From the IMG/VR virus record IMGVR_UViG_3300030118_005288, positions 18,250 through 70,445 of that record: a stretch of DNA of 52,196 bases; one strand, written 5' to 3'. The notes beneath the pieces are model-generated. The model did not search any database, was not told the origin of the DNA, and worked only from the letters and a program-made list of their open reading frames with translations. This document shows, one piece after another, positions 1 through 52,196 of this stretch (position 1 is the stretch's first letter; each line of letters begins with the position of its first letter). The position numbers were made by a program, and so were the translations under genes. The stretch comes from a virus.

Positions 1-161
1 TCCTTAGTTTGTTCTACAACTACAGGACCCTGATTACCAAATTGATCTGGTTCGTTGTTTAGCGTAATTGTAATTGGTAAGTATTTACCTTTTTTACCAT
101 TATAGATCTTTTCTTTAGGTATGTTATTAAGGTTAATACTTGTTTTAATAATACTCGCCAT
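1..161 (-). CDS. conserved phage protein, partial (3' end beyond window edge)
   Basis: Reading leftward from an ATG at 161, 53 codons are visible before the window edge. The protein starts MASIIKTSINLNNIPKEK and continues with a KKGKYLPITI strand and an EPDQFGNQGP segment. Small proteins with this pattern (charged start, short beta strands, D-Q-[FY]-G-N) recur in marine phages near recombination genes. I recall them as uncharacterised and suspect single-stranded DNA binding, but no OB-fold can be proven from this fragment. The gene starts one base after the stop of the 55-codon gene at 163-330 (TAATATG), so it belongs to the same leftward operon. There is no Shine-Dalgarno sequence before the start. 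Confidence 0.6.
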   Translation of the reverse strand, partial: MASIIKTSINLNNIPKEKIYNGKKGKYLPITITLNNEPDQFGNQGPVVVEQTK

Positions 162-162
162 A

Positions 163-330
163 TTAATAATTATTTAATTGGTTAAACATTCTTGTTAATT
201 GTTCTTTTGTAGCACCAGTGTTTCTTCTGATATTATCTACAGCTTTTACATGACTTTGGTTTTTATAAAAATTCTTTTCAGAAGTTTTCATACCTGTTAC
301 GTCACATACTCTTGTTTTTGTTCTAGCCAT
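163..330 (-). CDS. small basic phage protein (55 aa), unknown function
   Basis: ATG at 330 reads MARTKTRVCDVTGMK and stops with TAA at 165-163. The protein is 55 residues long and rich in Lys and Arg, with one Cys and a predicted helical C-terminal half (TKEQLTRMFNQLN). It lies between the nuclease gene and the truncated gene at the window edge, with gaps of 10 and 1 base, so co-transcription is likely. I do not recognise the family. Its coding status rests on a tight fit between neighbours, a normal amino-acid mix and an ATG placed like those of nearby genes. Confidence 0.6.
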   Translation of the reverse strand: MARTKTRVCDVTGMKTSEKNFYKNQSHVKAVDNIRRNTGATKEQLTRMFNQLNNY

Positions 331-340
331 AATTATTGGT

Positions 341-1138
341 TTAAAGGGTTTTACTTATGAAAAACTGTTTAGGATCAAAGTCCTTGGTCTTATAAAACAA
401 GTCATAAGCCTCACTTGCTTTACTCACCTTGTATTCACCACGCTTATAAAACTCAGGTGAACAATCAAATATGCCTATTGTGTGCGTGGTTTTATCAATA
501 ACTATGAATAGCATCTCATATCCGAATAACTTACTATAGATATAAGCCTGAGAATCATAATTAAATTTAGACGCTGACCATTGAAATTTATCAATGTCTG
601 CAGTTGTTTTTAAGTCAATAACTAGTTTTTCGTCATGATTAACAATATCAGCCTTACCTTTCCACATATTGCCAAATAGCTCTGTAACCATAGGTACTTC
701 GTATTCTACATTGCCTAATGTAATAAGGTCTTTACATATCTTGTTAGCCATAAGTTTATCTCTCATTAACTCAATTTCGTCTACTTCTTTTTGTAGTAGA
801 CATAGCTCACCGCCACTTATATCTTTATATTCTTTTGTGTTTCTAGTGCTAGACTTAATAACTTTATATTTATCTATTTTGTCTGGCTCTAATATACACG
901 TGTGAAAATATCCACCAACTAAAAATACTGGTGACGGTTTGCTAGGTTTAAACACGTTTAAAGGGTCTTTTAATAACTTATTTATATGAGAGTTAGATAA
1001 AAACTGATTACCATACTCACCGTAATAATCTTCGTCATTCTCAAGCCTTTTTAGTATTTGCTCTTTATCCATTTGTTTTTTGTTTTCAATACAACCTACA
1101 AATAAAATTGTAGAAAATATTATTAATAGTTTTTTCAT
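341..1138 (-). CDS. PD-(D/E)XK nuclease (RecE/Cas4-like), with N-terminal lipoprotein-like signal
   Basis: The 265-residue protein has the layout of the phage exonuclease family related to RecE and Cas4: a Gly-Gly-x-x-H start motif (GGYFHTCILEP, His79), Glu153, the GKADIV block (Asp164), the DLKTT block (Asp175, Lys177) and a C-terminal QAYIY motif. It probably resects double-stranded ends to give 3' single strands for the adjacent ERF annealing protein. The first codon lies in an ATGA overlap with the ERF stop, which supports translation from 1138. The first 16 residues (MKKLLIIFSTILFVGC) look like a lipoprotein signal with a lipobox-like Cys16, odd for a DNA enzyme. Starting at Met23 (ATG at 1072) would remove this and leave a normal nuclease. 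The nuclease assignment is firm; the start is not. Confidence 0.82.
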   Translation of the reverse strand: MKKLLIIFSTILFVGCIENKKQMDKEQILKRLENDEDYYGEYGNQFLSNSHINKLLKDPLNVFKPSKPSPVFLVGGYFHTCILEPDKIDKYKVIKSSTRNTKEYKDISGGELCLLQKEVDEIELMRDKLMANKICKDLITLGNVEYEVPMVTELFGNMWKGKADIVNHDEKLVIDLKTTADIDKFQWSASKFNYDSQAYIYSKLFGYEMLFIVIDKTTHTIGIFDCSPEFYKRGEYKVSKASEAYDLFYKTKDFDPKQFFISKTL

Positions 1139-1683
1139 TTAGCAGATAACTCTTTTTTGTCTGCTTGACTTAATTTGTACTTAGTTTCAATAGCCTCTAT
1201 GTTACCACCAGCAGTTATATATTCTTTAGCTTTTTTTAACTGTTCTGCTGTTATAGCTGGTTTAGCCGCTTGTTTGATTTTATCTACGGCTTTAGATGGT
1301 TTTTGAGCATCAGCATCTTCAGTGTCATCAATAAGCAATAGATTACCTAAAGCATATTTTTTACCGTAAGTTGATGCCGCACCAAATTGCTGAGCAGTCT
1401 GCATACCCTTTTGATTAAGGTCTACACCTACTAAGGCAGTTGCGTGTATAGCATTTTCGCCATCTGATATTGTTGCTGTTGATTTGATTGTTGGAACAGG
1501 ATCGGTCATTATTAGTTCTTCATTAATAGTAACCGTAACGCCATGCTCGATTAGGAAAGGCTTTATAGCCTCTAAGATGTCTTCTGATTTACGGAAGTGA
1601 TACTTGCCGAACGAATTATACGAAGACTTTTTCGCTTTTAGTTTTGTCTGTATGACAGCTAATTTTTGGTTTAATTCTTTCAT
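1135..1683 (-). CDS. erf: ERF-family single-strand annealing recombinase
   Basis: This 182-residue protein matches the ERF family of phage recombination mediators, which anneal complementary single strands during genome circularisation and repair. Supporting blocks are the N-terminal coiled helix (LAVIQTKLKAKKSSYNSFGKY), the central beta region (HGVTVTINEEL, STATISDGENA) and the diagnostic stretch at residues 91-125 (QKGMQTAQQFGAASTYGKKY followed by ALGNLLLIDD and acidic residues). The last 50 residues are a Lys/Ala-rich linker and a small helical tail that resembles LEM-like ends of related proteins. It overlaps the downstream nuclease gene by ATGA, so the two likely act as an exonuclease-annealing pair. 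The 61-bp leader (1684-1744) is A/T-rich and contains TACACGTA, but no full copy of the repeated promoter. Confidence 0.85.
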   Translation of the reverse strand: MKELNQKLAVIQTKLKAKKSSYNSFGKYHFRKSEDILEAIKPFLIEHGVTVTINEELIMTDPVPTIKSTATISDGENAIHATALVGVDLNQKGMQTAQQFGAASTYGKKYALGNLLLIDDTEDADAQKPSKAVDKIKQAAKPAITAEQLKKAKEYITAGGNIEAIETKYKLSQADKKELSAK

Positions 1684-1744
1684 ATTTTTGGTATTTGGTG
1701 TATGTATATAATTACACGTATTTTATTAAATTTACAATGGTAAC

Positions 1745-2503
1745 TTACAGATAATCAATCACTTGCGAGTGATCTACATTTTCTATAAGCTTGTCTACAG
1801 CCTGTCGTTTTAGCTGTGAAACGCGCACGTAAGCACCTGTGCCTTCGATACCTAGTTTAGCAGCTATTTCTTTTGCTGAGTGCTTGTCACAGTCAAGACC
1901 GTAGCTTAATCTTAGTACCTCGTATTCTTTTGGTTCTAAATGTTGTTTTAACAAGCTAGTTAAATAAGCATTTAAAAATAATTCGTTATAAGGTTCTGAC
2001 TTATCTTCTATTTGATATAAAGTATCGTCTTCATCTCTTATATTATCAATGCTTAAAAATATACTATTAAAGAACATAGCGACCATCTTTTTATCTTTAC
2101 CAAAGTTTTTACGTATTTCATTATACATGTGCTCTGGTAATCTCATTTGACCTCTGTTAATGTCAATAGCTCTACGTATACCACCTTTGATACGTTTAGA
2201 TAAAAAAGACTTTATTGTTTTTTCTTGATCGTCTGATTCTTCTAGTTTTTGCCAATCTATACGATCAACAGCTTTACACAAGTTTAAACTACCTTCTTGT
2301 ATTAAATCTAATATACTCATCACGCCTGAAGCTTGTTGTGTTGTTGCAAACTTTCTAGCTATATTTTCAGCAAGAGGTATAAATAAAGTTATTAATTCAT
2401 CTCTAGTATAATCTTTATATTTTTTGTTATTATCTATTCTTTTTATAGACTGTTCTAAATCTTTTTTATATTTAATATAGTTCTGTATATTATAATGTTT
2501 CAT
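1745..2503 (-). CDS. phage sigma-70-family RNA polymerase sigma factor
   Basis: The 252-residue protein carries sigma region 2 at about residues 37-115 (helices around IPLAENIARKFA, then ILDLIQEGSLNLCKAVDRID and FLSKRIKGGIRRAID). A RLPEHM segment at 121-126 resembles the start of region 3. Region 4 is at about 190-240 (LEPKEYEVLRLSYGLD, then SAKEIAAKLGI and the recognition helix VRVSQLKRQAVDKL). Region 1.1 is absent, as in alternative sigma factors. It would bind host core RNA polymerase and redirect it to phage promoters. The repeated 39-bp elements in this window are obvious candidate targets, although that link is inference. It is joined by an ATGA overlap to the HTH gene upstream (2500-3120), suggesting coordinated synthesis of two regulators. 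Confidence 0.85.
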   Translation of the reverse strand: MKHYNIQNYIKYKKDLEQSIKRIDNNKKYKDYTRDELITLFIPLAENIARKFATTQQASGVMSILDLIQEGSLNLCKAVDRIDWQKLEESDDQEKTIKSFLSKRIKGGIRRAIDINRGQMRLPEHMYNEIRKNFGKDKKMVAMFFNSIFLSIDNIRDEDDTLYQIEDKSEPYNELFLNAYLTSLLKQHLEPKEYEVLRLSYGLDCDKHSAKEIAAKLGIEGTGAYVRVSQLKRQAVDKLIENVDHSQVIDYL

Positions 2504-3120
2504 AATTGCTTATTTAAAAGTTCTTTTTCTCTTTTTAAATCTGTACACATATTTCTATGTATAGTTCTACTTGAGCAGTTTAACAAACCTGCTATTCTTG
2601 TCATTGTTATTTTTTTACCCATGTCATTTAAGTCTAGCATACACTGATAAATATCATCTGTATGTATACGTTTAGATCTACCTATTAACTCACCTACAAT
2701 ACGTAATTTTTCTTCTTTACTTATAGTTGTATTTGGTTTAAATATTACTTTACGTAGTTTGTTTCTAGGTGGTTGATCTAAATCACACATACTAACTTCA
2801 TATACTATTTTACGTAACAAATCTTTATGTATTGTAAATGTAATAAAATTATTTGACTTATCACAGATAATTTCAGCTAATTTTAAAAAATTATCTTGGT
2901 CTAGTTGCGGGTTTAAATACCACAGTACAAGCAAGTGCCATTTAAGAGACTTATAAGTATTTATTTTTGCTTTACTTCTAAATAGTTCGTAACACTCATA
3001 TGTACCGTTTAAATAAAACATATACACTTCATTATTTATATCTGGTGTATCTTTTATCGGATGCCTACGGTATACGATGCGATTATTATTTAAGTAATTT
3101 AGATTTCTATCTTGTGACAT
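2500..3120 (-). CDS. HTH-containing phage protein, possible regulator
   Basis: A 206-residue protein without a recognisable enzyme domain. Residues 171-192 (ITMTRIAGLLNCSSRTIHRNM) form a convincing helix-turn-helix of the kind seen in replication initiators and transcription regulators. The middle part is helical and aromatic (SLKWHLLVLWYLNP), and residues 130-165 are basic and helical. The C-terminus is highly charged. The stop overlaps the start of the sigma-factor gene by ATGA, so the two are translationally coupled. It may act with that sigma factor or as a replication-associated DNA-binding protein; the sequence alone does not decide. Confidence 0.6.
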   Translation of the reverse strand: MSQDRNLNYLNNNRIVYRRHPIKDTPDINNEVYMFYLNGTYECYELFRSKAKINTYKSLKWHLLVLWYLNPQLDQDNFLKLAEIICDKSNNFITFTIHKDLLRKIVYEVSMCDLDQPPRNKLRKVIFKPNTTISKEEKLRIVGELIGRSKRIHTDDIYQCMLDLNDMGKKITMTRIAGLLNCSSRTIHRNMCTDLKREKELLNKQL

Positions 3121-3137
3121 TAGCTTGTTACTAGTTA

Positions 3138-3263
3138 TTATTTAGGGGCTGTTGTCACAGTCCCCTGTGGTTTTAATTTTGCAATAATTATTCTTGTTTC
3201 ATTATCTTGAGGATATTTAATTTTATTAAATTCCTCAATACGTTTCTTTAGGTCTTCGTTCAT
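3138..3263 (-). CDS. small hypothetical protein (41 aa)
   Basis: ATG at 3263 reads MNEDLKKRIEEFNKIKYP and ends with TAA at 3140-3138. The product is 41 residues: a charged amphipathic helix, then a beta-like IIIAKLKP segment and a Pro/Thr-rich tail. It fills the gap between the HTH gene and the gene at 3235-3726, overlapping the latter's 3' end by 29 bases. The overlap is larger than typical here, so coding status is moderate. No family recognised. Confidence 0.45.
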   Translation of the reverse strand: MNEDLKKRIEEFNKIKYPQDNETRIIIAKLKPQGTVTTAPK

Positions 3264-3726
3264 ATAATTTTTCTGTTTTAAGGTTTGCTACTATGTGTTT
3301 TTCGCCTATGTAATAATTCCAATAAGCCTGTATACTACATTTATCTTTATATTCATCTGGCATACATTGTGGTGGTTGTTCCCATGGCTCATGTGGTATA
3401 TTTTCTGGTTGTCTCCACAAATGTAAACATTTTTTTATAGATAAATGAATTTTATTATATCTTTTATTATATTCATCACCTAAAGCCATCATATGTTCAT
3501 ACAACCAATCATAATGTAATGAGTTATCTCTTACCCATTTAGTTGATGGGTGATTTACATGAGCTATTTTATATGGTATATCATCTAGTAATCTAACTCT
3601 GTTATCTAATACATGATGAGCTGTACATAGCATTTGAGCTGATTCAAGTATCATTTTGACTACATGTTTATTATACTGTAATTCAGCTGCTTTTTTAGGG
3701 CATTTATCTAAATAAAATATATTCAT
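3235..3726 (-). CDS. conserved phage protein with KHVVKM motif, possible DNA-repair role
   Basis: This 163-residue protein begins MNIFYLDKCPKKAAELQYNK and contains KHVVKMILESAQMLCTAHH, a HVNHPSTKWVRDN block, a DEYNKRYNKIH helix and PDEYKDKCSIQAYWNYY near the end. Proteins with this order of motifs are common in marine phages. I recall some being annotated as pyrimidine-dimer glycosylase-like, but I cannot confirm this and the family has no role I would assert. The conserved His/Lys/Trp positions suggest an enzyme or nucleic-acid-binding fold. Its start overlaps the 34-residue gene upstream by ATGA, and it lies just downstream of DNA ligase, which fits a DNA metabolism context. Confidence 0.65.
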   Translation of the reverse strand: MNIFYLDKCPKKAAELQYNKHVVKMILESAQMLCTAHHVLDNRVRLLDDIPYKIAHVNHPSTKWVRDNSLHYDWLYEHMMALGDEYNKRYNKIHLSIKKCLHLWRQPENIPHEPWEQPPQCMPDEYKDKCSIQAYWNYYIGEKHIVANLKTEKLYERRPKETY

Positions 3727-3827
3727 AACTGTTGTTTAGCCATTTTTTCTAATATCTTTACTAGTTTAGTCAAAGCTTTAGTTAAGTCGCTAATGTCCTT
3801 ATACATTTGTTGTTCGTTTCTATTCAT
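3723..3827 (-). CDS. 34-aa coiled-coil microprotein
   Basis: ATG at 3827 gives MNRNEQQMYKDISDLTKALTK plus a Leu/Ile-rich helical tail ending KMAKQQL. Heptad spacing of Ile and Leu suggests a short coiled coil. The start overlaps the last codons of the ligase gene by 8 bases and the stop overlaps the next gene by ATGA, a pattern seen throughout this operon. A longer in-frame version starting at 3911 would overlap ligase by 92 bases and is less likely. Function unknown. Confidence 0.55.
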   Translation of the reverse strand: MNRNEQQMYKDISDLTKALTKLVKILEKMAKQQL

Positions 3828-4665
3828 AATTTCTAATACATTTAAATAATGGGTGTCTGTAGCTACCAGCTTTAGTTTTTTCAAAGAAAGTAAAGGTAGC
3901 ACGTTGGCCAATATAGTCGCCTATATTATCGAGCATATTAGCAAGATCCTTGTAGGTATAGCCTTTGCCCGGTGGACAACCGAACTCCATACCTTCGTCA
4001 TCTTGCATTATGAACTTGCCAAGCGTGCCAGTCCTTTTACCTTTACCATCTAGATAACCTACGATCGTAGCTTCTGCATCGCTGAAGTCTTTGAACTTTC
4101 TAAGGTTATGTGATCTTTTACATTGATATACATCGTTAGTACGTAATATAGAACCTTCGTAACCCTCCGCGAGATTATTATCGTGATTAACTTTAGCTTG
4201 AGATTCTGTAGGTACAGGTAATGTAACAACAGTTTTAACACAATAAGAATCTCTTAGATTTTCAAACAAAAACTTATAGCGATCAGTAAAGCTCATGTCT
4301 TCATCAACTATATCATAACAATGAAATTGTACGTTCTTAGCTGATATAACTCTGTCCTCTGCTGTTGGTTTTGTTTTTCTGACCATAGATATTATAGACT
4401 CAAAATCATCTTTAAAATCATGATTATACAACTCGCCATCGAGTATTACATTAGGGTGTTTATCGAAAAACTTGTATAAGTTTAAAGTAATGTGCTCTAT
4501 GTTTTGCCACACTTTACCAGTACGTGAATAAGCTGTAACTTTACCATCATCATATTGTATAAGACAACGCACGCCGTCAAGCTTTGGTTGCATAAATACT
4601 GGTTCGTCATAGTTAATTGGTTTGTCGCTTACAGGATAAGCTAGCATTGGTTTTTTTCTCATCAT
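3820..4665 (-). CDS. ATP-dependent DNA ligase
   Basis: The 281-residue protein is a compact viral-type ATP-dependent ligase that seals nicks through an adenylated lysine. Motif I is QPKLDGVR with nucleophile Lys28; motif III is LDGELYNH (Glu78); motif IIIa is FHCYDI (114-119); motif IV is EGSILR (Glu170); motif V is LRKFKDF (Lys190, Lys192). The C-terminal 85 residues (IVGYLDGKGKRTGTLGKF onward) form the OB-fold domain. Length and motif spacing match short phage ligases such as that of T7, with no additional N-terminal domain. The ATG overlaps the stop of the upstream gene by ATGA (4662-4665). It probably serves replication and recombination together with the exonuclease and ERF protein. Confidence 0.9.
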   Translation of the reverse strand: MMRKKPMLAYPVSDKPINYDEPVFMQPKLDGVRCLIQYDDGKVTAYSRTGKVWQNIEHITLNLYKFFDKHPNVILDGELYNHDFKDDFESIISMVRKTKPTAEDRVISAKNVQFHCYDIVDEDMSFTDRYKFLFENLRDSYCVKTVVTLPVPTESQAKVNHDNNLAEGYEGSILRTNDVYQCKRSHNLRKFKDFSDAEATIVGYLDGKGKRTGTLGKFIMQDDEGMEFGCPPGKGYTYKDLANMLDNIGDYIGQRATFTFFEKTKAGSYRHPLFKCIRNYE

Positions 4666-4940
4666 TTATATTTTCTTAATATTCTGTTTATTTCGTCCAT
4701 TCTGTTTCTTATAATAGCACATTTTTCGTACTCTTCGTTTTCTTGACATAAGTTCATAAGTGTCATTAGCTTAGCAGCCTCACCTAACGCATTTTCTTCT
4801 TCTGAAAGGTTTAAGTCTTCATAGTTTGACCAGCTTAAGTTTGATTTGCTAACGTGCGTAAACCAGTCTTCCATAGACTTTAGTTTAACCATACGTGAAA
4901 CAATTTTTAATGCCAATGAGTTTAATTCATTTTCAGTCAT
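4662..4940 (-). CDS. small helical phage protein (about 92 aa), unknown function
   Basis: The protein is helical and acidic, ending NEEYEKCAIIRNRMDEINRI, a stretch resembling the UVR motif (Tyr-x-x-Ala/Cys-x-x-x-Arg-[ND]-x-[IM]) that mediates protein contacts in UvrB/UvrC and other proteins. Two starts are possible. The distal ATG at 4970 lies inside the promoter-like element at 4949-4987, which would make the element part of the coding sequence. The ATG at 4940 gives MTENELNSLALK and lies about 9 bases after the element, so I prefer it. If transcription begins at this promoter, the mRNA would have almost no leader. The gene is coupled to DNA ligase by an ATGA overlap. Confidence 0.6.
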   Translation of the reverse strand: MTENELNSLALKIVSRMVKLKSMEDWFTHVSKSNLSWSNYEDLNLSEEENALGEAAKLMTLMNLCQENEEYEKCAIIRNRMDEINRILRKYK

Positions 4941-4948
4941 TGTTTTTT

Positions 4949-4987
4949 TATTTATATTATCTTTAGTCATTCGTATTTGTTTTGTAT
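4949..4987 (-). promoter_or_regulatory. repeated phage promoter element, copy A
   Basis: Reading leftward, the element has ATACAA, then AAATACGAA and GATAATATAAAT, at the same spacing as the other seven copies (39 bp from first to last base). It overlaps the 3' end of the gene at 4963-5328 and lies immediately before the ATG at 4940. It probably drives the ligase operon. GATAATATAAAT is the likely -10 region and TACGAA or TACAA the upstream recognition sequence; those roles are inferred. Confidence 0.7.
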
Positions 4988-5328
4988 TTATCTAATAGTT
5001 GTTGTGGTTCACCTACAAATATACACTCTTCACCTTTTTCTGAAAAAAGATTTAGCTCAAAAATACTTATCCAAGTAGTTTTTAATGGTGCTTGCCATAT
5101 ATAATACATATACGCTGTATCACCACGTTTTGTATCTAAACTATCTATTTCTAGTGATACTGCATTCCAACTACCACTATCTAATATAGTTGTAGCTAAG
5201 TCTACACCTAATCCATCTGGATAACCATCGTGGTGTACATAAAACTGTGCGTGAAATTTTTCTGGATGTTCGCTAAAGGACACGCCTTCTTCTCTTGTAG
5301 CGAATCTTACTTGTGCTCTTGTACTCAT
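4963..5328 (-). CDS. conserved phage protein, unknown function
   Basis: A 121-residue protein starting MSTRAQVRFATREEGVSF with a FYVHHDGYPDGLGVDL block and a C-terminal EECIFVGEPQQLLDKY. The combination STRxxxxF plus H-x-D-G-Y-P-[DE]-G is shared by a widespread family of small phage and plasmid proteins without known function. It is probably cytoplasmic: no signal peptide or membrane segment is visible. The last codons run through the promoter element at 4949-4987. Upstream lies a 74-base gap containing only a doubtful 19-codon ORF. Confidence 0.65.
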   Translation of the reverse strand: MSTRAQVRFATREEGVSFSEHPEKFHAQFYVHHDGYPDGLGVDLATTILDSGSWNAVSLEIDSLDTKRGDTAYMYYIWQAPLKTTWISIFELNLFSEKGEECIFVGEPQQLLDKYKTNTND

Positions 5329-5339
5329 AATTTATTTAT

Positions 5340-5399
5340 TTATTTATTTCCATTTGGATTAGTTATTAAAATTAATCCTTTCCATTTATTTTTACTCAT
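5340..5399 (-). CDS. possible 19-aa leader-like ORF
   Basis: ATG at 5399 reads MSKNKWKGLILITNPNGNK and stops at TAA (5342-5340). It exactly fills the space between the genes at 5403-5672 and 4963-5328 and is basic with a hydrophobic centre. Such a short ORF can arise by chance, so this is a weak call. Confidence 0.25.
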   Translation of the reverse strand: MSKNKWKGLILITNPNGNK

Positions 5400-5402
5400 A
5401 AT

Positions 5403-5672
5403 TTAATCTAATAATACCATGTATGCTTCTATATTGTGTTTTCTAAACCAGTCAAGACCTTTTCTTAACTCTTGTACGTGATTTGGTGTATTAAATATAC
5501 CCATTTCAATACAGTCTGAAGCACCTATTATAAAGTCATACATAGAAAGTTCTACATTGTTTAACTCATATTCTTCGCCTGAAAACCTATTTCTTACAAT
5601 TCCACCTTCTTTGTATATTTCGCCGTGAAACCATTTAGGTACAGGTTGTTTACTTTTTGTTTTCATATTCAT
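5403..5672 (-). CDS. conserved small phage protein (SMYDFI family), unknown function
   Basis: The 89-residue protein contains PKWFHGEIYKEGGIVRN, RFSGEEYELNNVELSMYDFI and a C-terminal GLDWFRKHNIEAYMVLLD. This set of motifs (WF-x-G, N-x-[FY]-SGE, SMYDF, WFxxxNxxAYMVLL) marks a family I recognise from many marine phages; its role is unknown. It appears soluble and globular. Met1 and Met3 are both possible starts. It overlaps the upstream gene by 23 bases. Confidence 0.7.
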   Translation of the reverse strand: MNMKTKSKQPVPKWFHGEIYKEGGIVRNRFSGEEYELNNVELSMYDFIIGASDCIEMGIFNTPNHVQELRKGLDWFRKHNIEAYMVLLD

Positions 5673-5937
5673 AATATTTCATTTTTAGTGATTCAATAAT
5701 GTGTCTACCTGTTGCTGTGTGAAAGCCATAACTGTGTGTAAATAAGCCACTTATTGGATCATTAAAGAATAATAGTTTCATAAAATCAATCGCTTGTAAA
5801 TTAGGTACGGTAAACTCGTTTGTAAACTTATCATACATATCATTACAAGCAGATGATATACAGTCTGGGCAATGTGAAAACTTTTCATCTGTTCGCCAAG
5901 ACATATATTCTAGTACTTTTTTACTTGTTAGTCTCAT
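5650..5937 (-). CDS. hypothetical phage protein (95 aa)
   Basis: The protein starts MRLTSKKVLEYMSWRTDEKF and includes two Cys pairs close together (HCPDCISSACNDMYD), which could bind a metal ion, followed by helical segments and FHTATGRHIIESLKMKYY. Start and stop overlap the neighbouring genes by 4 and 23 bases. I do not recognise a family, but position and codon composition match the surrounding genes. Confidence 0.55.
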   Translation of the reverse strand: MRLTSKKVLEYMSWRTDEKFSHCPDCISSACNDMYDKFTNEFTVPNLQAIDFMKLLFFNDPISGLFTHSYGFHTATGRHIIESLKMKYYEYENKK

Positions 5938-6326
5938 ACATTTACGTTTAATTGATCACTTAATTCTTCAGCTTCTTTGTCTTCAGGACAATCAGCTTCT
6001 TTAAATAATTCTACTACAGACTTAAATATTTGGTCTGTTAGTTCATAAGCACACTGCAAGCCAATAGTTTCGCAATATACTTTACCATCATATTCCATAC
6101 CATATTCAAACTCATAGTTATCTGTATTATCAAAGTTGAAGCTCTCAACTGCATTTTCTATAGCTTGATGCACATCGTCTATTTGAGCTGGTGTTAGTTC
6201 TGGTTTGTTGTAGTCATCTATTTGCTTTTGCAATATAGATATTTGTTGCTTATAATCATTTAGTTTGTCGTTAGTTTCATTTTGTAAAAGCTCTAACGCA
6301 GCTTTTTTGTTTTCAAGTTCTTGCAT
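5934..6326 (-). CDS. acidic coiled-coil phage protein (130 aa)
   Basis: The first 45 residues (MQELENKKAALELLQNETND followed by further Leu/Ile/Lys heptads) predict a coiled coil. The remainder is acidic, with a beta-like NYEFEYGMEYDGKVYCETIG centre and a helical end (IFKSVVELFKEADCPEDKEA). It is probably a small regulatory or scaffold-like cytoplasmic protein; no known family is evident. The ATG lies about 17 bases after promoter copy B, so this is the first gene of a short transcription unit. Its stop overlaps the next gene by 4 bases. Confidence 0.6.
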   Translation of the reverse strand: MQELENKKAALELLQNETNDKLNDYKQQISILQKQIDDYNKPELTPAQIDDVHQAIENAVESFNFDNTDNYEFEYGMEYDGKVYCETIGLQCAYELTDQIFKSVVELFKEADCPEDKEAEELSDQLNVNV

Positions 6327-6327
6327 A

Positions 6328-6441
6328 TTATTTAATTTTATTTATTATTATTATCTTGCTTTGTTCGTATTTGTTTTGTAAAAACGAGGTCGGGCAGGTG
6401 TGGTTCCGGTCTATCGTAGGTGGACTTATGTTGCGTGCCAT
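6328..6441 (-). CDS. possible 37-aa ORF running through promoter B
   Basis: ATG at 6441 reads MARNISPPTIDRNHTCPTSF and then translates the promoter element, ending TAA one base before the next gene's ATG. Clean spacing (TAGTAATG before, TAATATG after) favours a gene. Against this, its first half lies in the GC-richer structured segment 6384-6600. Uncertain. Confidence 0.3.
   Translation of the reverse strand: MARNISPPTIDRNHTCPTSFLQNKYEQSKIIIINKIK
6343..6381 (-). promoter_or_regulatory. repeated phage promoter element, copy B
   Basis: Leftward TTACAA, AAATACGAA and GATAATAATAAT in the standard spacing; the -10-like part deviates by one base (AATAAT in place of ATATAA). It is placed before the coiled-coil gene 5934-6326 and directly after the structured segment 6384-6600. 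Confidence 0.68.
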
Positions 6442-6600
6442 TACTAGGAAAACAACCACTGCTTTATCCTGCCGTTCTGCCAAGTGAGTATACACTCAAT
6501 GGTCCTAAATGGACAAATTATAGTGTAAGATCGAGCTCGATATGGCATCCACTGCCTGTTCATCTCGTACACATCTCACGCGCTACCACCCTTACCTCGT
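6384..6600 (-). ncRNA. candidate structured RNA with nested helices
   Basis: This 217-base stretch is visibly richer in G and C than its AT-rich surroundings. It is closed by a 7-bp inverted repeat (ACGAGGT at 6384-6390, ACCTCGT at 6594-6600). Inside are two nested helices, 6393-6398 with 6468-6473 (GGCAGG/CCTGCC) and 6400-6405 with 6454-6459 (GTGGTT/AACCAC). There are also hairpins at 6485-6498 (TGAGT/ACTCA), 6502-6514 (GTCC/GGAC) and 6544-6556 (GGCA/TGCC), and a 12-base palindrome at 6530-6541. Strand is assumed from the flanking genes. It ends two bases before promoter B. Two short ORFs also cross it (6444-6563 and 6328-6441), so coding is the alternative. No known RNA family recognised. 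Confidence 0.4.
6444..6563 (-). CDS. possible 39-aa ORF inside the structured segment
   Basis: ATG at 6563 reads MNRQWMPYRARSYTIICPFR and continues as beta-like sequence ending KQWLFS, with TAG followed by TAA. The alternation of aromatic, hydrophobic and polar residues is protein-like. However, its base composition differs from nearby genes and the same bases form several helices, so it competes with the RNA interpretation. Confidence 0.35.
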   Translation of the reverse strand: MNRQWMPYRARSYTIICPFRTIECILTWQNGRIKQWLFS

Positions 6601-6737
6601 GTTTTTTCATCATATTTCTCCATGTTCTTGATAAGGTTTTTTTGATTTATATTGCACTCTATGTTACTCATTATTTGTGATGCTATATAAATACCTAAAA
6701 CTATACCTGTACCTATTGCTATTATTATTTCTGTCAT
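6576..6737 (-). CDS. small single-pass membrane protein (53 aa)
   Basis: ATG at 6737 gives MTEIIIAIGTGIVLGIYIAS, one strongly hydrophobic segment of about 18 residues, followed by a polar, Asn/Lys-rich tail of about 33 residues ending TRGKGGSA. It is likely an inner-membrane protein with a short N-terminal side and a cytoplasmic or periplasmic tail. The start overlaps the stop of the gene at 6734-7279 by ATGA, strong support for real translation. The size and single membrane segment would fit a spanin- or immunity-like accessory protein, but nothing specific is recognisable. Confidence 0.65.
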   Translation of the reverse strand: MTEIIIAIGTGIVLGIYIASQIMSNIECNINQKNLIKNMEKYDEKTRGKGGSA

Positions 6738-7279
6738 ATTACATTATACTTATGTCCGTTTACTATTACTTTTACTTCTGGTGTATTATTACTTGTTAAT
6801 TCTGCTTCAGCAACTCTATTTTCATACATCCACTTCGGATAGTAATCACCATTCGACACTTGATTAGCATGCTTAATGTAATAGTTTTTAACACAATACT
6901 TTATTAAATACTCTAATCTATCTATTTCTATTGGTATTAGTACACAGCCTCTTGTCTCAAACTTTCTGTATTTACCGTCCCACACTTGTTTGCCATCAAC
7001 CCACTCATAACTCTTATAGTATGTTGGCTCGCTTTGACATCTTTTGTTTAGTTGATAGTTGCTGTAGCCACTATTTTGATTACGCACATAACCTGTTTTG
7101 AAACTAGCCACTTCAATGTACTTAGGATTTTGTCTTGGCCAGTTATTCTTGATTGGTAATCGCCAAACTACTGTACCATTTTTTACTTGTCTTGGTGTGC
7201 TAACGTCTTGAATACCAAGCAGTTGCATTTGTTCATACACCTTTTCATAGCGGGTGTCGCCTTTGTAAATTGTCTTCAT
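6734..7279 (-). CDS. hypothetical phage protein (181 aa)
   Basis: I place the start at ATG 7279 (MKTIYKGDTRYEKVYEQMQL), two bases after the preceding gene's stop. A longer frame from 7321 would overlap that gene. The protein is soluble, aromatic and basic, with NWPRQNPKYIEV, a Tyr-rich centre (SEPTYYKSYEWVDGKQVWDG) and FETRGCVLIPIEIDRLEYL. The C-terminal VKVIVNGHKYNVI is beta-like. No known domain is recognised. It is coupled through ATGA to the small membrane protein 6576-6737. Confidence 0.6.
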   Translation of the reverse strand: MKTIYKGDTRYEKVYEQMQLLGIQDVSTPRQVKNGTVVWRLPIKNNWPRQNPKYIEVASFKTGYVRNQNSGYSNYQLNKRCQSEPTYYKSYEWVDGKQVWDGKYRKFETRGCVLIPIEIDRLEYLIKYCVKNYYIKHANQVSNGDYYPKWMYENRVAEAELTSNNTPEVKVIVNGHKYNVI

Positions 7280-7281
7280 AA

Positions 7282-7473
7282 TTATTCTGCTATATAAGTT
7301 AAACCTTTGTAGTTGAACCACTCTGTAACAAGTGAATTACCTTCATTATCTCTTAAACCGAACTTTGTATCGGCGAGCATACAAATAGTATAAGGTTTAT
7401 AAGTTATACCGTTTAGTATTATTTTTTGTAAATTAGTTGTTAAGTTTGGTTTTAGAAATTTAATTGTTTTCAT
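7282..7473 (-). CDS. hypothetical phage protein (63 aa)
   Basis: The 63-residue product starts MKTIKFLKPNLTTNLQKIIL and reads as a small beta-rich protein (LNGITYKPYTICMLADTKFG, then WFNYKGLTYIAE). It is the first gene after promoter copy C; the ATG lies 8 bases beyond the element. Its first four residues match those of the next gene downstream (MKTI), which may be chance. No family recognised. Confidence 0.55.
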   Translation of the reverse strand: MKTIKFLKPNLTTNLQKIILNGITYKPYTICMLADTKFGLRDNEGNSLVTEWFNYKGLTYIAE

Positions 7474-7480
7474 AATTTTT

Positions 7481-7519
7481 TATTTATATTATCTTACTTA
7501 GTTCGTATTTGTATTGTAA
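7481..7519 (-). promoter_or_regulatory. repeated phage promoter element, copy C
   Basis: Leftward TTACAA, AAATACGAA and GATAATATAAAT at the standard spacing, ending 7 bases before the ATG at 7473. The structured segment 7521-7580 lies immediately upstream. Confidence 0.72.
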
Positions 7520-7520
7520 A

Positions 7521-7580
7521 TTAGTATGAGTGCCGTTCGGTACGAGCCTAGGAGATACTTACTAGTACACTCAACACTAA
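7521..7580 (-). other. structured element (interrupted hairpin) upstream of promoter C
   Basis: Two stacked inverted repeats, TTAGT/ACTAA (7521-7525 with 7576-7580) and GAGTG/CACTC (7528-7532 with 7568-7572), enclose a 35-base loop containing CCTAGG and CCGTTCGG. The outer helix includes the stop codon of the gene 7577-7789, and no ORF covers the loop. It may end the upstream transcript or control passage into promoter C. It lacks the T-run of a standard terminator. Confidence 0.4.
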
Positions 7581-7789
7581 CCTAACATTGTGCCATAACC
7601 TTTACGACGAGTCAACTTAGCTATACGAGCAGCGTCACTGCTTGACATTATTTGAATAGAGTTGCCTGTTTTATGATAAGTTATGGGTATACAACCATAC
7701 TGCTCGACAGTAGAACACTGCACACAGACTTTATAGCCAAGTTTAACTCGTGGTTCAGGTATTGTAGTATTACATTTTATACAATTCAT
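7577..7789 (-). CDS. small zinc-ribbon-like phage protein (70 aa)
   Basis: Four Cys in two pairs (MNCIKCN at residues 3 and 6, VCVQC at 22 and 25) suggest a zinc ribbon resembling the C4 finger of DksA-like proteins. The rest, CIPITYHKTGNSIQIMSSSDA and LTRRKGYGTML, is conserved in a family I recall from marine phages. It may bind nucleic acid or RNA polymerase, but no function is established. The ATG follows promoter copy D by 5 bases. Confidence 0.68.
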   Translation of the reverse strand: MNCIKCNTTIPEPRVKLGYKVCVQCSTVEQYGCIPITYHKTGNSIQIMSSSDAARIAKLTRRKGYGTMLG

Positions 7790-7794
7790 ATTTT

Positions 7795-7833
7795 TATTTA
7801 TATTATCAATTTACTCTCGTATTTGTTTTGTAT
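7795..7833 (-). promoter_or_regulatory. repeated phage promoter element, copy D
   Basis: Leftward ATACAA, AAATACGAG and TTGATAATATAAAT. It overlaps the last codons of the gene 7811-7954 and ends 5 bases before the ATG at 7789. Confidence 0.72.
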
Positions 7834-7954
7834 GTTTTTTCTTTCTATTATATTTTTTCTTGTTAACAAACACACGAGTGCCTGGTGGTCTCACACCCTT
7901 CTCAAGTTCTACTTGCCTTCTGACACTCGCTTTCTGTTTGTTATTTAGTTTCAT
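7811..7954 (-). CDS. small basic phage protein (47 aa)
   Basis: ATG at 7954 reads MKLNNKQKASVRRQVELEKG followed by VRPPGTRVFVNKKKYNRKKK and a short tail translated from promoter D. It is strongly basic, with an N-terminal helix and a P-P-G-T-x-V-F-x-N-K-K-K-Y motif that I recall from other marine phages. Nucleic-acid or ribosome binding is plausible from charge alone. It overlaps the 3' end of the upstream secreted-protein gene by 14 bases. The inverted repeats at 7865-7942 are contained in this reading frame. Confidence 0.62.
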   Translation of the reverse strand: MKLNNKQKASVRRQVELEKGVRPPGTRVFVNKKKYNRKKKHTKQIRE

Positions 7955-8273
7955 TTTTGTAAATACTAGCCATTAGTAGCTTGTTTTCTATCATTAGTGA
8001 TGCAACTTGATTTAAATAATACTCGGCATTTTGTTGTTGTATTCTACCATAGTACATATCCATCTTGATAGCGTCAACTAAATCCATTAATCTATACTCT
8101 ATTTCTTTAAATTTCTTTACATTATTCTTGTACTCTGACAAGTCACATTGTGATTGGTGTATAGTATTTCCAAGTTCATCTTGCTCATAACCACACTTGT
8201 AGTTACATTTAGTTTGACCATAACTCATCATTGCTATTGATAGTGCAGCTACACTTAATGTTATTTTCTTCAT
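7941..8273 (-). CDS. secreted protein with Bacteroidota-type signal peptide
   Basis: The first 20 residues, MKKITLSVAALSIAMMSYGQ, form a classical Sec signal peptide with cleavage expected after Gly19, leaving Gln20 first. Gln directly after signal cleavage is a known feature of Bacteroidota secreted proteins. The mature part (about 90 residues) has three Cys near its start (KCNYKCGYE, HQSQCDLSE) and then an amphipathic helical region (KKFKEIEYRLMDLVDAIKMD). It is probably periplasmic or surface-exposed and may modify the host envelope, for example in superinfection exclusion, but that is speculation. It sits third after promoter E. Confidence 0.65.
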   Translation of the reverse strand: MKKITLSVAALSIAMMSYGQTKCNYKCGYEQDELGNTIHQSQCDLSEYKNNVKKFKEIEYRLMDLVDAIKMDMYYGRIQQQNAEYYLNQVASLMIENKLLMASIYKNETK

Positions 8274-8284
8274 ATTATTTAATT

Positions 8285-8536
8285 TTAATCTAATCCATCT
8301 CTATTTCCAGTTAATATACCTGCTTTTTTATCTAACTCAATACAGTTTAGTATTGCTTTGTGCATAGCGTCGTCTTTTCTTTTATTCTCGTCTGCCTTTT
8401 CCCACCAGTCGACTATAAATTTACTAGCATCACCTACGCTTTTTTCGTATACACATACATATTTACCATATCTATCCCACACTTCAACTTTAAAACCATA
8501 ATCACATGGTGTTAGTATATAATCTCTTTTACTCAT
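8285..8536 (-). CDS. hypothetical phage protein (83 aa)
   Basis: A soluble, mixed-charge protein starting MSKRDYILTPCDYGFKVEVW with a central VGDASKFIVDWWEKADENK segment and a helical end. It is the first complete gene after promoter copy E (ATG at 8536, 17 bases beyond the element). No family recognised. Confidence 0.55.
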   Translation of the reverse strand: MSKRDYILTPCDYGFKVEVWDRYGKYVCVYEKSVGDASKFIVDWWEKADENKRKDDAMHKAILNCIELDKKAGILTGNRDGLD

Positions 8537-8552
8537 AATATTATTTTATTTT

Positions 8553-8591
8553 TGTTTATATTATCAATTACTATTCGTATTTTGTTTGTAA
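8553..8591 (-). promoter_or_regulatory. repeated phage promoter element, copy E
   Basis: Leftward TTACAA, AAATACGAA and TTGATAATATAAAC. It overlaps the stop and last codons of the gene 8564-8737 and precedes the gene 8285-8536. Confidence 0.72.
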
Positions 8592-8737
8592 AAACTTTCA
8601 CACATATTATCATTTAAGTGTGGATCACTTGAATACACAGTTTTGATAGTGTATTTACCTTTTGTTATTGATTTTTCTAAAGCTTTTATTACTTTGCTAG
8701 TAACATCTTTACCAGTTTTTTTACAAGTTACTTTCAT
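8564..8737 (-). CDS. small phage protein (57 aa), unknown function
   Basis: ATG at 8737 reads MKVTCKKTGKDVTSKVIKAL and continues EKSITKGKYTIKTVYSSDPH to a tail NDNMCESFYKQNTNSN, whose final codons are promoter E. The product is basic with a helix and a beta hairpin. Direct precedents are not recognised. Coding is supported by a balanced amino-acid mix and an A/T-rich leader like those of its neighbours. Confidence 0.55.
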   Translation of the reverse strand: MKVTCKKTGKDVTSKVIKALEKSITKGKYTIKTVYSSDPHLNDNMCESFYKQNTNSN

Positions 8738-8770
8738 AATTATATATTTTAATAGTTAAACATTTATTGT

Positions 8771-8897
8771 AGTGTGGAGCAGAATCGAACTACTATTAAC
8801 CATTCACACTAATACTCATTCGCATTTTTTATAAGTCGCTAAACAAGTGGAACTACGACTCTATCTACTACTCGCTAATCAGCACTTCACGAGTAGT
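8771..8897 (-). ncRNA. candidate structured RNA with tRNA-like 3' end
   Basis: Noncoding gap (8738-8926) with three inverted repeats in the leftward RNA. They are ACTACTCG/CGAGTAGT (8890-8897 with 8867-8874), AGTCG/CGACT (8856-8860 with 8834-8838) and AGTGTG/CACACT (8805-8810 with 8771-8776). Inside the last is a near-perfect T-arm: AGTAG, loop TTCGATT, CTGCT (8778-8794). The 3' part therefore resembles the T-arm and acceptor of a tRNA, but no proper D-arm or anticodon loop can be fitted. It may be a degenerate tRNA, a tRNA mimic or an unrelated regulatory RNA. Confidence 0.4.
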
Positions 8898-8926
8898 TAT
8901 TATTAGATAAATTTCCAGTACTTTAA

Positions 8927-9157
8927 TTACTCACAAATTTCTCTTGCAATTACTGGCACATTATTACTTGCTGTATAACTTTTGTACTTTGACCAACATG
9001 GCATTTTTTCTAGTTTGTCTGACATTACTTCATACACTTTGTCGTGATTGTACTTTGCAGTTTTACCATTTTTGAAGTTTACTGTAATTACTGCATTTTT
9101 ACCAATTAGACTTTTTCTTACTACAAATCTTTTACTTACAATTTCATTTAATTTCAT
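8927..9157 (-). CDS. hypothetical phage protein (76 aa)
   Basis: A basic protein starting MKLNEIVSKRFVVRKSLIGK with a beta-like AVITVNFKNGKTAKYNHDKV and a C-terminal SYTASNNVPVIAREICE. It is probably a small beta-rich nucleic-acid or protein-binding protein; no family recognised. It is the first leftward gene after the switch region, driven by promoter copy F (38 bases upstream) and possibly copy G. Confidence 0.55.
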   Translation of the reverse strand: MKLNEIVSKRFVVRKSLIGKNAVITVNFKNGKTAKYNHDKVYEVMSDKLEKMPCWSKYKSYTASNNVPVIAREICE

Positions 9158-9194
9158 AACTTATCATTTTTTAATTTAACATTTATTTTATTTA

Positions 9195-9233
9195 CATTTA
9201 TATTATCAATAGCATTTCGTATTTACATTGTAA
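9195..9233 (-). promoter_or_regulatory. repeated phage promoter element, copy F
   Basis: Leftward TTACAA, AAATACGAA and TTGATAATATAAAT; a full match to the consensus. It precedes the gene 8927-9157. Confidence 0.75.
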
Positions 9234-9248
9234 AAGTACATTATTTGT

Positions 9249-9293
9249 TTAGTGTATAATATTACTTAGTATGTATTGCCCGCATTTTCTCAT
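9249..9293 (-). CDS. possible 14-codon leader peptide
   Basis: ATG at 9293, reading MRKCGQYILSNIIH then TAA, lies between promoters G and F. It would be the first ORF on a transcript from G. Such a short ORF may be chance. Confidence 0.2.
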   Translation of the reverse strand: MRKCGQYILSNIIH

Positions 9294-9320
9294 TGTATAA
9301 TATTTTATTTATTCGTTTTA

Positions 9321-9359
9321 CATTTATATTATCAATATAAGTTCGTAACTGTGTTGTAA
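9321..9359 (-). promoter_or_regulatory. repeated phage promoter element, copy G
   Basis: Leftward TTACAA, GTTACGAA (two changes from AAATACGAA) and TTGATAATATAAAT. It is the outermost leftward copy, 36 bases from the rightward copy H. Confidence 0.72.
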
Positions 9360-9394
9360 TAAATATGTGAAAATAAAAATGTGAAATATTATTT

Positions 9395-9433
9395 ATACAA
9401 AGTAAATACAAATTTGATTTGATAATATATATG
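9395..9433 (+). promoter_or_regulatory. repeated phage promoter element, copy H (rightward)
   Basis: Rightward ATACAA, AAATACAAA and TTGATAATATAT in exactly the same 39-base spacing as the leftward copies. It is the only copy I found on the plus strand and would give a roughly 270-base leader containing the G-rich tract before the first gene at 9712. Confidence 0.68.
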
Positions 9434-9499
9434 TAATGAGAATGTGAAAACGAAATAGTATTATTCTCGTACGAATGATAAATAGTTGTTAAAAAGTAG

Positions 9500-9559
9500 C
9501 CGGGGGCGGTTAGAAAAAGTCACTTTTGTAGGAGAGGGAGAGGTGGGTGGGGAGGGAGC
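9500..9559 (+). promoter_or_regulatory. G-rich purine tract with G-quadruplex motif
   Basis: In an AT-rich genome this stretch starts with CCGGGGGCGG and, after 9530, is almost pure purine. G-runs at 9536-9538, 9545-9547, 9549-9552 and 9554-9556 with loops of 6, 1 and 1 bases match the canonical G-quadruplex pattern on the plus strand. It lies downstream of promoter H, so it would also be present in that RNA. Role unknown: transcription or translation control, origin or packaging are all possible. Confidence 0.6.
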
Positions 9560-9682
9560 AACACTATACCCCTATATTTATAATAACTTTTTTTTATGAC
9601 ATTAGCCTATAAAGTATACCTAGTAACAGGCAAGTGTCACAGTGAAGTGTAAATATCTTTTTTTCTATGTAATAATCAAATA

Positions 9683-9696
9683 TTAGTGGTCACTAA
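9683..9696. promoter_or_regulatory. small dyad before the first rightward gene
   Basis: TTAGTG and CACTAA flank a two-base centre (GT), 15 bases before the ATG at 9712. It could be an operator or a short element in the leader. Confidence 0.35.
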
Positions 9697-9711
9697 CAAA
9701 AATACAAGAAA

Positions 9712-10587
9712 ATGGGATTCAAACTAAGATCTGGAAATAAGCCTAACTTCAAGATGATGGGTAGCAGTTCTCCTCTGTTAAAAGCTACAGACGGAAAGAA
9801 AACAAAAGAAGATTTATTAAACGAAGGTTTCACTCAACGTGATGCTGATCAAATGATAAAACACGGCGCACACACCGGTCATATTAAGCAAAAACCTAAG
9901 AAAAGCAGCGTAGGACCTAAGTTCGATGCTAGTAAAGGTTGGAAAAAAGGCAAGGCATACACAACTGATGGTGGTGTAAAAGGACACTATGTTACAGATC
10001 CTAATGGTAAGAAATACTTTATGACTAGTAGCGGTAAACTACACACGGGACAAATAGATGATTTAAAGCCAGAATCACCAGCTAAGTTTGATAAAAAACT
10101 AAAAGATCCTAAAAACAACAAGAAAACTAAAAAAGAAGATAGACCAGATCCTACTTACGAAGGAACAGACGAATATAGAAGCATCGACGAAATAAGAGAA
10201 GATGCCGATAAAGGTAAAAAAGATAGAAAAAAAGTTGTAACGCAAGATGATCAACCAACTTACGAAGGTACTGATGAATATAGAACTGTTGATGAAATAA
10301 GAGAAGATTCTGAAAGAGGTAAGAAAATAAGAGAAGATGAGGCCAAGGTAAAAGAAAAGACTAAGGTAAAAGAAAAGAAAAGTTCTCCAACAAAACAAAA
10401 GACTAAGCCTAAACCTAAAAGTTACAAAGGCAAAATGAAAAAGGTATTTCCAAAAAATTATACTAAAAAAGATATAGAGTTCTTAAAGAAACAACGTGAA
10501 GACATTGTTAGACGTGAAGATCTTGACGAAAAAGGTAAAAAAATTTTTGATAGAAACCAAGCTAAAATAGCTAAAAAGAAAAAATAA
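9712..10587 (+). CDS. Lys-rich tagged virion-cargo candidate (FKLRSGN tag)
   Basis: The 291-residue protein begins MGFKLRSGNKPNFKMMGSSS, the N-terminal tag shared with the products of 10592, 12002 and 13014. The rest is very Lys-rich and low in hydrophobic residues, with SPxK-type motifs (ESPAK at 121-125, SSPTK near 226) and a duplicated 24-residue unit (147-170 and 182-205; PTYEGTDEYR, then DEIRED and GKK). Residues 85-115 (YTTDGGVKGHYVTDPNGKKY) are beta-like and may be a small folded domain. I infer a DNA-associated internal virion or cargo protein. No enzyme motif is visible. It is the first rightward gene, 279 bases after promoter H, and is followed 4 bases later by the next tagged gene. 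Confidence 0.7.
   Translation: MGFKLRSGNKPNFKMMGSSSPLLKATDGKKTKEDLLNEGFTQRDADQMIKHGAHTGHIKQKPKKSSVGPKFDASKGWKKGKAYTTDGGVKGHYVTDPNGKKYFMTSSGKLHTGQIDDLKPESPAKFDKKLKDPKNNKKTKKEDRPDPTYEGTDEYRSIDEIREDADKGKKDRKKVVTQDDQPTYEGTDEYRTVDEIREDSERGKKIREDEAKVKEKTKVKEKKSSPTKQKTKPKPKSYKGKMKKVFPKNYTKKDIEFLKKQREDIVRREDLDEKGKKIFDRNQAKIAKKKK
10150..10326 (+). repeat. duplicated 24-codon unit within the first tagged gene
   Basis: Codons 147-170 (10150-10221) and 182-205 (10255-10326) encode nearly identical peptides (PTYEGTDEYR, then DEIRED and GKK) separated by 11 codons. Differences are conservative (Ser/Thr, Ile/Val, Asp/Glu, Lys/Arg), consistent with selection on the protein. Confidence 0.75.
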
Positions 10588-10591
10588 AACT

Positions 10592-11119
10592 ATGGGATTT
10601 AAATTAAGATCTGGAAACAAACCAAGCTTTAAAAACATGGGCACTGCAATAGCAAAAGGTGCCACGGCTGCAGTCACAGGCGCGGTAATTGGAGGCGCTA
10701 TGAAAATAAAAAATAAAAAAAGTACTTCTCCAAATAAGCATAGTCATGCTAAATCTAGTGACTACTGGTATAAAATTGGCAGTAAAAAGGTGACTAAAGA
10801 AGAGTATAACAAATATAAGAATGAGCCAGGTAGTGATAAACCTACTAAAACAACTAACGATCCTGATGCTAGTGGACGTAAAGCGGCTATAAGAAAAGCT
10901 AGAAGCAAAAACAAAGCTTCAAAAAGAGCTACTGTTTTAACAAAAGCACAAACAAAAGCAAAAGAAAAAGACTTAGGACCAATTACTAAGAAAAGAGCAG
11001 AAGAAATAGCAATAAAAAAACATAGAGAAAACTGGTCGCCAGCTTTTCCAGGTGCTGATCACAGCCAAGAAGAGCTTGATAAAATGACCGAAAAAGAAAA
11101 ACAAGATTATTATAACTAA
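10592..11119 (+). CDS. Lys-rich tagged protein (FKLRSGN tag)
   Basis: This 175-residue protein starts MGFKLRSGNKPSFKNMGTAI, almost the same tag as the preceding gene although codons differ. A Gly/Ala-rich hydrophobic stretch (AKGATAAVTGAVIGGAMKI, residues 21-39) follows and could form a membrane-inserting helix. The remainder is basic (KKSTSPNKHSHAKSSDYWYK, then long Lys/Ala helices), ending in an acidic, helical tail (HSQEELDKMTEKEKQDYY). The combination of tag, amphipathic or membrane helix and basic tail suggests a packaged protein that may interact with DNA and membrane during entry. Function is inferred only. Confidence 0.68.
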   Translation: MGFKLRSGNKPSFKNMGTAIAKGATAAVTGAVIGGAMKIKNKKSTSPNKHSHAKSSDYWYKIGSKKVTKEEYNKYKNEPGSDKPTKTTNDPDASGRKAAIRKARSKNKASKRATVLTKAQTKAKEKDLGPITKKRAEEIAIKKHRENWSPAFPGADHSQEELDKMTEKEKQDYYN

Positions 11120-11132
11120 AAAAACAACAAAA

Positions 11133-11612
11133 ATGGCATACACACCTTTTAAAATGAAGGGACACACGCTTCCAGGTATAAAACAAAAAGCATCGTCACC
11201 TTCAAAATTCAACAAAGGTCTAAAAGCAGCGTCAAAAGCTGGTAAATTAGACGGTAACCCAAAGTTTAAGGCAGCAGTTGACTCTGCACCTACAAAGAAA
11301 ATGCACGATGCACCTACTAAAAAGATGCACGATGCACCAACAAAGAAGATGCACGACGCTCCGACGAAAAAAATGCATGATTCTCCTACAAAAAAGATGC
11401 ATAAATCACCAACTAAGAAGATGCATGACTCTCCAGCAAAAGGATATAAGTCTGCTGCGCAAAGAAAAGCTGTTCACGCTAGCAAAAAAGACGGTGGTAA
11501 AGGTGCTCCAACTAAGAAAATGCATTCACCTGCTAAAATGGATCCCATGACAATGATGGCTGTGGGTAAAGTTGCTGGAAAATTAATGGGAGGAAAAAAA
11601 GAAGACAAGTAA
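11133..11612 (+). CDS. Lys-rich protein with SPxK motifs and eight-residue repeats
   Basis: The 159-residue product starts MAYTPFKMKGHTLPGIKQKA, a second tag class containing KMKG. From residue 52 to 99 it has six tandem copies of an eight-residue unit, (A/S)PTKKMH(D/K), followed by SPAKGYKS, and later copies APTKKMH and HSPAK. Ser/Thr-Pro-x-Lys motifs resemble the SPKK motifs of histone H1 tails, which bind the minor groove of AT-rich DNA, so DNA binding inside the capsid is plausible. Met and His in each repeat could also bind metal. The C-terminus has a Gly/Met/Ala helix (MTMMAVGKVAGKLMGG). It follows the preceding gene by 13 bases. No known family assigned. Confidence 0.68.
   Translation: MAYTPFKMKGHTLPGIKQKASSPSKFNKGLKAASKAGKLDGNPKFKAAVDSAPTKKMHDAPTKKMHDAPTKKMHDAPTKKMHDSPTKKMHKSPTKKMHDSPAKGYKSAAQRKAVHASKKDGGKGAPTKKMHSPAKMDPMTMMAVGKVAGKLMGGKKEDK
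11286..11429 (+). repeat. six in-frame 24-bp repeats encoding (A/S)PTKKMH(D/K)
   Basis: Six tandem units of 24 bases with many synonymous differences (GCA/GCT, ACA/ACT/ACG, AAG/AAA), so the peptide rather than the DNA is conserved. There are no spacers, so it is not a CRISPR array. Confidence 0.85.
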
Positions 11613-11615
11613 AAA

Positions 11616-11634
11616 TATAGGGAAAGACCCTATA
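11616..11634 (+). other. hairpin between tagged gene and 11665 gene
   Basis: TATAGGG (11616-11622) pairs with CCCTATA (11628-11634) around an AAAGA loop. No T-run follows, so this is more likely an mRNA-stability or processing hairpin than a terminator. Confidence 0.5.
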
Positions 11635-11664
11635 CCATAAGTATTAACCAAAAATAAAACCAAA

Positions 11665-11958
11665 ATGACTTACTTATACTACAAGACTAGTACGTATACT
11701 AGCAATATTAAACCGAATGAACAAACTATTAACCAATGGAAGCATTTAGCTGACAAATCTAACTGGCGAATAACACAATTACCCAATGGTTTTTACCAAA
11801 CGGAGTGTTCTGAGCCAGAAAACAAAGAAAGTTGGCACGATGTTACGCGTAGAGAAACCATAGAAGGTGCAGAAGCTGCAATTGATGGCAGTATTGACCA
11901 TTTCTCTAAAAAATTAGATGCTGTAAAAGGCCCAAAAGTTGTAAAAACATTTAGTTAA
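11665..11958 (+). CDS. conserved small phage protein (97 aa), unknown function
   Basis: The protein contains NWRITQLPNGFYQTECSEPE and DVTRRETIEGAEAAIDGSID, a pattern I recall from many marine phages without a known role. It looks like a small alpha/beta domain (beta strands up to FYQTEC, then helices). It lacks the tag of its neighbours and is not notably Lys-rich. It is followed directly by a strong terminator at 11963-11990, so it is probably the last gene of the first rightward unit. Confidence 0.65.
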   Translation: MTYLYYKTSTYTSNIKPNEQTINQWKHLADKSNWRITQLPNGFYQTECSEPENKESWHDVTRRETIEGAEAAIDGSIDHFSKKLDAVKGPKVVKTFS

Positions 11959-11962
11959 TAAC

Positions 11963-11990
11963 AAAAGGGGAGTAAAATCTCCCCTTTTTT
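11963..11990 (+). terminator. rho-independent terminator
   Basis: A perfect 10-bp stem AAAAGGGGAG/CTCCCCTTTT (11963-11972 with 11979-11988) with loop TAAAAT, and a six-T run (11985-11990) that includes the last stem bases. It ends the unit 9712-11958. Confidence 0.88.
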
Positions 11991-12001
11991 AAAAAAAATA
12001 T

Positions 12002-13012
12002 ATGGCGTTTAAATTAAGATCAGGAAATAAAGCAAGATTTAAGTCATTGGGCAGTTCTTCACGTCCAGTAACGCCAAATAGAACAAAATCATCTCCATTT
12101 ATATCAACAAAACAAGATAAAAAGAACGAAAAAGAGTGGAATAAACAAACTAGTGACGGTTCTATAATAGATCCAAAAGGTGGAAGTGGCGCTGACTGGC
12201 TAAGACAAGACTTACAGTCTGAAGGTTACAAAAAAAGACTTGCTAATGAAATAGCAATGAACGAAAATAACACAGAATACTTAAGAGCGCCAAACGAAAA
12301 AGAATTAAAAAAAGATAAAGGAAGATCTATAGTTAGAGTTGATGCTAAAGATGGTAATGTAATTGAAGATAGAACAAGTAGGTTAGATAATACTATATTT
12401 AATGCACCTAGTACTTACGACAAAGAAGGTAATTATATAGATTACGCTCATGCTGATAATATTATGAAAACTAGTACTAATAATAGATTGATGCCAGGTG
12501 CAAATATTTATTATCAAGAAAGATACTTTAACGATGGTAGCCAAAAAAATAGATTACATGATCTAAACATACACGAAGGTGCTCACGCTGTAACAGCTGG
12601 AGAGTACGGTATGCTAGAAGGTACTAAAAATTTATTGCACAAAGCTAAAGGAGGTGGAGATAATGAATTATCTAAACCACAAGAGGTTTATGCTAGATAC
12701 AAGGTAGCTCAAAACTTTTTACAAAAACAAGGTATATTCGATGCTTTTTCTGGTGAGGAGTTTACTAACGAACACGTTAAAGCTGTAGAAGAAATGATGA
12801 AAGGCGTTACAGCTGAAAATTACAAAGAAAAAGGCATACCTTACGAAGTGTTTACGTTTTTTGGTGATGATAAAAAACACGATCACGGCTTTAATAAAAA
12901 GCTATCTAAAAAAGATATGAAAACAATATTTAACAATGTCGCACAAGAAACACCTGGTGGAGGAGGTTTTGAAGTACAAGATGATTTCGGCGGCTCACAA
13001 TATATAAGTTAA
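12002..13012 (+). CDS. tagged protein with HExxH metallopeptidase motif
   Basis: The 336-residue product starts MAFKLRSGNKARFKSLGSSS (the shared tag) and has a Pro/Ser/Lys linker with KSSPF. Residues 187-200 read HDLNIHEGAHAVTA, giving a zinc-peptidase HExxH motif (His191, Glu192, His195). A likely third ligand is Glu228 in KPQEVYARYKVAQ, so a gluzincin-like arrangement is plausible. The preceding beta strands (AHADNIMKTSTNNRLMPG) and following helices fit a small peptidase fold. I infer a protease packaged with the virion, either for maturation or for action in the host. Activity is not provable here. It begins a new unit after the terminator and is followed two bases later by another tagged gene. 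Confidence 0.65.
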   Translation: MAFKLRSGNKARFKSLGSSSRPVTPNRTKSSPFISTKQDKKNEKEWNKQTSDGSIIDPKGGSGADWLRQDLQSEGYKKRLANEIAMNENNTEYLRAPNEKELKKDKGRSIVRVDAKDGNVIEDRTSRLDNTIFNAPSTYDKEGNYIDYAHADNIMKTSTNNRLMPGANIYYQERYFNDGSQKNRLHDLNIHEGAHAVTAGEYGMLEGTKNLLHKAKGGGDNELSKPQEVYARYKVAQNFLQKQGIFDAFSGEEFTNEHVKAVEEMMKGVTAENYKEKGIPYEVFTFFGDDKKHDHGFNKKLSKKDMKTIFNNVAQETPGGGGFEVQDDFGGSQYIS

Positions 13013-13013
13013 T

Positions 13014-14072
13014 ATGACATTTAAACTAAGATCAGGAAATTCTCCTAAATTTAAACACATGGGTAGTTCACCATTAAAAGATAACCACGATGATGGTTTA
13101 GGTGATCCAGCGGCTAATATAAACAAAAGAACTACGCAAACAAAAGTTGAAAAACTTCAAGACGAGATAGACTATAAAAAGAAAAAAGCTGCTGAAGAAA
13201 GAAAGCTACAAGAAACAACACCTTGGAACGAAGATGTAAAGGCTGAAACAGCTACGATGAAAAATGTTAAAAAAGGTCCAGAAGGTACTGTTGATCCAGA
13301 AACTGGTAAAATCACTAATATATCTGGTAAAGATGCTTCTGTTAAGACAGATGTTGGTGAAGGTGGCTATGATTATGGTGATGATGGAAAACTAGCTGAT
13401 GGCACAAGGTTTGATAGCAATATAAACAAATATAAAACTAAAACACAAATAAATTTAGATGCTAAGCAAAGAAGGCTTAACAGCAGAGCTTATGACTCAG
13501 ATGGTGGTAAGAAAAGAACTAAAGCTGAAAAATATTCTGAAAAAACACAAAAGCTTGCTGATAAATACCAAAGAGCAAAAGCTGAAGGAGGTTTTGGTTT
13601 AAAGTTTGATTGGAAAAATATGTTAATGGGTGGTGATATAGCTAGCGGTGTTTCTGTTGAACGTAAACAAGATCTTATAGCAGACAGATTAAGTAAAAGA
13701 GCTCAAAATAGACAAAAGTACTTAGACAAGCAAGAAGGTAAGAAAAACAGAGCTAATATAAAGATTGAAAATTATCAAAACGAAAAAGCAGAAATAGATT
13801 CTTACGTAAGTGATTTAACAGCTCAACTCGACAACATAACGGATGTAAACTCTAAAGAGTACAAAGACTTACAAAAACAAATTGACAAGCTAAACAAACG
13901 GTCGAACAAACTTGATAAGAAAAGTAATAAAACAAGAGGTAAAAGAGATAAAGTAAAAAACAAATATAAAATAGAAGGTAGAACAAACGTTAGAGGTGAA
14001 AATGTAAGAAAAGACAAACAAGGTAACGTTGATAAAAACTACGATAAAAGAGATTACAAAAAAGATCAATAA
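13014..14072 (+). CDS. Lys-rich coiled-coil tagged protein (FKLRSGN tag)
   Basis: This 352-residue protein begins MTFKLRSGNSPKFKHMGSSP, the fourth copy of the tag. Residues 40-75 are highly charged. Residues 88-130 include repeated Gly/Asp turns (KGPEGTVDPETGKITN). The second half is a long Lys/Asp/Asn-rich coiled-coil region (LTAQLDNITDVNSKEYKDLQ, then KQIDKLNKRSNKLDKKSNKT). The composition suggests an extended DNA- or protein-binding filament rather than an enzyme. It ends 31 bases before the GroEL gene; that gap (AATTTAATATAATATG) lacks a Shine-Dalgarno sequence. A packaged internal protein is my best guess. Confidence 0.66.
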   Translation: MTFKLRSGNSPKFKHMGSSPLKDNHDDGLGDPAANINKRTTQTKVEKLQDEIDYKKKKAAEERKLQETTPWNEDVKAETATMKNVKKGPEGTVDPETGKITNISGKDASVKTDVGEGGYDYGDDGKLADGTRFDSNINKYKTKTQINLDAKQRRLNSRAYDSDGGKKRTKAEKYSEKTQKLADKYQRAKAEGGFGLKFDWKNMLMGGDIASGVSVERKQDLIADRLSKRAQNRQKYLDKQEGKKNRANIKIENYQNEKAEIDSYVSDLTAQLDNITDVNSKEYKDLQKQIDKLNKRSNKLDKKSNKTRGKRDKVKNKYKIEGRTNVRGENVRKDKQGNVDKNYDKRDYKKDQ

Positions 14073-14103
14073 AACAATTTAATCAAATTTAATTTAATAT
14101 AAT

Positions 14104-15669
14104 ATGGAGATCAATCAACCTAGTGAGATTGTCAAGGATTTGACCTTTGATGATCTTGCAAAAAGTAAAATACATGCAGGTGTGGAAAAACTTGCAAAAG
14201 CAGTAAAATCAACCTTGGGCGCTAGTGGTAAATGTGTTATATATGAAGACGCGCGAGGTAACCCGGTGATTACAAAAGATGGTGTAACCGTGGCAGAAAG
14301 CGTAGTCTTATATGATCCGGTCGAAAATATGGGTGCAACACTTATAAAAGAAGCTGCTAGAAACACAGTAAGAGAAGCAGGTGATGGTACAACAACAGCT
14401 ACCGTGCTTGCTGAGTCTTTGTTAAAACAAGTTAGTTTTAATGAAGAATCTACTGTGAGAGAAATAAAAGACGGTATATATTCAGGTCTTAAAAAAATAA
14501 ATGATTACCTTAATAAGATTTCTGTCAAGATCGAGGGCGATATGCTGGAATCTGTTAGTTCGATTAGTTGTAACAATGATAACGAACTAGGAAAGATTAT
14601 AGCAGAAGCTTATTCTAAAGTAGGTAAAGATGGTGTGGTATTAATGGAAGAGTCACCAACTGAGGAAACATACGTTGAAATTGTAGACGGCGTGCAGATA
14701 GACTCAGGACTCACATCTCCACATTTTGTTACTGATAAAGATAAACAAGTCTGTGAGCTTGATAATCCGTTAGTATTGATCGTTATGTCAGAAATACCTA
14801 ATATTAGACGCATACAAAAAGTATTAGAGCATGTTATAAAAAACAAAAGGTCGTTATTGATAGTTGCTCCAGTTGAGCAACAAGTTAAAGCTGCTTTACT
14901 AATGAACAAGGTAAAAGGTAACATTAAGGTTAATATAGTTGATTTACCAGGCTTTGGTCCTACTAAAAACGATACTTGTGAAGATTTAGCATTTTTGGTT
15001 GGGGCTAAAGTAATAAACGAAGAACTAGGTGATGATCTTGACTTAATAGACATAGACTGTTTAGGTGAAGCGCATACAGCTATTACAGATGATAAGAATA
15101 CTGTTTTAACTATTGAAGCTCCAGATCAAGAACTACAAGAAAGAATTAACTCTATACAAAAGTTAATTGACAAAGAAGATAAAAACCCTTTTATTAAGAA
15201 AAAACACCAACAAAGACTCGCTATGTTATCTGGTAGTGTTGGTATGGTAAAAGTTGGTGCTAACTCTAAAGTTGAGTTAAAAGAAAAGAAAGATAGAGTT
15301 GAAGACGCAATATATGCTACAAAAGCAGCATTACAAGAAGGTATTGTACCAGGTGGTGGTGTAGCGTTGTTAAATGCGTCTCAAGATATAAAAGCGGAAA
15401 ATATAGGTGAAAAAATATTATTGAGCGCTATACGTGCTCCTTTTGACACTGTGCTTGAAAACGCTGGACTTGAGCAAATAGCACCAAGACCAAAGCAAGG
15501 ATTAGGTGTAAATGTTGTAACCGGACAAAGCGTTAATATGGTAGACGCTGGAATCATAGATCCTGTGCTTGTTACTAAATCTGCACTTAAAAATTCCGTT
15601 TCTGTTGTAACTACTATAATGTCTGCTAATTGTGTAATTTCAAATATGAGAATCAATGAAAGCAGTTAA
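14104..15669 (+). CDS. groEL: chaperonin GroEL (phage-encoded)
   Basis: The 521-residue protein has the complete Hsp60 layout: an equatorial domain with TKDGVTVAESV (57-67) and the ATP-binding GDGTTTATVLA (93-103), an apical domain (about 180-370; QIDSGLTSPHFVTD, then LLIVAPVEQQVKAAL) and a C-terminal equatorial part with RVEDAIYATKAALQEGIVPG (catalytic Asp401) and NPCF-equivalent regions. It is shorter than host GroEL (about 545) because it lacks the Gly-Gly-Met tail and has compact loops. It would fold newly made phage proteins in a double-ring chamber with GroES. The next gene overlaps it by 14 bases and encodes the co-chaperonin. Phage GroEL genes are uncommon; divergence from host forms suggests long residence in phages. 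Confidence 0.93.
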   Translation: MEINQPSEIVKDLTFDDLAKSKIHAGVEKLAKAVKSTLGASGKCVIYEDARGNPVITKDGVTVAESVVLYDPVENMGATLIKEAARNTVREAGDGTTTATVLAESLLKQVSFNEESTVREIKDGIYSGLKKINDYLNKISVKIEGDMLESVSSISCNNDNELGKIIAEAYSKVGKDGVVLMEESPTEETYVEIVDGVQIDSGLTSPHFVTDKDKQVCELDNPLVLIVMSEIPNIRRIQKVLEHVIKNKRSLLIVAPVEQQVKAALLMNKVKGNIKVNIVDLPGFGPTKNDTCEDLAFLVGAKVINEELGDDLDLIDIDCLGEAHTAITDDKNTVLTIEAPDQELQERINSIQKLIDKEDKNPFIKKKHQQRLAMLSGSVGMVKVGANSKVELKEKKDRVEDAIYATKAALQEGIVPGGGVALLNASQDIKAENIGEKILLSAIRAPFDTVLENAGLEQIAPRPKQGLGVNVVTGQSVNMVDAGIIDPVLVTKSALKNSVSVVTTIMSANCVISNMRINESS

Positions 15670-15913
15670 CAATTACATAATAGTAGAAAACATAAAAATA
15701 GAGCCTAAAAAAGTAGCTGGACTTATATTGACTGAAAATATAGATGATGACAATAGGTATATAAAGGCTAAAGTAATTTCAACTGGTAATTTAGTTGAAG
15801 GTATAAAAGATAACGATATCGTATATTACGATAAACACGCCGGACACGGTGTACAATATAAAGATGTATTATACCAAGTTATCAGATCTGGTGACGTGGT
15901 ATTAATAGATTAA
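15656..15913 (+). CDS. groES: co-chaperonin GroES-like (phage-encoded)
   Basis: An 85-residue protein overlapping the groEL 3' end by 14 bases. The fold signature is that of GroES or T4 gp31: N-terminal strand MKAVNNYIIVEN, a short mobile-loop region around KKVAGLILTENIDDD, then KAKVISTGNLVEGIKDNDIV and the terminal strand VLYQVIRSGDVVLID. It is shorter than host GroES (about 95), mainly in the mobile loop and roof. It would cap the phage GroEL ring, or the host one, during folding of virion proteins. Overlap and order (EL before ES, the reverse of the usual host operon) suggest translational coupling. Confidence 0.85.
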   Translation: MKAVNNYIIVENIKIEPKKVAGLILTENIDDDNRYIKAKVISTGNLVEGIKDNDIVYYDKHAGHGVQYKDVLYQVIRSGDVVLID

Positions 15914-15982
15914 CCAAAACCTTAAACCTACAACCACAAAACTTAACAACAAAAACAAATTATTAATTAAAAAAAAGAAATT

Positions 15983-16375
15983 ATGAAAATGATGAAATTT
16001 CCAGTAATAGCTGGTAGTGTGTTTACATCTCCTAACAAGAAGCATTTTTACATTAATGTAGAAGATATTTACGAGGTAGATGGCGCGGCTCTTGACGCAG
16101 ACGCTTGTACTATTAAATTTGCTAACGCTGCTTCTACAGTAGAGGGAGTAATAACTTTTGTTATGGACGGGACGGATGCTGATGAGAAAGTTGCAAATGC
16201 TAATAAACTTGCTGATTACATAGCTGAAAAGATGCAAGAAATAACTGGACCTAGCTCTGTTCAAAAGAAACCTTTTGATTTAATACCTACGCTAGCTGAA
16301 ATACACACTGCTAGTGGTATTACAAAAACTGGTGGAACTGGTAACGATGCTATTATCTCATGTACGTTATCGTAA
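15983..16375 (+). CDS. hypothetical virion-associated protein (130 aa)
   Basis: Three possible Met codons begin the protein (MKMMKFPVIAGSVF). It has beta-rich N-terminal segments (TSPNKKHFYINVEDIYEVDG), a central Ala/Val-rich stretch (TIKFANAASTVEGVITFVMD) and a Gly-rich C-terminus (GITKTGGTGNDAIISCTLS). The combination is typical of small structural or decoration proteins but no family is recognised. It is separated from groES by 69 A-rich bases without visible signals and is followed 3 bases later by the winged-helix gene. Confidence 0.55.
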   Translation: MKMMKFPVIAGSVFTSPNKKHFYINVEDIYEVDGAALDADACTIKFANAASTVEGVITFVMDGTDADEKVANANKLADYIAEKMQEITGPSSVQKKPFDLIPTLAEIHTASGITKTGGTGNDAIISCTLS

Positions 16376-16378
16376 TAA

Positions 16379-16819
16379 ATGAGATTAACCGCGCAAGATT
16401 TGCGTGAAATGAATATCCTTAAGTATTACAGGCTCACACGAAAGTGGGTCTGTAAAACTTACGGGTTAAAAGATGCAGATTTAGAATTATTAATTTATTT
16501 AGATTGTAAAAAAAGATTTACACGACAAGAGTTTTTAGACGGTACTTATACATATTCATGGGACAAAAACCGTTGGGAAAGACTACGAAGAGATGGTTGG
16601 ATAGAAGTATGGAGACACAGAAACAGAACTAGTATAAAATACTCTGTGTTTAAAACATCTTTTAAATGTGGTCAAATGATAAGTAGAATATACAGAATAC
16701 TTTTAGGTGAAGAAGATTTACCAACATCTGAACGAAGTATTTTTTACAATAATGAATCATATACAGATAAAGTTTATAACAAAGCTATAGACGATATGAT
16801 CAAAGATAAAGATAGATAA
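16379..16819 (+). CDS. winged-helix DNA-binding-like protein
   Basis: A 146-residue protein with helices and a likely wing: LKYYRLTRKWVCKTYGLKDA, DLELLIYLDCKKRFTRQEFL, then WERLRRDGWIEVWRHRNRTS. The order (N-terminal helices, recognition helix with Arg/Trp residues, beta wing with DGWI) matches MarR-like winged helices, which I also recall in marine phages. It may control late transcription or act in the virion; no operator is identified. It lies directly before tagged gene 16821 with one base between stop and start. Confidence 0.6.
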   Translation: MRLTAQDLREMNILKYYRLTRKWVCKTYGLKDADLELLIYLDCKKRFTRQEFLDGTYTYSWDKNRWERLRRDGWIEVWRHRNRTSIKYSVFKTSFKCGQMISRIYRILLGEEDLPTSERSIFYNNESYTDKVYNKAIDDMIKDKDR

Positions 16820-16820
16820 T

Positions 16821-17126
16821 ATGGGATATAAAATGAAAGGGCCAACTTTTTTTGGCAAGAAAAAGTCTCCAGCTAAAGTTAGTGATTCAGCGCTAGTTGA
16901 CGCTCAAGCAAAGCTTGATAATGTAGAGCTTGATTACAGAGAACCAGGTTGGGCTACTGTTGCTAGAGGAGTTCATCAAGGAGCTAAAGACGTAATGAGT
17001 AAGTTTCAAGCAAGAAAAGAAGCTGGTGATTACGATCCTAATGAAGAAAAAGACAATGCTCAAGCAATGAACGTGCAAGATATAGTTTCTAAAACAGGTG
17101 ACTTAGATAACATGGAAGGATTATAA
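16821..17126 (+). CDS. small tagged protein (MGYKMKG tag, SPAK motif)
   Basis: The 101-residue protein starts MGYKMKGPTFFGKKKSPAKV. The tag class (MGYKMKG, then a short basic segment and SPAK) is shared with the product of 17503 and partly with 11133. The remaining part is acidic-helical (DAQAKLDNVELDYREPGWAT, then GAKDVMSKFQARKEAGDYDP) and ends in an acidic tail (SKTGDLDNMEGL). No enzyme features. I infer a small packaged or head-associated protein. It is two bases before the metallopeptidase-like gene. Confidence 0.6.
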   Translation: MGYKMKGPTFFGKKKSPAKVSDSALVDAQAKLDNVELDYREPGWATVARGVHQGAKDVMSKFQARKEAGDYDPNEEKDNAQAMNVQDIVSKTGDLDNMEGL

Positions 17127-17128
17127 AA

Positions 17129-17497
17129 ATGGCTTTTAAACTACCAAAACAAACACATAGCAAGGTTAGAACACTAAAGTTTCCTAACCACACAGAAGAG
17201 GCTGCGCCAGGCACACCTTTGTTTAGAAAAGAACTAGGCAAAGATATACAAGGTGAGGCTAATGATGACGGTACAATATTTATTAGTGTAGATGTAACAC
17301 CTGGTAGTCAAGAAGAATCTGAAATACTTACTCACGAAATGAAACATCTAACAGATATGAAAATAGGTAGGCTTAAGTATACAGACAATGATATAACATG
17401 GGACGGTCAAAATTACCCAAGAGAAAACGGATACATACTATACGATGGAAAATGGATGCCAGAAGGCAGTAAAAATTTTCCATGGGAAAAACATTAA
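17129..17497 (+). CDS. small HExxH metallopeptidase-like protein
   Basis: The 122-residue product starts MAFKLPKQTHSKVRTLKFPN, similar in style to the tagged proteins but not identical. Residues 66-80 read EILTHEMKHLTDMKI, with His69, Glu70 and His73 forming a HExxH zinc motif; Asp76 is a candidate third ligand. The C-terminal half (RLKYTDNDITWDGQNYPREN, then GYILYDGKWMPEGSKNFPWE) matches a pattern I recall from other marine phages (TWDG, YPR, FPWE). It may be a virion-packaged peptidase, or use the metal site structurally. It overlaps the start of a possible longer form of the next gene but not the start I prefer. Confidence 0.62.
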   Translation: MAFKLPKQTHSKVRTLKFPNHTEEAAPGTPLFRKELGKDIQGEANDDGTIFISVDVTPGSQEESEILTHEMKHLTDMKIGRLKYTDNDITWDGQNYPRENGYILYDGKWMPEGSKNFPWEKH

Positions 17498-17502
17498 AAA
17501 TT

Positions 17503-17835
17503 ATGGGATATAAAATGAAAGGCTTTAGTGGTTACGGTAACTCACCAGCTAAAAAAGATAAAAAGAAAAAAGACGGTCCAATGCAAGGTCCAATACCTAA
17601 AGAAAACATAGACTTGCTACCAAATGAAATGGAAGGTACTTATGTTTATAAAGGTGATAATAAGCGTGAAAGAATTATTGATTATGACGAAAGAGCTGGT
17701 TTTCTAGAGCAAAATGAACTAATGGATTTAGAAGGAGACAATAGTCCAGAAGCTAATAAAAAAAGAAAAGAATTAAAGAAGACTATCGCAACACTTGATC
17801 GTGAAGCTCAAATAATGAGAGATAGAAAAGAATAA
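17503..17835 (+). CDS. small tagged protein (MGYKMKG tag, NSPAK motif)
   Basis: I place the start at ATG 17503 (MGYKMKGFSGYGNSPAKKDK), because the tag then aligns with that of 16821; the in-frame ATG at 17482 overlaps the previous gene. The product is 110 residues: tag, Lys-rich linker, then PKENIDLLPNEMEGTYVYKG and an acidic-basic helical tail (KKRKELKKTIATLDREAQIM). Shared tag plus different body supports a packaging role for the tag. No known domain. Confidence 0.6.
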   Translation: MGYKMKGFSGYGNSPAKKDKKKKDGPMQGPIPKENIDLLPNEMEGTYVYKGDNKRERIIDYDERAGFLEQNELMDLEGDNSPEANKKRKELKKTIATLDREAQIMRDRKE

Positions 17836-17847
17836 AAAATATACAAA

Positions 17848-18234
17848 ATGTTAAATAAATTATTTGCAGGTGGAGCCGCAGACTTAATAAAAAATGTAGG
17901 TGGAGTTATAGACGACTTACATACATCAAAAGAAGAAAAGCTTGAGGCAGAAAATAAAATTAAAGATATGATTATGGGTTACGAAGCTGAGATGCAAAAG
18001 CAAGTAACAGAAAGATGGAAGGTTGATATGGCATCTGACTCATGGCTAAGTAAAAATATAAGACCACTAGTTTTAATATTTCTATGTGTATCAACGGTAT
18101 TATTGATATTTATCGATGCTGGGGTTATATCATTTGAAGTTAAAGCTTCATGGGTAGACTTATTACAACTAGTATTAATAACAGTGATTGGTGCTTATTT
18201 TGGCGGTAGATCACTAGAAAAAGTAAAAAAATAA
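17848..18234 (+). CDS. holin of the 3TM (GTA-type) family
   Basis: A 128-residue membrane protein with an amphipathic N-terminus (MLNKLFAGGAADLIKNVGGV), a charged helix (residues 28-58) and the conserved SDSWLSKNIRPLVLIFLCVS block (63-82). Two membrane helices follow, about 72-92 and 104-120, ending AYFGGRSLEKVKK. This is the pattern of the 3TM holin family first noted in gene transfer agents. Holins make lesions in the inner membrane at the end of infection so that endolysin can reach the wall. No endolysin gene is evident nearby, and the lysis partner may lie outside the window. It follows the tagged gene by 12 bases. Confidence 0.78.
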   Translation: MLNKLFAGGAADLIKNVGGVIDDLHTSKEEKLEAENKIKDMIMGYEAEMQKQVTERWKVDMASDSWLSKNIRPLVLIFLCVSTVLLIFIDAGVISFEVKASWVDLLQLVLITVIGAYFGGRSLEKVKK

Positions 18235-18238
18235 AATT

Positions 18239-18826
18239 ATGGCAATAGTAACAAATGACTGGACGGCAAGAATAACTGGTAGTGCTTACACTGATCATAC
18301 TGATAACAAAATAACAGCACCGCACGGTAAATATATTATAGCAATACAAGCTACAGGAGCAGGTGGTGCAGCAACTAATACTTTGGTAAAAGTTGTAGCC
18401 GCGGATAGTTCTATGCACTGGAACACAGAAGCTGCTTCTCACCAAGGGACTAACAATGACACTATTGATGGTGCTGTTAGTGGCGCTAACGTAGTAACAA
18501 TGGACAACAACGTGGCAGACAATATGTCTGTTGGTTTTTTTGTAGATGGTGTTGGTGTTCCTTACGGTACAACCGTGCTAGAATTAGATCCAAACGGTAA
18601 TAATGCGAAACAATTTAAAACATCCGCTAATGTAGATGTTAGTGATGGTAAAATATTGTATTTTACTAATCCAAACGATAAAGACCACGGGACTGGTGGT
18701 AGAAATGCTTCAGATGGTGGGAATATTAAAGTAGTAGTTGGTGCTGGATATTATATGGGAAGATGGTTATCTGTTCAACCAGCTACAGATGACGGTGAAG
18801 GAATTATATGTTATTTCGGAGAATAA
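18239..18826 (+). CDS. probable virion structural protein (195 aa)
   Basis: A beta-rich, Gly/Asn/Asp/Thr-rich protein without charged-helix content, starting MAIVTNDWTARITGSAYTDH with repeated strands (KYIIAIQATGAGGAATNTLV, then VTMDNNVADNMSVGFFVDGV) and an aromatic end (GRWLSVQPATDDGEGIICYF). It resembles trimeric decoration, fibre or capsid-associated proteins but no homologous family is recognised. It follows the holin by 4 bases. Confidence 0.55.
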   Translation: MAIVTNDWTARITGSAYTDHTDNKITAPHGKYIIAIQATGAGGAATNTLVKVVAADSSMHWNTEAASHQGTNNDTIDGAVSGANVVTMDNNVADNMSVGFFVDGVGVPYGTTVLELDPNGNNAKQFKTSANVDVSDGKILYFTNPNDKDHGTGGRNASDGGNIKVVVGAGYYMGRWLSVQPATDDGEGIICYFGE

Positions 18827-18856
18827 AACAAATTAAATTAACTTAAATTAAATAAA

Positions 18857-19150
18857 ATGGCAAAAAAAGAAAAAGTAATTGATTTTACTAAACCAGAAAA
18901 AATTACTGACGAAGAGTTAGTAAAATTACAATCAACAATAAGAACTATTGACAGGTTAACAGCTGATGTTGGTAGGGTAGAAGTACAAAAGTATGCTGCT
19001 TTAGTAGCTATGCAAAAGGTACAAGCTAATGTGGAGGAAATAAGAACTGAGTTTGTAAATAAATACGGCACTGACAACGTTAATATTCAAACAGGCGAAA
19101 TAGCTTATGCTCCAGAAAAAGAAGAGGAAAATGTCAAAGCTGATTCGTAA
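18857..19150 (+). CDS. small coiled-coil protein (97 aa)
   Basis: Charged start MAKKEKVIDFTKPEKITDEE, then a helix of about 55 residues (LVKLQSTIRTIDRLTADVGR, then AALVAMQKVQANVEEIRTEF) and an acidic tail. The pattern matches small structural or chaperone-like proteins in phage head operons; function unknown. It overlaps the next gene by 20 bases. Confidence 0.6.
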   Translation: MAKKEKVIDFTKPEKITDEELVKLQSTIRTIDRLTADVGRVEVQKYAALVAMQKVQANVEEIRTEFVNKYGTDNVNIQTGEIAYAPEKEEENVKADS

Positions 19151-19352
19151 AATATCAATAGGTAAAAATTATAAAAATGATGCCATGCACTATGCCGTTG
19201 GGCAAGAAGTGTATGGCGGTCATGTTATTTGTGATATAATAGAAGAGCCGGATAAATATTCTATTTATATAAAAAAGAAAAACGAGGTTTTGCCTTGGAA
19301 AGACTTTAACAAAAACATGGCTGTAAGTGTTGAATATAACTTAGAATATTAA
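19131..19352 (+). CDS. small hypothetical protein (73 aa)
   Basis: I choose the ATG at 19131 (MSKLIRKISIGKNYKNDAMH) rather than 19107, because the longer form overlaps the coiled-coil gene far more. The protein is beta-rich with YAVGQEVYGGHVICDIIEEP and a basic IYIKKKNEVLPWKDFN segment. It lies directly before a 23-codon membrane microprotein. No family recognised. Confidence 0.55.
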   Translation: MSKLIRKISIGKNYKNDAMHYAVGQEVYGGHVICDIIEEPDKYSIYIKKKNEVLPWKDFNKNMAVSVEYNLEY

Positions 19353-19353
19353 T

Positions 19354-19425
19354 ATGTGTCCGTGTCCAATATGTATTGTTGTAGCGGCTATAGCAGCTAT
19401 AGGTTTAAAGAAAATTAAAAAATGA
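19354..19425 (+). CDS. 23-aa Cys-rich membrane microprotein
   Basis: ATG at 19354 starts MCPCPIC, continues with a hydrophobic Ile/Val/Ala segment of about ten residues and ends GLKKIKK. The stop overlaps the next ATG by ATGA (19422-19425), which supports translation. Three Cys at 2, 4 and 7 (CPCPIC) precede the helix; the positive tail predicts its cytoplasmic side. Similar Cys-Pro-x-Cys microproteins occur in other marine phages as far as I recall. Function unknown; lysis or membrane modulation are possible. Confidence 0.55.
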   Translation: MCPCPICIVVAAIAAIGLKKIKK

Positions 19426-20003
19426 AAAGTGTTTACAACTTTGTTGTAACGCCAAATGGAGATAGGTATAATAATAGTAAAAAAGTTGGTGATTCAGAAC
19501 TAATACTTAATACTGAAATATTTAATCATCAGTATGTAAATAGAAGAGCGAGAATTATATCAACTCCAATTGTTGGCGAAACAGATATAGAGGTCGGAGA
19601 TGATGTTATAGTTCATCATAATGTTTTTCGTAGATGGCATAATATAAACGGTGAAGAAAAAAATAGTAGAAGTTATTTTGACGAAAAAACATATTTAGTA
19701 AACCACGATCAAATATTTTTATATAAAAGATTTTGGGAGTGGAGAACACCAAAAGGTTATTGTTGGGTTAAACCTTTAAAAGCTACAGATAAATTTAATA
19801 TTGAAAAAGAAAAACCCTTACAAGGTATTGTTAAGTACTCAGATGGAACAGTAAACGTTGGTGATTTAATTGGTTTTAGACCCAACAGTGAATACGAGTT
19901 TATTGTCGATGGTGAAAGACTATATCGAGTTTTATCAAATTTTATTACAATTAAATATGAATATCAAGGAAACGAAGAAACTTATAATCCAAGCTGGGCA
20001 TAG
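19422..20003 (+). CDS. tandem GroES-like protein (193 aa)
   Basis: The C-terminal part reads as a GroES barrel: YCWVKPLKATDKF, then QGIVKYSDGTVNVGDLIGFR and the terminal strand region EFIVDGERLYRVLSNFITI, closely following GroES in order (Gly-x-Val, Val-x-Val-Gly-Asp, Val-Asp-Gly-Glu, terminal strand). The N-terminal part repeats this order (NFVVTPNG, ELILNTE, ARIISTPIVGETDIEVGDDV, TYLVNHDQIFLYK) with an insertion around residues 68-86. Tandem GroES barrels are known from chloroplast Cpn20. It could serve the phage or host GroEL as an alternative lid, or be a structural reuse of the fold. It is coupled to the upstream microprotein by ATGA. Confidence 0.6.
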   Translation: MKSVYNFVVTPNGDRYNNSKKVGDSELILNTEIFNHQYVNRRARIISTPIVGETDIEVGDDVIVHHNVFRRWHNINGEEKNSRSYFDEKTYLVNHDQIFLYKRFWEWRTPKGYCWVKPLKATDKFNIEKEKPLQGIVKYSDGTVNVGDLIGFRPNSEYEFIVDGERLYRVLSNFITIKYEYQGNEETYNPSWA

Positions 20004-20235
20004 AGCCGTTGAAGAACTTATCAACGTTGCAAAAGAAAAAATTATTACTAACACAGAAGATGATGTTTCTGCTGATAGATTAAAAAATGCTGCAGCTACA
20101 AAAAAGCTAGCTATCTTTGATGCGTTTGAAATACTTAATAGAATTCAAGAAGAAGAAAACATTTTGGAAGGCAAAGACCCTGAAGAAAAAAAAGAAAGAG
20201 TATTTAAAGGATTTGCAGAAGGAAGATCAAAATGA
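19957..20235 (+). CDS. possible terminase small subunit (92 aa)
   Basis: Start placed at ATG 19957 (MNIKETKKLIIQAGHRAVEE), inside the end of the previous gene by 47 bases; a longer ORF from 19870 overlaps more. The product is all-helical and charged (INVAKEKIITNTEDDVSADR, then LKNAAATKKLAIFDAFEILN) and ends KGFAEGRSK. It overlaps the terL start by ATGA, the usual place of terS. Small terminase subunits bind the packaging site on DNA and are often poorly conserved; the helical composition fits but no HTH is clear. Alternative: an unrelated helical accessory protein. Confidence 0.45.
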   Translation: MNIKETKKLIIQAGHRAVEELINVAKEKIITNTEDDVSADRLKNAAATKKLAIFDAFEILNRIQEEENILEGKDPEEKKERVFKGFAEGRSK

Positions 20236-22451
20236 AATACGAGCAAACATTAATAAAAATAATAGAGCCTATAAAAAAGACGACAATTAATAGGCTTAAC
20301 AAAAGTAAAAAATGGAAATATGGATATAATAAAGAACATGATATCGTGGTTATCTCTAAAACTGGAAAAATTGGACAAGTGGTGGAGATTCAAAATTTGC
20401 GAATTGGGTTGCCAGCTCAACCGAAAAAAGTGTATTTGCACAGAAACAACAAGTGGGAAAAAATAGAATATCCAAAAGAATTATCAAAGCTTAAAAATAT
20501 ATTTGATTGGAGAGCTTATCCAGAAGAATCAAAAGATAAATGGTTCGATTATATAGACGAAGAGTTTAAACGTAGAGAAGAAGGTTTTTGGTTTATGAAT
20601 AATAATAAACCAACATACATAACAGGTACACATTATATGTACTTACAATGGAGTAAAATAGATGTAGGTGCACCTGACTATAGAGAAGCAAACAGAATAT
20701 TTTATATATTTTGGGAGGCTTGCAAAGCAGATAAAAGATGTTATGGTATGTGTTACCTTAAAAACAGACGTTCTGGTTTTTCTTTTATGTCTTCTGCAGA
20801 AACAGTAAATCAAGCAACAATATCAAGTGATGCTAGATTTGGAATATTATCAAAAACAGGTGCTGATGCTAAAAAAATGTTTACCGACAAAGTTGTACCA
20901 ATATCTGTCAACTATCCGTTTTTCTTTAAACCGATACAAGATGGAATGGACAGACCTAAGTCTGAACTTGCTTACCGTGTACCTGCGAGTAAGTTTACTC
21001 GTAAAAAGATTACTGCAAACGAAAGGCAGGAAGACTTGGTTGGACTTGATACTACTATTGATTGGAAAAACACAGGTGACAATAGCTATGATGGAGAAAA
21101 GCTTAACTTACTAGTACACGACGAAAGTGGTAAGTGGGAAAGACCTGATAACATATTAAATAACTGGCGAGTAACTAAAACATGTTTACGATTAGGTAGT
21201 AGAATAGTTGGTAAATGTATGATGGGCTCGACCTCAAACGCACTAGATAAAGGTGGAGACAATTTTAAAAAACTTTACAACGCAAGCGATGTCACACAAA
21301 GAAATAGAAATGGCCAGACAAAATCTGGTTTATACTCTTTGTTTGTCCCAATGGAATGGAACTACGAAGGATTTATTGATGAATACGGATATCCTGTATT
21401 TGATAACCCTGACACAGATGTACTCGGCCCAGACGGTGAACTAATTGATTATGGTATTATAGAGCACTGGCAAAACGAAGCTGATGGTTTAAAAAACGAT
21501 CAAGATGCTTTAAACGAGTTTTACCGCCAGTTTCCAAAAACAGAAGAACACGCGTTTAGAGATGAAGCTTTAAATAGTATATTTAACTTAGTAAAAATAT
21601 ATGAACAAATAGATTACAACGAAGAAATGTCAAGAACATTAGGAATTACTCGTGGTAATTTTCAGTGGGTTGGAGGAGTAAAAGATACAAGTGTTTTATT
21701 TTATCCTGATCAAAAAGGTAGATTTAAAATAAGTTGGACACCTCCTCAAAACTTACAAAACAACATAATTGTAAAAAATGGCGTAAGATATCCTGGCAAT
21801 GAGCACATGGGTGCGTTTGGTTGTGACAGTTATGATATATCAGGAACTGTAGATGGTAAAGGGTCAAAAGGCGCTTTACACGGTTTAACTAAGTTTAGTA
21901 TGGAAGACGCTCCTGCAAACGAGTTTTTTTTAGAATATATAGCTAGACCACAAACAGCTGATATATTTTTTGAAGATGTTTTGATGGCGTTAGTTTTTTA
22001 CGGTATGCCAATGTTGGCAGAGAACAATAAACCTCGACTTTTATATTATTTAAGACGTAGAGGTTATAGAGGTTTTAGTATGAACAGACCTGATAAGGTT
22101 TGGAATAAACTATCTGTTGCTGAAAAAGAAATAGGTGGTATACCAAACTCAAGTGAAGATATAAAACAAGCTCATGCGGCTGCTATTGAAATGTATATAC
22201 AAGACCATGTTGGTATGAAGGGTGATGGTAGTTTTGGTAACATGTGTTTTAATGGTACTTTAAATGATTGGGCAAGATTTGATATAACAAAAAGAACAAA
22301 GTTCGACGCAACAATAAGTAGTGGGTTAGCTGTTATGGCTTGTAATAGACATTTATACAAACCAAACGCTACAGTAGAAAAACCAAAACTAGATATTCAC
22401 ATATCTAAATATTCAAACATGGGTAATATGTCGAAAATAATTAAACAATAA
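20232..22451 (+). CDS. terL: terminase large subunit (TerL)
   Basis: The 739-residue protein combines a packaging ATPase and an RNase H-like nuclease. A deviant Walker A (KNRRSGFSF, about 178-185) follows the first strand, and Walker B is LNLLVHDESG with Asp297 and Glu298. The coupling segment GKCMMGSTSNALDKGG follows. The nuclease domain starts near 525 with GAFGCDSYDISGTVDGKG (Asp532, Asp535), followed by MPMLAENNKPRLLYYLRRRG and a C-terminal ARFDITKRTKFDATISSG. A 150-residue N-terminal extension (with THYMYLQWSK) is usual in large terminases of marine and crAss-like phages. It pumps and cuts DNA at the portal. Portal gene follows after 2 bases. Confidence 0.92.
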   Translation: MKYEQTLIKIIEPIKKTTINRLNKSKKWKYGYNKEHDIVVISKTGKIGQVVEIQNLRIGLPAQPKKVYLHRNNKWEKIEYPKELSKLKNIFDWRAYPEESKDKWFDYIDEEFKRREEGFWFMNNNKPTYITGTHYMYLQWSKIDVGAPDYREANRIFYIFWEACKADKRCYGMCYLKNRRSGFSFMSSAETVNQATISSDARFGILSKTGADAKKMFTDKVVPISVNYPFFFKPIQDGMDRPKSELAYRVPASKFTRKKITANERQEDLVGLDTTIDWKNTGDNSYDGEKLNLLVHDESGKWERPDNILNNWRVTKTCLRLGSRIVGKCMMGSTSNALDKGGDNFKKLYNASDVTQRNRNGQTKSGLYSLFVPMEWNYEGFIDEYGYPVFDNPDTDVLGPDGELIDYGIIEHWQNEADGLKNDQDALNEFYRQFPKTEEHAFRDEALNSIFNLVKIYEQIDYNEEMSRTLGITRGNFQWVGGVKDTSVLFYPDQKGRFKISWTPPQNLQNNIIVKNGVRYPGNEHMGAFGCDSYDISGTVDGKGSKGALHGLTKFSMEDAPANEFFLEYIARPQTADIFFEDVLMALVFYGMPMLAENNKPRLLYYLRRRGYRGFSMNRPDKVWNKLSVAEKEIGGIPNSSEDIKQAHAAAIEMYIQDHVGMKGDGSFGNMCFNGTLNDWARFDITKRTKFDATISSGLAVMACNRHLYKPNATVEKPKLDIHISKYSNMGNMSKIIKQ

Positions 22452-22453
22452 AT

Positions 22454-24874
22454 ATGGCAAGATCGGTAAATTCAAATTCTTTTCCTAGCCAAGTTGTTAG
22501 TGATGCAGAGAAAGTAAGCTATGAATATGGTTTAAAAGTTGCAAAAGCTATAGAACAAGAGTGGTTTAACGAAGACAGAAATTTAAATAGATATAGATCT
22601 AACGTAAATAATTTTCATAATTTAAGATTATACGCTAGAGGAGAACAGTCAATACAAAAGTATAAAGACGAATTATCTATAAATGGTGACTTAAGCTACT
22701 TAAATCTTGACTGGAAACCTGTACCTATTATACCTAAATTTGTTGATATACTAGTAAATGGTATGTCACAAAGAATGTATGATATAAAAGCCTATTGTCA
22801 AGATCCGTATGGTGTTAACAAGCGTACTAGCTATATGAAAGCCATACTAGACGATATGCGTGCAAAAGATTTAAACGAGTACGCTATGCAAGCTTTTAAC
22901 GTTGATTTATACAGTACAGATCCAGAAGAGCTACCAGAAACAGAAGAAGAATTAAAACTACACATGCAGCTAACGTACAAACAAAACGTTGAGCTAGCAA
23001 ACGAACAAGCAATAAACGTGCTTTTAGATGGTAGTAATTACGAGCTTACTAAAAAACGTTTTTATTACGATCTTGCAACTATTGGTATTGGTGCTACTAA
23101 AACAAACTTTACAACATCAGAAGGTGTAACTGTAGAGTATGTTGATCCAGCCAACCTTGTATATTCCTATACAGAATCTCCTTATTTTGAAGACATATAT
23201 TATGTAGGTGAAGTTAAAACAATACCTATAAATGAACTTGCTAAACAGTTTCCTCATCTAACACAAGAAGACTTAGAGGAAATAATGGCTAATAAATCTT
23301 ACAATAGATCTAACTATAACAATAGGCATGATTATGATAAGGAAGATGAAAACACTTTACAAGTGTTATATTTTAACTACAAAACTTATATGAATCAAGT
23401 TTATAAAGTTAAAACAACAGGTACTGGTAGTGAAAAATTAATTGAAAAAGATGATAGCTTTGACCCGCCTGATACAATGCAGGGTGATTATAGTAAAATA
23501 TCAAAGTCGATAGAAACTTTATATGAAGGAGCTTTAATACTAGGCACAGAAAGATTATTAAAGTGGGAAATGGCTAAAAACATGATGCGTTCTAAGAGTG
23601 ATTATAATAAAGTTAAAATGAACTACAGTATTGTAGCACCACGTATGTATGAAGGTAAGATAGAGTCTATTGTAAGTAGAATAACTGGTTTTGCTGACAT
23701 GATACAATTAACACATCTTAAACTACAACAAGTTTTAGCTCGTATGGTGCCAGATGGTGTTTATTTAGATGCTGACGGTTTAGCTGAAATAGATTTAGGT
23801 AACGGTACAAACTACAACCCACAAGAAGCATTAAACATGTTTTTTCAAACAGGTAGTATAATTGGTAGATCGTTAAACCAGGAGGGTGATATGAATCCTG
23901 GTAAAGTTCCAATACAAGAAATATCTGGTGGTCAAGGTGCTGGTAATAAAATGCAAGCTCTTATTGCTAATTACAATTACTATTTACAAATGATTCGTGA
24001 TGTAACAGGATTAAACGAAGCTAGAGATGGTAGTATGCCTGATAAATATGCTTTAGTTGGCGTACAGAAGTTAGCTGCTGCAAATAGTAATACAGCCACT
24101 AGACATATATTACAAGCTGGTTTATTTTTAACAGCTTCTACCGCAGAGTGTTTGTCACTTAGAGTTTCTGATATTATAGAATACTCACCAACAAGAGACG
24201 CTTTTATAAGAGGTATAGGTATACATAACGTTGCTACGTTAGAAGAAATAAGCCAACTACATTTACACGACTTTGGTATTTTTATTGAGTTATTGCCAGA
24301 TGAAGAAGAAAAAGCAATGTTAGAACAAAACATACAAATGGCGCTACAACAACAAAGCATAGATCTTGAAGACGCTATTGATGTTAGAGAAATAAGAAAT
24401 GTAAAATTAGCTAATCAAGTTCTTAAAATACGTAGAAAAAAGAAAATGGAGCGTGATCAACTAATGCAACAACAAAATATACAAGCTCAGTCTCAAGCTC
24501 AAATACAACAACAACAAGCACAAGCTCAAAACGAAGTACAAAAGCAACAAGCTTTAACACAAGCGCAAATACAGTTAGAACAAGCTAAAGCTCAATTTGA
24601 TGGTCAAAAGATGATGCAAGAAACAGATCTTAAAAAACAATTGATGGAGCTAGAGTTTAATTACAACATGCAATTAAAGCAAGCGGAAGTACAAACGTTA
24701 AAAGATAGAGATTCTGAAAAAGAAAACCGTAAAGACGAAAGAACTAGGATACAAGCTTCACAACAAAGTGAAATGATAAACCAAAGAACAGATGGTGGTC
24801 CGCCTAGAAATTTTGAGTCTTCAGGTAACGACGTATTAGGAGGTGGTGTAGGACTACCTGGTATACAACAGTAA
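22454..24874 (+). CDS. portal protein
   Basis: The 806-residue protein lies immediately after terL and has a portal layout: an N-terminal helical region (residues 1-60), the clip/wing core with LNLDWKPVPIIPKFVDILVN and QRMYDIKAYCQDP, ANLVYSYTESPYFEDIYYVG, an extended stem region (YSIVAPRMYEGKIESIVSRI) and DVTGLNEARDGSMPDKYALV. The last 150 residues are a Gln/Ala-rich coiled coil (LMQQQNIQAQSQAQIQQQQA) that may form a barrel or internal crown. It would form the dodecameric channel at the capsid vertex. Assignment is from gene order and motifs. Confidence 0.85.
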   Translation: MARSVNSNSFPSQVVSDAEKVSYEYGLKVAKAIEQEWFNEDRNLNRYRSNVNNFHNLRLYARGEQSIQKYKDELSINGDLSYLNLDWKPVPIIPKFVDILVNGMSQRMYDIKAYCQDPYGVNKRTSYMKAILDDMRAKDLNEYAMQAFNVDLYSTDPEELPETEEELKLHMQLTYKQNVELANEQAINVLLDGSNYELTKKRFYYDLATIGIGATKTNFTTSEGVTVEYVDPANLVYSYTESPYFEDIYYVGEVKTIPINELAKQFPHLTQEDLEEIMANKSYNRSNYNNRHDYDKEDENTLQVLYFNYKTYMNQVYKVKTTGTGSEKLIEKDDSFDPPDTMQGDYSKISKSIETLYEGALILGTERLLKWEMAKNMMRSKSDYNKVKMNYSIVAPRMYEGKIESIVSRITGFADMIQLTHLKLQQVLARMVPDGVYLDADGLAEIDLGNGTNYNPQEALNMFFQTGSIIGRSLNQEGDMNPGKVPIQEISGGQGAGNKMQALIANYNYYLQMIRDVTGLNEARDGSMPDKYALVGVQKLAAANSNTATRHILQAGLFLTASTAECLSLRVSDIIEYSPTRDAFIRGIGIHNVATLEEISQLHLHDFGIFIELLPDEEEKAMLEQNIQMALQQQSIDLEDAIDVREIRNVKLANQVLKIRRKKKMERDQLMQQQNIQAQSQAQIQQQQAQAQNEVQKQQALTQAQIQLEQAKAQFDGQKMMQETDLKKQLMELEFNYNMQLKQAEVQTLKDRDSEKENRKDERTRIQASQQSEMINQRTDGGPPRNFESSGNDVLGGGVGLPGIQQ

Positions 24875-24901
24875 ATTTATTAACTATTATTATATTATAT
24901 T

Positions 24902-26122
24902 ATGGCAGAAAAAAAAGAAACACCAATCGTAGATAACGAGGTTGGTAAAATAAAAGTAAAAGAAAAGGTTGAAAAACAACCTGTTGGTAACGAAACCAAA
25001 GGTAACGTTACTAAAGTTAAAGCAAAAATGAAAATGGCGGCACAAGATTTAAGCGAGCCGACTATAACAAAAGTAGATTTATCAACAACTAAAACAAAAG
25101 AAGATGCCGTTCCAGAGCAAAGCACAGATGAGGTTCCTGTACGCGACGAATCCAAGACTAGCGAAAAAGTGGTCGAAGAAATCATCGAAACAACAGATGA
25201 AAAACCTACCGGAGAAAAAATCTCCGACAGCGTACAAGATAAGCCAACGCCTACGAAGCAAGTAGCTGAAGAACCACAAGTAGAAAAACAAGAACCATTA
25301 CCTGAAAATGTAGAAAAGCTAGTTCAATTTATAAAAGAAACTGGCGGTGATATAAACGACTATGTTAAGTTAAATCAGGATTATAGTGAGTTAGATAATC
25401 TATCTTTATTAGAAGAGTATTATAAACAAACAAAACCTCATTTAAATAGTGAAGAAATTAGTTTTTTAATGAAAGACCAATTTTCTTTTGATGAACAAAG
25501 AGATGATGAGGTAGAAATACAAAGAAAAAAATTAGCGTTAAAAGAGCAAGTTGCCAGCGCTAAAAGCCACCTAGACGGGCTAAAGTCTAAATATTACGAA
25601 GATATCAAAGCTGGAAGCAAACTTACGGCAGAGCAACAAAAAGCTGTAGATTTTTTCAACAGATATCAAAAAGAAGAGGCAGAAACTAAAAAAGGTGTAG
25701 AACAACGTGTTAACATTTTTAACGAAAAAACAAATAATCTTTTTACTGATGATTTCAAAGGTTTTGAATATAAAGTTGGTGATAAGAAATTTAGGTATAA
25801 CGTTCAAGATGCTAACAAAGTTAAAGAAACACAAAGCGACATAAGTAATTTTATAGGAAAGTTTCTTGATAAAAACAACGAGATGTCAGATGCTGCGGGT
25901 TATCATAAATCTTTTTTTACAGCAATGAACGCTGATGCTATTGCAAAACATTTTTACGAACAAGGACAAGCTGATGCTTTAAAACAAAGTGTTGAAAAAG
26001 GAAAAAATATTAATATGGATCCTAGACAACAACACGGAGTTGTTGAAGCTGGTGGAATTAAAGTAAAAGTGCTAGGTGATAACACTGCTGATTTTAAGTT
26101 TAAAATTAAAAACAAAAATTAA
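24902..26122 (+). CDS. probable capsid scaffolding protein
   Basis: The 406-residue protein lies between portal and major capsid genes, the classical scaffold position. Residues 1-150 are disordered and charged with Pro/Glu/Lys/Thr (KEKVEKQPVGNETKGNVTKV). Residues 155-260 are helical and acidic (LVQFIKETGGDINDYVKLNQ). Residues 260-345 are a helical region, and the C-terminus has KVKVLGDNTADFKFKIKNKN, a basic tail. Scaffold proteins are typically helical with a basic C-terminus that touches the capsid protein. No protease motif is seen. The gene ends 20 bases before the capsid gene. Confidence 0.65.
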   Translation: MAEKKETPIVDNEVGKIKVKEKVEKQPVGNETKGNVTKVKAKMKMAAQDLSEPTITKVDLSTTKTKEDAVPEQSTDEVPVRDESKTSEKVVEEIIETTDEKPTGEKISDSVQDKPTPTKQVAEEPQVEKQEPLPENVEKLVQFIKETGGDINDYVKLNQDYSELDNLSLLEEYYKQTKPHLNSEEISFLMKDQFSFDEQRDDEVEIQRKKLALKEQVASAKSHLDGLKSKYYEDIKAGSKLTAEQQKAVDFFNRYQKEEAETKKGVEQRVNIFNEKTNNLFTDDFKGFEYKVGDKKFRYNVQDANKVKETQSDISNFIGKFLDKNNEMSDAAGYHKSFFTAMNADAIAKHFYEQGQADALKQSVEKGKNINMDPRQQHGVVEAGGIKVKVLGDNTADFKFKIKNKN

Positions 26123-26142
26123 CAATTTAAAAATTATTTATT

Positions 26143-27627
26143 ATGGCAATTTCAAATCCTGGTGGTTTGTTAAACGCGGTACCAGCAACGGTACAACAAG
26201 CGTTTTCAACTAACTACCTAGACTTTACAAATGGGACTAACGACTGGTCTCAACAGTATCTTCCAGACTTAATGGAGAAAGAAGCTGAGGTTTTTGGTAA
26301 AAGAACTATTTCAGGTTTCTTATCTCAAGTAGGTGCGGAAGAAGCTATGCAATCAGATCAGGTTATTTGGTCTGAGCAAGGAAGACTTCACTTAACTTAC
26401 ACTTGTAATATTAAGGACGCTTCTGCTAATTTAGTAGAAATATCAGGACACGTTGATACTAATGCTACATATTCTAACGATCATGGTATTAGACAAGGTG
26501 ACACTGTTATTATAGCTAACTCTACTAAAAGTGTTACAATAAAAGGTTATGTTAGCGCGATTAAAGTTAGTGGTGCTGCAAACGATATTACTGTAGCTCC
26601 GTATAACTCTAATGATTTAGAAGATACTAGAATTGGTATGGCTGATAACGACTTAGCTGTTATTATGGTTTATGGTTCTGAGTACAAAAAAGGAGACAAC
26701 TACAATGGTAGTGAAAATCATACTGCTAACGAGCCTTCTTTCAAGTCTTACTCAAACAAGCCAATAATCATGAAAGACTTTTATCAAGTTTCTGGTTCTG
26801 ATACATCTAGAATTGGTTGGGTTGAAGTAACTGGTGAAGCTGGTCAATCAGGTTACCTGTGGTATTTAAAAGCTGAAGGTGATACTAGATCAAGATTTAC
26901 TGACTACATTGAGATGGCAATGATTGAAGGTGTTAAAGGTTCTAACGACAACGTTGTTGACACTGCACTTGCAAACGACTCTTCTAATCCTGCTTCAAGC
27001 GTAGGTACTGAAGGTTTATTCGCTGCTATCGAATCAAGAGGTAATATTACTACTGGTGTAACTGGTGTTAATGCTGCTACTGATTTAGCTGAGTTCGATG
27101 CAATACTTGCTGAGTTTGATAGACAAGGTGCTATTGAAGAAAACATGATGTTCACTAATAGAGCTACTGCTTTAGCTATTGATGACATGTTAGCTGGTAT
27201 GAATTCTTACGGAGCTGGTGGTACTTCTTACGGAGTATTTAACAACTCAGAAGATATGGCACTTAATTTAGGTTTCTCTGGTTTCAGAAGAGGTTCTTAT
27301 GACTTCTACAAGTCTGACTGGAAATACTTAAACGACAAAGGTACTAGAGGTTCAATTAACGACTTTGACAAAGTTAATGCTATCAGAGGGGTTATGATTC
27401 CTGCTGGTGTATCTTCTGTTTATGATGAAATGTTAGGAAAAAATCTCAAGAGACCTTTCTTACATGTTCGTTATAGAGCTTCACAAACAGATAACAGACG
27501 ATTCAAAACTTGGGTTACTGGTTCTGTTGGTGCAGCTACAACTTCTTTAGATGCGATGAACGTACACTTCTTATCTGAAAGATGTTTGATTACTCAAGGT
27601 GCTAATAACTTTATGTTAATGAAGTAA
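26143..27627 (+). CDS. major capsid protein
   Basis: The 494-residue protein starts MAISNPGGLLNAVPATVQQA and contains TNDWSQQYLPDLMEKEAEVF (N-arm and first helix), beta-rich regions with Gly/Asn turns (VEISGHVDTNATYSNDHGIR), the long spine-like helix FDAILAEFDRQGAIEENMMF and a basic C-terminal part (LKRPFLHVRYRASQTDNRRF). The arrangement is compatible with an HK97-type capsid, and the position after portal and scaffold is diagnostic. A strong UUCG-loop terminator lies 10 bases after the stop, as for many highly expressed capsid genes. Length and position fit a marine or crAss-like capsid protein. Confidence 0.85.
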   Translation: MAISNPGGLLNAVPATVQQAFSTNYLDFTNGTNDWSQQYLPDLMEKEAEVFGKRTISGFLSQVGAEEAMQSDQVIWSEQGRLHLTYTCNIKDASANLVEISGHVDTNATYSNDHGIRQGDTVIIANSTKSVTIKGYVSAIKVSGAANDITVAPYNSNDLEDTRIGMADNDLAVIMVYGSEYKKGDNYNGSENHTANEPSFKSYSNKPIIMKDFYQVSGSDTSRIGWVEVTGEAGQSGYLWYLKAEGDTRSRFTDYIEMAMIEGVKGSNDNVVDTALANDSSNPASSVGTEGLFAAIESRGNITTGVTGVNAATDLAEFDAILAEFDRQGAIEENMMFTNRATALAIDDMLAGMNSYGAGGTSYGVFNNSEDMALNLGFSGFRRGSYDFYKSDWKYLNDKGTRGSINDFDKVNAIRGVMIPAGVSSVYDEMLGKNLKRPFLHVRYRASQTDNRRFKTWVTGSVGAATTSLDAMNVHFLSERCLITQGANNFMLMK

Positions 27628-27637
27628 GCATTTTTAT

Positions 27638-27671
27638 AAAAAGACCGGGGCTTCGGCCTCGGCCTTTTATT
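27638..27671 (+). terminator. rho-independent terminator after capsid gene
   Basis: AAAGACCGGGGC (27640-27651) and GCCTCGGCCTTT (27656-27667) pair around a TTCG tetraloop, with one A-C mismatch and one G-T pair, followed by TATTTT. It would stop or reduce transcription after the major capsid gene. Confidence 0.85.
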
Positions 27672-27697
27672 TTATTAATTTTATTATATATTATATT

Positions 27698-28504
27698 ATG
27701 GCAAAGAAAACAAAAAATGAAGAGGTAGAGGTACCTGTTGTTGAAGCACCAGTTGTTGAAGCACCAAAACCTAAAAAACCAGAGTGGGAAATAAAAGACA
27801 GATTATATTATTTAAAAGGTGAAATGAAGCCTTTATCTTACATAATTAAAAATTCTCAGATATTTTGGTTTGATGAAGAAAAAGGTTACGAAAGAGAACT
27901 AAAATATACTTCTAATCAAAAAACTGTATTTGTTGACGAGTTTAAAGGTGATGCTAGACCTGAGCATATAGTTTTTAGAGATGGTGTACTTTTTGTAGAA
28001 AGAACAAAAACCGTTTTACAAAAATTATTATCTATATATCACCCTCACAAAGATAAACTATTTTATGAGCACAAGCCTGTTGAAATAGCAGGAAATCAAA
28101 TTGATTGGTTAGAAATGGAAGTTGATGCGTTGACAGCTGCTAGAGATGTGGATATTGATATGGCAGAAGCTATTATGCGTGTTGAGGTTGGTTCTAGAGT
28201 ATCTAAGATGAGTTCTAAGGAGCTTAGAAGAGATTTATTACTATACGCAAAGAATAACCCTGTGTTGTTCTTAGAATTAGTAAACGATGATAACGTACAA
28301 CTTAGAAATTTTGGTATTAAAGCTACTGAAAATGGTATTATTAAATTATCAGCTGACCAAAGAACTTTTATGTGGGGTTCTAATGACAGAAAATTAATGA
28401 ATGTACCGTTTGATGAGCACCCGTACACTGCTTTAGCAGCTTGGTTTAAAACCGACGAAGGTATGGAGATATATGCTAATATTGAAAAAAGGTTAAATCA
28501 ATAA
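27698..28504 (+). CDS. capsid-adjacent structural protein (268 aa)
   Basis: The protein has a Lys/Pro/Glu/Val start (MAKKTKNEEVEVPVVEAPVV), then an alpha/beta region (EWEIKDRLYYLKGEMKPLSY, then FRDGVLFVERTKTVLQKLLS), a helical middle (EMEVDALTAARDVDIDMAEA) and the end HPYTALAAWFKTDEGMEIYA. Position directly after the capsid gene suggests a head-completion or decoration protein. I do not recognise a defined family. The 70-base gap before it holds the UUCG terminator and an A/T-rich leader ending TATATTATATTATG. Confidence 0.6.
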   Translation: MAKKTKNEEVEVPVVEAPVVEAPKPKKPEWEIKDRLYYLKGEMKPLSYIIKNSQIFWFDEEKGYERELKYTSNQKTVFVDEFKGDARPEHIVFRDGVLFVERTKTVLQKLLSIYHPHKDKLFYEHKPVEIAGNQIDWLEMEVDALTAARDVDIDMAEAIMRVEVGSRVSKMSSKELRRDLLLYAKNNPVLFLELVNDDNVQLRNFGIKATENGIIKLSADQRTFMWGSNDRKLMNVPFDEHPYTALAAWFKTDEGMEIYANIEKRLNQ

Positions 28505-28510
28505 TTAATT

Positions 28511-28551
28511 TATAGTAAGTAATCGCCCTTCGGGGTGATTACATTACTATA
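28511..28551 (+). other. long UUCG hairpin between structural genes
   Basis: TATAGTAAGTAATCGCCC (28511-28528) pairs with 28533-28551 (GGGTGATTAC, a one-A bulge, TTACTATA) around TTCG, an 18-bp hairpin with one G-T pair. No T-run follows, so it may stabilise the 3' end of the upstream mRNA or pause polymerase rather than terminate. Confidence 0.7.
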
Positions 28552-28565
28552 TAAAATATAATAAT

Positions 28566-28754
28566 ATGACAAAATCAAAAGGACTAGGTGATACAGTAGA
28601 AAAAATTACAAAAGCAACTGGTATAAAAAAAGTTGTTGATACTGTTGCTAAAGCCGCTGGTAAAGATTGTGGCTGTGCAGCTAGAAAAGAAAAATTAAAC
28701 AAAATGTTTCCTTACAATCCAAATGGAAACTGGTTAAGCCAAAGGTTTCAATAA
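28566..28754 (+). CDS. small Cys-containing phage protein (62 aa)
   Basis: The protein starts MTKSKGLGDTVEKITKATGI and continues KKVVDTVAKAAGKDCGCAAR with CGC at residues 38-40, then KEKLNKMFPYNPNG. Small proteins with GLGDT, KATGIKKVVD and C-G-C-x-x-R-K-E-K-L-N are common in marine phages next to head-tail genes; function unknown. The Cys pair may bind metal or form a disulphide. It precedes a connector gene by 11 bases. Confidence 0.65.
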   Translation: MTKSKGLGDTVEKITKATGIKKVVDTVAKAAGKDCGCAARKEKLNKMFPYNPNGNWLSQRFQ

Positions 28755-28765
28755 AACTTTAAAAC

Positions 28766-29539
28766 ATGGTAAATATAGATACAGTATATCAAAGAGTTTT
28801 AGCTATTGCAAATAAAGAGCAACGTGGTTATATAACACCGTTAGAATTTAACTTGTTAGCTAACCAAGCAGCTATGGCTGTGTTTGAACAATATTTTTAT
28901 GACAGAAGTAAATTAGCAGACGTGCCTGGTAACAAACTAGAATATTCTGACGCTGATAAGATGATTGATGAAAAAATAGCTGTATTTAGTATTAACAACA
29001 CTCCCGTTGTTGCTGGTGTAGATTTACCAGGTGATATATATAGATTAGGTGCTGTGTACCATAGAGAGTATGCACAAACGTTTGCTCCTCAACCAGTAGC
29101 TAATCCAAACAATTTTAAACTATACGAAGCAAAGTTAGTTAGTTCAAAAGATTTTATAACAATGCAAAATGCACCGTTGTTAATGCCTACAAACAAAAGA
29201 CCTGTATTTATTAGACAAACTGATGGTACTGTAAATGTTTTTGGTGATCAAGCTCAACAAATAACAATTGCAAACGTAGGTGGTGTTATACTCGATGCTG
29301 TGGTGTGTGATTATATTGCTCAGCCAGCTAGAGTTGAATGGGGCTATGATGTTGTTGGAGAAAAACCTTTACACAATGGTGCTCCAAATAGAACATTTCA
29401 CTTTCCACATCACCCTTCTGATGAAACAGAACTTGTTTATAAAATCTTAGAGTTAGCAGGTGTTATTATTGAAGATCAAGGTATTGTTCAATATGCTAAC
29501 ACAAAAGAACAACAATTAGGACAAAAACAAAAATCATAA
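28766..29539 (+). CDS. head-tail connector/ring protein candidate
   Basis: The 257-residue product starts MVNIDTVYQRVLAIANKEQR and has GYITPLEFNLLANQAAMAVF, a helical N-terminal domain seen in ring proteins of podovirus-like and crAss-like phages. The middle is beta-rich (GDIYRLGAVYHREYAQTFAP, then DGTVNVFGDQAQQITIANVG) and the end is helical (TELVYKILELAGVIIEDQGI). I infer a connector between portal and tail; position after capsid and before the second connector supports this. Confidence 0.65.
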   Translation: MVNIDTVYQRVLAIANKEQRGYITPLEFNLLANQAAMAVFEQYFYDRSKLADVPGNKLEYSDADKMIDEKIAVFSINNTPVVAGVDLPGDIYRLGAVYHREYAQTFAPQPVANPNNFKLYEAKLVSSKDFITMQNAPLLMPTNKRPVFIRQTDGTVNVFGDQAQQITIANVGGVILDAVVCDYIAQPARVEWGYDVVGEKPLHNGAPNRTFHFPHHPSDETELVYKILELAGVIIEDQGIVQYANTKEQQLGQKQKS

Positions 29540-29542
29540 AGT

Positions 29543-30799
29543 ATGGGATTAATACAACAAAATGAAGGTCAAAAATATAAAAGTAAAAAAACTTTTACAG
29601 GTGATGGTACAACTTTAACTTATGTTGTTTCCAAAGTTGTTGAAACATTTAATCCTGCACACCAACAAATATATAATGCTATACAAGCTGGTGGTGTTAA
29701 TACTAGTTTAATAAATAATTATGTAAAAGTTTATTTAGACGGAGATATTTATCTTCAAAAAATAGTTGACACAGCTTCTACGCCAGTAAATACAATTTAT
29801 GTAACCAGATGGAATTTTTATTTTACCAATGCAGACGGTTGGATATTAGAGTTTGACACCTCTGTCTTGGCTGATATACCTTCAGGTGTAAAAATAGAAA
29901 TACATATTGATCAAGCTATTTGGAATAATCCAGTTACTGGTATTACAAATATAACAACTAACAATTATCAAGTAACTTCACTAGAAGATATAATAAGTAA
30001 CTTTATGATTGTTTATGTTGGTGAAGATAAATTTATATCAAAAGTAAATAGAACTGATGTTCAGTTTCATGCAATGAGAGCTTTGCAAGAATTAAGTTTT
30101 GATACTTTTAAATCTTGTAAATCTATGGAGTTAGAAGTTCCACCATCATTAGTTTTACCTTTACCAAATGATTATGTAAACTATGTAAAGTTAAGTTGGA
30201 AAGATGATTCAGGTATACAAAGACCTATATATCCAGCGCAAGATACTTCAAACCCAAAACCTTATAAACAAGACGCAGATGGTAATATTTTATTTGATGT
30301 TAATGGTGATGGTTTTAGCGATACAGATACTGTTTTATCTGACAAAGACTCTGACACATGGAACACGTATAAATCTTCTGTACCGTCTGAATCTCAAGAC
30401 GATTATCAAGATGATACGTTTTGGCCACATAGTGGTAGAAGATACGGTTTAGAATCAAGTCATGCTAATACAAATGGTGTTTACTATATTGACTGCGCTA
30501 GACATATGATAAACTTTAGTTCTAATATATCTGGTAAAACTATAATACTAGATTATGTAAGCGATAGCTTGGGAACTGATGAAGAAATGGTTGTACATAA
30601 AATGGCTGAAGAAGCAATGTACAAATGGATTATGTATGGTATACTTTCGACAAGATCAAATATACCAGAATACATAGTACAAAGATATAAAAAAGAAAGA
30701 TTTGCTGAAACAAGAAAAGCAAAATTAAGATTATCTAATATTAAATTAGAAGAAATTACACAGGTATTAAGAGGAAAATCTAAATTTATAAAACACTAG
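29543..30799 (+). CDS. second connector / tail-tube adaptor candidate
   Basis: A 418-residue protein starting MGLIQQNEGQKYKSKKTFTG, with a beta-rich N-terminal domain (TLTYVVSKVVETFNPAHQQI, then NYVKVYLDGDIYLQKIV), and a second half with MIVYVGEDKFISKVNRTDVQ, FHAMRALQELSFDTFKSCKS and LPNDYVNYVKLSWKDDSG. The helical FHAMRALQELS plus LPNDYVNYVK elements resemble P22 gp4-like adaptor proteins. The end is basic (RYKKERFAETRKAKLRLSNI). It is 3 bases after the stop of the previous gene and 3 before the giant ORF. Likely the adaptor joining head to tail hub. Confidence 0.65.
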   Translation: MGLIQQNEGQKYKSKKTFTGDGTTLTYVVSKVVETFNPAHQQIYNAIQAGGVNTSLINNYVKVYLDGDIYLQKIVDTASTPVNTIYVTRWNFYFTNADGWILEFDTSVLADIPSGVKIEIHIDQAIWNNPVTGITNITTNNYQVTSLEDIISNFMIVYVGEDKFISKVNRTDVQFHAMRALQELSFDTFKSCKSMELEVPPSLVLPLPNDYVNYVKLSWKDDSGIQRPIYPAQDTSNPKPYKQDADGNILFDVNGDGFSDTDTVLSDKDSDTWNTYKSSVPSESQDDYQDDTFWPHSGRRYGLESSHANTNGVYYIDCARHMINFSSNISGKTIILDYVSDSLGTDEEMVVHKMAEEAMYKWIMYGILSTRSNIPEYIVQRYKKERFAETRKAKLRLSNIKLEEITQVLRGKSKFIKH

Positions 30800-30802
30800 A
30801 AT

Positions 30803-33800
30803 ATGCCGGAAATGAAAAATAGTTTTCAAAGAGGTAAGATGAACAAAGACCTCGATGAAAGACTAGTGCCAAATGGTGAATATAGAGATGCGTTAAATGT
30901 ACAAGTATCTACTTCTGACACTTCAGACGTGGGCTCTTTACAAACTGTTATGGGTAACACTGCTTTAACTAGTGTTTTTCCATCTGATAGTGTTTGTGTT
31001 GGTTCGATAACAGATGAAAAAAATGATAAGATATATTGGTTGGTTGCTGGAGCAACAACAGATGTAATAGCAGAATATGATTATGTATCAGAAACAGTAG
31101 AACCTGTCTGTGTAGATAGACATGCCTTTTACGGTAGACGTACTTTAAACTTTAGAAGAGAAAACCTAGTGACAGGTTTAAATGTCATGGACGGTTTTAT
31201 TTTTTGGACAGATAACTTTTCTGAACCTAAAAAAGTAAACATACAAAGATGTAAACTTGGTTCATCTGGTTTTAATAACCACACGTTGTTCATGGTTAAA
31301 GATGTTAGCATAGGCGCTATACCAAATAATTTTACGCCAGCTTTAGATATTAATGGTGTTAGTATACCTATACAAGAAAAACATTTAACTATAATAAAAA
31401 AAGGTCCTGACGCTGCTCCTGTTCTTGAGATGAGAGATACTACTGTTGGTGACTGGGATGGTGACGGTATAGTTGGTGGTAGTGAGTTATCTGCACCTGT
31501 TACAAACGCATCTTCTATTACTTTTTTAGACGGTGACGGTGAGTTTGTGCCTAATATAACTATAAACACTGCGTCTGGAACAGACTTTCCACCTGATTCT
31601 TTTCTTAATATATACAAGTCAAACGATAGGTCTATAAAAGTTAGAGTAAAAATTAACGGGCCTGGTGGACCTGTAGGTTACAATGTAGATATACTTTCTG
31701 GTAACAAAGATATAGCGGGTGAAACTGATTTAATAGTTGAACTTGAACAAGAAGAAGCTTTATTTGAGTTTAAATTTCCTAGATTTGCGTATAGATACAA
31801 ATACGAAGATGGTGAGTATTCTCCTTACTCTCCTTTTACACAACCAGCATTTTTACCTGGCAGATTTATTTATTTACCTAAAGAAGGTTATAATCTTGGT
31901 ATGGTTAATAGATTAAGAAGATTAGCTATAAAAGATTTTGTACATACAAGAAGCATGCCAGAAGATGTAGTTGCTATAGACGTGCTTTATAAAGAATCTA
32001 ACTCACCAAACGTATACTCTGTAAAAACTATAAAAAGAAGAGGTTACAACCCTGATAAATGGGACGAATACAACGCTGTTTCAGAAGACCTAGTTGTTGA
32101 AAACGGTATACAAATAGGTGATGGTTGGGCTGGTAGAACAAAAGGGTTTTTACCTATAACAACAGAAATGATACACGCTGTTTTACCTTCTAATCAATTG
32201 TTAAGACCGTGGGATAATGTTCCTAGAAAAGCTTTAGCTCAAGAAATCGTTGGTAATAGATTAGTCTACGGTAACTATTTACAAAACTATAATCTTTCAA
32301 ATAACGCAACTGGTGATTCCAATATAAAAGTAGATTTAAAAGTAGGTATAAGATCTAGAAGTTTAGGTTCAATATCACCTGAAGAAGTAGAAGCTGGTCC
32401 AAATAGACGTAGTATAAAATACAGTCCTAGTAAATCTTTAAAAACACTAAGAACATATCAGGTTGGTGTTGTTTATATAGACAAATATGGTAGAGAAACA
32501 CCTGTGTTTTCAGAAGACAAAAGAGGTAGAACAGCAACAGGTGCTGCAACTTCTCAAGCATCTGTTTATAACAAAAAAGAAAACGCAAACAAAAAAAATA
32601 GTTTAACAGTAGAACTTAAAAACGATCCGCCAGACTGGGCTACGCATTTTAAACTATTTGTAAAAGAAACATCTAACGAGTATTACAATTTAGCAATGGA
32701 TCGTTGGTACGATGCTGAGGACGGTAATATTTGGTTAAGTTTTCCGTCTGCAGAAAGAAATAAAGTAGATGAAGAAACATTTTTAATACTTAAAAAAGCA
32801 CATGACGCTAATACATTTATATCTGCTCCTGCTAGATATAAAATCATAGCAATATCTAACGAAGCGCCTAGGTTTATTAAACTTAGCAATATATCACAAG
32901 GTGGTATTATTGATGATGGTGCTACATTAGGCCTGTCTGCCGCAGGTTTTCCTTTAGAGGGCGGATTTTTTATATACGTAGAAAAAAGTAATTTTGAAAA
33001 TGTTGGCTGGAAAGAGTCTTTAGTAAATCAAGATATATCACAAGTTTTTATGAGGGTAAAGTCTGCCTCTGGTATAAGTGAATATTACAGACTAAAGCAA
33101 ATTACCTTTGACGCATCTACAGGTACTTATTATAAGTTAGAGTCTGATAGAGTTTTTGGACCAGACATGGCTCACACTTCGCCAGATGGTACTTTTTTAA
33201 ACAGAATAACTAACTGTGAATTACAATTAATAAAAAGAATACCTGAAGACAAAGCAGAATTTGAAGGAAGATTTTTTGTAAAAGTTTTAAAAGACAATAT
33301 ATTAATAGAGTCGTTAAATATAACACCTAACTCTGGTCTTGATTACATTGCTGTTGCAAGCATGCAAGTTCAGTACATAAATCCACTAGCAGCACAAGCA
33401 ACTGGTGGTTGGGACGGTTTTGGTACTAATAAGTACAAAATATCTATGGACAAGCGTAATGATGATAGATGGACAAGGCCTGGTAGTAGTGCACCGGCTG
33501 GACATGGTCAAGATTTTTGGAAATACGCTAGTGACGATACAACAACAAACAACTCTAATTCTTTAGCTATTTCTAGTGGTTGGTTTATTGATGCTGTAGA
33601 AGGTTTTAGACCTTGGAAAGGTAATTATTGGGGTAAAAACGTGGGTGAAAGAAGTACAGGTGCTATAGACAGACCAAGTGCTTGGGCAGTAAATTTTTGC
33701 TGGGGCTTTTTTAGTAGTTACCACAATGATTTTGATGATGGTGAGTTTGATAGAAGATTACACGCTTTAGGTACAAACACTTATGGAACTACAGGTAACA

Positions 33801-36800
33801 ATTATTTAGGTTCAAGTGGTTCAAAAAAAATGAAATCACCAAATAACGTACTAGCAACAACTCCTTCTGCTGATGGAGGACCAATAGCACCTGGTGTTGG
33901 TATAGATCCTAATAGTGGTATTATAAATTTATCTTATTCAGGTTTAAATGAAGACGATGGTGGTTTGACTGCAACATCTGGAAACTGGGCCGACGTACTA
34001 ACCACACATTATTTTGTTGATGCAGCTAAGCACGCTGCTGACGAACTTTTTATAGGTAAGCTTTTAACACCTGGTACTATATGGAGATGGAAAGAAGATC
34101 CAGATCAAGTTTTATATAAAACCGTGGCAATGACAGGTTTGTCTACAACATCAACTCCTTATACTAGTGCTCAATGGACTAATGAAGGTTTAGATTTTGA
34201 TGGTAATCCTGGTATAGTTCTTTTTAATTATGTAAGCTTTGCAGATTATTTAATTAATAATCACACTCATAGAGTTGAATATTGCTGGGGTAGCGGAGAT
34301 AAAGAAGATGACAAACCAGATTGGGTAACAAGAAATATTGGAAATCATACTGCTAGCGGTACGTGTTGTGGGGGTTGTATTCCTTGTGGTGGTGGGCTTG
34401 CTTGGACTTTAGTAAACACATCTTGCTCTATTACAGCTGGTACAGGGTGTGGTTGTAATCATACTGGTACATCTGGATCAAACGCTTGGGGACTTATACC
34501 TAATTATCCTGAGCATTATAAATTTCCTAACCTTGTTGATGATTGGGCAAAATCAAAAAATAAAAGAAGAAGATTTAGATTTAAAGCAGAGACGTTAAGT
34601 GATCCTACAATACCACTTGGTGGTACTGGTCATAATTATTTACCAACAAATAATCCTACTTTTGCTCCACACTTTGATCATACAGCTACAGCTATAACAA
34701 TAGATCCTAGCACAAACGCTGCTTTTGTAGATCCAGCACCTGGCATTAGACCTGACGGTATGCACACTGGTTACACAGAACCTACTGGTAACTGGACTTG
34801 GAATCCTGGAACCGGCTCAACAACAGAAACACTTATACCTCAATACAAAAGATGGAGCTCTGATAACATTGCTATAACACCAGCGCCTGGTAGTGTAACT
34901 TGGGAGATAGTAGAACCTTTCACACCTGGTGAAGGTAAATTTAGTAGCACTAACCCTGCTATATGGGAAACAGAACCTAAAGAAGATGTTGGTTTAGATA
35001 TTTATTACGAAGTAGGTCATAAATACCCTATATACTTAAACGATAGAACAATAGAGCAATTTGTTGGCGCTGTACACGAAGACATTTCTAAAAACTCTTA
35101 TGTGCAATGTTGGGATCCTGCGCCACCAATAGGTAACAGCGCTGGAACAATATCTTTAAATGCTGGTGGTAATAGCGATATGAGAGTTTACGCTGCGCAT
35201 GGTAGGTTTGTTCAGCTAGCAGATACTTTAGGTAATGTTTTAGACGCTAACAACCCTGCACATATTTTACCTACTACAGGTGCTTATTTAATATTCTACA
35301 GAGCAGACGGAAGCACTACAGAAGCACATGTTGGTGTTGGTACATACAATAATAACGGTACTTGGTTTGAGTTAGTTGGTAACTCTTTTAATGATGACGT
35401 TGGTGTTCATAGTAAAATGATAGAGGTGCCTTGGTTTAATTGTTACTCATTTGGTAATGGTGTTGAGTCTGATAGAATACGTGATGACTTTAACCAAGTT
35501 ACAATAGACAATGGACCTAAAGCATCTACAACACTAGAAGAGCCTTATTTAGAAGATAGAAGAAAAAGTGGTTTTATATGGTCTGGTATATATAACTCTA
35601 AAAGTGGTGTTAACAATTTAAACCAGTTTATACAAGCAGAAGCCATAACAAAAGACGCAAACCCTGTTTATGGTAGTATACAAAAAATGCATGTTAGAGA
35701 TAATGACTTAGTTGCTTTTTGTGAAGATAGAGTGTTAAAAGTTTTAGCTAATAAAGATGCTTTATTTAATGCTGATGGTAATACAAATTTAGTTTCAACA
35801 AATAGAGTTCTTGGAAATATAAGACCTTTTGTTGGTGACTTTGGTATATCTCAAAATCCAGAATCTTTTGCAAGTGATTCTTATAGATCTTATTTTTCAG
35901 ACACAAGTAGAGGCGCTATCGTTAGGCTATCTCAAGACGGATTAACAGCAATATCTAACTTAGGTATGAAAGACTGGTTTGCTGATAATCTACCTTCTTA
36001 CAACAGAATTATTGGTAGTTTTGATGATAATAAAAACGAATATAACATAACATTAACTAAGGTAAATAAATCTGGTTATATTACTCCAAGTTATGGTTAT
36101 ATGCCTAAGACGTTATCTTTTAATGAACCTGCAAATGGTTGGGTTAGTTTTAAATCTTTTATAAAAGAAAGTGGTTTAAGTTTAAATAACTCTTACTATA
36201 CTTATTTTGAAGGTAATTTATATCAACATCATGACAATGAAATTAGAAATAATTTTTACAATGTTCAGTATGAGTCTAGTGTTGATGTTTTATTTAACCA
36301 AGCACCTGGCGTAATAAAGAGTTTTAAAACTTTAAATTATGAAGGTACACAATCAAGAGTAACACCTGATTTAAATAACAACCCTGATTACTATGATAAT
36401 TATTTAAAGCAAGGTTGGTATGTAAACGAAATGATATCAGATGTTCAAGAGTTAGGTGTGATGGAGTTTTGGGACAAAGAAGACAAGTGGTTTAGTCAAA
36501 TAAAAGGTGTTGCTACAGAGTGGTTAAATGATGGTACAGCTGGTAACATAGATCCTAGAGAGTTTTCTTTTCAAGGTATAGGTAATGCTTTTGACGTTGA
36601 GTGTGCTGACTGTCCAGATGTAGTTAGTTATGACTGTATAAATCAGCCAGCTGGATCTGTATCAGATTGTGATAATAGAACTTTACTTCCACTTCCTCCA
36701 GGGAACTACAATCCAGGTAACTATACTGTACACCCAGGTCATTTTAGAGATGAAGACTATTGGTTTTTACCAGGTAATGTTAACAAGAAAAGAAGTGATT

Positions 36801-39800
36801 ATAAATTTATAGCTGGTCTACCAGGTACAAATAATGCGACTTACAACTCTCTTACACCAGGTTCTAATCCTGATTGGGTAGATCCAAACGATCAATCACA
36901 AGGTTGGTACCAAAAATATGATGACATCCGTTTATACTCTTATGATTCTACACCTGTTTTATTATTTCAGTGTGATACTGTAGCAGAAATGATAAACTGG
37001 GTTGCTACTAATTACGGATCGTTTTTCTCTAGTCCAAACGCAACTAACTTTCCAGCTCCATCTCCTGGAATGGCATATCAAAACTTTTGGGGTACTTGGT
37101 ATGTAGCTTGGCACAATACGTCTTTTGTTCCAGCTGGCTCTAATGCAAACAGAAGAAACAGTCTTATATACACCTCTCCTTGTCAAAGAGTGTTTTCGCC
37201 TGGAGGTGCAAGGTGTACAGAAATACAAGGCCCTGGTGGTGCTTACGCTACAATGCAACAATGTATTGAGGGTGGTTGTGGACAGCCAGAAGAATCTTAT
37301 AATTGTGATCCTCAAGCTGGTTGCGTTGATCCTGGAGATGGTACTGGTCAATTTTCTACTTATTGTGAGTGTGTTGAATCAAGGTGTTGTCCAGAATCAC
37401 AGGCATACTTTTTTGAATGTCAAAACATTAACCCGCCTTCAAACACGGCTATAGTTTTTGGTTGTATGGACGATGGTATTACAACTGATCCGTGGATTAC
37501 CCAAGATAGACCAGCTGGTTGGGTTGGTCCTGCTTCAAACTATTACGCTGGAGCTCAAGCTGATGATTGCAGTTGTATATACCAAACAGTTTCTACTTGG
37601 GACTGTATAAACAGTAGTTGCGTAGAGGTGTTTAATGGTACTGGTCAATATCCATCACTTGCTGTGTGTCAACAAAATTGCGCACCACCTTGTGCGGGTC
37701 CTTTTGTTCCAACGCCACCTGCATTAACACATATAATAAGTAATAGGCCTGGTGGATGTAATTTAGGAGATTATTTTAATACTGGTGCGGCTGAACTTGG
37801 TATAACAAACAATAGTATAAATCCTACTAATTGGTTTGTACAAGTGTTTGATAGTAATAATAACTTAATACACACGTCAGCTAATGTTTCTGGTGTTACT
37901 AGTATTATTGTTAACAATTTAGCACCTGGTATTTATACTTATAAGATTATTGATATTGATACTAATTGTGATTACGATTATACGTTTGAAATATTATGCG
38001 AAGACCCACCGCCTCCACCACCTGTAACTTATGATTGTGTACTGGTAAATGGTATACATACTTGTGTAGATCCAGGTACTGGTAACGGGCAATATACAGG
38101 GTCAAGCGCACTTACTGATTGTCAAACGGATCCAAACTCACCTTGTAATCCTAATTACCAAACAGGTGGTTGTACAGATCCTTGTGCTTGTAATTGGGAT
38201 CCAAATGCTAATTATGATGATGGTAGTTGTATTTATGATTGTGATACCGGCGGTCTAACACTTTTTGATGCTAGTGTTGGTTACCAAAACCAATTAAACG
38301 CTGGTGTGTACACGGGCTCAGAAATAACTATAATTACAAATGCCTTGAACGGTCTTGTAAGTGCGTCTAATAGTACTGGTGGACCTACGACTTGTTATGA
38401 TTGTGGTGGTCCTGGTGTAAATTTACCTAACGAGCCATATTTTGTAAATAACGAGTCAATGATGGAGTCTTTTGTTCGTACTTATGGAATAGACACGGAT
38501 ACAAGAGATTATAAGTTTTATAGAAGCCAAACTTATTTAAATCCTTCAATTAGAACCTATATGAATTTAAGAATTTCCCATATAGATCTTAATGGTTGGT
38601 ACCAGCAACCTCAAAACTTCTTTACTTGGAGAGATTACATTGACACTGCTATTGCAACAGGAGTAATAACAAACGTGACAGATCTTATTGATGTTGGTTG
38701 TACTACTGGAACTTGTCAAACCGCACCTCATCAGTTTGACTCATCAACTGGTTATAGAATTGATTTAGATGCTGTAAGATATGTTATACATACTAGTATG
38801 GAAGCTGCTGGTGTTGAAACTTGTAATGGTATTATTAGTACTTATAATCAAAGTGGTCATGGTCAATATGACGATAAAAACTGCGATAGAACTAATGTTA
38901 CACTGTGTGATCCTTGTGTTGTTCCAGCTACAAATCCTTGTGGCCCACCGCCACCACAGACTACGTATCCTTGCATACCAGGTGACCCTAATTCTTGTAT
39001 GCCGGGTTATACACCTTTAGGCCCTAACGTTTACACAAATCTTCAAGACTGTATAACAGCTTGCCATAGGATTGGTGTGGGTGAAGAACCTTTAAGTTAT
39101 GATTGTATTAATGGAACATGTGTTGATCCTGGAACTGGTAATGGTCAATATGCTACATTAGCCGCTTGTCAAGCTGTTTGTAATATTAGTCCAGTTGGAC
39201 AAAACTACGCATGTGAAGGTCCTGCTGGTTCTCAAAATTGTATTCCAACCTCTAGCCCTGTTGGTACTTACGGAAGTACAGTTGTATATGGTGACCAGGC
39301 AACATGTCTAGCTAATTGTGGTACGGTTAGTTCTACTGATATAGCGTGGGGAGGTTGTTGTCACCCATCTTCAATGGAGTACTCTCAACTTGGTCCTAAT
39401 GGTCTTCCTTGTCACGCAGACAGCCTATGTCTTTGTTACTACGATCCGTTTCATTGTACTCTTCCAAATTGTTTTGTTGGTGACACTAAAGTGTTATTAG
39501 CAGATGGTTCAAGTAAAAACATTGAAAATGTTGTGATTGGAGATATAGTAAGTTCTTACGATCAAGAAAACAAAGAGTTATCCGATGCTGTTGTAGTAGC
39601 TACACGATCGCAAGTTTCAAAAAACATGGTTGAATTTACTTTTAGCAACGGGGTTACAACAAAAAATACTTCGGACCACCCTTACTATGTAGAGCAAAAA
39701 GGTTGGGTATCATACGCAGATGATTTAAAAGTTGGCGATGTTTGCTATACTAATGAAAATAATAATATAAATAAAGTAACACTAACTAATATCAAAGAGG

Positions 39801-39889
39801 TTGATGGAGATAGTAAGACATACATATTTACACTCGATAGACACAAAACCTTCTTTGCAAACAGTGTGTTAGTTCACAATAAAGGATAA
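30803..39889 (+). CDS. giant virion protein: tail-hub-like N-terminus, Cys-rich modules, C-terminal Hint domain
   Basis: The 3,028-residue protein begins MPEMKNSFQRGKMNKDLDER and RLVPNGEYRDALNVQVSTSD, like stabilisation or hub proteins of podovirus tails. Residues 1-1100 look beta-rich; a Cys-rich stretch follows around 1180-1230. From about 1930 there are Cys modules of the form Y-x-C-x(n)-C-V-D-P-G-x-G-x-G-Q-Y-x(n)-C-x-x-x-C, plus one GCTDPCACNWDPNANYDDGS unit typical of marine Flavobacteriia adhesins. Residues 2890-3026 form a Hint domain: Cys2890 in CFVGDTKVLLADGS, the block TSDHPYYV, and the end FFANSVLVHN before KG. The Hint part could self-cleave or cross-link. I infer a receptor-contacting tail protein, with the N-terminal role inferred from position. 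Confidence 0.7.
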   Translation: MPEMKNSFQRGKMNKDLDERLVPNGEYRDALNVQVSTSDTSDVGSLQTVMGNTALTSVFPSDSVCVGSITDEKNDKIYWLVAGATTDVIAEYDYVSETVEPVCVDRHAFYGRRTLNFRRENLVTGLNVMDGFIFWTDNFSEPKKVNIQRCKLGSSGFNNHTLFMVKDVSIGAIPNNFTPALDINGVSIPIQEKHLTIIKKGPDAAPVLEMRDTTVGDWDGDGIVGGSELSAPVTNASSITFLDGDGEFVPNITINTASGTDFPPDSFLNIYKSNDRSIKVRVKINGPGGPVGYNVDILSGNKDIAGETDLIVELEQEEALFEFKFPRFAYRYKYEDGEYSPYSPFTQPAFLPGRFIYLPKEGYNLGMVNRLRRLAIKDFVHTRSMPEDVVAIDVLYKESNSPNVYSVKTIKRRGYNPDKWDEYNAVSEDLVVENGIQIGDGWAGRTKGFLPITTEMIHAVLPSNQLLRPWDNVPRKALAQEIVGNRLVYGNYLQNYNLSNNATGDSNIKVDLKVGIRSRSLGSISPEEVEAGPNRRSIKYSPSKSLKTLRTYQVGVVYIDKYGRETPVFSEDKRGRTATGAATSQASVYNKKENANKKNSLTVELKNDPPDWATHFKLFVKETSNEYYNLAMDRWYDAEDGNIWLSFPSAERNKVDEETFLILKKAHDANTFISAPARYKIIAISNEAPRFIKLSNISQGGIIDDGATLGLSAAGFPLEGGFFIYVEKSNFENVGWKESLVNQDISQVFMRVKSASGISEYYRLKQITFDASTGTYYKLESDRVFGPDMAHTSPDGTFLNRITNCELQLIKRIPEDKAEFEGRFFVKVLKDNILIESLNITPNSGLDYIAVASMQVQYINPLAAQATGGWDGFGTNKYKISMDKRNDDRWTRPGSSAPAGHGQDFWKYASDDTTTNNSNSLAISSGWFIDAVEGFRPWKGNYWGKNVGERSTGAIDRPSAWAVNFCWGFFSSYHNDFDDGEFDRRLHALGTNTYGTTGNNYLGSSGSKKMKSPNNVLATTPSADGGPIAPGVGIDPNSGIINLSYSGLNEDDGGLTATSGNWADVLTTHYFVDAAKHAADELFIGKLLTPGTIWRWKEDPDQVLYKTVAMTGLSTTSTPYTSAQWTNEGLDFDGNPGIVLFNYVSFADYLINNHTHRVEYCWGSGDKEDDKPDWVTRNIGNHTASGTCCGGCIPCGGGLAWTLVNTSCSITAGTGCGCNHTGTSGSNAWGLIPNYPEHYKFPNLVDDWAKSKNKRRRFRFKAETLSDPTIPLGGTGHNYLPTNNPTFAPHFDHTATAITIDPSTNAAFVDPAPGIRPDGMHTGYTEPTGNWTWNPGTGSTTETLIPQYKRWSSDNIAITPAPGSVTWEIVEPFTPGEGKFSSTNPAIWETEPKEDVGLDIYYEVGHKYPIYLNDRTIEQFVGAVHEDISKNSYVQCWDPAPPIGNSAGTISLNAGGNSDMRVYAAHGRFVQLADTLGNVLDANNPAHILPTTGAYLIFYRADGSTTEAHVGVGTYNNNGTWFELVGNSFNDDVGVHSKMIEVPWFNCYSFGNGVESDRIRDDFNQVTIDNGPKASTTLEEPYLEDRRKSGFIWSGIYNSKSGVNNLNQFIQAEAITKDANPVYGSIQKMHVRDNDLVAFCEDRVLKVLANKDALFNADGNTNLVSTNRVLGNIRPFVGDFGISQNPESFASDSYRSYFSDTSRGAIVRLSQDGLTAISNLGMKDWFADNLPSYNRIIGSFDDNKNEYNITLTKVNKSGYITPSYGYMPKTLSFNEPANGWVSFKSFIKESGLSLNNSYYTYFEGNLYQHHDNEIRNNFYNVQYESSVDVLFNQAPGVIKSFKTLNYEGTQSRVTPDLNNNPDYYDNYLKQGWYVNEMISDVQELGVMEFWDKEDKWFSQIKGVATEWLNDGTAGNIDPREFSFQGIGNAFDVECADCPDVVSYDCINQPAGSVSDCDNRTLLPLPPGNYNPGNYTVHPGHFRDEDYWFLPGNVNKKRSDYKFIAGLPGTNNATYNSLTPGSNPDWVDPNDQSQGWYQKYDDIRLYSYDSTPVLLFQCDTVAEMINWVATNYGSFFSSPNATNFPAPSPGMAYQNFWGTWYVAWHNTSFVPAGSNANRRNSLIYTSPCQRVFSPGGARCTEIQGPGGAYATMQQCIEGGCGQPEESYNCDPQAGCVDPGDGTGQFSTYCECVESRCCPESQAYFFECQNINPPSNTAIVFGCMDDGITTDPWITQDRPAGWVGPASNYYAGAQADDCSCIYQTVSTWDCINSSCVEVFNGTGQYPSLAVCQQNCAPPCAGPFVPTPPALTHIISNRPGGCNLGDYFNTGAAELGITNNSINPTNWFVQVFDSNNNLIHTSANVSGVTSIIVNNLAPGIYTYKIIDIDTNCDYDYTFEILCEDPPPPPPVTYDCVLVNGIHTCVDPGTGNGQYTGSSALTDCQTDPNSPCNPNYQTGGCTDPCACNWDPNANYDDGSCIYDCDTGGLTLFDASVGYQNQLNAGVYTGSEITIITNALNGLVSASNSTGGPTTCYDCGGPGVNLPNEPYFVNNESMMESFVRTYGIDTDTRDYKFYRSQTYLNPSIRTYMNLRISHIDLNGWYQQPQNFFTWRDYIDTAIATGVITNVTDLIDVGCTTGTCQTAPHQFDSSTGYRIDLDAVRYVIHTSMEAAGVETCNGIISTYNQSGHGQYDDKNCDRTNVTLCDPCVVPATNPCGPPPPQTTYPCIPGDPNSCMPGYTPLGPNVYTNLQDCITACHRIGVGEEPLSYDCINGTCVDPGTGNGQYATLAACQAVCNISPVGQNYACEGPAGSQNCIPTSSPVGTYGSTVVYGDQATCLANCGTVSSTDIAWGGCCHPSSMEYSQLGPNGLPCHADSLCLCYYDPFHCTLPNCFVGDTKVLLADGSSKNIENVVIGDIVSSYDQENKELSDAVVVATRSQVSKNMVEFTFSNGVTTKNTSDHPYYVEQKGWVSYADDLKVGDVCYTNENNNINKVTLTNIKEVDGDSKTYIFTLDRHKTFFANSVLVHNKG
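36598..39319 (+). repeat. Cys-rich module array in the giant virion gene
   Basis: At least seven imperfect modules occur (around 36637, 37300, 37600, 38027, 38164, 38962, 39097 and 39202). Most have an aromatic-x-Cys start, Cys-[VM]-[DP], a Gly-rich GTGQY or GNGQY core and a Cys-x-x-x-Cys end. The one at 38164-38243 is of the DDGSC type. Coordinates are approximate. Confidence 0.7.
39470..39880 (+). other. Hint (intein/BIL-like) domain coding region
   Basis: Codons 2890-3026 encode a 137-residue Hint fold. It opens with Cys2890 (CFVGDTKVLLADG), has the second block TSDHPYYVEQKGW, the LKVGDVCYT strand, the LDRHKTFFAN block and ends VHN. Residues after Asn3026 are only Lys-Gly, without the Cys/Ser/Thr nucleophile required for splicing, so it belongs with bacterial intein-like domains that cleave or transfer rather than splice. 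Confidence 0.8.
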
Positions 39890-39894
39890 TAGTT

Positions 39895-42552
39895 ATGATA
39901 TATTTTTTTGGAAAATTACACCCTTATTTTTTAAGCCCTAAGCATTATAGCGGCCCAGCGCCTGCAAACGATGCTGGCGAAGGTGAAAACGAACAACCTG
40001 CTATTGAACCTGCACTACCAAGTGAAGATCCTGCTGAAGACCCAGGTCCAGCTGAACCAGTTGAAGAGCCTGTTGTTGATGATGATGATGATGATGATGG
40101 TGAAACGCCTAATGTTGATGATAACGACACGCCAAACCCTTATACTCCTCCTAAAATAAAAAAACCAAAGAAAAAGAAAAAAAAGAAACAACCTCCAAGA
40201 CGTCCAAAACCTAAAAATTGTCCAGAGTGTATATGGGACGGTAAACAATGGGTAAGGCCTAAAACTGTAAAGCAAGACATCATAGAAACTAGTGGTGGTG
40301 AAAGAGTAGTATCTCCAATACAAAGTAAAGAAAAATTATACAAAACAATATCTTGTCCTTGTGGTTCTTATGCTATGTATGACTTTAATGGTGATATAGC
40401 TTGTGAAAGAGATGCGTTTGGACTAAAACAGTATATAGCACCTACTCACATAGCTAACCATACGATAGGTGGACTTTCACCTACAATTGGTGATAAATGG
40501 GTTTGCACAGGTGATTTTCACTGTCATCAAGATGATTTTAAGTTTGATACTTTTCACGTTGTTTTTGTAGAAGAAAATATTTCTGATGTTACAAGTTCTT
40601 TAGTTGATTCTTTAGTTTCTTTTTCTAATTGTTATATACCAAAAACATCTTTAAAAAATCTTCAAAATAGATTAAGTAGTAACACGCAGTATATAGATGA
40701 TTTTTTATTTAGTGAAAAAAATCCATTAGCATCTAAAGATGACGAACAACGAGGGTTTGACGATTTACCAGAAGGAATAGATTTTCTTAGAGACTTGCTT
40801 AAGTTTGATAAAAAAGTAAACGACGCACCAGTTTTTCCTACTTTTGCAAGAGCTTTACTTTGGGATAATATATATGGTCAAGGTTCTAACGTTTACACAG
40901 AATATATTAAAGACGGTATTGTAAATTATCTTCCTGGTTATCAAGACGTTAGCAATAAATATATATATAAAGTTTTTGTAAATAACAAAGATGTTTTAAA
41001 ACTAAACGAATCAACAGCGTTCAACTATGTTTCTTACGAATCTCAAAAAGGTAGATTAATTTTAGATGCAATTGGTGGAGAGATAGTTATAAAACTTAAC
41101 TCTATGGGTAAGGTTATAGTAGACATATCTATTGAAGATAGTTCTGGTTGTAATGTTTTAGACAAAAAAGCTAAGAATATAAGTTTTAACGGTGAATACA
41201 TATATAGATATAATATAGGTTCTTTACCCAAAAACAAAGCTAAAGAAATTTATAGTATAAAAATAACACCTAGTGCTGACACTTCGTTTTTTGCTGGTAC
41301 AGAGTATTACAAGGGCAGCGTTTTAAACTACAAGGTTTATCAATATAAAGACCCAGTAGTTACTTTTGGAATACCAAGTGGCTCAATAACAAACGCTACT
41401 ATAACCTCAACTAGTACTACTGTAACGGGTAAAACTAATAGATACTTTGAAGATCTACCTAATTATGCTCCGGTAGTACATGAAACAACAATAACTAGAA
41501 GTTCTGGTAGTGATAAATATTATAAAAAACCAAACATTATTTTTGAAAACATTATATCCAATACAGCTGTTATTAAAAAGCAAATTGTAGGTAGAAAAGT
41601 TAGCAACGAACTTGGTGAATGTTTAAGTGAGTTTATTGCTATTACAGCTCCATCTACAGACGGTTCAACAACATTTACAAACAGTGATATGGAGCCAGGT
41701 ATGAGAGTTGAAGGTAAGCATACAGTAACTAAAACAATAACAAAAATTATTGATATTGAAGAGCATTTAAAAGAACCTTGCGATCATTGTGATAGAGATT
41801 TAGATATACTAACAAATAAAATTGAATTAGAAGATACTTATGATTTATATGTAGGCATGCTTGTTGAAGGTGTCGATACAAAAGGAGTAGAGTTTAATAC
41901 AGAGATATTGAGTATAGATTCTAATAAATGTATTGAGCTAACAACTCAACATCTTTTTGATTATTATTCTGATTTAACGTTTACTTATGAAGATGGTGGT
42001 GATATAATTGAAGTAAAAAATGATAATACTATAGTGTTAAACTCTTGTATAAAACTACCTAAAACAACAGTTCTTGACGTTTACAAGGCGTATAAACCTA
42101 AAATTAACGCTTCAATGCATGTTGATAAAAGTGGTGATACTACCGTTAAAATAACAACGACTATTAATGATTTACACTTTAACAGTGATGATGTTACTTT
42201 TTCTTTTGATGTCGGTGATATAATAACCACCAAACCAAACGCGCAAGATCAATATGTAACCGCTACTAAAGACGACACGACCGGTGCCAAAGGATTAACT
42301 TGTCTTATAGACTTTGTAAGAAACGATACTGATTATAATAAAGATAGCAAAGTTTTAACTATAACAAAAGAACCTAAAAGAGGTTCAATTGAAGGAACAG
42401 GACCGGTTGACGGTGAAGGTACATTTACCAACACAAGAATTAAACTTTACACGCCAAACAAAGGTTTTGTTGGAACTGATACAATAAAATTTACACTAGG
42501 AGATGGCGCAAACACTAGTGATGAAAAAACAATATATATAACAGTAAAATAA
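39895..42552 (+). CDS. large virion protein with charge-block linker and C-terminal Ig-like domain
   Basis: The 885-residue protein has an N-terminal low-complexity region: an acidic block with seven consecutive Asp (about residues 62-68), then Pro-rich and a basic KKPKKKKKKKQPPRRPKPK block, then NCPECIWDGKQWVRP. The large centre is beta-rich with Cys pairs (ISCPCGSYAMYDFNG, WVCTGDFHCHQ, EPCDHCDRDLD). The C-terminal segment GFVGTDTIKFTLGDGANTSD resembles cadherin-like/Big-type repeats used in surface adhesion. It is 5 bases downstream of the Hint-containing gene. Position and composition suggest a tail or fibre protein that pairs with it. No specific family. Confidence 0.55.
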   Translation: MIYFFGKLHPYFLSPKHYSGPAPANDAGEGENEQPAIEPALPSEDPAEDPGPAEPVEEPVVDDDDDDDGETPNVDDNDTPNPYTPPKIKKPKKKKKKKQPPRRPKPKNCPECIWDGKQWVRPKTVKQDIIETSGGERVVSPIQSKEKLYKTISCPCGSYAMYDFNGDIACERDAFGLKQYIAPTHIANHTIGGLSPTIGDKWVCTGDFHCHQDDFKFDTFHVVFVEENISDVTSSLVDSLVSFSNCYIPKTSLKNLQNRLSSNTQYIDDFLFSEKNPLASKDDEQRGFDDLPEGIDFLRDLLKFDKKVNDAPVFPTFARALLWDNIYGQGSNVYTEYIKDGIVNYLPGYQDVSNKYIYKVFVNNKDVLKLNESTAFNYVSYESQKGRLILDAIGGEIVIKLNSMGKVIVDISIEDSSGCNVLDKKAKNISFNGEYIYRYNIGSLPKNKAKEIYSIKITPSADTSFFAGTEYYKGSVLNYKVYQYKDPVVTFGIPSGSITNATITSTSTTVTGKTNRYFEDLPNYAPVVHETTITRSSGSDKYYKKPNIIFENIISNTAVIKKQIVGRKVSNELGECLSEFIAITAPSTDGSTTFTNSDMEPGMRVEGKHTVTKTITKIIDIEEHLKEPCDHCDRDLDILTNKIELEDTYDLYVGMLVEGVDTKGVEFNTEILSIDSNKCIELTTQHLFDYYSDLTFTYEDGGDIIEVKNDNTIVLNSCIKLPKTTVLDVYKAYKPKINASMHVDKSGDTTVKITTTINDLHFNSDDVTFSFDVGDIITTKPNAQDQYVTATKDDTTGAKGLTCLIDFVRNDTDYNKDSKVLTITKEPKRGSIEGTGPVDGEGTFTNTRIKLYTPNKGFVGTDTIKFTLGDGANTSDEKTIYITVK

Positions 42553-42553
42553 T

Positions 42554-42961
42554 ATGGCTTTAATAAACTTAGTTTTTAATCATGAATTAAATGTATCTGT
42601 ACAAGTAGGTGACGTTGTGTATTATATAGATAACACGCCTGTAGGTCAACCTAGAACATGGGCGCAAACTACAACACCTCATATTTCTGGTGATAGAGAA
42701 GATGTTATTATGATAGGTCCTGTTACCGCTATTATACCGTGGAACGGCACGGTGTCTATAATAGAAGCTGATTTTGATGATAATCTAGCAGCTCAATATG
42801 GACCACCAACATCAAATAGTTTTATTATGTTTAGTAAAGATAATAAAGCAAATTTAAGTAGTTTGTTAGGTTATTATTCATTAGTTAAACTAAGAAACAA
42901 CGCTACAGATTATTCTGAAATATTTTCTATAGCTAGTGATTTTGTTGAAAGTAGTAAATAA
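42554..42961 (+). CDS. conserved small virion protein candidate (135 aa)
   Basis: A beta-rich protein starting MALINLVFNHELNVSVQVGD with VVYYIDNTPVGQPRTWAQTT, a central DREDVIMIGPVTAIIPWNGT and the end NSFIMFSKDNKANLSSLLGY followed by KLRNNATDYSEIFS. The FIMFSKDNxxNxSSLLGYY and K-x-x-N-N-[AS]-T patterns recur in marine phages next to fibre genes. Probably a tail-associated structural protein; function unknown. Confidence 0.62.
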   Translation: MALINLVFNHELNVSVQVGDVVYYIDNTPVGQPRTWAQTTTPHISGDREDVIMIGPVTAIIPWNGTVSIIEADFDDNLAAQYGPPTSNSFIMFSKDNKANLSSLLGYYSLVKLRNNATDYSEIFSIASDFVESSK

Positions 42962-43001
42962 ACTGTAAAAAATGTAATTATAAATAGATAAATATTATAT
43001 T

Positions 43002-43655
43002 ATGGCAAGAAATTATAAAAATAGTCCTTTAAAACTTATAAGTGGAGCTATAGATGCTTTGGCTGCTTACGACTGGGGAGGTAAAAGAAAAAAGGCAATA
43101 GCAGAAGCTCAAGATGAGTATGATACTCAAAAAAGAGCTTTTATGAATTTAGACACTAGCAACCTATATGGTGACGTATCTAATCCCTATGCTAATATGC
43201 AAAACACTATGGAGGACTTAACAGTTAATCAACAGCAAGCTCAGTTTGAAGCACAGCAAGGAGCACAACAAAGATCAAACATAATGAACCAAATGGCGGG
43301 TGCAGCTGGTAGTAGTGGTATAGCTGGTTTAGCTCAAGCTATGGCAAATCAAGGTCAGTTAGCAACACAAAGAGCTAGCGCTTCTATAGGACAGCAAGAA
43401 GCTGCTAATCAAAGAGCTGCTGCAGAACAAGCTGGTCAAATACAAAAACTAGAAAGACAAGGTGAGTTTAAAGCAGATATGACAAGGCGTGCTGGCGCTG
43501 AACAATCAAGAGCTTTAGAGAAAAACAAAACTAATACATTATTAGCTATGGCTACTAATAGGTTAGGTACCGCTAAAACAGCACACCAAGAAGCACAGCA
43601 ACAAATGTATCAAGGTATTGGTAGCATGTTTAGCTTAACAGACGATTTAAAGTAA
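43002..43655 (+). CDS. internal virion / ejection protein candidate (217 aa)
   Basis: The N-terminus MARNYKNSPLKLISGAIDAL carries an NSPLK motif like those of the tagged cluster. The rest is Gln/Ala-rich helix and coiled coil (EDLTVNQQQAQFEAQQGAQQ, then ANQRAAAEQAGQIQKLERQG) and a short Gly-rich hydrophobic section (MAGAAGSSGIAGLAQAMANQ). This layout resembles T7 gp14-like internal proteins, which form part of the ejected channel. It is followed 10 bases later by another internal protein candidate. Inference from composition and position. Confidence 0.6.
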   Translation: MARNYKNSPLKLISGAIDALAAYDWGGKRKKAIAEAQDEYDTQKRAFMNLDTSNLYGDVSNPYANMQNTMEDLTVNQQQAQFEAQQGAQQRSNIMNQMAGAAGSSGIAGLAQAMANQGQLATQRASASIGQQEAANQRAAAEQAGQIQKLERQGEFKADMTRRAGAEQSRALEKNKTNTLLAMATNRLGTAKTAHQEAQQQMYQGIGSMFSLTDDLK

Positions 43656-43665
43656 CAATATTATT

Positions 43666-44667
43666 ATGGCAAACGGAAACGATAAAAATAAAGAAGCTGG
43701 GTTAATCATGAAACAAATGTTTTCTGAGGTGATAGCAAAGTCACTTAAAAACCTAGACGGTTATACAGATATACATTTTAACGACCCTAGTTATATACCA
43801 GAATCTTTAAATCCTGTTATCAAAAACTTTGTTTTAACTAAAAGAAAAGATTATGATTTTTTAAGAAATGAGTTAGAAAAATATGACAAAGCTAGCGATC
43901 AATACATGTCAATAAACAACGAAATAGAACACGTGCAGCGATCATTAATGAATTTAAGAAGTGATGTAGATTTATATAAAAAAGCCAAAATGGAATTTAA
44001 AAAAATTGTTCCTGGTATGAATAAAGGTACTCAAGACGCTAATCATTTTTTAAACTCAGCTATATTTGGTGAGTTATCAAAAGCTGAAATAGATGTAAAT
44101 GGTAATTTATTATTTGCTGTTGGCACACCTAATTTTCAAGATCCAAATGGTGAGCCAGAAATTAAAAAACACAAAATGAAAGACATGTCTAATCCAATGA
44201 TGGGTGCAGCGCCTATTATTACAGAACCTTATGGTACTAAAAATATGGTGTGGAAGTTAGCAGAAGACACGCATAAGAAAAAAGAGCTAGGCGCAGGTTT
44301 TGACAAGGAATGGACTAGAAAAGTTGTTGCTAACAATATAAATGAGTTTGGACCTAATAACACTATAGGTACGGCATTTACAGATTTAGCTGGTGATGGT
44401 AGAACAAAATCTTTTGCAGATCAATACGAAGAAGGTTTAAAACCAAAGTTTTATACACACCCTATAACAGGTGAAAAACTACCAACTGATTCAACTTGGA
44501 TGAAAGACCCTGCTAACACAGAAGTTTTAGGTATGTTATTAACTGATTACATAGTTGATGTTATGGCAGACATATATGGTGTTATAGACCCTGAAACAGG
44601 CAAGATAGATAGAACTCCAGGAGATAAAGCTAGAGAACTAATTGCAAAATACTCTAAAAGAAATTAA
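43666..44667 (+). CDS. hypothetical virion protein (333 aa)
   Basis: The product starts MANGNDKNKEAGLIMKQMFS, has a helical N-terminal half (RKDYDFLRNELEKYDKASDQ, then NEIEHVQRSLMNLRSDVDLY) and a mixed second half (LLFAVGTPNFQDPNGEPEIK, then YGTKNMVWKLAEDTHKKKEL). It is likely a structural or internal protein between the ejection candidate and the giant ORF, but no family is recognised. It ends 5 bases before the next ATG. Confidence 0.55.
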   Translation: MANGNDKNKEAGLIMKQMFSEVIAKSLKNLDGYTDIHFNDPSYIPESLNPVIKNFVLTKRKDYDFLRNELEKYDKASDQYMSINNEIEHVQRSLMNLRSDVDLYKKAKMEFKKIVPGMNKGTQDANHFLNSAIFGELSKAEIDVNGNLLFAVGTPNFQDPNGEPEIKKHKMKDMSNPMMGAAPIITEPYGTKNMVWKLAEDTHKKKELGAGFDKEWTRKVVANNINEFGPNNTIGTAFTDLAGDGRTKSFADQYEEGLKPKFYTHPITGEKLPTDSTWMKDPANTEVLGMLLTDYIVDVMADIYGVIDPETGKIDRTPGDKARELIAKYSKRN

Positions 44668-44672
44668 ATAAT

Positions 44673-47600
44673 ATGACAAAAGACGAAGTAATAGCTAACG
44701 CAAAAGCTCAAGGTGCGTCAGAAGAAGAATTACAAATATTAAGAAACACTCCAGACAGCGAGTACGGTAACGTTCCTTCTGTGGGAAAGACGAGCGACAT
44801 CACGTCAACAGGCGCGAATGTGATGTCGAGCAGTACAGCGTCAGAGAGTACGGGTTTAAATTTGGAACCTGGTTCTTCGGATTCTATAAAAGACACGGTA
44901 GATAAATCACCACCACCAACATCTGAAGGGGAATTTAATAAAATTAACTATGGAGGTGATATTTATGGTTCAAGTCCTTATCAAGTTATAGATGAAAATG
45001 GTAATATAAAAAACGTATCGGCAGAAGAGTATTTAAAACTATATACAGACGAACAAAGACAATTAGATAATTTTTTAGATGCTAGAGATAGAGTTAAAAA
45101 CCAATATTATGTAGATGCAAGTTATTTTGAAGGTAAGGTAGATGAAACAAAATTAAGAGAGCAATTAAATGTAAAACTAAAACCTTTAAATGTTAAAATT
45201 AAAGAAGTAGCCCCTGGTTTTGACGCCTTAGAGTTTACTTATAAAGACGGAACGGTAGAAGAAATTTCTTTTGATGATTGGGGTATTATTAATTACGGAG
45301 CAGGTAAAGGTGGAAATGTAAATAGAGGTCAAGGCGCATTGACTAATCAAGAAAGAGCTGATTTTATAAATGATATTATTGACTCTCAAATAGATTACTT
45401 ATCAAATCCTGATAGCCCGGGTTATAGTGAAAACTTTGATTGGGGTATTTATTCTGGTGCTATGAACATGATGGGTGTTGGTGCTGGTAACGCAAAACAT
45501 AGAACTCTGATAAATGAAAACGCAATGATTCAGCTTCAATATGATTATGAAGATATGATGACTGAAGCGGTTGTTAACGGTAATTGGAAAGCAATGCTCG
45601 AGTCGGGTGATTTAACTTCTGATGAATTGATGAGAGTAAAAAATGCAAAGTACATAGATTTAATGGGTATGGTAATGGAGAGCGATAGATATAAAACCGC
45701 TATGGCTCAAATAGAAGTTACTTTAAACGAGCTTAAAGGAAGCTTATTACAAGAAGTATTTAGCGAGTATAATCCAGAGCCTATATACGATCAAAACGGT
45801 GTGTTAACTGGTTTTAAAGACGATGAAAACTGGGTAGCAGGTGCTGCCGCTATATTTGAAAAAAGATTTAAAGATTTAAGAGAAGACGTAATAAACGGTA
45901 ACTCTGAATTAAGAAAAATTATTGGTAGTATTGATTATGCTGTTAACAGTGTTTTTGACCCTGTAATACAAGACGTTTCTGCTTACGAAGGTCGTATCGA
46001 TAGATATGGAGAGTTTGTAGGTAGTAGCGATGTACTAAGCAACATTTGGAAGTTTATAGATTTAAAAGCGCCTATGCAGCTAAATCAGTTCAATGCTTTA
46101 AACAACAGCAACCAGAAGTCTATTTTGCTAAAGCAAAAGAACAGCTTTGCAGATTGGCAGAGCGGAAAAGGTGATAACGTTTTTAGAAACTGGATAGGTG
46201 CAGAATATAACATTGCAACACGGTTAGACCCAACTATACACTTAATAGAAGAACAAACAGATGCATTAGACGAATATGACAAGTTTCAATGGGATTATAC
46301 CACGTCTGGCATGCCGTTAAATAGAAGGTATAATTTTGATAGAGAGCAAATAGAAAAACAAGGTTATATAGATATACCTGTTTGGTTTGCGGAAATGCCA
46401 ACTGGAGATTATTTAGATAAATATAAAATACTAGGTAAGGCAGACCCTAGAAACGAAAACGCCATGTTTGGCGAAGAAGGTACAGGGTTTATGATGAACG
46501 TTAGGTTTGATAACTTAGAAGACGCATACAAAGAAATAGACAACCAGTACAAGTTGGTTGAAATAGCTTTAGACATGGAGATAATAGAAGACTTGATGAA
46601 AGCTAAAGATTTTCAAAACACGTTAGGTGAGCTAACTTATTCAAACTCAGCGTTATATGATGAAAACGGTAACTGGAATGTAACAGCAGACAATTGGCAG
46701 GCTGCTTTAGGTGACACTGGTATGACTATGCTTGCTAGTATATTTACTGGTGGTATGTATACATTTTTAGCTGAATCTGGTGGTTTTTACATGGAAGCTT
46801 TAGAACAAGCGGGTATGGAAGAGTTTGGTGTAGACAGATGGAACAACATGTCATTGGAAGAAAAGAAAAGAGAACTGAACAATCTTATTGACACTAGACC
46901 AGAAATAATGAATAACGCATTTACAGTTGGTGGTGTTAACATGATGTTAGATAATGTTTCTAATTTATTTTTTATTGGTAAAGTTGGTAAACCAGTTATA
47001 CAAAATCTACCTAAAGCTTGGGGTCTTTTAGTTAGAGGTAACGCAAAAGCAGCTGTTCAAAACTTAGGACTTAAAAGTGGTATAAAAAACGTTTCAACCG
47101 CTACTTTAGTAGAAAGTTTTATAGAAGCAATGCAAGAAGAAAACACACAGTATCATTTAGGTAATACTATTGAAACTTATCAACATAGTTTTAACGGTAC
47201 TATAAACTCTGGTGTTACAGCTTTGTTAACTACGCCTGTGTTTTTAGGTACTGGTAGCACGTTAAGTTCGTTTACAGGCGCTGTATACAATAAGGTAACA
47301 GCAATGAATGCTGAACCTGGTAAAATTATAGAGTTTTGTGACAACCAAAGAAAAGCTTTGTTAGACGCTAGAGCTAACGACAAAATAACACAAGACGCTT
47401 TTGCAGAAAGAATGCAGCTTGTAGATGCTGTTCAAGAAACATTTGCTGGTCTTGGTAAAGAAAATGGTGGTTATACCGCTGATAGAATATGGAGTGATTC
47501 ACAAATAATTAAAGAGGTTTTTGAAACTCAAGCTTCTATAGAACAAAATAAAATACAGTTACAAAATCTAAACCAACAAAAACAAAAAGCTAAAAAAAGA

Positions 47601-50600
47601 TTTGGACAAGATTATGCCTCTGATTTTGACAAGGTTAAAAATCAAGAACAGCTAGACGCTGCTATAAAAAGAATTACTTTTTTAGAGTACGAAAGGACTA
47701 AATTAAATCATCTTAACGATTATAAAACAAAAACACTTACTAAGGCCGCTGAGATAAACAGTGACGCTAGCAATGGTTATACGGCTGTTGTTAAAAAAAA
47801 TACACAAGACGCTGTTGCGTATTTAAAAAGTATTGGCTTAACAGATGAACAAATACAAACTGTTGGCGCTGCGTTTTTAAACGGAGAAGCAAACGCAATT
47901 ATATTAAAGCCAGAGGAAGTACAAGCTTTGTTAGCAGAAAACGGAATAACTGGACCAGCTCAAGGCGTTGCCTTAATGAACGAGGCTACAATAGAGTCAA
48001 ACATTAACCGTGGTAATGTTTTTAGTAGTAACACTATGCAACATGAGTTTGACCACGTAATATTGTCTACAAAAACAGATACTGAAATAAAAGATTTGTT
48101 AACAACGTTTGAAGAAACACTTAATAACTCTAGCGATCCACAAATGCAAGAGATTAAAAAAGTATATGACATAAGAGTAGAGCAGTATAGAAAGAAGTTT
48201 GGAAATAATTATTTAAGCACTAGAGCTGGTATGGAAGAGCTTATAACATCTATTGGTGATGCTATGAGCGCTGTACAAAACGGAGGTATTGTTAGTGAAA
48301 CAACAACTGTTGATGGTAAAGAAATAACAAAACATAGTTTTTTACCTGGTGTTTTAACATCTGAAGGTAGACAGTCATTACAAATTATTGCTGACAAGTT
48401 ACAAAGTATTTTATATGGTGAAACAAATACAGAAGTTAAAGTTGATCCTGTAAATATTATAAACTTCTTTTCTAATAATCCTTTTGCGTCTACTGTAGAC
48501 TTTCAGCTACAAGATCAAGTTGTTATACTTGACGATGCTGGTAAGCCTATAGTTTCTAAAACCGCTAATTATAGTTTAGTAGGTGAAGGTGGTATGGACT
48601 TGCAGTTAGTTAGAGATGCGGCAAACATATACTACAAGCCTAACAGAGGTCAACAAGAAATAGTTGAAGAAAACAATAGGTTAGAACAAAAAATTAGAGA
48701 AGCAGAAGCTTTTACAAGTGAAGATAAAGACTTACAAGAAAGAGTTAGGGCTGGCGCAAGAAAGTGGAGAGAACAGTTAATGTTTAATAACTGGGGTGCT
48801 TTTGAAGAAGTACTTAAGTCATACGACAGAAGTAATGCCATGCACTCTACTTTAAACGAAGAAATGTTTAACGCTGAAAACTTAGAGTCTCTTGTAAAAG
48901 CTGTTATGGTTACATGGAAAGGTGAAATGCTAGATCCAAACACTGGTACGCTAAAGAAAGTTCCATTTGCTGCCTACTACTTTGGTAGCACAGATGGTAG
49001 GCCTAGTATAGCCCAAAGAAGACAAGCCGCTATATTTGACAAGCTTGATAAGGTGTTTAAACAAAGCTTAGACGAGATGGATATAGATGTTGATGATAAT
49101 ACTAACACTATAAACGTACAAGACCAAGTTCAAGACAATGAGCAAAGATCTAAGCTAGTTCACACTATACCTGGTTTTGAGTGGAACGATGTTACAAAGA
49201 AAGGTAGTCAGGCGTATGAAAACTGGATTACTAAAGTTCAAGAGATCATGGTTACACAATATGATAATGTGTATGATAAAAACTTTAAGTCTATAATACG
49301 TAAAGAAGGTAGAAAGTTTTTTAATCAACTTAAAAAAGATTTTGAAGGTGGTGTTATAAAAAATTATTTACCAACACAAAGTTATATAGATTTTATAACA
49401 GAAAACGCAGAGCTTATATACGACCAACTACCTCAGAAAGTAATGAACGAAAACTTTACTGAGTTTACTGATATTATTTCAGAACGTATGTCTGCTGAAG
49501 AAGCAAAAATGCGTAAAGATTTAAAAACCGGTGATATATATTCTGGTACAAGCTTAAGAAAAAAGAAAGAGTTTACAGACGAGGTAAGAGCAGCATTTTT
49601 AGAAAAACTATTAAAAACAAATCAAATAGCAGATCTTCAAGCTCAAGGTTTGAGTAACAAGGATATACACGATATAGTTAGAATGGATATGACAACAAGA
49701 AGCACGTTGCAACATCTATCTGATATTTTGTTTAAAGATGCTGTTATGCAGGCTACAAATAATCCTGATTTTAAATCTGCTAACGGTATTGATCAGCAAC
49801 AAATAATGCAAGCTGCTATGATGATTGATAGAGGTATGGATGTTAAGTTCTCTATAGTTGGTGATATGATACCTGGTGGTAAAGAGCAAACTCTTAGCGG
49901 TAGTTATGAAAGTACTTACTTGTTACAACAAATGAACTTAATACAAAGGTCTGTTTTACCTATGTATAAAAACGAAGAGGATGCTGATTTTATTATAGAC
50001 TTTATACAAAACAATGAGGCTTTTGAAAATGTACCTCAAGATATAAAAAACTTTGTAAGTAACTTGTATAGTTCTAAGTTAGTTATGGACGCAGAAACAA
50101 GAGACTTTGTGCAATTTATAAAAACAAATGTGCCAGGTATAAGCAAAGATGTTTTATCTAACGTTGTAAACGTAAGTATAAGAGATAGAAAAGATATAAA
50201 AGATAAAATGGTTCTTAACGCAAAAGAACTAATGACATCTTTACCTAGTGAGCTAGGTCCGTTTGTTTACGAAATGCTAGGCTTTAAAGGTGGTAGTAGA
50301 TTTTTAGATATAACAGCAAAAGATAATAAAGGTGAATACTTACAGGATTTTGAAGATGTAAAGAGTTTATCTAAGTCAGCTGAGGAACTTGGTGTTATTT
50401 TAGATTTTGACCCTAAAGATATATCTATATACAACAAGTCTACTCCTTTAAAAAGTAACGGTATATTTAAAGAGATTATAAATTTAAACCAACGTATTGC
50501 TAAAGGTGAAATAACAAAAAGACAAGCACAAAGAATAATAGAGGAAACAAATTTAACAGATAGAATAGAAAAAGCTAACAAGGCTAACATGGGCGCTTTA

Positions 50601-52196
50601 AAACTTGTGTACAAAGCTATGGCTGTTAAATTAAAAGATGGTAAATTAGACGAAGCCGCTTTACTACAGTTGTTTAAGCTACAATCAAATTTAGTTGGTG
50701 GTTTTAGAGGGTTGTCAAGGTTAGACGGTTACAACTTGCTAGATGGTAAGTTTAAGTTTAATCCTAAAGACAAAGGCGTTACATGGACAGAAAACAGTAA
50801 AGGCGAAAAAGTAATTTTGTTTAAAGGTGAGCATGCTGCGTCTATGTCAAAGGTTGATGCTAATGTAATACAGTTAATGTATGATTATAAAGACGGTAAA
50901 GTAAACGACGCTTTATTTAATGCTATGCTAGATGTTGAGCTAGCTGGTTATGGTCAAGTGTTAGGACACAATGGTCATTTTGATATTATAGACAAAGCTG
51001 GTAAAACAAATATATCAGACACATATAGATTTAATCTGTTAGATGCTAAGACGCTAATGCAATACACTAGCATATACGGTGAGAATATGAAAGATATGCA
51101 GATGCGTATACTTTTAGATCTTGATCGTAAGCAACAGATTGTAAACTCTATAAAGAAAGAAACTGCTATAGCAAATATAAGAACACAAAGAATAAATGGT
51201 ATTGAGCGTGGTGCTAGTGTTTTTGATTTTGATGGTACATTAGAAGAAGGTGGTGCTAATATTATAGTTGCAACTCACCCAACGTTAGGGAGAAAAGAAA
51301 TTAAATCAGACGAGTTTCACAGTGTTGTTGTTGATCTTACTAATAAGGGTTATGAATTTAACTTTGATGATTTTGTTAATGTAAAAGAAAGTGAAAAAGG
51401 CCCTTTGTTTGAAAAGTTTAGAAATCAAATAGAAAAATATGGCGTTGACAACGTGTTAATATTAACAGCAAGACAACCAGAAGCTGCCATAGCAATACAA
51501 GCGTGGTTGAAGTCTAACGGTATAAACTTACCTTTAGAAAACATAACTGGTCTAGGTGTTACGGGTCCTGATGGTAAACCTATAACTGTAAAAGGAACAG
51601 ACAAAGCAAGGTGGATAGAAGAAAACTTAATATGGGACGGATTTAGTGATATATACTTTGTTGATGATGGTCAACAAATAGTAAACGACGTTCAAGCTAT
51701 GTTTGATACTTATCCTGAAGGCTTGTTAGTAAATGGTGGAAAGTCTGTTTTAGTAGATCCAGACTACGATCCAGATCTAGGTCAAGAAATTATAAACGAG
51801 ATAAATGAAAGTTATCCTAATGATTTAAATGGTAACTTGATAGAGATAGAGCCTGGAAAATACTCTTTAACGGGACCTAATATAGATTTAAACAAAACGT
51901 TTAACGATATAATAGAGTCTAAAACAGGTATTGAATCACAAAAAGTATTTTCTAGAGCAGAAGGTACTATCAGAGGTAGAAGCCACTTTAGTATTTTAGA
52001 TAAAATATATCCAGCATCTGCTTATGATTTAGAAATGTTTACATATAGATATTTGTCTGAAGGTGCGTTAGGTGAAAATCAACAAGCGTTTTTTCAAGAA
52101 AAATTATTTAAACCTTTTGCTATAGCTAATAATGCTATAAACAAAAAGAAACAAGAAGTAAAAAACAATTATAGAAACTTAATAAAAAAATTACCC
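44673..52196 (+). CDS. giant virion/ejection protein, partial, with HExxH and HAD-phosphatase domains
   Basis: From the ATG at 44673 (MTKDEVIANAKAQGASEEEL) the frame is open to the window edge, 2,508 codons without a stop. The first 500 residues are mixed charged and Pro-poor. Around 690-890 are hydrophobic segments (TGMTMLASIFTGGMYTFLAE, then MMLDNVSNLFFIGKVGKPVI and SGVTALLTTPVFLGTGSTLS) that could insert into membrane. A zinc motif HEFDH lies at 1124-1128. A HAD-type phosphatase domain spans about 2180-2350: FDFDGT (Asp2185, Asp2187), LTAR (2264-2267), Lys2311 and VDD (2330-2332). The end region contains RGRSHFSILDKIYP. I infer a packaged multi-domain effector or ejection protein, like giant virion proteins of other large phages. 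C-terminus unknown. Confidence 0.75.
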   Translation, partial: MTKDEVIANAKAQGASEEELQILRNTPDSEYGNVPSVGKTSDITSTGANVMSSSTASESTGLNLEPGSSDSIKDTVDKSPPPTSEGEFNKINYGGDIYGSSPYQVIDENGNIKNVSAEEYLKLYTDEQRQLDNFLDARDRVKNQYYVDASYFEGKVDETKLREQLNVKLKPLNVKIKEVAPGFDALEFTYKDGTVEEISFDDWGIINYGAGKGGNVNRGQGALTNQERADFINDIIDSQIDYLSNPDSPGYSENFDWGIYSGAMNMMGVGAGNAKHRTLINENAMIQLQYDYEDMMTEAVVNGNWKAMLESGDLTSDELMRVKNAKYIDLMGMVMESDRYKTAMAQIEVTLNELKGSLLQEVFSEYNPEPIYDQNGVLTGFKDDENWVAGAAAIFEKRFKDLREDVINGNSELRKIIGSIDYAVNSVFDPVIQDVSAYEGRIDRYGEFVGSSDVLSNIWKFIDLKAPMQLNQFNALNNSNQKSILLKQKNSFADWQSGKGDNVFRNWIGAEYNIATRLDPTIHLIEEQTDALDEYDKFQWDYTTSGMPLNRRYNFDREQIEKQGYIDIPVWFAEMPTGDYLDKYKILGKADPRNENAMFGEEGTGFMMNVRFDNLEDAYKEIDNQYKLVEIALDMEIIEDLMKAKDFQNTLGELTYSNSALYDENGNWNVTADNWQAALGDTGMTMLASIFTGGMYTFLAESGGFYMEALEQAGMEEFGVDRWNNMSLEEKKRELNNLIDTRPEIMNNAFTVGGVNMMLDNVSNLFFIGKVGKPVIQNLPKAWGLLVRGNAKAAVQNLGLKSGIKNVSTATLVESFIEAMQEENTQYHLGNTIETYQHSFNGTINSGVTALLTTPVFLGTGSTLSSFTGAVYNKVTAMNAEPGKIIEFCDNQRKALLDARANDKITQDAFAERMQLVDAVQETFAGLGKENGGYTADRIWSDSQIIKEVFETQASIEQNKIQLQNLNQQKQKAKKRFGQDYASDFDKVKNQEQLDAAIKRITFLEYERTKLNHLNDYKTKTLTKAAEINSDASNGYTAVVKKNTQDAVAYLKSIGLTDEQIQTVGAAFLNGEANAIILKPEEVQALLAENGITGPAQGVALMNEATIESNINRGNVFSSNTMQHEFDHVILSTKTDTEIKDLLTTFEETLNNSSDPQMQEIKKVYDIRVEQYRKKFGNNYLSTRAGMEELITSIGDAMSAVQNGGIVSETTTVDGKEITKHSFLPGVLTSEGRQSLQIIADKLQSILYGETNTEVKVDPVNIINFFSNNPFASTVDFQLQDQVVILDDAGKPIVSKTANYSLVGEGGMDLQLVRDAANIYYKPNRGQQEIVEENNRLEQKIREAEAFTSEDKDLQERVRAGARKWREQLMFNNWGAFEEVLKSYDRSNAMHSTLNEEMFNAENLESLVKAVMVTWKGEMLDPNTGTLKKVPFAAYYFGSTDGRPSIAQRRQAAIFDKLDKVFKQSLDEMDIDVDDNTNTINVQDQVQDNEQRSKLVHTIPGFEWNDVTKKGSQAYENWITKVQEIMVTQYDNVYDKNFKSIIRKEGRKFFNQLKKDFEGGVIKNYLPTQSYIDFITENAELIYDQLPQKVMNENFTEFTDIISERMSAEEAKMRKDLKTGDIYSGTSLRKKKEFTDEVRAAFLEKLLKTNQIADLQAQGLSNKDIHDIVRMDMTTRSTLQHLSDILFKDAVMQATNNPDFKSANGIDQQQIMQAAMMIDRGMDVKFSIVGDMIPGGKEQTLSGSYESTYLLQQMNLIQRSVLPMYKNEEDADFIIDFIQNNEAFENVPQDIKNFVSNLYSSKLVMDAETRDFVQFIKTNVPGISKDVLSNVVNVSIRDRKDIKDKMVLNAKELMTSLPSELGPFVYEMLGFKGGSRFLDITAKDNKGEYLQDFEDVKSLSKSAEELGVILDFDPKDISIYNKSTPLKSNGIFKEIINLNQRIAKGEITKRQAQRIIEETNLTDRIEKANKANMGALKLVYKAMAVKLKDGKLDEAALLQLFKLQSNLVGGFRGLSRLDGYNLLDGKFKFNPKDKGVTWTENSKGEKVILFKGEHAASMSKVDANVIQLMYDYKDGKVNDALFNAMLDVELAGYGQVLGHNGHFDIIDKAGKTNISDTYRFNLLDAKTLMQYTSIYGENMKDMQMRILLDLDRKQQIVNSIKKETAIANIRTQRINGIERGASVFDFDGTLEEGGANIIVATHPTLGRKEIKSDEFHSVVVDLTNKGYEFNFDDFVNVKESEKGPLFEKFRNQIEKYGVDNVLILTARQPEAAIAIQAWLKSNGINLPLENITGLGVTGPDGKPITVKGTDKARWIEENLIWDGFSDIYFVDDGQQIVNDVQAMFDTYPEGLLVNGGKSVLVDPDYDPDLGQEIINEINESYPNDLNGNLIEIEPGKYSLTGPNIDLNKTFNDIIESKTGIESQKVFSRAEGTIRGRSHFSILDKIYPASAYDLEMFTYRYLSEGALGENQQAFFQEKLFKPFAIANNAINKKKQEVKNNYRNLIKKLP

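Follow-up and report, generated by a model that had tools for sequence, protein, structure and literature searches.

Late transcription in the phages T4 (gp55/gp33) and SPO1 (gp33/gp34) proceeds from promoters which are read by a phage sigma factor together with a partner protein. Plasmid initiators are characterized by a dual-site pattern, whereby one site locates to the initiator's own gene and one to another position. A third related system is human mitochondrial LSP/CSBII, which is transcription-primed (PMC6317783).

The locus described here derives from an uncultured virus. The window, meaning the whole stretch of DNA that was analysed (52,196 nucleotides), comprises bases 18250-70445 of a 70,445-base IMG/VR virus record, for which a 42-bp exact end repeat, located inside a reading frame, implies a circular map. 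Its terminase is 64% identical to that of Podoviridae sp. MW202828, 45% to those of Flavobacterium phages (elemo group) and 38% to that of Cellulophaga phage phi38:1, which points to Bacteroidetes as the presumable hosts. The leftward arm encodes DNA metabolism functions and a sigma factor, while tagged proteins, GroEL, packaging and capsid genes make up the rightward arm. The tag is a short N-terminal sequence, MxFKLRSGN or M-x-[FY]K-MKG, shared by the rightward proteins starting at 9712, 10592, 11133, 12002, 13014, 16821 and 17482 and also present on the first genes of relatives (e.g., L086:3975); possibly it serves as a virion-targeting signal. Within one of the tagged proteins a 24-nt repeat coding for APTKKMHD was observed (11286-11453), and a 3028-aa protein was found to possess a C-terminal domain of the Hint/PT-HINT autoprocessing type (39460-39889). 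All conclusions reported here were drawn from DNA sequence, and the related contigs are to be considered as non-independent samples. The coordinates of the features are compiled in Table 1.

Table 1. Features of the divergent region, the module and the dyad-associated genes (window coordinates).
Feature	Position	Strand	Remark
Sigma-factor gene	1745..2503	-	Sigma70_r4, phrog_351; overlaps gene 2500-3120
Candidate dyad-binding protein gene	2500..3120	-	predicted C-terminal helix-turn-helix
Second dyad copy	3112..3159	.	over start codon of gene 2500-3120
Second leftward early promoter, divergent region	9196..9233	-	matrix scan
Nearest leftward early promoter (copy G)	9322..9359	-	matrix scan
Sole rightward early-type promoter copy (ATACAAAGTAAATACAAATTTGATTTGATAATATATAT)	9395..9432	+	matrix score 25.9
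G-block 1 (GCCGGGGGCGG)	9499..9509	+	module alignment
Conserved TTT between the G-blocks	9524..9526	+	97%, 97%, 87% of 67 copies
G-block 2	9531..9558	+	contains G-quadruplex motif 9536-9556; module alignment
Module core GGAGCAACACTATACCCCTATATTTATAATAA	9555..9586	+	proposed -10 box TATAAT at 9579-9584
50-bp dyad (half-site GTGACATTAGCCTATTA, inverted)	9592..9643	.	proposed operator; 1 of 2 genome sites
Conserved TGTAAATATCTTTTTTTCTATGTAATAAT before first rightward gene	9648..9676	+	translation start region or second promoter
First rightward gene	9712..10587	+	N-terminal tag MGFKLRSGN

The G-rich module and its distribution

The G-tract ahead of the first rightward gene was identified as part of a conserved non-coding module of ~95 nt, which is common to dozens of uncultured ocean phages. 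On the sense strand ahead of this gene, the module consists, in this order, of a G-block, TTT, a second G-block and GGNGCAACAC-N4-CNCC-WATATTTRTAATA, the arrangement being nearly free of gaps. Column conservation is highest at GC.AC.C and ATATTT.TAA, where the 67 aligned copies show almost no gaps. A core matrix from whose training set the window's copy had been excluded scored 43.1 at the window core versus 9.4 at the next best site of the 70-kb record. As neither another core of comparable score was present in the record nor another TGTAAAT..CTATGTAATAAT element in the window, repeated late promoters were rejected as an explanation. For the conserved stretch directly preceding the first rightward gene (Table 1), a translation start region and a second promoter are proposed as alternatives. 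In five related copies (L106, L124, L140, L141, L147) G-block 2 has been lost while the core is retained, hence the G-block may not be essential. In L024 (901-1220) a stretch of ~300 nt dense in GGGAT-like repeats lies ahead of the module, the G-rich part of which can therefore expand.

In L003, from a phage with 97% identity at the query protein, the 317-base region extending from the rightward promoter to the first rightward gene is preserved at 99%, with the G-tract unchanged. A 97-aa gene located 2 kb downstream was searched against IMG/VR and the best 80 of 319 loci were taken, which were thus selected through similarity at one gene. An iterative profile search over 164 sequences (the 80 loci, earlier ones and the window, with six duplicates dropped) identified the module in 68 of them, namely the window, L024, L168 and 65 of the 79 kept loci, whereby many of the module-negative sequences, which had been fetched by terminase, stop short of the region. 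These counts contain the near-duplicates L127/L128 and L137/L139 as well as the doubtful L105, a weak match without core which is probably a false member; upon removal of copies more than 92% identical, 63 remain. A scan of all IMG/VR viral contigs for the core only, which does not depend on any gene, returned 31 contigs with one match each. An open frame of the same direction follows 27-304 nt downstream in all 30 core copies checked (L169 left out); in 27 of them the sequence covers all 55 bases preceding the core, among which 10-32 are G. Across 84,980 bacterial and archaeal species, each represented by one genome, the core pattern had no match, rendering it a specific marker of these phages, and named phages yielded only short chance matches to the module. 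The strict core pattern matched seven of 21 records, once each, an exact match being absent from the other 14.

With regard to the G-tract itself, G5 at 9502-9506 and GGGAGAGGTGGGTGGGGAGGG at 9536-9556 sit in the window's richest G 60-mer (31 G). The G-quadruplex motif that the first-pass annotation had reported within this tract is real and turned out to be the sole motif of its kind (G3+, loops 1-7) on both strands of the window; when the window was shuffled 200 times under a Markov model, two of the shuffles had a plus-strand motif of this type. Among 66 module copies, 18 possess such a canonical motif versus 0.8% of composition shuffles, and a G4Hunter score of at least 1.2 was reached by 52 copies versus 23% of shuffles. 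What the modules share is thus G-runs on the sense strand, the canonical quadruplex itself not being conserved, and the data support that the G-tract is maintained by selection.

Promoters of the divergent region

The matrix for early promoters was built on eight leftward copies, one of which lies outside the window while seven lie on its minus strand (GATAATA at 4961, 6355, 7493, 7807, 8565, 9207 and 9333). When the whole 70,445-base record was scanned, a single plus-strand copy was found, the runner-up on this strand scoring 10.8; in ten Markov genomes the best score per genome amounted to 5-13, as compared to 25.9 for the rightward copy. The first-pass annotation had described this copy as the only one of its orientation, 36 nt apart from copy G, which the scan confirmed, and the distance of ~270 nt over which a leader would run from this promoter to the ATG at 9712 was found to be correct as well. 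Its view of the divergent region as a regulatory centre is likewise supported. An intrinsic terminator (stem-loop followed by a T-run) was looked for between 9150 and 9800, and none was found.

A refined matrix comprising 243 distinct leftward sites was applied to the 56 modules with enough upstream sequence. Fourteen of these carry a plus-strand early-type promoter in the preceding ~200 nt (scores 6-35), whereas -5.7 was the highest upstream plus-strand score in the other 42, the 99.9th percentile of the control being 0.9 over 2,398 windows. With a stricter matrix such a promoter was identified in 13 of 55 modules, with four control hits in 515 kb. The rightward early-type copy is hence genuine and beyond chance, yet an optional addition, and since only a quarter of the modules (14/56) have one upstream, the module is independent of it. 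This likewise bears on the suggestion that the G-tract, as an unusual feature, takes effect in a leader transcribed from the promoter at 9395: the feature as such is real and selected, but its role in such a leader is not supported, as the module occurs without this promoter in 42 of the 56 relatives.

The dyad and its associated genes

The record holds exactly two sites of the 50-bp dyad, one at the module and one at the start of gene 2500-3120. Measured from the start of the module, the dyad begins after 91-101 nt in 40 of the 68 loci and after 115 and 126 nt in two; in 17 loci it is located 109-1402 nt upstream, two of these having an additional weak downstream copy, and in the remaining nine it is not within the stretch covered. 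A homologue of gene 2500-3120 was identified in 17 of 37 records searched, many of which are fragments. In all 18 homologous loci the start codon (ATGTCA) resides inside the 3' arm of the dyad and the sigma gene adjoins; together with the window's gene, all homologues thus have the dyad at their own start, which by sequence is the arrangement expected of an autoregulated operator. In one 79-kb record (G012; L187, L191) two homologues were observed, each with its own dyad.

The encoded protein matched neither Pfam nor PHROG, and no match to the gene was obtained in 50,697 phage records. Its structural model (mean pLDDT 86.9) shows a C-terminal helix-turn-helix-like domain, whereby residues 151-203 align weakly to a TetR/DtxR-like fold (best Z 6.1, rmsd 3.7, 53 residues); Foldseek returned no hit for the protein at E below 0.001. 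We infer that the dyad is bound by this protein. At the start of gene 2500-3120 the dyad may also act as an RNA hairpin hiding the start codon (z -2.83).

Readings of the module and comparison with known systems

With moderate confidence it is suggested that the G-tract constitutes the upstream part of a single-copy, G-rich late promoter module with operator, which serves the rightward operon. TATAATA would represent the -10 box and GGNGCAAC, ~17 nt before it, would replace the -35 box; RNA polymerase, probably guided by the sigma factor from 1745-2503, would initiate near 9590, which would consequently leave the G-tract outside the main mRNA. The protein of gene 2500-3120 would bind the dyad, thereby repressing its own gene, and would act as operator protein at the late start, while in this phage, as in a minority of its relatives, the early-type rightward promoter would also transcribe through the module. 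In line with a promoter, a -10-like box precedes the gene on the sense strand at a short, regular distance, and GGNGCAAC forms a fixed upstream block, its spacing to TATAATA showing hardly any gaps across 67 copies. The first ATG that opens a frame of 50 codons or more follows the end of TATAATA after 26-52 nt in 23 of the 68 loci, after 91-130 nt in 30, where the dyad mostly accounts for the extra length, and after a longer distance in 15; for leftward early promoters the median distance to their own ATG is 27 nt, with 172 of 200 lying within 60 nt. One core per contig in 31 contigs, with a frame following in each of the 30 checked, also supports a promoter, as do the constant position of the dyad in 40 of 68 loci and its placement over the start codon of the partner gene, adjacent to the sigma gene, in 18 of 18, and the 42 modules devoid of an early-type rightward promoter necessitate another one. 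Since the TATAATA box at the end of the module lies near the first gene, the 5' end of the 9712 mRNA is expected downstream of 9560. A sigma-70 scan listed no promoter at 9579, a result which speaks against the sigma-70 class only. Against a promoter it can be held that it would be unusual for G-blocks to reach up to 80 nt ahead of a -10 box, that in 15 of 68 loci more than 130 nt separate the module from the first frame, that the dyad is located upstream or is absent at many loci, that the helix-turn-helix match is weak, that G-block 2 is dispensable in the five copies named above, and that the early-type promoter found in 14 of 56 modules would be superfluous if the module were the sole promoter.

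A transcription-primed replication origin at the module is regarded as unlikely. Such an origin would have RNA from a rightward promoter pair with the C-rich template at the G-blocks (as R-loop, possibly as hybrid quadruplex), upon which the AT-rich stretch would open and the RNA would prime DNA synthesis, with the dyad binding an initiator, which would regulate its own gene as well. This is consistent with the G-runs locating to the non-template strand of the rightward genes, with the AT-rich stretch and T-tract immediately following the G-blocks and with the confinement of the dyad to the module and its own gene; furthermore, the phage encodes a toprim/DnaB-like primase-helicase, and mitochondrial LSP/CSBII provides a precedent (PMC6317783). 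The cumulative GC skew has its minimum at 9218, but this switch falls where gene direction changes and is therefore uninformative on an origin. Further points against priming are the 42 modules without an upstream early-type promoter, which may yet carry promoters of other types, and the fact that Pfam and PHROG searches recognised no initiator family. A combination of both functions, where one single element would act as late promoter and replication origin of a large uncultured marine phage group, with the non-template G-blocks retaining RNA in an R-loop (hybrid quadruplex) and the dyad protein, encoded beside the sigma factor, determining whether the element is repressed, transcribed late or used for priming, as at CSBII, is considered rather improbable.

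Still more doubtful is the reading, going back to the first-pass annotation, of the G-tract as a regulatory element in the 270-nt leader from the 9395 promoter, where an RNA quadruplex would influence how the tagged genes are transcribed or translated. Both the promoter copy and the G-tract are real, the G3 motif and G4Hunter frequencies given above exceed those of the shuffles, and GGG/CCC pairing with G-U changes is present in the module alignment. However, in addition to the promoter missing from 42 modules and the canonical motif being restricted to 18 of 66 copies, the RNA of three modules did not fold better than shuffles (z 0.04, 0.14 and 1.16, by a method which omits quadruplexes), the consensus fold has an energy of -2.64 with 8 pairs, covariation across the copies is slight, and a mutual-information search of the alignment revealed no coherent helix. 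Rfam gave no match in the window at gathering score and nothing above threshold in nine relatives, hits within 8500-10000 being at chance level, far below threshold. On the basis of fold z-scores, covariation and Rfam, a structured RNA leader or named RNA family was rejected, and an action of the G-tract through the leader is thus disfavoured.

Finally, a packaging site or genome end at the module is very improbable: 14 of the 31 contigs found by the core (L192-L219, L118, L168, L169) do end within 470 nt upstream of it, but these ends scatter over 14-461 nt without a single preferred base, assemblies can break at G-rich sequence, this record and others above 60 kb continue through the module, and the circular map derived from the end repeat leaves no end here. 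The excess of contig ends near the core may hence reflect an assembly break in a G-rich or variable region, or something physical.

Taken as a late promoter module, the locus would provide a candidate early/late switch for a widespread ocean phage group, consisting of one DNA element, one early-arm promoter class, one sigma factor and one candidate regulator that has an operator of its own. For a genome of 30-35% GC, a promoter this rich in G would be unusual. In the literature searched, the coverage of which is poor for subscription journals, neither a paper describing the element nor a description of the control regions of this group was found.

Among the named relatives, of which parts were read, phi38:1 (L170:11359-11430) and MW202828 (L084:8418-8480) resemble the module phages in that the plus-strand 60-mer with the most G falls into the early/late junction region, whereas reading of this region revealed no GGNGCAACAC..TATAATA core; in four of six named relatives the richest such 60-mer, in the parts read, is not at an early/late junction with the module. 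With autoregulated plasmid-initiator operators the locus has in common that the same dyad marks both the start of the gene itself and one further regulatory site, but the dyads are inverted at both sites, no iteron array was seen and no initiator family was recognised. As compared to mitochondrial LSP/CSBII, which has a promoter near a G-rich non-template tract (PMC6317783), the similarity lies in this arrangement, while most modules lack the upstream promoter and an R-loop or priming at the module would be hypothetical. The late systems of T4 and SPO1 differ from the present one, as here a single G-rich element of ~95 nt is found with a dyad resembling a binding site of the partner at the start. 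The likeness to them lies in the layout: a sigma gene and a small gene for a DNA-binding-like protein occur together, and one element precedes the late operon.
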